Shown here: piece after piece, positions 1 to 39,984 of the stretch | Layout: every line of letters begins with the position of its first letter | Numbering within the stretch: the first letter of the stretch is position 1 | Assembly: GCA_036504215.1 (NCBI GenBank) | Contig: DASXVO010000024.1 | Span: forward strand, 1-39,984 | Length of the DNA: 39,984 bases | Direction: 5' to 3' | Origin: Vicinamibacterales bacterium | GTDB taxonomy: Bacteria; Acidobacteriota; Vicinamibacteria; Vicinamibacterales; Fen-181 | Notes under the pieces: generated by a model | What the model was told of the DNA's origin: nothing | What the model saw: only the letters and a program-made list of their open reading frames with translations | Database searches by the model: none | Made by a program: the position numbers and the translations under genes

Positions 1-167
1 CGATGTACCCCGACGTGTGCTGGGCGATCGAGCTCGGCGTGCGGGTGAAGGTCCCCGAGTGGGCCGGCCAGGAGATCTCGATGGCGCTCGAGGAGGACGC
101 GGTCTTCACGACGCACAAGACGACGTTCCTCGACGGCCGACAGACCCGGTTCCACCTAATCAGATGA
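1..167 (+). CDS. 3' end of an unrecognised gene (partial)
   Basis: An open frame runs in from the left edge and stops at TGA 165-167. From the ATG at position 3 it would give 54 residues (MYPDVCWAIELGVRV... to ...FHLIR), but no ribosome-binding site can be seen, so this is probably the C-terminal part of a longer protein starting outside the window. The segment is mixed charged/hydrophobic and soluble-looking, with one cysteine and no membrane segment. I do not recognise the family. It is followed by an inverted repeat and then by a tatA-like gene on the same strand. Confidence 0.5.
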   Translation, partial: MYPDVCWAIELGVRVKVPEWAGQEISMALEEDAVFTTHKTTFLDGRQTRFHLIR

Positions 168-189
168 CGACAACCGACGACTCTCTTTC

Positions 190-237
190 GAATCCCGTCG
201 GCGGCCCCGTCAGAGCGTTGGCCGTCGGCCGGGATTC
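190..237 (+). terminator. inverted repeat, possible terminator
   Basis: The arms GAATCCCG (190-197) and CGGGATTC (230-237) are a perfect 8-bp inverted repeat, with further GC-rich partial pairing inside the loop. It lies 22 bases after the stop of the first gene and before tatA. There is no clear T-run after it, so an intrinsic terminator is only a possibility. Confidence 0.3.
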
Positions 238-331
238 CGACGGAATCCTCGAAGAAACCGCGTGATTCGATCACCCGGGCGACGGGACGCCCCGGCACGC
301 CGGTTGCGCGTCGGTCGCCGGAGGCTCCCAC

Positions 332-508
332 ATGTTCGAGGGTCTGTTCCAGCCCATGCACCTGCTCCTCATCCTCGGCATCGCGCTGATCGTCTTTGGC
401 CCAAGGAAACTGCCAGAGCTGGGCCGCGGCCTTGGCCAGGGAATCCGGGGATTCAAGGAGGCGATCACCCAGGCGTCGGACACGTTGCCTCACGACGACA
501 ATAAGTAG
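332..508 (+). CDS. tatA: TatA/E-type twin-arginine translocase subunit
   Basis: This 58-residue protein has the TatA layout: a short periplasmic N-terminus, one transmembrane helix (about residues 9-22, LLLILGIALIVFG), the family's FGP hinge followed by RKLPELGR, then an amphipathic helix with the G-x-G-I-R-x-F-K pattern and a short charged tail. TatA oligomers form the pore that exports folded proteins with twin-arginine signals. The start is supported by a CGGAGG ribosome-binding site at 319-324, 7 bases before the ATG. It is shorter than many TatA proteins (about 60-90 residues) but complete. No tatC or tatB is nearby. An exported enzyme at 37841 carries a possible Tat signal, so the pathway is likely used in this organism. 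Confidence 0.9.
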   Translation: MFEGLFQPMHLLLILGIALIVFGPRKLPELGRGLGQGIRGFKEAITQASDTLPHDDNK

Positions 509-534
509 CGGCCGCTGACGATCTGCGTCGCCGC

Positions 535-1206
535 TCAGGTCAGGCGTGACAGGCCGAACGGCTTCGCCTGGTAGAGATACGTCCGGACATCGATATTCCA
601 CATCGCCGTGCACAGGTAGCCGAGCCGTCCGAGGATCGGGAAGACCTCTTCGAACGGCCCTTCGGTCACCACGACCGGGTGTGACCTGAGCAGGGTCTTG
701 ATGCTGCCCTTGAGCACGTCGAGATACCAGTTCTCGACGTCGATCTTCAGCAGGCTCACGTCGTCATAGTCGTACGAGTCGAGTGTCCGCATCTCGACGG
801 AACCGGGAACGCCCGGCACGACCTCGCATCCCCCCATATTGGCCGGTGATACGGCCATCGCCACCATGCCCGCACTCGCACCGAGGGCAACCGGGTGAGC
901 GTGAACGACGAGGTCCGATGCGTGAGCGTCGAGGTTTCTCTGGAGGATCTCGAAGTTCATCGGCACCGGCTCGAAACAGACGAGGCGCTTTGGCCGGAGG
1001 ACCCTCGCGAAGAATGTCGCGTGGTTGCCGATGTTGGCACCGACGTCGATGATGGTCCGTTGCGACGGGAAGTGCTGACGGAGCGTTTCGAGGATCTCGG
1101 ACTCGTAGAACCTGCCCGTCTCGACGATCTGGTTGCTCAGGTACTCATCGTCGTGCACGAGCAGATCGAGCGACGTTCCGGCGTGGTCGATGTGAGCCAG
1201 GCGCAT
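535..1206 (-). CDS. FkbM-family SAM-dependent methyltransferase
   Basis: This 223-residue protein matches the FkbM methyltransferase family. It has a SAM-binding glycine motif IIDVGANIGNHATFFA around residues 52-67, a following FEPVP acidic strand end (motif II), and the family's late motif LLKIDVE near residue 155. FkbM enzymes usually methylate hydroxyl groups of sugars or small molecules; the substrate cannot be told from sequence. The late motif normally continues with Gly-x-Glu, but here it reads IDVENWYLDVL, so a usually conserved glycine is replaced. The gene stands alone on the minus strand between tatA and an ADOP permease transcribed away from it. No strong ribosome-binding site precedes the ATG, which would fit a leaderless transcript. 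Confidence 0.85.
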   Translation of the reverse strand: MRLAHIDHAGTSLDLLVHDDEYLSNQIVETGRFYESEILETLRQHFPSQRTIIDVGANIGNHATFFARVLRPKRLVCFEPVPMNFEILQRNLDAHASDLVVHAHPVALGASAGMVAMAVSPANMGGCEVVPGVPGSVEMRTLDSYDYDDVSLLKIDVENWYLDVLKGSIKTLLRSHPVVVTEGPFEEVFPILGRLGYLCTAMWNIDVRTYLYQAKPFGLSRLT

Positions 1207-1215
1207 GGTCGCCCA

Positions 1216-1246
1216 ATTATCGCAAAGGTGACGCGTTCGGTGTCAG
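1216..1246 (-). promoter_or_regulatory. possible sigma-70-like promoter of the FkbM gene
   Basis: On the minus strand a CTGACA hexamer (1241-1246) is followed after 19 bases by GATAAT (1216-1221). The start codon lies about 10 bases further on, so transcription from here would be nearly leaderless. The spacer is long for a sigma-70 promoter, so support is weak. Confidence 0.22.
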
Positions 1247-1305
1247 GAGAATAGGCGGAACTTTCGGCCGCTCGCATCCGTTCATGTCAACAGGGAGGCA
1301 GTGCT

Positions 1306-3846
1306 GTGCCGACACTGATCACCGACCTCAGATTCGCCCTTCGCGTGCTCCGCCGCCAGCCCGGGTTCGCCGCGACGGCCATTCTCGTGCTCGCGTTGGG
1401 GATCGGCGCCAATGTGGCGATCTTCTCCGTGGTCAACACGTTGCTGCTGAAGCCGCTGCCCGGCGTCGGTGGCGACGGACAGATCCTGGGGCTGTACAGC
1501 AAGAGCACGAAGAAGGCGGACGACTACCGTGCATTCTCCTACCCGAACTACGTCGACCTTCGCGGCGGCGTGCGAACGTTCACGGGGGTGGCGGCGCACA
1601 CCGTGGCCTTCGCCGGCGTGGCTGACGGCGGGATGACGCGTCGCACGTTCGTCGAGATGGTGTCCTCCAACTACTTCGACGTGCTGGGGACCACGCTGGC
1701 GCGAGGGCGCGCGTTCACGGCGGACGAGGAGCCCCCCGGGCGCCCGGCGCTCGTCACCGTCGTTTCCCACGGCTACTGGCAACGCCAGGGTGCTGATCCG
1801 CAGTTCATCGGGAAGACGGCCACCATCAGCGGCAGGCCGTTCACGGTGGTTGGTGTGGCGCCTCCGGGGTTCTCGGGCACGGCCACCGGCTTGGCGCCGG
1901 AGTTTTGGGTCCCGCTGAGCGCCACAGAGCTTGTCGAGAACGACTTCATACGCGACGACGCGAGTGGGGCGCGCGGCTCCCGCGACAGGCACGAGTTCCT
2001 GCTGGTCGGCCGCTTGAAACCCGGCGTGACCCGTGAGGCCGCCAACCGCGAACTGGCGGGCCTGGCGACGCGATTGGCGGAGGCGTATCCGAGCGCGAAC
2101 CGCGACCACACGATCATCGCGAGCCCGCTGTCACGGCTCGGCATCAGCACGAATCCGAGCGACGACGGCGCATTCGTTTCCCTGTCAGCGGTGCTGATGG
2201 GGATGTCGGCGGTGGTGTTGCTGGTCGCCTGCCTGAACCTGGCGAACATGCTGCTCGCCCGCGGCACCGCGCGCCGAAAGGAGATCGCGGTTCGTCTCGC
2301 GCTCGGCGCCGGCCGCATGGCGATCGTGCGCCAGTTGCTCACCGAAGGCCTCCTGCTGTCGATGGCCGGGGGCGCCGTCGGTCTCGCGGTGGGCGACTGG
2401 GCAACGGTGCTGCTGATGCGATCCATTGCGCCACTCATGCCCATGCCGTTCGACCTGGACGTGGGCCTCGACTGGCGTATGACGGTTGCCGCGCTGGCGT
2501 TCGCGGTCATCGCCACGGTGGCTTTCGCGCTGGGCCCGGCCCTGAAGGCGACGCGTCCGGGCGTCATCGAGGAGATCAAGGAGCAGGCCGGCGAGGATCG
2601 GACCCGCCGCGCGCGTCTGTTTGGCGCCCGCAACCTGTTGCTGGCCGGACAAATGGCATTGTCGCTGGCGCTGCTCGTGGCGGGCGCGCTCTTCCTGCGG
2701 GGCGCACTGGCCGCCGCCGATGCAACGCCCGGTTTTGCGGCTGACCGTGGCCTGCTCATCGAAACGGACCCGAGCCTCGCCGGCTATTCGCCAACCGAGA
2801 GCGCGTCGGCGCATCGACGGCTGGTGGCGCGACTGCGGGGTGTTGCCGGCGTCGAAGCGGTGAGCATGGCATCGATGGTGCCGTTCGGGCCGCTGAGCGA
2901 GAGCGTGCGGGTTGAGTCGGCAGCGGCGCCCGAACAGGCGGCGCCCGCGAAGGATTCCTCCCTGCGGGTGTCGGCCCAGCACACGTCGATCGGCAGCGAC
3001 TATTTCCGTGCCCTCAATCTGCCCGTCGTGCGCGGGCGCGAGTTCACGACGGAAGAGGCGGAGGGCACCGAGGCGCGGCGCATCACGATCATCGACGAAC
3101 CGACCGCGAGGAAGTTGTTTCCGAAACCGGGCGACAATCCGGTCGGCCAGTTCGTCCGGGTCGGCTCCGGGGAGAACGGCCAGGCGAAGGAACTGCTCGA
3201 GGTGGTCGGCGTCGTGCCCGGCGTCCGGTCCGATCTCTTCGAGCGGGCGCCATCACCTCACCTCTACGTGCCATTCACGGCGCGATCTCGCGCCTGGATG
3301 CACTACCACGTGCGCACGGCCGCCGGCGCGCCGGCCGACGGCGTGATGCTCGAGCGGTTGCGGCGGGAAATCCGCGCCGTGGATCCGCGGTTCCCCGTGA
3401 TTTCCACTCGGACGCTCCAGGACTTCATGCAGAAGAGCGTGTTCCTGTGGTTGTTCCGATCGGGCGCCCGGATCTTCACGGCGTTCGGACTTGCGGCGCT
3501 CGTGCTGGCGCTGGTCGGCATCTACGGCGTCAACGCCTACATGGTGCTGCGGCGCACGCGCGAGATCGGTATTCGCATGGCGCTCGGGGCCGCGCCGCGC
3601 GATATCACGCGGCTTATCCTGCGCGAAGCCATCATCGTCACCGCGGCCGGCGTGGCGGTGGGACTCGCGCTCGCGATCGCCATCGGCAACCTGCTCGGAT
3701 CGATGCTCTACGACGTGACGGCGTTCGATCCGCTGGCGCTCATCACCGCGCCAACGCTGCTGGTCGGCTCTGCGCTGCTGGCGTCCTACATTCCGGCCCG
3801 CCGGGCCACGCGGGTTGCGATGGCCACAGCGCTCAGGCGAGACTAG
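1306..3846 (+). CDS. ADOP-type ABC transporter permease (MacB/FtsX family)
   Basis: An 846-residue inner-membrane protein of the large permease type common in Acidobacteriota. It has an N-terminal segment ending in a transmembrane helix (GFAATAILVLALGIGANVAI, residues about 20-40), a MacB-like periplasmic domain, a block of three helices with the FtsX signature RRKEIAVRLALGAGR (about 325-340), a second periplasmic domain, and a second FtsX block with RTREIGIRMALGAAPR near residue 760. The duplicated half-permease layout and lack of an ATPase domain define the family. Substrates are unknown and no ATP-binding partner gene is adjacent. The GTG start is supported by AGGGAGG seven bases upstream. 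A second member of the family lies at 5399 on the other strand. Confidence 0.9.
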   Translation: MPTLITDLRFALRVLRRQPGFAATAILVLALGIGANVAIFSVVNTLLLKPLPGVGGDGQILGLYSKSTKKADDYRAFSYPNYVDLRGGVRTFTGVAAHTVAFAGVADGGMTRRTFVEMVSSNYFDVLGTTLARGRAFTADEEPPGRPALVTVVSHGYWQRQGADPQFIGKTATISGRPFTVVGVAPPGFSGTATGLAPEFWVPLSATELVENDFIRDDASGARGSRDRHEFLLVGRLKPGVTREAANRELAGLATRLAEAYPSANRDHTIIASPLSRLGISTNPSDDGAFVSLSAVLMGMSAVVLLVACLNLANMLLARGTARRKEIAVRLALGAGRMAIVRQLLTEGLLLSMAGGAVGLAVGDWATVLLMRSIAPLMPMPFDLDVGLDWRMTVAALAFAVIATVAFALGPALKATRPGVIEEIKEQAGEDRTRRARLFGARNLLLAGQMALSLALLVAGALFLRGALAAADATPGFAADRGLLIETDPSLAGYSPTESASAHRRLVARLRGVAGVEAVSMASMVPFGPLSESVRVESAAAPEQAAPAKDSSLRVSAQHTSIGSDYFRALNLPVVRGREFTTEEAEGTEARRITIIDEPTARKLFPKPGDNPVGQFVRVGSGENGQAKELLEVVGVVPGVRSDLFERAPSPHLYVPFTARSRAWMHYHVRTAAGAPADGVMLERLRREIRAVDPRFPVISTRTLQDFMQKSVFLWLFRSGARIFTAFGLAALVLALVGIYGVNAYMVLRRTREIGIRMALGAAPRDITRLILREAIIVTAAGVAVGLALAIAIGNLLGSMLYDVTAFDPLALITAPTLLVGSALLASYIPARRATRVAMATALRRD

Positions 3847-3850
3847 GGCG

Positions 3851-4663
3851 ATGGCCAGCGCCTTCGGAGGGATCGTGGCTCGTTCCAATCGCGGGTGCCG
3901 AGGTGCATACCAGCTCGCCGCCGCCCTGCTGACGTGCGCAGCACTGGTCGTGCTGATGTCGCCGTCGGCCGCGGCCATCGTCATTCGCCACGACAAGGCT
4001 GATGCCGACGCCCTACGGTTGGGCGCGAAGTTCGAGGCCGTGGGTCGAGTGCTGCCCGACGGCGGCTGCACCCTCATCGCGCCCACCTGGGTGGCCACCG
4101 CCGCCCACGTCGCGGCGTCAGTGTCCCCTGGAGGCAGGGTCCAGTTTGGAGACCGGACGTACGCAGTCAAGCGGACGGTGATTCACCCTGACGGCACCGG
4201 GCCCGCTGGGCAGCCCCCCGAGGTCGATTTGGCGCTCCTGGAACTTGCAGAACCGGTCGCCTCGGTCGCGCCGATCGAACCCTACCGCCAGCGGAATGAG
4301 ATGGGCCAGTCGATCTTCATCGTCGGCTACGGCGATTTCGGAAATCCACGGATTGGACTGAAGCGGGGCGACGGTCGGCGTCGAGCGGTGACCAACCTCG
4401 TGGACGATGCCGGTCCTCGTCGCATCTTCATGCGGTTCGACGAGCCGCCGAAGGGAACGGAGTTCGAGGGTGTCGGAGGACCGGGGGACAGCGGCGGGCC
4501 GGCCTTGCTCGGGGCCGGAGGCCGGTACTATCTGGCTGGCGTCAGTTCTGCGTCGATGGACGGCAAGCCTGGCCAATACGGCATCACCGACGTCTACACA
4601 CGGGTGAGTTCCTTCGTGTCATGGATCGACTCGATCACTCACCCATCCTCCGCAGCCCGATGA
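3851..4663 (+). CDS. exported trypsin-like (S1) serine protease
   Basis: A 270-residue protein with an N-terminal signal sequence (hydrophobic core about residues 21-42, ending SAAA). The catalytic triad is visible: His86 in TAAHV, Asp126 in EVDLALLEL, and Ser214 in GGPGDSGGP. It is therefore probably an active secreted or periplasmic S1 peptidase. The mature domain of about 225 residues is the usual trypsin size, with no PDZ domain, so it is not DegP-like. The ATG at 3851 puts the signal peptide at the N-terminus; an in-frame ATG at 3815 overlaps the permease and would add residues before the signal sequence. The gene follows the ADOP permease by 4 bases and may be co-transcribed with it, without an obvious shared function. 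Confidence 0.85.
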   Translation: MASAFGGIVARSNRGCRGAYQLAAALLTCAALVVLMSPSAAAIVIRHDKADADALRLGAKFEAVGRVLPDGGCTLIAPTWVATAAHVAASVSPGGRVQFGDRTYAVKRTVIHPDGTGPAGQPPEVDLALLELAEPVASVAPIEPYRQRNEMGQSIFIVGYGDFGNPRIGLKRGDGRRRAVTNLVDDAGPRRIFMRFDEPPKGTEFEGVGGPGDSGGPALLGAGGRYYLAGVSSASMDGKPGQYGITDVYTRVSSFVSWIDSITHPSSAAR

Positions 4664-4723
4664 CGGTCTGCTCGCCGGTTCCGGCCGTCCAGGCGACGTG
4701 CACGGTGTCATCCGGGCCCGGGA

Positions 4724-5242
4724 CTATTCTTCGCCAAGGCTTAGCGAGAACAGCTTGGAGGCGGGATGGTCGTCAGAGAGCGTCACCATCCCGTCGAACG
4801 TGAAGCCGATCTTCTCGAGCAGGCCAATCGAACGCTCGTTGTCGGGGGAGGTGATGGCCAGCACCCGGCGCAGGCCCATCGTCTTCTTCGCGTGCGCCAG
4901 CACCGCCAGCGCGGATTCGCGCGCGTAGCCCTGTCCCCAATACGTCGGCACGAATGCGAACCCGAGATCGATGTCAGGGAGAACGTCCCGTTTGAGAAGC
5001 CCACAGATGCCGATCGGCACCTGCGTGCCCTTCAGTTCGACAAGATAGAGCCCGAAGCCCAATCGGGCGTAGCTGTCGGCAGGCCCCTTCAGGATGTAGT
5101 TGGTCGCATCCTCGATCGTGTGCACGCCCCGATCGCCGATATACCTGATCCATGACGGCTCGTTGACCAGGCCGAGAATGAAGCCGGCATCTTCGATGGT
5201 GAGCCAGCGAACGACGAGGCGGTCGGTTTCGAGGACCTTCAT
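4724..5242 (-). CDS. GNAT-family N-acetyltransferase (RimJ/RimL-like)
   Basis: A 172-residue protein with the layout of the acetyltransferase_3 group of GNAT enzymes. It opens with LETDRLVVRWLTIEDAGFI, has an LGFAFVPTYWGQGYARESA acetyl-CoA-binding region around residues 92-110, and a C-terminal part with SIGLLEKIGFTFDGMV, where GNAT proteins bind the cofactor pantetheine arm. Relatives acetylate protein N-termini or small-molecule amines; the target here cannot be inferred. It is a single gene convergent with the serine protease, with a 60-base gap. No good ribosome-binding site is visible. Confidence 0.88.
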   Translation of the reverse strand: MKVLETDRLVVRWLTIEDAGFILGLVNEPSWIRYIGDRGVHTIEDATNYILKGPADSYARLGFGLYLVELKGTQVPIGICGLLKRDVLPDIDLGFAFVPTYWGQGYARESALAVLAHAKKTMGLRRVLAITSPDNERSIGLLEKIGFTFDGMVTLSDDHPASKLFSLSLGEE

Positions 5243-5398
5243 GATGCGACATTGTCCCCGAATCCGCGCGACTCGACAACGACACCTACCGACGGCGACC
5301 CATCGGGCCTATATCGACCTTCCATTACTCAGGACGCGGCAACCTCGGGCGACGATGCGCCTGAAGTGCGAAAGGAGTAAGGCGGGGCGTCAGATCTA

Positions 5399-7894
5399 CT
5401 ACTCGTTCCGCAGCGCTCGAATCGGATCGATCACCGCGGCCCGGCGTGCCGGGATCAGGCCGGCCGCCAGGCCCACGGTGACGAGGCCGATGAGCGCGGC
5501 CAGGAAGACCAGCGGATCCCGCGCGCCCAGGCCGAAGAGCTGCGATTCGACATACCGGCTCGCGACCAGTGCGACCGCCAGGCCAACCACGACGCCCACC
5601 CCGAGCAGGATTCCCACCTCGCGCATGACGAGCGCCAGCACCTCGCCCGGCCGCGCGCCGAGCGCGACGCGCACGCCGATCTCCGGCGTTCGCCTCTGGA
5701 CGATGAACGCGATGACGCCGTAGAGACCCACGGCGGCCAACACGGTGGCGAGCAGGCCGAACGCCGCGGCCAGGACTGCAATCAGCCGTTCGGTCGTCGT
5801 CACGGCATCGATGTACGCGCCGAGCGGTTTCAGGTCGAAGACGGGCAGGTTCGGATCGAGTTCCCGCACGATTCGCCGCACGGCGGACGCCAACTCCGAC
5901 TCGGACCGCGTCGATCGGATGTAGAACGTCAGCCGCGTCGGACGCTCGTCCAGCGGAAAGGGGAAGAACACCGCCGGGCTGACCTGCTCGCGCAGGTCGT
6001 TGTGCTTGAAGTCGCGGACGATGCCAACGATTTCGCGATCCGCAACGATGTCGTTGCCGCTGCCGATCGCGACGTGCCGGCCGAGCAGCGGCCGTCCCTG
6101 TGAGTACTTGCGGACGAAGGCCTCGTTGATGACAGCCACCTTCCGTACGGTCAGGATGTCCTGGTCGTCGAGTTCGCGTCCCTGGACCACCGGTACCCGC
6201 AGCGCCTTGAAGTAGTCGGCGCTGGCCATCCCGATGGCCGCGCGCGCATCGTCGGCATCTTTGGCCTGGTAGCCCTCGATCGTGAAGTTGCCGCTGCGGC
6301 TCGAGTTGGTCAGCGGCGAGGGGTTGACGGCGCCCACCGCGTCGACGCCGGGCGCGTTCCGGAGCCGCTGCTGCAACTCGCGGTAGAACGCGTGGACGCG
6401 GGCGGCCGGGTAGCCCTGAAGCGTGGGATTGACCGAGAACGTCAGCACTCCGCTCGCCCGGAAGCCTGGATCGACGCGCATCAGGTTCGCGACGCTCCGC
6501 CCGAACAGGCCAGCGGCCACGAGAAGCAGCAGTGACAACGCCACCTGCGAGACCACCAGCGCGCGCCTGAACCGCGTCTGTCCCGTGCCCGAGGCCACGC
6601 TCGTGGCCTGATCCTTCAGCACGCCCGCGACCTGCGGTCGGGTGGACTGGAGCGCGGGCACGAGGCCGAAGAGCAAGCCGGTGACAACCGATAGAGCCAG
6701 GTTGAAGAGCAGCAGGCGCGCATCGACGCCGCTCGTCAGCGCGCCTTCCATGTCCGGTCCCATGAGCGACAACAGACCGTCGATCGTCCAGCTCGCGATC
6801 AGCAGGCCAACCAGGCCCCCCACCAGGGCGAGCATCACGCTCTCGATCAACAACTGGCGGACGAGGCTGCGCCGGTTCGCGCCGAGCGCCAGACGAACGG
6901 CGATCTCCTTCTGACGGGTCGATGCCCTCGCGGTGACCAGGCCGGCGACGTTGGCGCACGCGATGAGAAGCACGAGGCCGACCATGCCCATCAACGCGAC
7001 GAGCGCGCTCTCGAACTCTCGTTTCAATTCGTTCACGCCCTGCGCGGCGGACAGCAGGTCCAAACGAAGTCCCGCGAGCATCTGGCCGAGCCGACTCTCC
7101 CGCGGCCGTTTCAGCTCGCGCAGGAGCTCATCGAGGAGGGCGCTGAAGAGGACCCCCGTCCTGGCCTTGGCCTGCGCGGCCGAGATTCCAGGCTTCAGCC
7201 GGCCGAACACGTTCAGCCATGACGTCCGCCGGTCGTCGAGGCCGAACCAGGTTGGCGTGATCTCCCGCTTCATCGCGATCGGCACGAACAGATCGGGGAC
7301 GTTGCCGACGATCAGTCCGCGGAAGCCCGGCGGAGCCACGCCGATAACCACCATCGGGTGTCCGTTCACGACGATCTTCCGGCCCCCGATTCCGGGGTTC
7401 GATCCGAATCGCTTCGTCCAGTACGAGGCGCTGAGCATCACGACCGGGCTCGCGCCCGGCGCGCCATCGTCGGACGGCGCGATCGCGCGGCCGAGCGCGG
7501 GCGTGACACCGAGCACCTGGAACAGATTCCCGGACACGAGCTCCGCCTGCACCTGTTCACTCGAGCCGCCGTCCGACACGCTCACCGGGGCCGAGGACCT
7601 GGCAATCACTCCCTCGAACACCTCGCTGCGATCTCGGAGGTCCCGGTAAAGTGGGTACGAGAAGACCGACTCGCTGCTGTCGGAATGTGACGAACCGGGA
7701 AACCCGTCCGAGACGTGAAACACCACCAGCCGGTGCGGGTCGGTGACGTGCAGGCTGCGGACGAGCACCTGGTCGAGCAGCGAGAAGATGGCGGTGTTGG
7801 CGCCAATGCCGAGCGCGAGCGAGAGGATGGCAATGCCAGCAAACAGCGGAGCACGTCCAAGCGTGCGCACCGCAAACCGGACATCGTTCCACAT
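5399..7894 (-). CDS. ADOP-type ABC transporter permease (MacB/FtsX family)
   Basis: An 831-residue membrane protein of the same family as the one at 1306. The first transmembrane helix sits at about residues 15-38 (LFAGIAILSLALGIGANTAIF). A MacB-like periplasmic domain follows, then the first FtsX block with RQKEIAVRLALGANRRS, a second periplasmic domain, and a C-terminal FtsX block with RTPEIGVRVALGARPGE, ending in a cytoplasmic PIRALRNE tail typical of the family. The start is supported by GGAGG six bases before the ATG. The two copies differ clearly in sequence, so they are not a recent tandem duplication. No ATPase gene is adjacent. Confidence 0.9.
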   Translation of the reverse strand: MWNDVRFAVRTLGRAPLFAGIAILSLALGIGANTAIFSLLDQVLVRSLHVTDPHRLVVFHVSDGFPGSSHSDSSESVFSYPLYRDLRDRSEVFEGVIARSSAPVSVSDGGSSEQVQAELVSGNLFQVLGVTPALGRAIAPSDDGAPGASPVVMLSASYWTKRFGSNPGIGGRKIVVNGHPMVVIGVAPPGFRGLIVGNVPDLFVPIAMKREITPTWFGLDDRRTSWLNVFGRLKPGISAAQAKARTGVLFSALLDELLRELKRPRESRLGQMLAGLRLDLLSAAQGVNELKREFESALVALMGMVGLVLLIACANVAGLVTARASTRQKEIAVRLALGANRRSLVRQLLIESVMLALVGGLVGLLIASWTIDGLLSLMGPDMEGALTSGVDARLLLFNLALSVVTGLLFGLVPALQSTRPQVAGVLKDQATSVASGTGQTRFRRALVVSQVALSLLLLVAAGLFGRSVANLMRVDPGFRASGVLTFSVNPTLQGYPAARVHAFYRELQQRLRNAPGVDAVGAVNPSPLTNSSRSGNFTIEGYQAKDADDARAAIGMASADYFKALRVPVVQGRELDDQDILTVRKVAVINEAFVRKYSQGRPLLGRHVAIGSGNDIVADREIVGIVRDFKHNDLREQVSPAVFFPFPLDERPTRLTFYIRSTRSESELASAVRRIVRELDPNLPVFDLKPLGAYIDAVTTTERLIAVLAAAFGLLATVLAAVGLYGVIAFIVQRRTPEIGVRVALGARPGEVLALVMREVGILLGVGVVVGLAVALVASRYVESQLFGLGARDPLVFLAALIGLVTVGLAAGLIPARRAAVIDPIRALRNE

Positions 7895-8422
7895 GCGGAG
7901 CCTCCGATTCGACCGTCAGCGGGCCGATTGCCGCAGGCGTAGCGAGAACCGTACCTGCGCGGACACGGGCCGCAACCCACACCAGGAATAGAGGATGCGG
8001 GAGGCCGGCGTCGCACGGAGCCACAGGGTGTTGTTCGGGGCCGGCACGTGCAGTCCCGAAATCGGACAGGCGGGCAACGGGCGAAGACGATCGCTCCGGG
8101 AGTGACTATCCGCGTCTCAGTGCCAGATCGCGGCCGCACCGCATTCAGACCGAACCAGCGAACCTGTGAGTTGCTCCGCCCGTTGACGCTCGCGCTCATC
8201 TTCGGCAGCGTCAGCCTCACCGGCACCGGGATGACGAACATGTTCGTCAGGCTCGGGCGCAACCCGTGGTCGCCGGATCTCGCACGAGCGGCCTGGTCCG
8301 GCCTCGCGGAACTGGCGATTCCAGCGTCGTCGCGTTCACCGTGCTGACCGTGGCCTGGGGGCTCGCGGCGGTCGGCCTCCGGAGGATCGAGTAGGGGGCG
8401 CGAAATCGCTCCGGAAGAGATT
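7895..8422. other. 528-base gap with possible gene debris
   Basis: No complete gene is convincing here. On the plus strand two frames look protein-like. One (about 8225-8335) reads GMTNMFVRLGRNPWSPDLAR. A second (about 8326-8394) reads VVAFTVLTVAWGLAAVGLRR and ends at TAG 8392-8394, like the hydrophobic tail of a membrane protein. Joining them needs a frameshift near 8325-8335, so they may be the decayed end of a permease. On the minus strand a frame ending at 7916 (GLHVPAPNNTLWLRATPASR and on) has no start codon. All of this is low-confidence residue of former genes. Confidence 0.3.
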
Positions 8423-9535
8423 TCAGATCTTCGCCAGCGCCGCCTGGAATCGATCGATCTCCTCCTCGGTGTTGTAGAACGACGGGCTCACGCGACAACT
8501 GCCGACCCGGAGTGCGATCGCGATCTTCCGTTCGATGAGGCGTGCGACGATCGCCTGGTTCTGTTCCTGGGACCCCGCGGTGAACGAGACGATGGCTGAC
8601 CGTTCCTCGCGCGTCTCGACCGGCGTGAGGATGGTCATGCCCGCGACACGGAGCGCGTCGATGAGCCGCGACGTCAGGTCGAGCACTCGGGCATGGATGG
8701 CCGGCACGCCGATCTCGAGCAGCATCTCGAGGCCGGCCGTCCAGGCGTGGAAGAGGGAGTAGGACAGCGAGCCCGACTCGTAGCGCCGGGCGCCCGGCAG
8801 CCATCTGATCTCGGTCAGATCGTCTTCCGCCGAGAACATACCCGGCATCGTCGGTCGGATCCGTTCCCAGGCGTCCTTCCGGACGTAGAGGAAGCCGGTT
8901 CCAGGAAGCCCGAGCAGCCACTTGAACCCGCCGCACGCCAGCACGTCGATGCCATCGTCTTCGACGTTGAGCGGCACCACGCCGGCCGCCTGGATGCCGT
9001 CCACGACGAACAGGGCTCCGCGATCCCGCGCCATCCGGCTGACGAGCTTCAAGTCGGCGCGGAATCCCGTGCCGTGCCGCACCGCGGCCAGCGCCACGAT
9101 GCGCGTCCGAGCGTCGATGCGATCGGCGATCCTGGCGGGATCGACGCGGGAGTCGGCATCGACCGGTGCGATCCGGACATCGATTCCCCGGTCGCGCAGT
9201 GCGAGCCATGGGAACGTGTTGTTCCAGTGTTCCTGCGCGGGCACGACGACGTTGTCGCCGGGTTCCCATCGATAGCCGGCCGCCGTCAGCCCGATGCCGA
9301 CGGCGGTGCTGGTGACGAGCGCGTATTCCTCGGGCAGACCGCCGAGCAGCCGGGACAGGAGCACGCGCACCGGGTTCCGGGCCGGCGGGCGATTGTGCGG
9401 GGCACGGGCCGCCAGGTCGAGATACTCGTCCAATCGGCGGCGCACGGCGAGGTTGAGCGGCGACTCCGCGGCATTGTTCAGGAAGACGAGTTCATCCGTG
9501 ACAGGGAACAGACGACGGCATTCGCTCCAATCCAA
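8423..9535 (-). CDS. class V aminotransferase / cysteine desulfurase-like PLP enzyme
   Basis: A 370-residue fold-type I PLP enzyme. The Schiff-base lysine is Lys205 in CGGFKWLLG, the ring-nitrogen aspartate Asp179 in VVDGIQAAG, and His154 lies in AVRHGTGF. The sequence opens LFPVTDELVFLNNAAESPL, as in isopenicillin-N-epimerase-like and selenocysteine-lyase-like members. The active-site cysteine loop of true cysteine desulfurases is not evident, so a role on an amino-acid-derived substrate is more likely than sulfur mobilisation, but this is uncertain. I chose the TTG at 9535 because GAGGAGG lies 7 bases upstream; an in-frame ATG at 9559 would add eight residues and place that site inside the gene. 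It is divergent from the fatty-acid operon. Confidence 0.82.
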   Translation of the reverse strand: MDWSECRRLFPVTDELVFLNNAAESPLNLAVRRRLDEYLDLAARAPHNRPPARNPVRVLLSRLLGGLPEEYALVTSTAVGIGLTAAGYRWEPGDNVVVPAQEHWNNTFPWLALRDRGIDVRIAPVDADSRVDPARIADRIDARTRIVALAAVRHGTGFRADLKLVSRMARDRGALFVVDGIQAAGVVPLNVEDDGIDVLACGGFKWLLGLPGTGFLYVRKDAWERIRPTMPGMFSAEDDLTEIRWLPGARRYESGSLSYSLFHAWTAGLEMLLEIGVPAIHARVLDLTSRLIDALRVAGMTILTPVETREERSAIVSFTAGSQEQNQAIVARLIERKIAIALRVGSCRVSPSFYNTEEEIDRFQAALAKI

Positions 9536-9959
9536 ACGACACCTCCTCGGCGGCGTCATCGTATGCCGTCGAGGCCAGCGGCGCAAACGAGCCGGCTTGC
9601 GCCCCGCGGCTCGCGACGTTCAGCTTTGCTGGTGAAGCACGCAGATGCCGGCGGAAAACGGCCGTCGTCCGGCTCGCCGCGCGGCAGAACACGGCCGGGG
9701 TGTCCATACCTGCCCGCGGCGCCGACCCAACGTATGCACCCTCCTCCTTCGGCGAGCGTCAGCCCGCGACATGCACGCTTCACCGGGCACGCGTTTGACT
9801 CATGCGATAAAATATCTCCCTCATAGCGGAAGAGGCTCACGGTTGAGTCTACGGCGACGACGGATGGTCGCCTCTGTGGCTCTGTACGTCCGTCGTCCTT
9901 TCGGTGTACGTGCACCTTCTGCACGATCGTGGCTGCACGAGATACGGGACTTGGTGGCA
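9536..9959. other. divergent intergenic region upstream of the fatty-acid operon
   Basis: This 424-base stretch separates the aminotransferase (minus) from the FabI-like gene (plus). An open frame continues upstream of 9960 but its codons look non-coding. The AT-rich run GATAAAATAT near 9806-9815, with TTGACT at 9795-9800, is the only promoter-like sequence; the hexamers are too close together for a standard sigma-70 promoter. No gene or clear operator is seen. Confidence 0.3.
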
Positions 9960-10889
9960 ATGACTCGATTCGCGAACGGAGATTGGGCGGTCATCCTCGG
10001 TGGATCCAGCGGGTTCGGTCTGGCGTCGGCCAGGAAGCTGAGCGACGAGGGCATGAACGTGTGCGCCGTGCACCGCGACCGCCGCGGCGCCATGGACCGC
10101 ATCACCCGGGAGTTCGACGCGATCCGCGCAAACGGGCACGGGTTCTTCAGCCTGAATCTCGACGCCCTCAGCGCCGAGGGCATCACCTCGGTCATCGATG
10201 CCTTGAAGACGAACCTCGGGCCGGACGGCCGTGTCCGCGTCCTTCTTCACTCGATCGCGTACGGCAACCTGAAGCCGGTGGTGCCGATGCGCCCGGCGGA
10301 ACGCGTTCCCGCACTCGACAGCCTGGCCGATGCGCTGGGCGTGCCGAGGGCGGACGTCGATCGAGCCGTCGATCGGTTGGCGGAATCGGGCGAGCCCGTG
10401 TTCCAGATCCTCCGGCCCGTGGACTACGGCGAGGCGGTCCTGGACGATGAGGACATGGTCCGAACGATCTACTCGATGGGGACGAGCCTGCTGACCTGGG
10501 TCCAGCGGATTCACGCAGCCGGTCTGTTCGCCACCGACGCGCGCGTGATTGGCCTCACCAGCGAGGGGAACGAAGTTGCCTGGCGCGGATACGCCGCCGT
10601 GGCCGCCGCCAAGTCGGCGCTCGAATCGGTCTCCCGAGCCATCGCCGTCGAATTCGCCCCGTACGGCGTACGATCCAACATCATCCAGCCTGGCGTCACC
10701 GACACCCCCGCACTCCGCGTGATCCCTGGCAGCGCCCGGATGAAAGCCGGGGCGCGCCTCCGCAACCCGTTCGGACGACTGACGACGCCCGAAGACGTGG
10801 CGAATGTCGTCTACCTGCTGAGCCTCGACGAGGCCCGGTGGATCAACGGGGCGCTGATCCGCGCGGACGGAGGTGAGCACATTGCATAG
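9960..10889 (+). CDS. FabI-like short-chain dehydrogenase (enoyl-ACP reductase-like)
   Basis: A 309-residue NAD(P)-dependent SDR protein, first gene of the fatty-acid operon. The dinucleotide site is GGSSGFGLASARKL near the N-terminus. LLHSIAYGN matches the HSIA segment of FabI. The catalytic pair reads Y-x6-K (GYAAVAAAKSALES), as in FabI enoyl reductases, not Y-x3-K as in FabG ketoreductases. VRSNIIQPG and GGEHI match the end of the fold. FabI proteins are about 260 residues; the extra length is an insertion of about 45 residues between HSIA and the catalytic tyrosine. It probably performs the last reduction of each elongation round, but a special substrate is possible because of the insertion. 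The ATG at 9960 has only a weak GGTGG upstream; it overlaps the next gene by 17 bases. Confidence 0.8.
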   Translation: MTRFANGDWAVILGGSSGFGLASARKLSDEGMNVCAVHRDRRGAMDRITREFDAIRANGHGFFSLNLDALSAEGITSVIDALKTNLGPDGRVRVLLHSIAYGNLKPVVPMRPAERVPALDSLADALGVPRADVDRAVDRLAESGEPVFQILRPVDYGEAVLDDEDMVRTIYSMGTSLLTWVQRIHAAGLFATDARVIGLTSEGNEVAWRGYAAVAAAKSALESVSRAIAVEFAPYGVRSNIIQPGVTDTPALRVIPGSARMKAGARLRNPFGRLTTPEDVANVVYLLSLDEARWINGALIRADGGEHIA

Positions 10890-11901
10890 GCACGAATCGC
10901 TGTCCGGCGACCTCTTCGTTCACGGCGTGGGGCACTTTCACCCGGAGAACGTCATCGACAACGCGTTCCTCACCGCGCTGCACATCGGCACGGACGAGGC
11001 GTGGATCATGGAACGCGTCGGCATCAGGTCCCGCCGCACGGTGCTGTCGCTCGACTACATCGTCCGGACGATGAACGAGCACCCGTCCGAAGCGGCGCGC
11101 TGGTCCGTCTACACCAACGCCCAGACCGGGGCTCGCGCGGCGCGTCTCGCGATGGAGCGCGCCGGCGTCGAGGCGTCGCAGATTGGCCTCGTGATCGCCG
11201 GCGGATGCTCGCCCCAGTATTCGATCCCGGCCGAGGCCTGTCTGGTGGCGGCGGAACTCGGCATCAGCTCGGCCGCGTACGACATCAGCTCGGCGTGCTC
11301 GAGCTTTGCCGTGCAGCTCCACGCCCTGCGCGCGATGCGTCCGGAAGCGCTGCCGGACTACGTGCTCGTCGTGAACGTGGAGAACACCACGCGGACGGTG
11401 GACTACCGCGATCGGCGCACCGCGGTGCTGTGGGGCGACGGCAGCGCGGCCGCGGTCGTCTCGCCGCGGATTCCCGCCCCGGTGCGCGTGCGCCAGAGCG
11501 TCGTCCATTCCGACCCGGCCGGGTGGAACAAGGTCGTCATTCCCGCCGGTGGCCACTTCACCCAGGAAGGGTCGGCGGTCCAGGGGTTCGCGATCCGGAA
11601 GTCGGTGGCCACGCTGAACGAATTGACCCCGCACCTGTCCGGCGATCGGGCGGACATGTGGTTCATCGGCCATCAGGCGAACCTGATGATGCTCAACACG
11701 GTGTGCGAGCGGGGCAAGGTCGAAGCGTCGCACCACCTGTTCAACGTGGATGAATTCGGCAACTGCGGCGCGGCGGGCGCGCCGGGCGTCCTGTCGCAGC
11801 ACTGGGACACGTTGCCGCCTCGATGTGAGATCGTGCTGGTCGTGGTCGGGTCCGGCCTCACGTGGGGCGGCCTGCTGATCGAGGTCGGGAGGGCTTCGTG
11901 A
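10873..11901 (+). CDS. ketoacyl synthase III (FabH-like)
   Basis: A 342-residue thiolase-fold enzyme of the KAS III type. The catalytic triad is intact: Cys142 in DISSACSSF, His267 in FIGHQANLM and Asn297 in FGNCGAAGAP. KAS III enzymes start chain elongation by condensing an acyl-CoA primer with malonyl-ACP. The substrate pocket differs enough from housekeeping FabH that the primer cannot be predicted. It starts at GTG 10873 inside the end of the reductase gene and ends in a GTGA overlap with fabA, so it is translationally linked to both. An alternative is a relative that makes beta-keto acids or joins two chains, as some KAS III-like enzymes do. Confidence 0.87.
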   Translation: MSTLHRHESLSGDLFVHGVGHFHPENVIDNAFLTALHIGTDEAWIMERVGIRSRRTVLSLDYIVRTMNEHPSEAARWSVYTNAQTGARAARLAMERAGVEASQIGLVIAGGCSPQYSIPAEACLVAAELGISSAAYDISSACSSFAVQLHALRAMRPEALPDYVLVVNVENTTRTVDYRDRRTAVLWGDGSAAAVVSPRIPAPVRVRQSVVHSDPAGWNKVVIPAGGHFTQEGSAVQGFAIRKSVATLNELTPHLSGDRADMWFIGHQANLMMLNTVCERGKVEASHHLFNVDEFGNCGAAGAPGVLSQHWDTLPPRCEIVLVVVGSGLTWGGLLIEVGRAS

Positions 11902-12488
11902 AATACGCCGAGTTCCTGCAGAGAACCCACTTCACCAAGGTGGAACTGCTCGCCTGCGCGAACGGCACGCTCGTCGATGACCCTCCGCCGGAGGGATTCG
12001 CCACGCTGCCCGGCCCGCCCATGCTCATGGTGGACCGCGTCGTCGAGATCAGCCACCGCGGGCCGCAGGGGCGCATTGTCGCCGAGTACGACGTGCAGAT
12101 CGACGCCTGGTTCTTCCAGTGCCACTTCCGGTCCGACCCGGTGCAGCCGGGCTGCCTGGGCGTGGACGCGATCTGGCAGTTGATCGGCTTCTACGGGGGC
12201 GTGCGCGGCGCGAAGGGCGCCGGCCGCGCGCTCGGCGCGAAAGAGATCGAGTTCTCGGGACAGATCCGCCCGTACAACAAGTTGGTCCGTTACGAGATCG
12301 ACATCCGGCGCTACGCCGAACTGGCCGACACCGGCGCCGCGATCGCGATCGGCACCGGCCAGGTCATCGTGGACGGCGAGCCGATCTACCTCGTGAAGGA
12401 CGCGAAGGTCGGCATGTTCAAGGGCATCAGGTACCCGGACTACCCGCTGCCGTCCGAGAACTCGGTTGGTGGGATCATGGTCAGGTAG
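11898..12488 (+). CDS. fabA: FabA-type 3-hydroxyacyl-ACP dehydratase/isomerase
   Basis: A 196-residue protein closely resembling E. coli FabA (about 170 residues). It has PMLMVDRVVE, then WFFQCHF with catalytic His76, and DPVQPGCLGVDAIWQLIGFY with catalytic Asp90. FabA dehydrates the beta-hydroxyacyl-ACP and can isomerise the trans-2 to a cis-3 double bond, the branch point for unsaturated chains made without oxygen. The GTG start at 11898 overlaps the ketosynthase stop (GTGA) and has GGGAGG seven bases upstream. Having both FabA and FabZ next to each other with two ketosynthases suggests the product carries one or more double bonds. Isomerase activity is assumed from overall similarity. Confidence 0.92.
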   Translation: MKYAEFLQRTHFTKVELLACANGTLVDDPPPEGFATLPGPPMLMVDRVVEISHRGPQGRIVAEYDVQIDAWFFQCHFRSDPVQPGCLGVDAIWQLIGFYGGVRGAKGAGRALGAKEIEFSGQIRPYNKLVRYEIDIRRYAELADTGAAIAIGTGQVIVDGEPIYLVKDAKVGMFKGIRYPDYPLPSENSVGGIMVR

Positions 12489-12503
12489 TCGCGAACGCGT
12501 TGG

Positions 12504-12968
12504 ATGGATGGCATGGAATTGACCCCGACCCAGATCCTCGAACTCCTTCCGCAGCAGCGGCCGTTCCGCTTCGTGGATGAGATTCTCGAGGTGGGCGAGC
12601 AGCGGATCGCCGGGCGCTATACGTTTCGGGAGGACGAGTGGTTCTACGCGGGCCACTTTCCGGGGCGGCCGATTACGCCCGGTGTGATCCTGCTCGAGTC
12701 GATGTGCCAGGTCGGCGTGGTGGCGCTCGGGATCTACCTCTTCGCGTTGGAGCACTCGCTCCAGGAGGCTCGCGACTGGACGACGCTCTTCGTGGACGCG
12801 GAGTCGGAGTTCGTGCGATCGGTGCTGCCCGGCGAGACGGTGACGATTCGCGCGGAGCGGATCTTCTGGAGGCGGAACAAGCTGCGCGCCCGGATCGAGA
12901 TGTTCGCGGCCGACGGCACGCTCGTGGCCCAGACCACGGCATCGGGATTGGGAGTAAGAAATGGCTGA
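12504..12968 (+). CDS. fabZ: FabZ-like 3-hydroxyacyl-ACP dehydratase
   Basis: A 154-residue single hot-dog-fold protein. LLPQQRPFRFVDEILEV and AGHFPGRPITPGVILLESM are the FabZ signatures, with catalytic His51 and Glu65. It dehydrates 3-hydroxyacyl-ACP to trans-2-enoyl-ACP. Three in-frame or nearby ATGs occur at 12504, 12508 (out of frame) and 12513; none has a convincing ribosome-binding site, so the first residue is uncertain by three codons. It begins 15 bases after fabA and overlaps the next ketosynthase by 8 bases, showing tight coupling. It is less similar to housekeeping FabZ at the C-terminus, consistent with a specialised pathway. Confidence 0.9.
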   Translation: MDGMELTPTQILELLPQQRPFRFVDEILEVGEQRIAGRYTFREDEWFYAGHFPGRPITPGVILLESMCQVGVVALGIYLFALEHSLQEARDWTTLFVDAESEFVRSVLPGETVTIRAERIFWRRNKLRARIEMFAADGTLVAQTTASGLGVRNG

Positions 12969-14241
12969 ACGGGTCGTGGTCACGGGAATGGGCGTCGTCG
13001 CGGCGAACGCGCACGGCCTCGAGGCGTTCGAACAGGCGCTGCGGACCGGGCGATCGGGCATCACGTTCCACGAGAAGCTGCGCGACCTCGGGTTTGCCTG
13101 CCAGGTGGGCGGGATTCCCGACATCAGCGACGAGCTGAAGCACGAGTACTTCACCGAAGAGTCGCTGCGCGCGCTGAACAGCAGCATGGTCTACGCCGGC
13201 ATCGCCGCAATCGACTGCTGGCGCGATGCCGGTTTCGTGGTGCCGGAGCCCGGGTCCGACGAGGTTGACTGGAATACCGGCGCGATCGTCGGCACCGGGA
13301 TCGGCGGCGTGGACACGGTCGGCGACTGGGTCGTGCCCCGAGTGAACGAGGGCAAGGTTCGGCGCCTCGGCAGCACGACGGTCGAGCAGACGATGGCGAG
13401 TTCGGTGAGCGCGTGCGTCGGGGGCTTCCTGGCGCTTGGCGGACAGGTGACGACCAACAGCAGCGCCTGCACCACGGGGACGGAAGCGGTCGTGGAGGCG
13501 TTCCACAAGATTCGGGAAGGGCGCGCGGTGCGGATCCTCGCCGGCGGGGCCGAAGGGTGCTCACACTACATCTGGGCCGGGTTCGACGCGATGCGCGTGC
13601 TGGCGCGCCAGTCGAACGACAAGCCCGAGGCCGCGTCGCGGCCGATGAGCGCCACGGCCGGCGGGTTCGTGCCCTCGTCGGGCGCCGGGCTGCTGATGGT
13701 GGAGAGCCTGTCGTCGGCAAGGGCCAGGGGCGCACGCATCTACGCCGAGATTCTCGGTGGCCACGTGAACTGCGGCGGCCAACGCGGCGGCGGGAGCATG
13801 ACCGCGCCGAACCCGGAAGGGGCGAAGCGGTGCGTGCTTGCGGCACTCGCGATTGGTGGCGTGGCGCCGGAACGCGTCGAAGCGATCAACGGGCACCTCA
13901 CCGCCACGATGGCCGATCCGCTGGAAGTCGGCACGTGGGCGCGGGCGCTCGGTCGGCAGCCCGGGAACTTCCCGTGGATCAGCTCGACCAAGTCGCTCGT
14001 CGGACACGGCCTCGGCGCCGCCGGCGGCATCGAATCGGTGGCGTCGGTGCTGCAGGTGAGCCGCGGGTTCGTGCACGGGTCGATCAACTGCGAGGACGTG
14101 CACCCGGACATCGAGCCGTATGCCGCGCACATTCCGCACCAGACCATCGACGTGTCGCCGCGCGTGCTCGCCAAGGCCAGCTTCGGCTTCGGCGACGTGA
14201 ACGGCTGCCTCATCTTCGGCAAGTGGGAGAATGGTCAATAA
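12961..14241 (+). CDS. fabF: ketoacyl synthase II (FabF/FabB family)
   Basis: A 426-residue elongating ketosynthase. The Cys-His-His triad and lysine are all visible: Cys170 in NSSACTTGTEA, His312 in NGHLTATMADPLE, Lys344 in SSTKSLVGHGLGAAGGIE and His349 in the same motif. It extends the ACP-bound chain by two carbons per round. The first histidine motif reads GHLTAT rather than the usual AHGT-S/G-T, a deviation next to an intact catalytic residue. The ATG lies at the very end of fabZ. Grouped with FabA it may act like FabB, which elongates the cis-3-enoyl intermediate; sequence alone does not separate FabB from FabF here. Confidence 0.9.
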   Translation: MAERVVVTGMGVVAANAHGLEAFEQALRTGRSGITFHEKLRDLGFACQVGGIPDISDELKHEYFTEESLRALNSSMVYAGIAAIDCWRDAGFVVPEPGSDEVDWNTGAIVGTGIGGVDTVGDWVVPRVNEGKVRRLGSTTVEQTMASSVSACVGGFLALGGQVTTNSSACTTGTEAVVEAFHKIREGRAVRILAGGAEGCSHYIWAGFDAMRVLARQSNDKPEAASRPMSATAGGFVPSSGAGLLMVESLSSARARGARIYAEILGGHVNCGGQRGGGSMTAPNPEGAKRCVLAALAIGGVAPERVEAINGHLTATMADPLEVGTWARALGRQPGNFPWISSTKSLVGHGLGAAGGIESVASVLQVSRGFVHGSINCEDVHPDIEPYAAHIPHQTIDVSPRVLAKASFGFGDVNGCLIFGKWENGQ

Positions 14242-14256
14242 GGCAGGGAGAAACGC

Positions 14257-14514
14257 ATGGATACCACGACTGCATTTGGCAAGGTCCTCGGCATCATCAA
14301 GCCGTTCGTGAAGAACGCGACGGCGTTCACCTCTGCGAGCGACGGCACGCGGATCATCGAGGACCTCGGTGTGAACTCGGCGCGCCTGGTGGACATCATC
14401 CTGGCGTTCGAGGACGAGTTCGGCATCCAGGTGGATGACGAGGCGGCCGATCGCGTGCGGACGCTCGGCGACGCGGTCCAGATGATCGTGCAGAAGACCG
14501 CGCCGGCGCACTGA
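14257..14514 (+). CDS. acyl carrier protein
   Basis: An 85-residue acidic helical protein with the ACP layout. The phosphopantetheine attachment serine is Ser41 in EDLGVNSARLVDIILAFEDEFG. Most fatty-acid ACPs carry Asp-Ser-Leu at this place; here it is Asn-Ser-Ala, as in some specialised carrier proteins. It would carry the growing chain for the operon's enzymes after activation by the phosphopantetheinyl transferase at 15247. The ATG at 14257 is preceded by CAGGGAG, and the gene lies 15 bases after the ketosynthase. Being a dedicated ACP, it argues that the operon makes a product separate from membrane fatty acids. Confidence 0.9.
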   Translation: MDTTTAFGKVLGIIKPFVKNATAFTSASDGTRIIEDLGVNSARLVDIILAFEDEFGIQVDDEAADRVRTLGDAVQMIVQKTAPAH

Positions 14515-14522
14515 CGACCGCC

Positions 14523-15272
14523 GTGTTGTCAACCAGACAGCGCCTGGTGCTGCGGGTGCAGGAGGCAGTGTGCCAGACATGCGTCCTCCTCACCTATTAC
14601 AGCATTCGGGCGTGGATGCGCGTTCGGGGGTACCGGGTTCCCGACCTGAGGCCGGTACGCGCCGAGTTCGCGGCTCTCGTCGGCGATCGGCGTGGACCGC
14701 TGCTGGTGTGCGCCAATCACCTCACGTTGATCGACTCGCTGGTCATCCAGTGGGCGCTCGTGCCGGGCTGGCGTTTGTTCGTACGGCCGGAGTGGTTCTT
14801 CTGGAACCTCCCGGACAAGTACAACATGTCGATCAACCTGTTCGTGCGGCTGCTGGGGTACTTCGGCAAATGCGTGCTGGTCCGGCGACAGGGACCGCCA
14901 GAGGAAGCGCGCCAGGCGCTCGACAAGGTGAAGTTCCTGCTGGCTCGCGGCCAGTCGGTGCTGGTGTTCCCCGAGGGCGGACGCAGCCGGCTGGGGCGCG
15001 TGGACACCACGAACTTCGTGTACGGCGTGGGCCGGATGGTACAGGAATCGCCGGCCGCCCGTGTGCTGTGCGTCTTCGCGCGAGGTTTCGGACAGCGCGC
15101 CTACAGCGCGTACCCGCACGCCGGGGAATCGTTCTTCGTGCGCATGAAGTGGGCGGCGCCGAAGACGACGTTCCAGGGGATGCGCGCCGATCGCGACCTG
15201 GCGACGCAGATCGTCCGGCAGTTGAGCGAGATGGAGCAGGAGTACTTTGAGAACGCGATCCTGGATCGGTAA
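14523..15272 (+). CDS. PlsC-type lysophospholipid acyltransferase
   Basis: A 249-residue acyltransferase with the family motifs: NHLTLID (His66 to Asp71, the NHx4D catalytic motif) and VFPEGGRS (residues 148-155). Such enzymes move an acyl chain from ACP or CoA to a glycerophosphate or similar hydroxyl acceptor at the membrane. A hydrophobic N-terminal segment (about 19-30) could anchor it. In this operon it most likely offloads the finished chain from the dedicated ACP onto a lipid acceptor. The start is GTG at 14523, 8 bases after the ACP gene, and its end overlaps the transferase gene by 26 bases. The acceptor cannot be told from sequence. Confidence 0.87.
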   Translation: MLSTRQRLVLRVQEAVCQTCVLLTYYSIRAWMRVRGYRVPDLRPVRAEFAALVGDRRGPLLVCANHLTLIDSLVIQWALVPGWRLFVRPEWFFWNLPDKYNMSINLFVRLLGYFGKCVLVRRQGPPEEARQALDKVKFLLARGQSVLVFPEGGRSRLGRVDTTNFVYGVGRMVQESPAARVLCVFARGFGQRAYSAYPHAGESFFVRMKWAAPKTTFQGMRADRDLATQIVRQLSEMEQEYFENAILDR

Positions 15273-15978
15273 CGACATCGTCGATCTCGCCGAGCCCGGC
15301 GTGGCGGGCAAGGAGCGGGACCGGCGGTTCATGGACCGGGTGTTCACGCCCGAAGAGCGCGAGCGGATCCTCGCCGCCGCGGCGCCGACGCTGGCGCTGT
15401 GGAAGGCGTGGACCGCCAAGGAGACCGCGTTCAAGATCGCGAGCAAGTGGCGCGAAGGCGTGATCTTCGCGCATCGGAAGTTCGAGGTCGGCCCGGAACC
15501 GCCCGCGGACGCCGGCCGCGTGGTCGCGCCCGGCAGCCTGGCCGAGTGGGTGAGCGTGCGGTTCGAGGATCTCGACATCCGCGTGCGCTGGGAGATGGCG
15601 CGCGACTACATCCACTGCATCGGCCAGCTCGCGCGCCGCGAAGGCTCTGGCCTGGCGGTCGGTGTGGAGGTGCCGCGCGGTCCGCGGCAACTGCTCGCCG
15701 GCATACTCCACGAATGCCAGCCGCTCGGCGGCGTCCTCAGTTGCGCCGAGCAGGCATCCGTCCACTCGACCGCCTCGGAACGCGCCCGTCTGCTGGCCCG
15801 CCGCCTCATGGATCGCTGGGACCTCCAGGGCGCCGAAATCCTCCGACTCTGGCGCGCGTGGGGATGGAGCCCGCCCGTCATCGCCCAGGAAGGCCAGCCG
15901 GTCGCCGGCTTCGACGTCAGCCTCTCGCACGATGGCCGCTTCGTCGCCGCCGCGCTGGCGGGGCCGGTCTCGACCTGA
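15247..15978 (+). CDS. 4'-phosphopantetheinyl transferase
   Basis: A 243-residue transferase that moves phosphopantetheine from CoA to the ACP serine. The two hallmark motifs are present: WIGNDIVDL (Asp10) near the N-terminus and WKAWTAKETAFKI (Trp52, Lys58, Glu59), with FDVSLSHDGRFVAAAL near the C-terminus. The order resembles AcpS-like enzymes at the N-terminus with a long extension, about twice AcpS length. The start is TTG at 15247, inside the acyltransferase gene, with GCAGGAG a few bases upstream; no later start retains the first motif. As last gene of the operon it would activate the ACP encoded at 14257. Confidence 0.87.
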   Translation: MRTRSWIGNDIVDLAEPGVAGKERDRRFMDRVFTPEERERILAAAAPTLALWKAWTAKETAFKIASKWREGVIFAHRKFEVGPEPPADAGRVVAPGSLAEWVSVRFEDLDIRVRWEMARDYIHCIGQLARREGSGLAVGVEVPRGPRQLLAGILHECQPLGGVLSCAEQASVHSTASERARLLARRLMDRWDLQGAEILRLWRAWGWSPPVIAQEGQPVAGFDVSLSHDGRFVAAALAGPVST

Positions 15979-16032
15979 GCTCGCGCGGACAGGCGCGACG
16001 GATCGCGGTGTTGAATTCCCGGACAACGAGGT

Positions 16033-16215
16033 CTACCGCGGAGACGGCTCCAATATCCGCAGACCCGGGATGTCGGCGAAGTCCCTCGGATTGAGGGTCC
16101 AGAGTGCCGCCTCCTGGGCGCGCAATTCTTCGGCGTGGCGGGGGCCGCGCAGCCACTCGTAGAGGACGAGCGTCGACAACGACACGCGCTCGCCCCGTTC
16201 GATGACCGCGCGCAT
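16033..16215 (-). pseudogene. PIN-domain toxin (VapC-like) remnant
   Basis: The 60-codon frame joins two parts of a PIN-domain protein that are normally far apart. Residues 1-34 (RGERVSLSTLVLYEWLRGPR) match the second strand/helix of VapC proteins with the conserved glutamate. The rest (WTLNPRDFADIPGLRIL) matches the C-terminal strand, usually TRNxRDFxxIPGL. About 55 residues between them, which carry catalytic acidic residues, are missing, and the N-terminal Asp-containing strand is also absent upstream. It is therefore an internally deleted, inactive remnant. No antitoxin gene is seen next to it. Confidence 0.65.
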
Positions 16216-16258
16216 CGCCGATGCCGACCGCCCGCCGCATCGCCGTCCCCTCCTCGCA

Positions 16259-17641
16259 TCACATCCCGAACGACTTCAGCTTGCCGAGCAACTCCCCGAG
16301 ATCGAACCTGGTGCCCACGACGAACCGAAGGTCCGCGTCGCCCTTGAAGCCCCGCCTGACGTTCGCGTCGAAGCCCACCTGGAATGGCGCGTCCGGCAGC
16401 TTCAGTCGCCCCTCGACCGCCAGGCGCCACTCGGTGCCGAACGACTCCCACTTGCCGGCCGTCACATGGAGATAGCTGATGAGTTCCGGCGCGGTGTCCG
16501 GAGTCTGGTTGAGGCGGTAGTGGCCCAGGCCGACGCCGAACGACCAGAACTTGTAGACGCTGGTGTCGGTCGCCTTGCCTTGATCCTGGCCGACGATGGT
16601 GCTGATGCCGAACTTGGCGACGGGTGCGACAAACAGCGCGTTGCGCTGGTGATCGTGCGTCCACGCCCAGGCATCCGAGTAGAGCGGCGCGTAGATGCCG
16701 ACCTGGATCGTGGCGGCCTTGCGCGAATCCACGAAGCCGGCCGCTGTGGAAGAGGACGAGGTCGTCGCGCCGGTCTTTGCCGCCGTCGATGGGGGGGCCG
16801 CAGCCGTCGCCTGCGGCACGACCGGAACCGCCGTGAGCCGGGTGTCGAAGAACGTGTTCAACTGCCTGAACGACAACCTGCCGCTTGGTCCTCCCTCGCA
16901 CGCGTTTCCACCCTTGCGCCTCTCTCCGCCCTCGCATGGCTGTCCGCGGCTTGGGTTCTGCCCGGAGGCGCCGCGCTCCCGTCCCGATTTCTCGAGCGCG
17001 TACGGGTCCGCGGCCTGCCACCAATTCTTGTCCAGCGTGAACGACAGCACCAGATCCTGACGCGAGAAGTCCTCGGCATCGTTCGAGAAGACCACGCCTC
17101 CCGTGAAGTAGGCGTGCACGCGGCCCCAGTCGCCGGACGTGGCGACCGGATACTGGTAGGGCGTGCTGACGGGCGTGTCGCCGTCGAACACCTCGACCTC
17201 CACAACCTGGCCGGCCATCAGCGGCTGCGGGAACTGCGCCGCGAAGATCGCCGTGTCCTTGTCGACGTTCGCCACTACCCGCTGATAGAACACGGCCGTG
17301 GTGGTCGGATCGCTCTTCCGGTCCTGAGGAGGCCGCACGATCACCACCACGGTCCGCTTCTTCTGAGCGGCCTCCGGACTCGCGGGAGACTGCCCGGCTG
17401 TCTTGGCCGAATTGTCGGTTCTGGCCGCCTCCTTCGCCTCTGTCGGCTTCTTCAGGACCGGGCTCACGTGCCCGCTCACCGACCGCGCCCCCTCCCGCAG
17501 GGGAATCTGCAGCTCAACTACGGCAGACTTCGTGTCGTCGACCGTAGCACCTGCGCCCGACGAGGCTGCAACGCACAACACGAGGATCAAGATGACGCCG
17601 GATGCACGAGAACGTCGCCGACGACACGCAGCACATCTCAT
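16259..17641 (-). CDS. exported protein of unknown function
   Basis: A 460-residue protein with a signal peptide (RRRRSRASG then [17 protein letters not shown]). The ATG at 17641 has a strong AGGAGG site 4-9 bases upstream. No domain is recognised with certainty. The middle has a beta-rich part ([10 protein letters not shown]..., [13 protein letters not shown]) and the C-terminal part (from about residue 335) repeats alternating hydrophobic strands ([34 protein letters not shown]) like an outer-membrane barrel or barrel-associated domain. Between them lies a low-complexity, Gly/Arg-rich stretch with two CEGG motifs (about 16880-16985) that looks like an insertion, and an Ala/Thr/Ser linker. 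It is divergent from the [FeFe]-like sensor gene, whose only ATG overlaps its start codon. Confidence 0.7.
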
Positions 17642-20105
17642 GGAACCTCCTGGTCGCTCGACGTGGCCGCCTGCGGCCGGTGGACGGAGCGCACGCGCTG
17701 TCCGGGCGCACGCAGGCGCACCACGGGACAACGTCGCAAGGAGAGGATGCTCGGGCCGAGAATACTCCCCCAGCGGCCCGCCGGTTGCACACAAAGCGAC
17801 GAGCGTACGGCCAGCGATCGCGCCCGTCGCGTCCGGTCCCTTCGTTTCAAGTCCATCCATTCCACCAAACGGATCCACGCGGCTACAGTCTGGACGACGG
17901 CTCGATCACAACACCTGCATTGGCTGCGGTCAGTGCCTCGACAAGTGCACGCACCACGCCCGTCGAGCCCTGGATGATTCGGAGCGGTTCTTCTCCGATC
18001 TGGCCGCCGGTGTGCCGATGGTCGCAATCGTCGCGCCGGCTGTCGCAGCGGTGTTCCCCGGTGAATGGCTTCGGCTGAACGACTGGCTCCGTAAACTCGG
18101 GGTCGCCGCGGCATTCGACGTGAGTTTTGGCGCCGAACTCACCGTCAAGTCCTACCTGGAACACATCGCCGCCAATCGCCCGAAGGCCGTCATCGCGCAG
18201 CCGTGTCCGGCCCTGGTCACCTGGATCGAGCTGTTCAAGCCCGAGCTGATTCCGCATCTGGCGCCCGCCGACAGCCCGATGATCCACACCGCGAAGATGG
18301 TGCGGCGCTTCTATCCTCGGTACCAGGGCCACCGGATCGTCGTCCTCAGCCCGTGCGTCGCGAAGCGGCGCGAATTCGACGAGGTCGGCATCGGCGACTA
18401 CAACGTCACCTTCACCTCGGTGGTCGCGCGGCTGGAACGAGATGGCCGCCGCCTCACGGAGTTCCCGGAGACGGACTACGACAACCCGCCCGCCGAACGT
18501 GCGGTCCTCTTCTCGACGCCCGGCGGATTGCTCGAGACCGCAAAACGCTGGAACCCCGACGTGGGCACCATCGCCCGGAAGATCGAAGGTCCTCACAGCG
18601 TCTACCGATACCTCGAGCACCTCCCCGAGTCGCTTCGGGAAGGCGTGAACCCGTTGTTGATCGATTGCCTGAACTGCGAGTTGGGATGCAACGGCGGCCC
18701 CGGCACCCCGAACCGCACCGTTTCCCAGGACAAGGTGGAGGCGGCGGTTGCGAGCCGCGCGCGAACGATGCGCGACCGGTACGCGGCCGAATGCGGCGGG
18801 TCGTCACAGGAGGCCCAGCACGCCGCCGTTCTGGTGCAGATCGACAAGCACTGGGAACCCGGTCTCTACGGCCGCACCTACACGGATCGCAGTTCGAACG
18901 CCCGGTGGCGCCGGCCGAGCGAACAGGAAGTGCAGGCGATCTACCGCGCGCTCGAGAAGGTCGACGACCGGGACGTGCTCGACTGCGGCAGTTGTGGGTA
19001 CGGCAGTTGTCGCGAGATGGCAGTTGCCCTGCACAACGGCTTGAATCGCCCGGAGAACTGCCGGCTCCTCAAACAGCGACGCGCGGCGCGCGCGGTGGAA
19101 GATGGCGCGGCCGGCGTCAAGCGGCTCGGCGACCAGGCACAGGAGTTGAGCGTCGCCGTCCAACAGGTCGGTGGTGCCGTCTCGCGCATCGAGCACACGG
19201 CGCAGCAGGCCCTCACCGACGCCCACAAGGGCCACCAGGCGGCGGTGCGGGTGGCCGACGCGGTTCGTGTGCTCGCCGAGGCCGGCGGAGCGATCGCGGG
19301 CTTCTCGACGACGGTGCAGCGAATCGCGGCGCAGACGCGGCTGCTCGCGTTGAATGCGACGATTGAAGCCGCGCGCGCCGGCGAGGCCGGGAGGGGCTTC
19401 GCTGTCGTCGCGAGCGAGGTGAAGGAACTCGCGGGCGCGTCTGCAGGAGCGGCCACCGAGATCGCCCGGCGCGTCGAAGAGATCCAACTGGGTTCGACCG
19501 CGGCCGGACGGCTCGTCGACGAGTTGGCGTCGGCCACCAACAGCATCACGTCCTCGCAGAGCGCCATCGCGTCCGACGTGGCAGACCAGGCGCGCGTGCT
19601 CCGCGAGATGAACGACGATGTGGCTGCCCTGGCGCAGGAAGCCGACTGCCAGCCTTCCTTCCTCCAGCCGCCAACCGCCCGCCGGTCCGATGACGAACCG
19701 TTCCTGCGCCCCCTCTTGTCACAGACGCCCGCAAACACCGGCGAGTTGCGCCAACGGGCACCCGCGCGTAGGATCAGGCTGAACAAAGAGGAGAATGGGC
19801 ATGGCCACGATCCTGATGATCGACGACGACGCCGACCTCGTGGCGGCAGCGAAGATCGTGCTGGAGGCGAAGGGGCACGCCTTTCACGCGGCGCCGAATG
19901 GCGAGGTCGGCCTGCGGCGCGTGAAGGAGATCAGCCCGGACCTGATCATCCTCGACGTGATGATGGACCGCTATACGGAGGGCTTTCGCGTGTCCCAGTT
20001 GCTGCGCGATCCCGCGGAGACCTCCGAGTACGCCGCCTACCGACAGGTGCCGATCCTGGTGCTGACCTCGATCCACCGGACCACACCGTATCGCTTCGGT
20101 CCTGA
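17640..20105 (+). CDS. [FeFe]-hydrogenase-like sensor fused to a methyl-accepting chemotaxis domain
   Basis: Domains in order: one 4Fe-4S motif [11 protein letters not shown] (Cys93-Cys103, counted from ATG 17640); an H-cluster domain with Cys189 (AQPCPAL), Cys239 (SPCVAKR) and Cys346/Cys350 ([11 protein letters not shown]), all four ligand positions kept; a small Fe-S domain with CGSCGYGSC (Cys449-Cys457); and a chemotaxis-receptor signalling helix pair with [31 protein letters not shown]. The proton-relay cysteine of catalytic enzymes (first Cys of TSCCP) is replaced by proline, as in sensory members. There is no membrane segment, so it is cytoplasmic. The start is doubtful: no ATG, GTG, TTG or CTG lies in frame between 17640 and Cys93, residues 1-85 look non-coding, and the usual second ferredoxin cluster is missing. 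The frame also runs 300 bases into the next gene. Truncation or frameshifts are likely. Confidence 0.78.
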
Positions 20106-20211
20106 CGAGAAATCACTGCCGGTGGACGCGTTCCTCGAGAAGCCGACCCCCCCGGATCGGCTGCTGGCCACGATCGACGAGTTGCTGCGCAAGGTGCCGG
20201 CACGTCGGTAG
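19801..20211 (+). CDS. single-domain response regulator
   Basis: A 136-residue receiver domain with no output domain. IDDD at the N-terminus supplies the acidic pocket, Asp52 in IILDVMMD is the phosphorylation site, and the lysine is in DAFLEKP. The segment between them is longer than usual ([32 protein letters not shown]), as in receiver proteins found beside Hdr and hydrogenase genes in anaerobes (from memory). I prefer ATG 19801, seven bases after AGAGGAG, over ATG 19795, which is too close. It lies between the H-cluster/chemotaxis sensor and the kinase, so it could relay their signal by protein contact instead of by binding DNA. Confidence 0.88.
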
Positions 20212-20225
20212 GTCGAGGTGCGCGC

Positions 20226-20969
20226 ATGGCCACATCCACGCCGGCGATCCGGAGCCGCGACCGTGACGGCGCCGTTGGCGAAATGGCCCGGTTCATCCGC
20301 ATCGTGGCCCACGACCTCCGTGCGCCGGTGACGGTCACGAGGACGATGCTGTCGGTGCTGGCGCAGGGCTACGCCGGGCCGCTCGGCCCGCCCCAGGCCG
20401 ACCTGGTTGGCCGTGTCGAACGCCGCCTCGAGTTCCTGCAGACGCTGATTGACGATCTGCTCGATCTGGCGTCGGCCCAGGTCCGGCTGGAGGACGACGT
20501 CGAGCGTCGCTGCCGCGGCTCGGCCCTCGATGATCGCGTCAGCAGCGCCTGCGCTCGTATCGAGGCGGCGGCGCGCGAGACACGCACCGCGCTCCACTGC
20601 GGCACGTGTCCGGAGCCGGTCGTCGTCGCGGCCGAGCCCGACGAACTCGACCTCGTGCTGGACAACCTCCTGAGCAATGCCGTGAAGTACGCCCCCGGTG
20701 GTGAGGTGCGCGTGTCGGTGGCCCGGTCGGACGACGTCGGACGACTCGTCGTCGCCGACGACGGCATCGGCATCCCCGAGGGGGCGCATCCCAGGTTGTT
20801 CGAGGGATTCTTTCGCGCGGCCAACGCGAAGGCCATCGAGCCGCAGGGCACTGGCCTGGGCCTGGCCATCGTGAAGGCCGTCGTCGACCGTCGCGGCGGC
20901 ACGATCGACGTGGAGAGCACCGAAGGCGAGGGAACCACGGTCACCCTTCGGCTACCGCTCGGCGTGTAG
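20226..20969 (+). CDS. cytoplasmic sensor histidine kinase without sensor domain
   Basis: A 247-residue kinase core: dimerisation/phosphoacceptor helix with His29 in VAHDLRAPV, then the ATPase domain with NLLSNAVKYAP (N box), DDGIGIP (G1) and [10 protein letters not shown] (G2). There is no transmembrane segment and no PAS or GAF domain; only about 20 residues precede the helix. Its input must come from a partner, most simply the upstream H-cluster/chemotaxis protein or the receiver protein 14 bases before it. Its last 18 bases overlap tail-to-tail with the hydrogenase protease gene on the other strand. Confidence 0.88.
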   Translation: MATSTPAIRSRDRDGAVGEMARFIRIVAHDLRAPVTVTRTMLSVLAQGYAGPLGPPQADLVGRVERRLEFLQTLIDDLLDLASAQVRLEDDVERRCRGSALDDRVSSACARIEAAARETRTALHCGTCPEPVVVAAEPDELDLVLDNLLSNAVKYAPGGEVRVSVARSDDVGRLVVADDGIGIPEGAHPRLFEGFFRAANAKAIEPQGTGLGLAIVKAVVDRRGGTIDVESTEGEGTTVTLRLPLGV

Positions 20970-21419
20970 CCGGTCGTGGATCGTCCGCGCGAGGCGTGGG
21001 ACGGCGGCGGCGACGTCGGGGAACAGGCCTTCCTCGATTCGCAGCGTGTCGGCCGCCTGGATTCCGTAGATCTCGACGGTTTGCGGCATCGGCACGCCCG
21101 AGACGCGCGCAAACTCGAAGGCGTCAGCCAGCGTGATGTCGTGGGCGCCGACCAGCCGTGCCGCGCCGGGGACCCGCTCCATCGTCAGCTCACGGATCTC
21201 TCCTGGAACCCCTCCAGGCACGTCGAGGCAGTCCACGATCACGGCGTGATCCGCGCCGGCCAGCAGGTCGATCAGTTCGAAGCCTGCGCGCGTGCTGGTC
21301 AGGACGCGAACTCCCGGTACTGGATCATCGGTGAGCAGCCGCTCGACCTCCTCCGCCACGCGCAATCCAACGGCATCGTCGTAGCGCAGCGGGTTGCCCA
21401 GGCCGAGGACGATGGTCAT
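20952..21419 (-). CDS. [NiFe]-hydrogenase maturation endopeptidase (HyaD/HycI family)
   Basis: A 155-residue protease that removes the C-terminal peptide of the hydrogenase large subunit after nickel insertion. GLGNPLRYDDAVGLRVAEE is the family's N-terminal signature, with the acidic nickel-sensing residue in the DD pair; DCLD and GAHDITLAD follow. Length is typical. The ATG overlaps the stop of the qmoC-like gene (ATGA), which fixes the start. It is the last gene of the hydrogenase operon, and its substrate is most likely the large subunit encoded at 24290, which has a 26-residue tail after the last metal-binding motif. The general hypABCDEF maturation genes are not in the window. Confidence 0.9.
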   Translation of the reverse strand: MTIVLGLGNPLRYDDAVGLRVAEEVERLLTDDPVPGVRVLTSTRAGFELIDLLAGADHAVIVDCLDVPGGVPGEIRELTMERVPGAARLVGAHDITLADAFEFARVSGVPMPQTVEIYGIQAADTLRIEEGLFPDVAAAVPRLARTIHDRLHAER

Positions 21420-22603
21420 CGGGCAACCGCATGGGCGTGGCGCGTCACCGGCGCGGGGGCCGGCTGACTGGCCTGCGCGGTCTCGCGCACCGAGACGAGG
21501 TACTGGGCCACCGGCCGATACGCCAGGTGGTTCCACTTGCCGAAGGGGACCTCGACCACGAGCATGGGTACGGCGATCATCAGGTGTACGACGTAGAGGA
21601 TGTACGTCGGCCATGGCAGGTCGAGCAGCCGCACGGCGTGGAGCGCGATCCCCGAGAGTGCGGTCATGAACAGCAGGACGAGGAACATCCAGTCGGAGAA
21701 GTGGGAGAACCGATGATCTTGCTCATCCTTCTTCAGACGGCTGCGCATCGCCAGCAGCGTGACGCCGAGCAGGACCGCCGTGGCGTAGTAGCCGAAGATG
21801 GCGGTGTAGTGGAACTCCGCGCCCTCCCTCTGGAAGGCCGGCAGGAAGACGATGACCAGCAGGAACATCGTGGCGTAACCGGTGACGAGCAGGAAATGGC
21901 GGAGCCATCGACCGCGCGCGTCGTTGTCGCACTGGAGCCACCGCTTTTGCGTGGCGCCGTGGACGAGGATCTCGTAGGCCTTGCCGAGCCAGATCGACGC
22001 CGGTGTCTTCAGGCTGCCGTACCCCTTGCGGACGAAGAGCACCATGCGAAGCGCATTGATGCCGAGGAGCAGGCCGAGCAGGCCGGCAAGCGCCCAGTCG
22101 GCGTAGTGGACGACGCCGGTCGGCGCGAACAGGTCGAGGCGCACGTGTTCGAGCGCGCTGGTATTGATCGCCGAGAAGCCGAACGATGCGCCCAGCCAGC
22201 CGGGCACCAGGAAGAGAGCCAGGACGAAGAGCGCGACGACGGCCAGGAGACCGACCTCCCAGGCCTCCGAGAGGTAGAGCCGTTTCGACAGGCCCGTCCA
22301 ATCGTACTTGCTGACGAGCCATCGTCTCGTGGCCATCATCAGCTCGCCCGGCTCGGCGTCGCGCGGGCAGGTCGACGAGCAGGTGCCGCAGTAGTAGCAG
22401 AGCCACGGCTCGGGCGATTCGAGCAATCGGTCCGAGAGCCCGACCTGCAGGTAGCGGATGATCTTCCGGGGGAACACGGTATCCCCTTTCGAGAGCCCGC
22501 AGACGGCCGTGCAGTTGCCGCAACTGAAGCACCGGCCCAGCGTGTCGCCGCCGAACGCGGCCAGTTCGGAGGAGAGGGCCGGGTCCATTCGGTAGTGCTG
22601 CAT
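21416..22603 (-). CDS. qmoC: QmoC-like membrane subunit (HdrC fused to cytochrome b)
   Basis: A 395-residue protein, about QmoC length. Residues 1-100 are an HdrC-like domain with two 4Fe-4S motifs: CFSCGNCTAVC (Cys25-Cys35) and CYYCGTCSSTCP (Cys69-Cys79). The rest has about six transmembrane helices and resembles HdrE/NarI-type cytochrome b, with histidines at VVHYADW, RHFLL, HFSDW, HLMIAVP and KWNHLAYRP available for haem or quinone binding. QmoC exchanges electrons between cytoplasmic HdrA-like flavoproteins and menaquinone. The ATG at 22603 has AGGGAG upstream. It overlaps the protease gene by 4 bases and follows the winged-helix gene by 2. A conventional HdrC would lack the membrane part. 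Confidence 0.88.
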   Translation of the reverse strand: MQHYRMDPALSSELAAFGGDTLGRCFSCGNCTAVCGLSKGDTVFPRKIIRYLQVGLSDRLLESPEPWLCYYCGTCSSTCPRDAEPGELMMATRRWLVSKYDWTGLSKRLYLSEAWEVGLLAVVALFVLALFLVPGWLGASFGFSAINTSALEHVRLDLFAPTGVVHYADWALAGLLGLLLGINALRMVLFVRKGYGSLKTPASIWLGKAYEILVHGATQKRWLQCDNDARGRWLRHFLLVTGYATMFLLVIVFLPAFQREGAEFHYTAIFGYYATAVLLGVTLLAMRSRLKKDEQDHRFSHFSDWMFLVLLFMTALSGIALHAVRLLDLPWPTYILYVVHLMIAVPMLVVEVPFGKWNHLAYRPVAQYLVSVRETAQASQPAPAPVTRHAHAVAR

Positions 22604-22605
22604 GG

Positions 22606-22917
22606 TCAGGCTCCCTTCAGCGTGTAGAGCAGGTATCCGTTCTGCTCGGGGCCGTCGAGCACCTCGCCGTATCGTCGCATCGCCATCAGGTGCCACATCA
22701 CGATCGGCGCCGGCAGGTTGCATTCCTTGGTGAGCTGCGGCACGGTGCGAGGGCCGTTCCTCAGCGCCGCCCGCAAGGCCTTGTAGACCTTCTGCTGCTC
22801 GTTGAAGTACTCCTTGAGTTCCTTCGAGATGCCGCCCCTCCACTCGCGGAGGCTGTCGATTGGCCGTTTCGCCTTTGGCGCTGCGGCGGGCGTCGGGGTC
22901 GTCGTTTCGGGGCTCAT
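22606..22917 (-). CDS. small winged-helix protein inside the hydrogenase operon
   Basis: A 103-residue protein. After a Thr/Pro/Ala-rich tail, residues 40-100 form a likely winged helix-turn-helix: VYKALRAALRNGPRTVPQLT, ECNLPAPIVMWHLMAMRRYG and a beta wing EVLDG...GYLLYTLKG. The fold is of the ArsR/MarR type, so it may bind DNA and autoregulate the operon, or act as a small structural adaptor. No metal-binding cysteine pair of ArsR is present; the only cysteine is in ECNLPAP. GGAGG lies 7 bases before ATG 22917. It sits exactly between the qmoA-like and qmoC-like genes, so it is co-expressed with the complex. Confidence 0.75.
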   Translation of the reverse strand: MSPETTTPTPAAAPKAKRPIDSLREWRGGISKELKEYFNEQQKVYKALRAALRNGPRTVPQLTKECNLPAPIVMWHLMAMRRYGEVLDGPEQNGYLLYTLKGA

Positions 22918-22943
22918 CGTCGTTCCTCCGAGGGGGAGCTGTC

Positions 22944-24260
22944 TCACACCGCCACGGCGACCGGGCGCGACGAGCGCCACCGGTAGCGCTTGAGGTAGTT
23001 GGCGGCGGCCATAGCCGCCTCGCCGGCCTCGACGATCGCGTCGGGGATGTCCTTGGGACCCGCGGCGACACCGCACACGAACGCGCCCGGCATCGTCGTG
23101 AAGGAGGGATTGAGCTTGATCTCCGGCGTCTGGACGAAGCCGTCGGCGGCTTCCTCGATGTCGATGACGCCCGCGGCATGCCACGCCGGGATGAGCCCCT
23201 GGCTGAGCACGACCAGATCGTAGCGGTGCTCGTCCACGCGCCCACCCTCGTCGAGCAACTCGACACGCAGCAGCAGGTCGAAGTTCTCGACCTCGGTGAT
23301 GCGCGCCACCTTGCCCTTGACCACCTTGACGCCCTCGGTGACGGCGCGCCGGTAGAACTGCTCGTAGCCCTTGCCGAAGGCGCGGATGTCCATGTAGTAG
23401 AGCGCGACGTCGACGTCGTGGATGTAGTGGCGGAGCAGCAACGCCTGCTTGAGCGCGTACATACAGCAGACGCGCGAGCAGTACGGCACGCCGAGCGATC
23501 GGTCGCGGCTGCCCGCGCACTGAATGTAGGCGATCGACTTCGGGATCTTGCCGTCGGCCGGGCGCAGGACGCGCCCGTAGGGCCCGTTGCTCGACTGGAT
23601 CCGTTCCATCGCGAGCGGGCTCATGACATTGGGCAGCGTGCCGCCGTACTCCGGCTTGGCGCCCATGGACAGGATCTCGAGGCCGGTCGCGACGATCACC
23701 GTGCCGACGTCCACGGTGACCATGCGCGCCTCGGCGGTGAAATCGAGGCAGTTGGTCGGGCAGACCTTCTCGCACTTTCCGCAGAAGATGCAGTGTTCGA
23801 CGTCGAGCACCGCCTTCTGTGGAATGGCGTTGCCGTGCGGGATGTAGATGGCGCGGCGCGCGCCGAGGCCGTAGTCGAATTCGTGCGGCACCTCGATGGG
23901 GCACGCCAGCTCGCACTCGTCGCATCCGATGCAGGTCTCCTCGTGCAGGTAGCGCGGCTTGCACTCGAGCTCCGCGCGGAAGCCCGAACCCACCGGCTCG
24001 ACCTGGCGCACCTCGGTGTAGGTCTGCAGACGGATGCGCGGGTGGTGCGCCGATTCCGCCATGCGAGGCGTGCAGATGCAACTCGAGCAGTCGAGCGTGG
24101 GGAACACCTTGTTCAACCCCACCATGACGCCGCCAATCGACGGCGTCCGCTCCACGAGCAGCACCTCGAATCCCTGCTCGCCGAGGTCGAGCGCCGCCTG
24201 CATACCTGCGATGCCGCCGCCGATGACGAGCGCGTCGTACCGGTCCCGGATATCAGCCAT
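22944..24260 (-). CDS. qmoA: QmoA/HdrA-like flavoprotein
   Basis: A 438-residue FAD protein with the length and domain order of QmoA. ALVIGGGIAGMQAALDLGEQ near the N-terminus binds the FAD ADP part. LDCSSCICTPRM follows, then two 4Fe-4S motifs CIGCDECELACP and CIFCGKCEKVCP around residues 120-185. CAGSRD and CSRVCCMYALKQA occur in the second half, and the C-terminal GAFVCGVAAGPKDIPDAIVEA completes the FAD fold. It would pass electrons between the hydrogenase module and the membrane subunit. It is distinct from the larger HdrA-like protein at 27356; the two together resemble the QmoA/QmoB pair. The start has GGAG upstream, and the stop is 26 bases before the winged-helix gene. Confidence 0.87.
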   Translation of the reverse strand: MADIRDRYDALVIGGGIAGMQAALDLGEQGFEVLLVERTPSIGGVMVGLNKVFPTLDCSSCICTPRMAESAHHPRIRLQTYTEVRQVEPVGSGFRAELECKPRYLHEETCIGCDECELACPIEVPHEFDYGLGARRAIYIPHGNAIPQKAVLDVEHCIFCGKCEKVCPTNCLDFTAEARMVTVDVGTVIVATGLEILSMGAKPEYGGTLPNVMSPLAMERIQSSNGPYGRVLRPADGKIPKSIAYIQCAGSRDRSLGVPYCSRVCCMYALKQALLLRHYIHDVDVALYYMDIRAFGKGYEQFYRRAVTEGVKVVKGKVARITEVENFDLLLRVELLDEGGRVDEHRYDLVVLSQGLIPAWHAAGVIDIEEAADGFVQTPEIKLNPSFTTMPGAFVCGVAAGPKDIPDAIVEAGEAAMAAANYLKRYRWRSSRPVAVAV

Positions 24261-24289
24261 CGTCGTTGCTCCGCCCGGCAAGCCGGGTC

Positions 24290-25804
24290 TCACGCTCTTG
24301 TCGTGGTTGACAGCACCGTTCCGCCACAATCCCGCACGCGCACGACCATCGGCATCTGGCCCGGCAGGCTGTGCGTGGCGCAGCCGAAGCACGGGTCGTA
24401 GGCTCGAAACGACATCTCGATCATGTTCAGCACGCCCTCGGTGATGTCGCTGCCCTTGCGGATCAGTCCCTGCGCCGCCTTCTTGATCGACATGCAGATG
24501 GCCGCGTGGTTGTTGGTGGTGCCGACAACCAGGTTCGCCTTGCGGATGATGCCGTTCTCGTCGGTGACGTAGTGGTGGACGAGCGTGCCGCGCGGCGCCT
24601 CGACGATTCCGACTCCTTCGGTGGGCGTGTCGTGCGGGATCACGCGGTAGTTCTCGGGATGCGTCAGCTCCGGATGACGCACCAGTTCGAGCGCCCGCTC
24701 GGCCGCGTTGACCATTTCGACGACCCGCGCCCAGTGAATGGCCAGGGTGTGGTGCACCATCCGATGGCCGCTGCGGTCGCCGGTCAGCGTCTCGAAGTAC
24801 TCCTCGTACGCCTCCTGGGCCAGCGGCGTGCTCATCGCGTCGGCCACGTTGAGCCGCGCCTGCGGCGTGGCGCGGTAGACGCCCGACTGCTTGCCGTCCA
24901 CGAATCCCTTCCAGCCAACCTGCGTGAGGTAGGGGAACTTGAGGTAGCTCCAGGGCTCGACCCGCTCGGCGATGTACTTCGCGTAGTCGCGCGGCGCGTA
25001 CTTGCACAGCTCGTGGCCTTCCGGATCCACGACGCGCACCTTCCCGTCGTAGAAGTTCGTCCGGTTCTTGTCGTCCACGAGGCCCATCGAGTAGGTCTCG
25101 TGGTAGTAGGGGCCGTGGAGGATCAGATCCACGTACTCGGCGTTGGCGAGCACCAGGTCGTGCAGGACCTTGAGCGTGAACTTCGAGAACTCGAGCAGGT
25201 AGCGGGCGATTTCCTCGAGGCGATCCCGTTCCGACGCGGTGATCGGCTTGGAGACGCCGCCCGGAATGGCGTTCTCGGGGTTGACCGGCCGGCCGCCGAA
25301 AATTGCCGCCGCCTCGTGCCCCCACTTGCGCGCCTGGATGACCTGCTGGCCCACGCCGACGCCGAGTTTGCGGATGACGCCGATCAGGTTGCGCTCGGCC
25401 GGGTTGCTCGAGGGGCCCATCACGAAGTCGGGCGCCGCGAGGGCGTAGAAGTGCGTCGCGTGGTCGGTGACGTAGAAGATGTCGTACTGCAGCTCGCGGA
25501 TGAGGCGCGCCGTCAGCGGAAGCGAGATCTTGTACACGGCGTCGCACGCCTTGGCCGAGGCCATCAGGTGCGCCTCCGGACAGACGCCGCAGATCCGCGG
25601 CGTGATGCGGGGCATCTCCTCGACGGGTCGGCCCTCGCAGAACTTCTCGAAGCCGCGCAGTTCGGGCACCTGGAAGAAGCAGTCGGCGACCTCGCCGTCG
25701 GCGTCCAGGAAGATGTCGATCTTGCCGTGCCCCTCGAGCCGCGTGATCGGGTCGATGCTGATCCGCCGGGTCGGGCCGGCGGAGGTCGTTGCCGGGATGG
25801 TCAT
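24290..25804 (-). CDS. mvhA: [NiFe] hydrogenase large subunit, group 3 (MvhA-like)
   Basis: A 504-residue catalytic subunit that splits or makes H2. The nickel ligands are Cys72/Cys75 in RICGVCPEAH and Cys472/Cys475 in DPCFGCATH. After His478 there are 26 more residues, the tail that the maturation protease at 20952 would remove. IDPITRLEGHGKI near the N-terminus and the absence of an export signal on the small subunit place it in cytoplasmic group 3, near Mvh/F420-non-reducing types. GAGGAG lies before ATG 25804. Neighbouring mvhG and mvhD match the Mvh pattern, but the flavoproteins around them match Qmo. Group assignment within 3 is by context and recollection, not a tree. Confidence 0.93.
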   Translation of the reverse strand: MTIPATTSAGPTRRISIDPITRLEGHGKIDIFLDADGEVADCFFQVPELRGFEKFCEGRPVEEMPRITPRICGVCPEAHLMASAKACDAVYKISLPLTARLIRELQYDIFYVTDHATHFYALAAPDFVMGPSSNPAERNLIGVIRKLGVGVGQQVIQARKWGHEAAAIFGGRPVNPENAIPGGVSKPITASERDRLEEIARYLLEFSKFTLKVLHDLVLANAEYVDLILHGPYYHETYSMGLVDDKNRTNFYDGKVRVVDPEGHELCKYAPRDYAKYIAERVEPWSYLKFPYLTQVGWKGFVDGKQSGVYRATPQARLNVADAMSTPLAQEAYEEYFETLTGDRSGHRMVHHTLAIHWARVVEMVNAAERALELVRHPELTHPENYRVIPHDTPTEGVGIVEAPRGTLVHHYVTDENGIIRKANLVVGTTNNHAAICMSIKKAAQGLIRKGSDITEGVLNMIEMSFRAYDPCFGCATHSLPGQMPMVVRVRDCGGTVLSTTTRA

Positions 25805-25833
25805 CGTTCGCTCCTCGTGCCGCATGGTCCGTG

Positions 25834-26826
25834 CTACCGGCGCGCCTTGAGGGCGCTCGACGCCAGGCTGAACCGGTAGAAGGTGCCGGTCGGGTCGACG
25901 ATCTCGTCCACGACTTCGCGCGCGCGGTCCTCGGTGACCGCGTCGATGACCGATCCGAGGGCGCTCAGCATCGCCGTGCCCTGGTCGGACGACAGGCCGG
26001 CGCTGCCGTAGCACCCGCGGCAGGTCATCTCGGCCTTCGGGCACTGTGCGCCGCAACCGCTGCGCGTCGAGGCGCCGAGACAGACGAACCCCTGCTCGAG
26101 CAGGCACCAGTTGGGTTCCGGAACGGCCATGTGCGGCCGCTTGAACGCCTTGATGCGGGTCTTGCGCTTCTCGCGCGGGCACTCATCGCACACCGAGCGG
26201 TTGTCGCAGCCGACGCGCACGGCGCTGTTCCGCGCCGGCACCTCGCCCGCGACGACCGCCTGCAGGACCTTCCACACCTGCGCCCCCACCGGAGGGCATC
26301 CGGGGATCTGGTAGTCCACGTCGACGATGTCGCCCAGGCGGAGGACCTGCGGGTACATCCCGGGCAGGTCGAGCTCGCCCAGCGGCGTGGCCCACTGCGT
26401 CTTGGGTTCGACGTGGCCGGGATTGTGGAGTGTCGGGTTGCTGTGGTAGACCGCGTCGTAGATCTCGCGCGGGCTCTTCAGGTTGGCGAGCGCCGGGATG
26501 CCGCCATCCATGGCGCAGGCGCCATAGGCGACCAGCGTCCGGCTCTTGCGCCGGAGCAGGCGCGCCAGTCGCTCGTGCTCGGAACTCCGGATGCCACCAT
26601 TGAAGAGGCAGACGTCGATGTACCCGTCCGGGTAGTCTGCCACCGTGCGGTACTTGAAGTCGGCCGCGCACGGCCAGAACACGATGTCGGCCACCTCGAT
26701 CAATTCCAGAAGGTGCTCGCCAATCTCGAGCAGCGAGATGTCGCAGCCGCCGCAGCTCGACGCCCAGTGCATGCCGACCCGCAGTTTGCCGGGTTGGCGG
26801 TCGATCTCGGCACCATTCGTGGTCAT
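25834..26826 (-). CDS. mvhG: [NiFe] hydrogenase small subunit (MvhG-like)
   Basis: A 330-residue iron-sulfur subunit that carries electrons from the nickel site. The proximal cluster ligands are Cys25 and Cys28 (SSCGGCD), then YGACAMDGG and IPGCPPVG. Further cysteine groups in CDNRSVCDECP and CGAQCPKAEMTCRGCYG provide two more clusters. No signal peptide or twin-arginine motif is present, so the enzyme is cytoplasmic. The start ATG overlaps the mvhD stop (ATGA), so the two are translationally coupled. It lies 29 bases before mvhA, with which it forms the catalytic dimer. Confidence 0.92.
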   Translation of the reverse strand: MTTNGAEIDRQPGKLRVGMHWASSCGGCDISLLEIGEHLLELIEVADIVFWPCAADFKYRTVADYPDGYIDVCLFNGGIRSSEHERLARLLRRKSRTLVAYGACAMDGGIPALANLKSPREIYDAVYHSNPTLHNPGHVEPKTQWATPLGELDLPGMYPQVLRLGDIVDVDYQIPGCPPVGAQVWKVLQAVVAGEVPARNSAVRVGCDNRSVCDECPREKRKTRIKAFKRPHMAVPEPNWCLLEQGFVCLGASTRSGCGAQCPKAEMTCRGCYGSAGLSSDQGTAMLSALGSVIDAVTEDRAREVVDEIVDPTGTFYRFSLASSALKARR

Positions 26827-27338
26827 GCCCGGTCTCCCCACGGCTGAAGGTCCTGGCCGTGCCCGACGCCGCGCTCGTACATCCGCCGGGGCCAGTCGAG
26901 CGGGCCGACCTGACAGACCTGCTCGGTCACCTGACGCACGAGCTTCGCGAACTTGTCACCCTCGGCCGCGCTCACCCACTCGTGGACGAACCGTTCGGGC
27001 TCGATGCCGAAGTCCTGGAGGACGCGCGACACCAGCGGCATCCGTGCCATCGTCTTGTGGTTGCCGGCGATGTAGTGGCAATCGCCGATGTGGCAGCCGC
27101 ACACCATGACGCCGTCGGCGCCCCGGGCGAACGCCGTCATGATCAGATCGGGATCGATCCGGCCCGAGCACATCACCCGGATGATGTCCACGTTGGCCGG
27201 GTACTTGAGGCGCGCCGTGCCGGCGTTGTCGGCGCCGGTGTACGAGCACCAGTAGCAGAGAAATGCGATGATGCGAGGCTCCCACGCCTGGGACGTCCCG
27301 GTCTCGGCGGGGGGCTGCACCGACTCTCCCTGACTCAT
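26823..27338 (-). CDS. mvhD: MvhD-type iron-sulfur adaptor
   Basis: A 171-residue protein of the MvhD/FlpD family, which connects the hydrogenase to HdrA. The conserved cysteines are in FLCYWCSYTGADNAGTARLKYP, VMCSGRI and VCGCHIGDCHYIAGN. In methanogens MvhD holds a [2Fe-2S] cluster and passes electrons from the hydrogenase to the HdrA flavin. In QmoB the same domain is fused to the HdrA-like part; here it is a separate gene directly after the large HdrA. GGGAGA precedes ATG 27338. The C-terminal 50 residues (after FVHEW) are helical and typical of the family. Confidence 0.93.
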   Translation of the reverse strand: MSQGESVQPPAETGTSQAWEPRIIAFLCYWCSYTGADNAGTARLKYPANVDIIRVMCSGRIDPDLIMTAFARGADGVMVCGCHIGDCHYIAGNHKTMARMPLVSRVLQDFGIEPERFVHEWVSAAEGDKFAKLVRQVTEQVCQVGPLDWPRRMYERGVGHGQDLQPWGDRA

Positions 27339-27355
27339 GAGCGGCTCTCCCTTCG

Positions 27356-29413
27356 TCAGACCTCCGCGCAGACCGGGGCCTGGTCGCGCGCGACAGCGGG
27401 CCCGAGGAGCACCTCGAGCTCGGATCGCACTTGCTGATCGTTGAAGCCGGCCTGCTGGATCGCGGTGCTCGGGCAGGTGGCGGCGCACGTGCCGCAGCCG
27501 GTGCAGAGCGCCTCGCTCACCGTCGCGAGGCCGCGCGCCTCGTCGCGCGTGATCGCATCGTAGGGGCAGACGGTCAGGCACGTCTGGCAGCCGGTGCACG
27601 CGTCCTCGTCCACGCAGGCGATGAACGGGTCCATCTCCACCTGACCCTGGGCGATCATGGCGGCCGCCTTCGACGCGGCTGCGGACGCCGCGGCGCACGC
27701 CTCGGTGATGTCCATCGGTCCCTGGCAGCAGCCGGCGAGGAAGACGCCCGACACCGCCAGTTCGACCGGCCGCAGCTTCGGATGCACCTCCAGCAGGAAG
27801 CTGTCGTAGCCCACGGCGCACGAGTACATCGTCACGAGCTCGCTGATGTCGTGCGGCACGACGCCGGTGGCGAGCACAAGAAGATCGAGCGGCACCTCAA
27901 TCGGGAGACCGTCGGTCAGCAGGTCCTTGGTCCGGACGACCAGCGGCCACGCGCCCCCACGGTCCTTGTCCACGCGCGGTGGGTGCATCGGGCTGTACCG
28001 CACGAAGAGCACGCCCAGCTCGGATGCCCGTTCGTAGTACTCCTCGTGTCCGCGGCCGTAGGTCCGCATGTCCTGGTAGAACGACGTGATGTGGGATTCG
28101 GGGAAGCGCTCCTTGAGCGCAACGGCCGCGTGCATCGCCGCCGTGCAGCACGTGCGGGCGCAGTAGTCCTTCACCTTTCCGTCGGGCTGGGGCGCATTCA
28201 CGCCCTCGATCTGTCGGGCGCCCACGCAGTGGAGGAAGCCGATCCGCACCGGCTTGTGGCTGTCGAACGGCAGCGCGCCGGCCGTCGGTCCCTCCGGGTC
28301 GAGCATCCGGTGGAGCTGCTGGAGCGTGATGACCTTGGGGAAGATGCCGTAGCCGTACTCGCCAAACAGCGGCTCGTACGGGTCGTAGCCGGTCGCGAGG
28401 ATGATGACGCCCGAGTGAAGGGTCACCTCTCGCGGCTTCGCGTCGAGGTTGATGCCCTTGCCGCCCACTGCCGCCACGCACTTGCCGCACTTGGTGCAGG
28501 TATGCCAGTCGATCGCCGGGATCGGCGGGAAGCAGCCCGGGTACGGCATGTAGATCGCCTTGCGGCGGCTCAGGGCGAAGTCGAATTCGCTGATCGTCTC
28601 CTCCGGGCAGGCGGCAATCGCGTTGCCCGGGTACGTGAGACGCTCGTCCACGCCGCGCGCGTCGATCTTGATCTTCGTCTTGAAGTCGCCGACGACGCCT
28701 TCCGAATCCACGACGTGGGCGCCGGTGAGCACGGTGATGAGCGGATGCCTCACCACGTCGTGGACCAGGTCGCAGAGCAGCGGCCTGGCCTCCTCGCCGG
28801 TCGGGAAGATGTTCCACAACTGCGCCATGCGACCACCGAGGAACGGACGCTTCTCGATGAGGGTGACCTTCATGCCGCGTTCGGCGAGATCGCGTGCCGC
28901 CATCAGGCCGGCGACCCCGCCGCCGATGACGAGGGCGGCCGGGTGGATTGGGATGCGCCGCTTGTCGAGTGGAACCAGAAGGCGCACACGACTCACCGCC
29001 GCCCGGACGAGGCGCGAGGCCTTGGCGGTGGCTGCCTCCTTGTCCTCGATCACCCACGAGACGTGCTCGCGGATGTTCACGTGCTCGAACAGGTACTGGT
29101 TCAGGCCCGCCCGCTCGACCGCCCGGCGGAAGGTGATCTGATGGAGCGTGGGCGAGCAGGCCGCGACGACGACACGCGTCAGACCGTGCTCCCGGATCTT
29201 CTGCTCGATCAGCGCCTGCCCGGGATCCGAGCAGTTGAACATGTGCGTCGTCGCCAGGACGACGTCCGGCATCCGCGCGGCCTCCTCGGCCACGCGCCTG
29301 ACGTCCACGACGTCCGAGATGTTGCCGCCGCAGTGGCACACGAACACCCCGACGCGCGGGGCCTGGACCGCCGGCGTCGATTCGCTCGCGGCCGAATCGG
29401 TCGCGTCGAACAT
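27356..29413 (-). CDS. hdrA: HdrA-like flavin and iron-sulfur protein (QmoB-like)
   Basis: A 685-residue protein and first gene of the operon. The N-terminal domain opens VGVFVCHCGGNISDVVDV and includes FNCSDPGQ and VVVAACSPTLH, as in HdrA. AALVIGGGVAGLMAARDLAE begins the FAD domain at about residue 160. CTKCGKC (near 305) follows, then CVGAR and ARTCCTAAMHA. Two C-terminal 4Fe-4S motifs, CTGCQTCLTVCP and CTGCGTCAATCP, are followed by an NDQQVRSELEVLL end typical of HdrA. HdrA's flavin can split electron pairs between high- and low-potential acceptors. With MvhD encoded next it equals the parts of QmoB. The CTKCGKC motif has no fourth cysteine in the usual place (CVAAVGG). The start is supported by GAGGAGA. 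Confidence 0.92.
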   Translation of the reverse strand: MFDATDSAASESTPAVQAPRVGVFVCHCGGNISDVVDVRRVAEEAARMPDVVLATTHMFNCSDPGQALIEQKIREHGLTRVVVAACSPTLHQITFRRAVERAGLNQYLFEHVNIREHVSWVIEDKEAATAKASRLVRAAVSRVRLLVPLDKRRIPIHPAALVIGGGVAGLMAARDLAERGMKVTLIEKRPFLGGRMAQLWNIFPTGEEARPLLCDLVHDVVRHPLITVLTGAHVVDSEGVVGDFKTKIKIDARGVDERLTYPGNAIAACPEETISEFDFALSRRKAIYMPYPGCFPPIPAIDWHTCTKCGKCVAAVGGKGINLDAKPREVTLHSGVIILATGYDPYEPLFGEYGYGIFPKVITLQQLHRMLDPEGPTAGALPFDSHKPVRIGFLHCVGARQIEGVNAPQPDGKVKDYCARTCCTAAMHAAVALKERFPESHITSFYQDMRTYGRGHEEYYERASELGVLFVRYSPMHPPRVDKDRGGAWPLVVRTKDLLTDGLPIEVPLDLLVLATGVVPHDISELVTMYSCAVGYDSFLLEVHPKLRPVELAVSGVFLAGCCQGPMDITEACAAASAAASKAAAMIAQGQVEMDPFIACVDEDACTGCQTCLTVCPYDAITRDEARGLATVSEALCTGCGTCAATCPSTAIQQAGFNDQQVRSELEVLLGPAVARDQAPVCAEV

Positions 29414-29944
29414 GGTCGGATCTCCTCGAGGACGGGTGTGTGTGCACACACGTCGTCCCATGGCTGATCACAGTGGTTGTGTCCGGTGAGAGAGCGCAGG
29501 CCGGGAGGAGGCTGCGGGCGGAATCGGGGATTCAATAAGAGAGCAGGGGCGGCAACATTCGCCGACCCGACATCACCCGCCGCGCCACGTCAGCGCCGAG
29601 CGCTGGCACACACCGTCGACCAACCCCGAAACCGTGAACGGAACCCTGGTTCGAACCGCCGAGTCGCACTGGCCGCCGAACGTCGCTGGATACCCGTCGA
29701 TGGAACCCACGGAGTCGAATGTGTCGTCGAGTGCTTTCGCGCTCGTGGCAGGGCGGCGGTCGCCGAATGCCGCCCGTAGTGTTCACCGGAATGGAAAGGG
29801 TGTCAAGGTGGTGTTGCTCGGGCGATCTCCACGCGGCTTGCGTCACGGACCTGGTGTCGGCGATACTCGATGTTCCTCCCGGAGTGGCCGCTACTCGACC
29901 GTTCCGCAGTGGCTGGACTTCAACGCCCGCTGACAACCCTGACC
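29414..29944. other. 531-base region between hydrogenase operon and nuclease gene
   Basis: The two flanking genes are transcribed away from each other, so the operon promoter must lie here. Apart from the palindrome at 29438-29451 I see no good sigma-70 or sigma-54 promoter pair, and no small gene with a convincing ribosome-binding site. Several frames are open, but their composition looks non-coding. Confidence 0.4.
29438..29451. promoter_or_regulatory. perfect palindrome upstream of the hydrogenase operon
   Basis: GTGTGTGCACACAC is a perfect 14-base palindrome (arms 29438-29444 and 29445-29451). It ends 25 bases before the hdrA start codon and a few bases beyond its GAGGAGA ribosome-binding site. 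It could be an operator for a dimeric regulator or a hairpin in the leader. The alternating GT/CA sequence may also be simple-repeat noise. Confidence 0.35.
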
Positions 29945-30952
29945 ATGGCGTGGTTGAGTCGCATCGCGATCGTCGTTGTTCTGACCCCGCTGTTCGTCGT
30001 GTTCATCCGCCACGACGGTCCCCAGTACACGATGGCCGTTGCCCTGCAGTCGTGGAGCAAGCCGTATTTCAACGTCGAGCCTTACCGCGCGACGCCCAAT
30101 TGCGACGGGGCCGCGGACTGCGAGACCGGCACGCTGAAGGTCATGACCTACAACGTCATGTGTCGCGTCTGCCAGGTGGCCAACTACGACACGTGGGATG
30201 AGCGCTGGCCACACCTCGAGGACGTGATCGCGAAGTACGACGCCGACCTCCTCGGCCTGCAGGAGCTTGGCGGCTACGGCGACATCGACCGAGTCGTGAA
30301 GGCCTTTCCTCAGTACGCGTACGAGACCTACAGGTTCGGGCCGTGGACCGACGGCGACGCCGCGTTGTTCTACAGGCGCGACCGATTCGACCTTCTCGAC
30401 GCCGGCCAGATGTGGCTCAGCCCGAAGCCCGCGCTGCCCTTCGCGCACAACTGGAAGACGTTGTCGGTGCCGCGCTATGTCAACTGGGTCTATCTGCGGC
30501 AGAAGCGGAACGGGTTCCGGTTCCTGTTCGTCAATACCCACTTCGACAACAACGGCACCAACAAGGAACCCTCCGCCGCGTTGTTCGCGCGGACTTTCCG
30601 GTCCGTCGCCGAATCGACGCCGATCATCGCGACCGGCGACTTCAACACCGGGCAGCGTGACGACCGCTACAAGACGCTTCTCGGCGTAGCGGACGGCGGC
30701 GCGGTGTTCAAGGACACGATGGATCTCGCGCCAGCCCAGTTGCTCTGCACGGCCATCCCGTCCGGCATGACGGCCGAGGACGTCCACATCCATGCCGATC
30801 TGCCGTGGACCGTCGACCACGTCCTCCTGGCCGGCCCCGTGGAGGCCACCGTCACGTCCTGGGTACAGGACGCGACCGTGTACGGACCCCAGAAACGCTG
30901 GCCCTCCGACCATCCCTCCGTCTTCGCGCACCTCAATATCCGCATGCGTTGA
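29945..30952 (+). CDS. endonuclease/exonuclease/phosphatase-family protein, membrane-anchored or exported
   Basis: A 335-residue member of the DNase I-like EEP superfamily. The metal and catalytic residues are visible: Asn in TYNVM, Glu in LGLQELGG, His/Asp in NTHFDNNG, Asp/Asn in ATGDFNTG, and the end motif SDHPSVFAHL. An N-terminal helix (RIAIVVVLTPLFVVFI) would anchor or export it. Such proteins cut nucleic acids or hydrolyse phosphodiesters such as sphingomyelin; the substrate is unknown. I chose ATG 29945, directly before the hydrophobic segment, over ATG 29870. It is divergent from the hydrogenase operon and probably unrelated to it. Confidence 0.85.
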   Translation: MAWLSRIAIVVVLTPLFVVFIRHDGPQYTMAVALQSWSKPYFNVEPYRATPNCDGAADCETGTLKVMTYNVMCRVCQVANYDTWDERWPHLEDVIAKYDADLLGLQELGGYGDIDRVVKAFPQYAYETYRFGPWTDGDAALFYRRDRFDLLDAGQMWLSPKPALPFAHNWKTLSVPRYVNWVYLRQKRNGFRFLFVNTHFDNNGTNKEPSAALFARTFRSVAESTPIIATGDFNTGQRDDRYKTLLGVADGGAVFKDTMDLAPAQLLCTAIPSGMTAEDVHIHADLPWTVDHVLLAGPVEATVTSWVQDATVYGPQKRWPSDHPSVFAHLNIRMR

Positions 30953-31056
30953 GCGCCGACGACGCGTAACCACTCCCACGCGGGAGATCCGCCCGCCCTG
31001 ACGCTGCCGAGGGGCCTCGATCAGTTCGCGTTCACGCTCACCAAGGACGATCGAAA

Positions 31057-31686
31057 ATGAACGCCGTGCTTCCGCTGTTGGTCCTGGCGGGCCTCGCGTC
31101 GGGCACGCCCGAGGCGGGTCCCGGGCCCGCACCCGCCACGGCGCGCCGGTTCATCGTCGTGGTCATCCTCCGTCAGCCGCGTGTGAATGAACTGGACGGT
31201 GCACTCGAAACCCTGAAGGGACGCGTGCTGGCGGCCAGACGATCGGCCGGCGGGGCGGCGGTGCGGACCGAGGTGTTCTTCTACTATTCAGGCCATGCCG
31301 ATGAGAAGAGTGTATTGCTCGGCAACGACAGGCTGTCGTACACGACGCTTCGGCAGGACCTCGAGACGATTCCCGCCGACGAGGCCGCGCAGGAATCCGA
31401 GCGGCTGGGCGGCAGTTTCTTCACCCACTACCTGATCTCCGGCATGCGCGGCGCCGCCGATCTGTCCGGCGACGGCAGGGTGACGTTGAACGAGGTCTCT
31501 ACAGGTGAATCCCTGGCCTCCTCGCGGGAAGGTCGCTCGACAAGACCGCCGGTCGGCCTGGTCGCAGCGTGGAACTGGAGCGACAGGCCCGACACGGTGA
31601 TCGGTTACGCCAGCCGCGACCGCGGCGGCGAGATCGCCTTCACCACCGGTTGGATGTGGGGACGTCCCTCCCACCGTCGACACTGA
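31057..31686 (+). pseudogene. caspase-like (C14) peptidase gene with internal deletions
   Basis: The 209-codon frame keeps pieces of a bacterial caspase-family peptidase: a signal peptide, a truncated first strand (RRFIVVV), the helix GALETLKGRVLAARRS, the catalytic-histidine strand VFFYYSGHADEKSVLLGN, then ESERLGGSFFTHYLISGMRG and LSGDGRVTLNEV, which normally follow the catalytic-cysteine region. The DxCHSG-type cysteine strand between ETIPADEA and ESERLGG is missing (roughly 50 residues), as is the loop after the first strand. Both losses are in frame. Without the cysteine it cannot be an active peptidase. An upstream frame ends with FTLTKDDRK in an ATGA overlap, the probable tail of a former partner gene. 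Confidence 0.65.
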
Positions 31687-31785
31687 GAGGGTCGGGAGCC
31701 TCTGCTGCCATGCGGGCTCGGCGGAGGACACCGCATGGCGAGCATCGTTCCCGAGGGGGAAATCACTCCGGGACGGATTGATCCG

Positions 31786-34269
31786 CTAGCGGGCGTCCGC
31801 GCCGACGATCGACGTGGCGATGTACCTCGCGATCACGTCCCGGAGTTCCGCCTGCTTGATCGGCTTCGACACGTAGTCGGTCATGCCGGCCGCGAGGCAG
31901 CGCTCGCGGTCGCCTTGCAGGGCGTACGCCGTCATCGCCACGATTGGGATGCGCGAGAACCGACCAGTCGACGCGCGGATGATCGTCGTCGCCTCGTATC
32001 CGTCGATCACCGGCATCTGGCAGTCCATGAAGACGATGTCGTAGTCGTCGTTCGCGAGCCGGTCGACGGCCTCCTGCCCGTTGCACGCCAAGTCCACCCG
32101 GCAGCCGAGCTTCTCGAGCATCCGCATCGCGACACGTTGATTGACGGCGTTGTCTTCAGCAAGCAGCACACGCGCCGGACTGCGAAGCGCGGCGGGCGCG
32201 GCCGGCACCGCGCGGGCCGGGCCGGAGACCGCCGGACCGTCGTTCCCGAGCCGGGCAGGGGCGGGCGCCTGGCCCATCGCCGCCAGCGCCTCGATCAGTT
32301 GCGAGGGCCTGATCGGTTTGAGCAGGACCGCATGAGCCGCCACGCGGCGCGCTCCCTGCAGCGCTGCGGTCTGGCTGCGACGAGACACCATGGTCACGAG
32401 CACCGGGCCGGACGAAGCCGACGTCAGGTTGAGCGCGGCGAAGTCCGGATCGGCGACGATGTCCTGATCCGCGATGACGAGATCGAATGCGGCCCCGGCG
32501 TCGGCCGCCGAGCGAAACGTGTCGATCGCCTCTCGCGCGGACGCGCGGGCCGTGGGCAGCAGACCGGCGTCGAGCAGGCACTCGGTCGCGGCCGACCGTC
32601 GCGGCGCGCAAGCGTCGGCGACGAGGACGCGGGATCCGACCAGGTGAGCGGCCGTTGGCTGCGGAGCCGGCCCGGCCGGGTCCGGCGGCAGCGGGAGCGA
32701 CAAGGTGAACGTCGAGCCGAGCCCCGGCTCGCTCGACGCCGTCAGGGTGCCTCCCATCAACTCGGCCAGTTGCCGGCTGATGGCCAGCCCGAGCCCGGTC
32801 CCTCCGTGCCGCCGCGTGGTTGACGCGTCGCCCTGGATGAACTTGTCGAATACCGCACGCAGGGTGTCACCGGTCATGCCCATGCCGGTGTCTTGCACAG
32901 AGAAGACCAGGCGCGCCGTGCGCGCGGGCGCACCAGGCTCCGCGCCGCCAGCCGGCTCGAGATCGGGCGGCTCCGCCGCCGCCGTGACGACGACGTGGCC
33001 TCGCTCGGTGAACTTCACGGCGTTGCCGATCAGGTTGACGAGAATCTGCCGGATGCGCCCGGCGTCGCCCACGACGAACCGCGGCGTGCCGGGCTTCCAC
33101 CGCACGACCAGGTCGAGATCCTGGGTCTCGGATCGCTCGGCCAGCAACTCGGCCGCATCCTCGACGACGGTCAGCAGATCGAACGGGATTGGATCGATCG
33201 TCAGCCGGCCCGCCTCGATCTTGGACAGGTCGAGCACGTCGTTGATGACCCGCAGCAGTGACTCCGCGCTCCGCTTGACGGTCTCCGCATACTCGTGCTG
33301 ATCCGGGTTCAGGCCGGTTTCGAGCAGCAGTTCGGTCATGCCGAGGACGCCGTTCATCGGCGTCCGAATCTCATGGCTCATGTTGGCCAGGAACTCGGTC
33401 TTCGATCGGCTGGCCGACTCCGCCGCATCCTTGGCCTCCTGCAGGCGCGCGTTGAGCTCCGCCAGCACCCGCGCCCGTTGCTCCGCCCGGCGGCGCCGCC
33501 GCCAGAGGAGTCCGATCGTGCCGAGCAGCAGCAGCGAGGTGCTGCCGATGGCGATTTGACGATAGGGAATCAGCGGTGGGAAGGCGAAGTCCGCCGGTGT
33601 GCGTGGCGTCAGGCGGTAGTCGTCCGCCCCCGGCGGCTTCATCGCATCGACGGTGGCGATGGCGGTCAGTGTGACGCTGTTGGACTGGAGGAGATGCTCG
33701 AGGAAGTTCAGATCCTGGAGAAAGTAGTCCGTGAGCATGACGGGCATCTGGCCTGTCCCGTCGTCGATGACCAGGCCCATCTTTCGTGCGAACTGCGCGG
33801 GCACGGTCAACAGGTGGCCGTGGACGCGGACCAACTCGGCGCTGTGGCGTCCTTCGCGAAGATTCGAGACCGGCACGTCCACCGGAGCCGGCGGGTCGCC
33901 GCCGCCCAGCCGGTCGAGCTTGGCGACCGCAAGTTGATTGCGGCCGTGGTACTGGCTGATGTCGCCCGTCACCCGCAGCCGATCGCCCCGCTTCAGGCGG
34001 CCGACCAGCGACGAGTCCGGACTGACCAGCCAGATGGCACCGGTGGCGTCCTGGAGGGTCGCGACCGTCACGTTCTGTCCGAGCACGCGGGGTTCGTTCG
34101 TGAGCACGCCCACGAGCGTGGCGCGCTGCCCGAGGCGGTCCGGCACGCGGTCATGGTTCGCGTCCGCGATCGCGGTTCCAACCATGAGGAGCGGCGGAGT
34201 CTGCGCGGTGGCGACCGGACAGGCTGCGCCGAGGAGGACAAGCGTGCAGGCGAAGGCGAAACGTCTCAC
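31786..34269 (-). CDS. hybrid histidine kinase with exported OB-like sensor and two receivers
   Basis: An 827-residue protein. A signal peptide ([17 protein letters not shown]) is followed by a periplasmic part of about 170 residues whose first half ([20 protein letters not shown] to [19 protein letters not shown]) resembles an OB-fold. A transmembrane helix ([18 protein letters not shown]) comes near residue 200. The kinase core has [14 protein letters not shown] (phospho-His), [15 protein letters not shown] and GTGLGLAIS. Receiver 1 is degenerate, with VADACAPRR in place of VDDN. Receiver 2 is intact, with [12 protein letters not shown] and [15 protein letters not shown]. The start is GTG at 34269. 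It is convergent with the caspase remnant; the ligand is unknown. Confidence 0.88.
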
Positions 34270-34483
34270 GGATTGACTTCACCGAACGAGGGCATCACAC
34301 GCACGAACGCTCGACGTCGTAATCGGCCGATTCCATGCCGGCTTGAGTGCCGCCGGTGCGTATTCTACGCCCGACTGGCACGAACTTCGGGACCTGCCGC
34401 ATCCACATTCGATCACCCGCATCAACCGGTTGAGTTGGAAAACAGTTCCGGTCTGATTCGGGCGATGGCGGCCGGGCGGGCTG

Positions 34484-34669
34484 CTACCTCGCCTGGGCCG
34501 GGTAGACCGTCCGCACGGCGATGAGCAGCACCCAGCAGGCGATGGCGCCGCGCCACCAGCCCTGCGACGAGAGCCAGATCTGCCTGGCCAGGAAGGCATC
34601 GAGCAGGCCCATGGCCAACGCCAGACAACCCAAGAGCAGCAGGACCTGGAGCAACAGCTTCGTATTCAT
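34484..34669 (-). CDS. small two-helix membrane protein of unknown function
   Basis: A 61-residue protein with two transmembrane helices, LLLQVLLLLGCLALAMGLLDA and GAIACWVLLIAVRTVY, separated by the loop FLARQIWLSSQGWWR. AGGAGA lies seven bases before ATG 34669. The gene starts 13 bases after the stop of the PocR kinase on the same strand, so both are likely on one transcript. The family is not recognised. Confidence 0.7.
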   Translation of the reverse strand: MNTKLLLQVLLLLGCLALAMGLLDAFLARQIWLSSQGWWRGAIACWVLLIAVRTVYPAQAR

Positions 34670-34682
34670 GGCAGTCTCCTGT

Positions 34683-37673
34683 TCAGCCGTCGAGCGCTTC
34701 GCGGACACCCCGAGCCAGCGTCGCGCGTGAGAACGGTTTCTGGACGAAATTTACGTTCTCGTCCAGGACGCCGTGGTGGGCGATGATGTCGGCGGTGTAG
34801 CCCGACATGAACAGGCATTTCATGCCGGGCTTGGTCTGCGCGAGGCGGGACGCGAGTTCCTTTCCGTTCATCTCGGGCATCACGACGTCGGTGAGCAGCA
34901 GGTGGATCGGTTCCGGGTGCTCCTCGGCCAGCCGAATCGCATCGTACGGCGAGGTGGCCGACAACACCACATATCCGAGCTTCGTCAGGATGGAACGCGC
35001 AGTTTTGAGCGTGCTGCGAGCATCCTCGGCGATCAGGATCGTCTCCGAACCGGTCGGCACCTGCTCGGGCCCCGGTGTCTTCTCCGAATCGGCGACCGGG
35101 CTTCGATCGCGCGGCAGCCAGATCTTGAACGTGCTGCCGACCCCTTCGTGGCTGTGCGCGGTCACCATGCCGGCGTTCTGCTTCACGATGCCGAAAACCG
35201 TCGACAGGCCCAGGCCGGTACCCTGGCCCGGTGCCTTGGTGGTGAAGAACGGCTCGAAGATGCGCTCGAGCACGTCGCGGCCCATGCCGCAGCCCGTATC
35301 GCTGACCGTCAGCAGGACGTAGTCACCGGGCACGAAGCCGACCTGGACCCGGCAGTACTCGTCGTCCACGACGATGTTGCTCGTTTCGATCGTGAGCGTC
35401 CCGGTGCCCGACATGGCGTCGCGCGCGTTCACGACGAGGTTCGCCAGCACCTGATCGACCTGGGACGGATCCATCTTGACGGGCCAGAGGTCGTGTCCGG
35501 GAATCCAGCGGAGCACGATATCCTCGCCGATCAGGCGCTGCAGCATCTTCAACAGGCTGCCCACGACCTCGTTGAGATCCAGCAGCCTGGGCTTGATCGG
35601 CTGGCGGCGGGCGAAGGCCAGGAGCTGGCGGGTCAAATCTCCCGACCGTCTGGCGGCGCCGATGATTTCTTCCAGGTCGTCGCGGATCGCCGAGTCCGGC
35701 CCGAGATCGAGCAGGGCCATCTCGGCGTGTCCCATCACCACGCTCAGCATGTTGTTGAAGTCGTGGGCGACCCCGCCGGCGAGCCGGCCGACCGATTCCA
35801 ACCGCTGGACCTGGGCCACCTGTGATTCCAGCCTCTCTCGATCGGCTTCGCGATCGAGATTGTCGAGGCCGAACGAGATGTCGGTTGCCGACTCCTCCAA
35901 CAACTCGATCTCCTGGGGACCGAAGAACCCCAACTCCGGCGCGTACACGGTCAACGCCCCGCGGATCCGTCCGCCCGACCGGACCGGAAACGCCGCCGAG
36001 GCTCCCCAGCGAATGCGCGAACGATCCTTGCGCCATGGCAGCGTGCACGGGTCGTTGAGGAAGTCGTTGCAGATGTAGTGTCGTCCCTCGCGGATTGCCG
36101 TGCCCGTCGGGCCGCGTCCTTCTGGCCGGTCGTCCGCGAAGAGGCGAATGCCATCCAGGTACCCGGTATCATCGCCGTGACTGGCCACGACCCGTATCTC
36201 GAGGGTGCCCGGCTCGACCCAGCCGACCCACGCCATCTGAAATCCGCCCGCCGTGACGAGCACGCGACAGATCTCGTCGAACAGGTCCTGCCTGGACTGA
36301 ACCCGCACGAGCGCCTGGTTGATCTCGCTGAGCGCCGCGTACAGCCGGCTCAGCCGCGCGATTTCGGCTTCCGCCAGCTTGCGCTCGGTGATGTCGCGCG
36401 TCACCGACAGGATGTGCGGCTCGCCGTCGAGGGCGATCACACTGGCCGACATCAACGCCACGTGTTCGTCGCCGTTCTTCGCGCGGAACCGGGCCTCGAG
36501 ATTCGAGACCTCGCCGCGTGCGGTCAGCCCCTCGACCAGGCGCTCGCGGTCCTCCGGGTCCACCCAGATGTCGAGTTCGAGCGACGAGTGGCCGATCACC
36601 TCCTCGCGCTCGTACCCGAGCAGGTCGAGAAAGCCGGAGTTCACGTTGACATACAGACCGTCCCGCAGCCGGTTGATGTTGACGGCGTCCGGGCTGTGGT
36701 AGAAGGCCTTCGCGAACCGCTCTTCCGAGAGGCGCAGCGCCTCCTCGACCGCCTTTCGGCCCGTGATCTCGCGTACGGTGGCGATCGCGCCGACCACGCG
36801 GCCGCCCTCGTCGTGCAGCGGACCGCACGTATCCGACGCCCACCCGGTCTTCCCGTCCGGGGTCGTGTAGGAGAAGTCGATCGGCGCCGGTGTGCCGCCT
36901 CCGAGCGCCATCTCGATCCGCTCGACCATCCCGACGTCGCGAAGGAACGGAAACACCTCCACCGGGTGCTTGCCGAGCACGTCGGCGGCACGGACGCCCG
37001 AGATCCCTTCCATGAACGGGTTCCAGACCAGGTAGCGAAGGTCCGGTCCGTAGACGATGATGCCCTCCTGGGCGCTGTCGATGATCTGCTGATTGAAGGC
37101 GTGCGTGTTCCTGAGCGCCTCGTCCTTCTCGGCGAGGAGCGCCCTGGCTTCGATCTCCTGCAGATTCTTGTGGCCGATGCCAGCGAGGATCTGGGTGAAG
37201 CCCTTGATGAAGTCGAGGTACTGCGTGAGCTTCTCCTGCGTCCAGACGGGCACCCTGGCCACGGCGTCGAGATACGCGGCTTCGTCGAATCCGTACCTGG
37301 CGGCCTGCTGGCGGAAGTACTCGAGATCGGGCGGTTCGAGGAACAACTGCCCGGTGAAATAGTTGCCGAGGTGCTTCCCCCCGATCACGATAGGGGTCGC
37401 ATTGTCCACCAGGCCGTGCGGACAGCGGTAGGTCACCGCCGGATTCGCCTCGTGGAGATGGCTCAGGATGTACTGGTCGCTGGCGCGGCACTCCCGCCCG
37501 CACTCGGGGTGCGGGCGATGGAACTTCGTGCAGATGTCCTGCCACGCGGTGGCGGTCAGCACGTTGCCGTCGTTGTCGATGATGGCGGAGGGAAACGAGT
37601 AGACCTCGTTGAGCTTGTCCTGAAGCGTCTGGAACAAGGGGATGTCGATCAGATCCTGCAGGCGGTAGTCCAT
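34683..37673 (-). CDS. PocR-PAS-PAS-GAF hybrid sensor histidine kinase
   Basis: A 996-residue cytoplasmic kinase. Domains: a PocR ligand-binding domain (about 5-175) with its cysteine set PHPECGRECRASDQ and YRCPHGLVD; PAS 1 (about 195-310); PAS 2 (about 320-440); a GAF domain (about 460-615) with GTAIREGRHYICNDF; phosphoacceptor GGVAHDFNNMLSV; ATPase domain with NLVVNARDAM, DTGCGMG and GTGLGLSTVFGIV; and a C-terminal receiver with IAEDA and LLTDVVMPEMNG. PocR domains are proposed to bind small hydrocarbon-like ligands or, with cysteines, metal clusters. I chose ATG 37673 (MDYRLQDLIDIPLF), where PocR similarity begins; the ORF extends upstream without domain evidence and without a clear ribosome-binding site at either position. 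Confidence 0.9.
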   Translation of the reverse strand: MDYRLQDLIDIPLFQTLQDKLNEVYSFPSAIIDNDGNVLTATAWQDICTKFHRPHPECGRECRASDQYILSHLHEANPAVTYRCPHGLVDNATPIVIGGKHLGNYFTGQLFLEPPDLEYFRQQAARYGFDEAAYLDAVARVPVWTQEKLTQYLDFIKGFTQILAGIGHKNLQEIEARALLAEKDEALRNTHAFNQQIIDSAQEGIIVYGPDLRYLVWNPFMEGISGVRAADVLGKHPVEVFPFLRDVGMVERIEMALGGGTPAPIDFSYTTPDGKTGWASDTCGPLHDEGGRVVGAIATVREITGRKAVEEALRLSEERFAKAFYHSPDAVNINRLRDGLYVNVNSGFLDLLGYEREEVIGHSSLELDIWVDPEDRERLVEGLTARGEVSNLEARFRAKNGDEHVALMSASVIALDGEPHILSVTRDITERKLAEAEIARLSRLYAALSEINQALVRVQSRQDLFDEICRVLVTAGGFQMAWVGWVEPGTLEIRVVASHGDDTGYLDGIRLFADDRPEGRGPTGTAIREGRHYICNDFLNDPCTLPWRKDRSRIRWGASAAFPVRSGGRIRGALTVYAPELGFFGPQEIELLEESATDISFGLDNLDREADRERLESQVAQVQRLESVGRLAGGVAHDFNNMLSVVMGHAEMALLDLGPDSAIRDDLEEIIGAARRSGDLTRQLLAFARRQPIKPRLLDLNEVVGSLLKMLQRLIGEDIVLRWIPGHDLWPVKMDPSQVDQVLANLVVNARDAMSGTGTLTIETSNIVVDDEYCRVQVGFVPGDYVLLTVSDTGCGMGRDVLERIFEPFFTTKAPGQGTGLGLSTVFGIVKQNAGMVTAHSHEGVGSTFKIWLPRDRSPVADSEKTPGPEQVPTGSETILIAEDARSTLKTARSILTKLGYVVLSATSPYDAIRLAEEHPEPIHLLLTDVVMPEMNGKELASRLAQTKPGMKCLFMSGYTADIIAHHGVLDENVNFVQKPFSRATLARGVREALDG

Positions 37674-37808
37674 GGGCACGTCCCGATGACAACAAGAGCG
37701 TCTGCCGGTGAGGCCAGCGTGCGGCGGGGGCGCGTGCCACCACCCGCGCGGGCCACCCGTGCGGGCCATGATACAGGCTCCGGCGCCGGGGCGCACGCCA
37801 CCGGGCTG

Positions 37809-37814
37809 TATAAT
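37809..37814 (+). promoter_or_regulatory. -10 box TATAAT upstream of the FMN dehydrogenase
   Basis: A perfect TATAAT lies 27 bases before the ATG in otherwise very GC-rich sequence. No TTGACA-like box is found 16-18 bases upstream. AAGGAG follows at about 37828-37833, giving a short leader. Confidence 0.45.
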
Positions 37815-37840
37815 CCCCTTGCCCCGAAAGGAGTCCCATC

Positions 37841-39061
37841 ATGCGTTCCCCATCGTCGTCGCTCGACGGTCGCCGCGCGTTGCTCAGATTCCTCGCTGCC
37901 AGCCCACTCCTGGCTGGTCTGGCGGGGCCCCGCGGCTGGCTGGATGCCCACGCGCAGACGTCCGATCTGATCACTGCGGCGAAGGACGGCCTCGACGTCT
38001 TCGACTTCGAGGCGGTCGCGCGGAAGAACCTGTCGCCGGCCCACTTCGGCTACCTCGAGACAGGCACCGATGACGACGGGACGATTCGCGTGAACCGTGA
38101 GGGATTCACGCGCTACGAGTTGAGGGTGCGTCGGCTCATCGACATCAGCAGGATCGACCCGTCGGTGTCGGTGCTCGGCGCGAAGTGGGATTCCCCGATC
38201 TTCCTGTGTCCGGTGGGCAGTCACCGAGCCTTCCACGCGGACGGCGAGCTGGCGGTGGCCCGTGGGGCGAAGCCGGGGAAGCACATGGTGATGCTCGCCA
38301 CACCGTCCACGACGGCCATCGAGGATGTGAACGCGGCGCGCGGCGAGCCGGTCTGGTTTCAACTCTATCGGCGCAACGACTGGAACCAGACCCGCCAGAT
38401 GATCAAGCGCGCCGAGGCGTCGGGCTGCCCGGCGCTCGTCTTCACCGTCGATCTCCTGGGCGGCAGCAATCGGCTGACTTCGGCGCGCGCAGAGCGGCGC
38501 GACACCCTGCCGTGCGCCTCGTGCCATCCGAAGGGCCTCGACGCCAACCGCCGCAAGCCGATGATCGCGGACCTGAAGCCCGCGGCCGCGGCGCCGGAGA
38601 TTGGCCCGCCGACCTGGGAGTTCGTCAAGCGGCTGAAGGACGCGACCCCCATGAAGCTGGTCGTCAAGGGCATCGTCACGCGCGAGGATGCCGAGATGGC
38701 CGTCGAGCACGGCGTGGACGTCGCGTTCGTCTCGAATCATGGCGGCCGCGCCGAGAACAGCCTGCGATCGGCTGTCGAGTGCGTGCCCGAGGTCGTGGCT
38801 GGCGTCGCCGGACGCATACCGGTGATCGTGGACAGCGGGTTCCGCCGCGGCACCGACATCTTCAAGGCGCTGGCGCTCGGCGCCACCGCGGTTGGCGTGG
38901 GACGGCCGTACATCTGGGGCTTGGCGGCCTTCGGGCAGGAGGGCGTCGAGGCGGTCCTGGTGATTCTCCGCCGCGAGCTTCAGATGGTGATGCGCCAGGC
39001 GGGCACGACCGCCGTGAACAGGATCACGAAGGCTTACCTCGTCGATCGACGCGGGCAGTGA
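37841..39061 (+). CDS. exported FMN-dependent alpha-hydroxy-acid dehydrogenase with CxxCH motif
   Basis: A 406-residue TIM-barrel flavoenzyme of the lactate/glycolate oxidase family. It has HFGYLETG (Tyr71), VWFQLYRR (Tyr176), the FMN-binding lysine Lys276 in KLVVKGI, the catalytic His300 in VSNHGGR, and VDSGFRRGTDIFKAL for phosphate binding. The N-terminus has a double-arginine signal (DGRRALLRFLAASPLLAG), so it is probably exported folded by Tat with FMN bound. The motif after HGGR reads AENS where relatives usually have QLD. Residues 225-229 are CASCH, a c-type haem-binding sequence in the variable loop between strands, which would suit electron transfer to a cytochrome instead of O2. AAGGAG precedes ATG 37841. 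Substrate unknown. Confidence 0.88.
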   Translation: MRSPSSSLDGRRALLRFLAASPLLAGLAGPRGWLDAHAQTSDLITAAKDGLDVFDFEAVARKNLSPAHFGYLETGTDDDGTIRVNREGFTRYELRVRRLIDISRIDPSVSVLGAKWDSPIFLCPVGSHRAFHADGELAVARGAKPGKHMVMLATPSTTAIEDVNAARGEPVWFQLYRRNDWNQTRQMIKRAEASGCPALVFTVDLLGGSNRLTSARAERRDTLPCASCHPKGLDANRRKPMIADLKPAAAAPEIGPPTWEFVKRLKDATPMKLVVKGIVTREDAEMAVEHGVDVAFVSNHGGRAENSLRSAVECVPEVVAGVAGRIPVIVDSGFRRGTDIFKALALGATAVGVGRPYIWGLAAFGQEGVEAVLVILRRELQMVMRQAGTTAVNRITKAYLVDRRGQ

Positions 39062-39086
39062 GACATCACTCCGGGAGAGTTTGCGT

Positions 39087-39110
39087 ACCCTGGCCGGCCA
39101 CGGCCCGGGT
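39087..39110. terminator. hairpin between convergent genes, possible terminator
   Basis: ACCC-t-GGCC (39087-39095) pairs with GGCC-c-GGGT (39102-39110), leaving one mismatch and a six-base loop. It lies 25 bases after the dehydrogenase stop and before the convergent gene stub. There is no T-run, so termination is only suggested. Confidence 0.28.
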
Positions 39111-39166
39111 TACCCGTGCGCGAACGACGTCGCCCAGAGCAGCGCAAGGACGACCGATCGCATCAT
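39110..39166 (-). pseudogene. signal-peptide-only gene stub after the RpiR gene
   Basis: An 18-codon frame, MMRSVVLALLWATSFAHG then TAA, overlaps the rpiR stop by an ATGA junction. It is a clean signal-peptide start with nothing after it, so it looks like the 5' end of an exported protein gene that lost its body. A real 18-residue product is less likely. Confidence 0.4.
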
Positions 39167-39984
39167 TCTTCCTTGCGGATCGACAGGGTGGCCTCCATGG
39201 CCTTCAGAGAACGGGGACGGGAACTCGCGGCGATGGCGGCCGCCAGCCCATGGACGAGGACCATGGGAGCGGACACTGAATTCGACGGTCCGAGGGTGTC
39301 CGTTTTCGCCACGAGCACCGCGTCGCTGTGCCTGGCGATGGGGGCGATCGCCTGGTTCGTGACGCTCACCACGCACGCGCCCCGCTTCTTGGCGAGGGCG
39401 GCGGCTTCGATGGTCTGGAGGGAGTAGGGCGGGAAGGAGAAGGCGAAGAGGGCGTCCCCCTTGCCGATCCGGACCAACTGCTCCGAGACGTTCAAGCCCG
39501 TGTGCTGGAGGGCGAAGCAACGAAGGCCGATGTGCTGGAGGACGAAGGCCGCGAGCCCAGCCAGATGGGCGGACACGCCCACCCCCAGGAGGTACACGCC
39601 GTGGGCCTGGGACAGGATGTCCGCGGCACTCCGGAACGTGACTTCGTCGAGCAGGCTCATCGTGGCGGCGATGTTCCGCGCCTCCTGCCTCGCGATGGCG
39701 GCGACCTCGGACAGGCTGGCCGTCTCACCCGCATCCAGGTTCAACCTGAACTGTTCCAGGGGAGACAGGCCTTTGTGCAGGTCGCGCTTGAGGCCCTTCT
39801 TCAGTTCCGACAGGCCCGTGTAGCCCAGCTTCTGGACGACCCGGATGATGCAGGCCGGCCCGGTGTGGAGATGGACCGCCAGTTCCTGGACCGACAGCAA
39901 CGCCACGCTCTGGGTCTGCTCCAGGAGATAGCCGGCGATGCGGCGCTCGGTGGGGGTCAGGGCATCCCGTTGCGCGTGGATGGC
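39163..39984 (-). CDS. RpiR-family transcriptional regulator (5' end outside window)
   Basis: At least 273 residues, entering from the right edge. The first part (DALTPTERRIAGYLLEQTQS, VALLSVQELAVHL, IIRVVQKLGYTGLSELK) is the helix-turn-helix_6 domain, and about residues 120-250 are an SIS domain with GVYLLGVGVSAHLAGLAAFV and DALFAFSFPPYSLQTIEAA. RpiR regulators sense phosphorylated sugars and control sugar catabolism genes. The start codon is not in the window. A GTG at 39906 lies inside the DNA-binding domain and should not be taken as the start. A stub gene is coupled to its stop codon. Confidence 0.9.
   Translation of the reverse strand, partial: AIHAQRDALTPTERRIAGYLLEQTQSVALLSVQELAVHLHTGPACIIRVVQKLGYTGLSELKKGLKRDLHKGLSPLEQFRLNLDAGETASLSEVAAIARQEARNIAATMSLLDEVTFRSAADILSQAHGVYLLGVGVSAHLAGLAAFVLQHIGLRCFALQHTGLNVSEQLVRIGKGDALFAFSFPPYSLQTIEAAALAKKRGACVVSVTNQAIAPIARHSDAVLVAKTDTLGPSNSVSAPMVLVHGLAAAIAASSRPRSLKAMEATLSIRKEE

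Follow-up and report, generated by a model that had tools for sequence, protein, structure and literature searches.

The 39,984-base stretch of DNA analysed here (the window) carries a gene in which an [FeFe]-hydrogenase-like H-domain is fused to a methyl-accepting chemotaxis (MCP) signalling domain. This gene is a further member of a kind already catalogued, namely group C2 of HydDB (2016), where the class is described as "Chemotactic (putative)" (PMC5037454). With somewhat better than even confidence, we favour the reading that it encodes a horizontally acquired cytoplasmic receptor for H2 (or redox state) serving CheA/CheW arrays, H2 being the presumed ligand and CheA the presumed partner. 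Should this role hold true, one soluble protein could let bacteria direct their movement to or from H2, which is the chief currency of syntrophy. In its assembled form, the window copy has lost the first [4Fe-4S] motif and is without a clear start or stop; it may therefore have been damaged recently, unless the contig contains an error at about 17.9 kb. Because of its doubtful 5' end, this copy is a poor choice for functional work, and the interest lies in the C2 class as a whole rather than in the window locus.

Domain architecture of the fusion protein

One open frame holds matches to Fe_hyd_lg_C (PF02906, 91 bits), PF04060 (29 bits) and MCPsignal (83 bits). As shown in Table 1, a ferredoxin-type motif is followed by the H-domain, the PF04060 FeS domain and the MCP signalling domain. 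No NCBIfam model scored above its own cut-off for the fusion protein, and there was no Rfam match.

The L1 (QPCPA), L2 (SPCVAK) and L3 (12 residues) motifs of the H-domain were all found. A sequence-only reading had assigned the H-cluster ligands to Cys189, Cys239, Cys346 and Cys350, counted from the ATG at 17640. These residues correspond to the codons at 18204 (L1), 18354 (L2), 18675 and 18687 (both L3) and are invariant in 68/68 aligned relatives; L3 has an extra cysteine at 18666. The same reading had noted a proline at the proton-relay position (299 in CpI numbering), which is likewise shared by the window protein and all 68 relatives. It had overlooked the C-terminal [4Fe-4S] motif Cx2Cx4Cx16C, a unifying feature of the group C and D sensory hydrogenases (PMC8163306; PMC13104023).

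The chemotaxis-receptor coiled coil without membrane helices, also proposed from the sequence, was borne out by the MCPsignal match, and no transmembrane segment was found in the C-terminal half of the fusion protein. In the AlphaFold model (mean pLDDT 87.5, pTM 0.67), the FeS domain continues directly into helices 389-493 and 495-583, which form an antiparallel hairpin with the conserved tip, and the top PDB fold matches were [FeFe]-hydrogenases. The Asn of the QTN sequence at the tip is replaced by Arg in the window protein. We also checked the possibility that the MCP part is a frameshift artefact. It was ruled out by continuous in-frame homology to intact fusions, and the same fusion occurs in 59 of the 68 relatives, as judged by a match to MCPsignal.

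Table 1. Features of the fusion gene and its surroundings (positions in the window).
Feature	Position	Strand	Remarks
Divergent gene, putative secreted protein	16259..17641	-	Start abuts the doubtful 5' end of the fusion
Open frame 5' of the homology	17640..17897	+	Unsupported as coding; no codon periodicity
Fusion gene, supported coding part	17898..19649	+	584 aa; tblastn homology, GC3 periodicity, AF2 model
Ferredoxin-type motif CxxCxxCxxxC	17916..17948	+	Equivalent to the second of the relatives' two N-terminal motifs
H-domain (PF02906)	18018..18701	+	L1, L2 and L3 motifs with four H-cluster Cys
C-terminal [4Fe-4S] motif Cx2Cx4Cx16C (PF04060)	18984..19061	+	CGSCGYGSC-x16-C
MCP signalling domain	19194..19619	+	MCPsignal; hairpin tip QTRLLALNA at 19332
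3' run-on of the frame	19650..20105	+	Unsupported as coding; overlaps the response-regulator gene in a different frame
Single-domain response regulator	19795..20211	+	PF00072; same-genus homologues without fusion gene
Histidine kinase, HisKA+HATPase	20226..20969	+	Without recognised sensor domain
Convergent gene group	20952..27821	-	Hydrogenase protease, HdrA/HdrC-like, Mvh-type [NiFe] large subunit, small subunit, MvhD/FlpD

Family, distribution and origin

A scan of reference genomes yielded at least 523 relatives, and 68 full-length relatives (from L066-L145) were aligned. The best 80 of the relatives came from Spirochaetes, Bacteroidetes, Planctomycetes, Acidobacteriota, Fibrobacterota, Thermodesulfobacteriota and Bacillota, and group C2 is widespread in anaerobes of the first four of these phyla and of others. 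The cultured Desulfoluna limicola (L083) is one of the carriers. The assignment to C2 follows the HydDB definitions: the H-domain with the H-cluster cysteines is present and linked to a methyl-accepting chemotaxis domain, and the window protein lacks the HisKA/HATPase output that defines group C1. No experimental characterisation of group C2 function was found in the literature searched, and C2 sequences were discarded in the hydrogenase validation checks of one study (PMC9431212).

In the phylogenetic tree, the MCP-fused clade was set apart from the kinase-linked sensors by a long branch (4.46) with full SH-aLRT support. Within this clade the window copy nested with two Holophagaceae-type sequences of the same phylum, including L066 (SH-aLRT 99). 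Among 193 searched genomes of its own class, its own included, the gene was absent from all others; the other matches in the class were more distant paralogues with at most 37% identity. This absence from the rest of the class points to horizontal acquisition from another lineage. In relatives the two flanks of the fusion gene lie on separate contigs, which precluded the reading of a clean empty site there. The convergent gene group downstream is kept in same-genus genomes without the fusion. The intergenic stretch at 16037-16232 has 78-85% similarity to places in two other genomes (G500 and G503) and is possibly a dispersed repeat.

Several relatives depart from the common layout. L085, L093, L096, L131 and L139 are without the MCP tip motif and much longer (875-1261 aa), and PAS or HATPase domains were matched in a few members of the family, which suggests an exchange of output domains within the clade. 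The near-identical relatives L081 and L084 are also without the tip motif, and no CheA was found in their genomes.

Extent and integrity of the window copy

The limits proposed earlier for the gene, 17640-20105, proved too wide. In tblastn searches with intact relatives (L066/L068) as queries, the window showed 56% identity to intact fusions in a single frame throughout 17901-19637, and the matches were essentially confined to 17901-19649. The codon-position GC periodicity set in at about 17900-17940 and faded past about 19740.

Both ends of the gene are doubtful, which the sequence-only reading had missed, along with the lack of the first ferredoxin motif. On the 5' side, no homology to relatives was detected by tblastn in 17640-17897. 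After the ATG at 17640, which coincides with the beginning of the divergent gene, no further ATG, GTG or TTG follows up to 17898. Two N-terminal [4Fe-4S] motifs are a feature of groups C and D, and both are present in 68/68 aligned relatives; the first of them was not found in the window in any frame. A search for the missing 5' piece elsewhere in the assembly gave only ordinary ferredoxin-like matches, and there is no same-genus orthologue by which the 5' end could be settled. On the 3' side, the window frame has no stop codon at the end point of the relatives, and the other two frames have stops at about 19692 and 19781.

Between these ends the gene is intact. No internal stop or frameshift occurs across 584 codons, and downstream of 17898 the window copy keeps each of the 96 alignment columns for which conservation among the relatives reaches 95% or more. 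The core therefore appears to have been fully constrained until recently, with the truncation being either a recent event or an assembly fault. It is possible, though less likely than not, that the window copy is a decaying, non-functional transferred gene, truncated at insertion. The loss of the first motif, the start codon and the expected stop would fit such decay, as would the absence of the gene from the other genomes of its class that were searched and its position between flanks that lie on different contigs in relatives; the uninterrupted frame, the complete set of conserved columns and a GC periodicity by codon position that is usual for coding DNA speak against it. Just as likely is an intact real gene, with the irregularities at its 5' and 3' ends introduced by faulty assembly of the binned metagenome contig. 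The contig (C24, one of 90) is exactly the window, conservation is complete downstream of 17898, and a one-base shift near 19650-19740 would lead to one of the two stops in the other frames, ahead of the response-regulator gene. Against an assembly fault, the N-terminal piece was not recovered from the rest of the assembly, and both the divergent gene and the response-regulator gene read normally.

Cofactor pocket and maturases

The residues of the cofactor pocket were compared between the window protein and the 68 relatives. In addition to the ligand cysteines, the equivalents of Lys358 and Glu361 are invariant throughout. The equivalent of M497 is Leu in 68/68 relatives and that of M353 is Ser in 66/68, while, in alignment with the genome's own HydA, the equivalent of E279 is Tyr in 68/68 and that of S319 is Ala in 67/68. 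The group A proton-path positions that were checked are replaced in C2. All 68 aligned proteins have an extra invariant cysteine (DCLNC), located three residues ahead of the equivalent of C499. Pro299, this extra L3 cysteine, S353 and L497 are the residues singled out by the constraints on C2. Most of the proton path of group A is also missing from the group D protein TamHydS, which nevertheless assembles an H-cluster and turns H2 over slowly. A sensor role would therefore fit the C2 pattern, without being proved by it.

Absence of hydEFG from the genome had been named beforehand as a possible refutation of the H2 sensor. All three genes are present on contig C39, with HydF at 544 bits (cut-off 326), HydG at 527 bits (cut-off 312) and HydE at 304.5 bits (cut-off 254.6), and missing maturases are ruled out. 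The genome also encodes two catalytic HydA proteins with the small-subunit domain and one HisKA/HATPase-linked sensory hydrogenase. The region C39:66000-105800 (L009, L010) forms an [FeFe]-hydrogenase island with the two HydA genes, HydE, HydF, HydG and a Rex-like regulator; the HisKA-linked sensory hydrogenase lies in the same island, adjoining an RR-HisKA-HATPase protein. The L3 motif of this kinase-linked sensor (L010:3351-5393, minus strand) is FCRGCTMGPG, with CxxC spacing in place of the usual CxxxC, and this spacing is common to L146-L149.

HydF was over the cut-off in 41 of the 48 genomes carrying relatives (two of which, G340 and G396, are apparently the same genome). The seven genomes without it each encode several Fe_hyd proteins, some high-scoring, and the missing maturases may therefore reflect incomplete bins.

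Hydrogenase relatives of the IOP1/Nar1 type carry cubane and accessory clusters only. A similar state in C2, with sensing of O2 or redox state in place of H2, seems unlikely to us. The very long branch leading to the clade, the invariant proline and extra cysteine, the replaced proton path and the seven HydF-less genomes could be read in this way. However, the four ligands and the Lys358/Glu361 equivalents are invariant in C2, S353 and L497 are those of TamHydS, an H-cluster binder, and HydF occurs in 41 of 48 carrier genomes, whereas only 88 of 396 sampled host-phylum genomes have any match to the fusion protein. A differently built cofactor site, marked by Pro299, the replaced proton path and the extra L3 cysteine and passing redox or other-gas sensing into chemotaxis, in place of an H2 sensor of the familiar hydrogenase type, is in our view quite improbable.

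Signalling partners and proposed mechanism

CheA is encoded by three genes of the genome, and CheW domains lie at C22, C36 and C54. Of the ten MCP domains in the genome, nine belong to proteins other than the fusion. CheA was also found in 45 of the 47 relatives' genomes tested. The proposal of a soluble sensor acting through CheA/CheW thus stood as far as the domains, the lack of a detected membrane segment, the maturases and the presence of CheA and CheW are concerned, while H2 remains the presumed ligand. In six other receptors of the genome 151 to 205 residues follow the tip motif, compared with about 105 homologous residues here. With such longer arms in the receptors examined, the fusion receptor may not sit in the same array as these.

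The alternative route through the neighbouring kinase, also raised by the sequence-only reading, fared less well. The histidine kinase and response-regulator genes adjoin the fusion gene on the same strand, and no sensor domain was recognised in the kinase itself, which would suit a receptor that signals through this pair and not through a Che array. But the pair adjoins unrelated genes in the same-genus genome G499, where the fusion is absent, and G500 and G502 also have the pair and no fusion. Moreover, gene neighbours vary near the closest homologues; no conserved ones were found around those that were read, and a conserved neighbourhood was dropped as a clue to the partner. We give signalling through the adjacent pair only a slight chance.

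For intact members of the class, we favour the chemotaxis route, as follows. Two N-terminal [4Fe-4S] clusters would be followed by an H-cluster held in a pocket without the group A proton path, and the C-terminal [4Fe-4S] domain would join directly to the cytoplasmic MCP hairpin. The diiron site would be loaded by HydEFG. Binding of H2, or its slow turnover, may trap a reduced state of the H-cluster, and the resulting conformational or redox change would pass via the C-terminal cluster domain to the coiled coil. The coiled coil would then alter the autophosphorylation of CheA within a cluster of cytoplasmic receptors, by which movement or another Che output would be biased by H2.

Comparison with known systems

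The closest known system is HydDB group C2 itself (PMC5037454), with which the window protein shares the H-domain, the methyl-accepting chemotaxis domain, its soluble nature and the proposed sensing of H2. The window copy differs in being without the first N-terminal [4Fe-4S] motif and in its doubtful start and stop. In TamHydS, the removal of one N-terminal cluster cysteine destabilises the protein (PMC13104023).

Placement relative to groups C and D follows published residue comparisons rather than a tree with TmHydS and TamHydS. TamHydS (group D/M2e; PMC8163306, PMC11803613, PMC13104023) shares with C2 the Cx2Cx4Cx16C motif, M353S, M497L and the absence of the relay cysteine. Position 299 is Ala in TamHydS, which is without a signalling domain, whereas C2 has Pro there together with the extra L3 cysteine and the MCP hairpin. 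TmHydS (group C/M2f; PMC8163306) shares a putative sensor role, the C-terminal cluster and the lack of C299, but it differs from C2 in its PAS domain and in M353G/M497S (PMC8163306). In the S353/L497 pair, C2 is therefore like the group D protein and unlike the group C one (PMC11803613, PMC8163306).

Finally, the group C1-type sensor of the same genome (C39:89248-91296) shares the layout of two ferredoxin-type motifs, H-domain and FeS domain, with 34% identity over the shared part. It differs in its HisKA+HATPase output and in its pocket motifs, which read TTCPS, GPCIAK and FCRGC.
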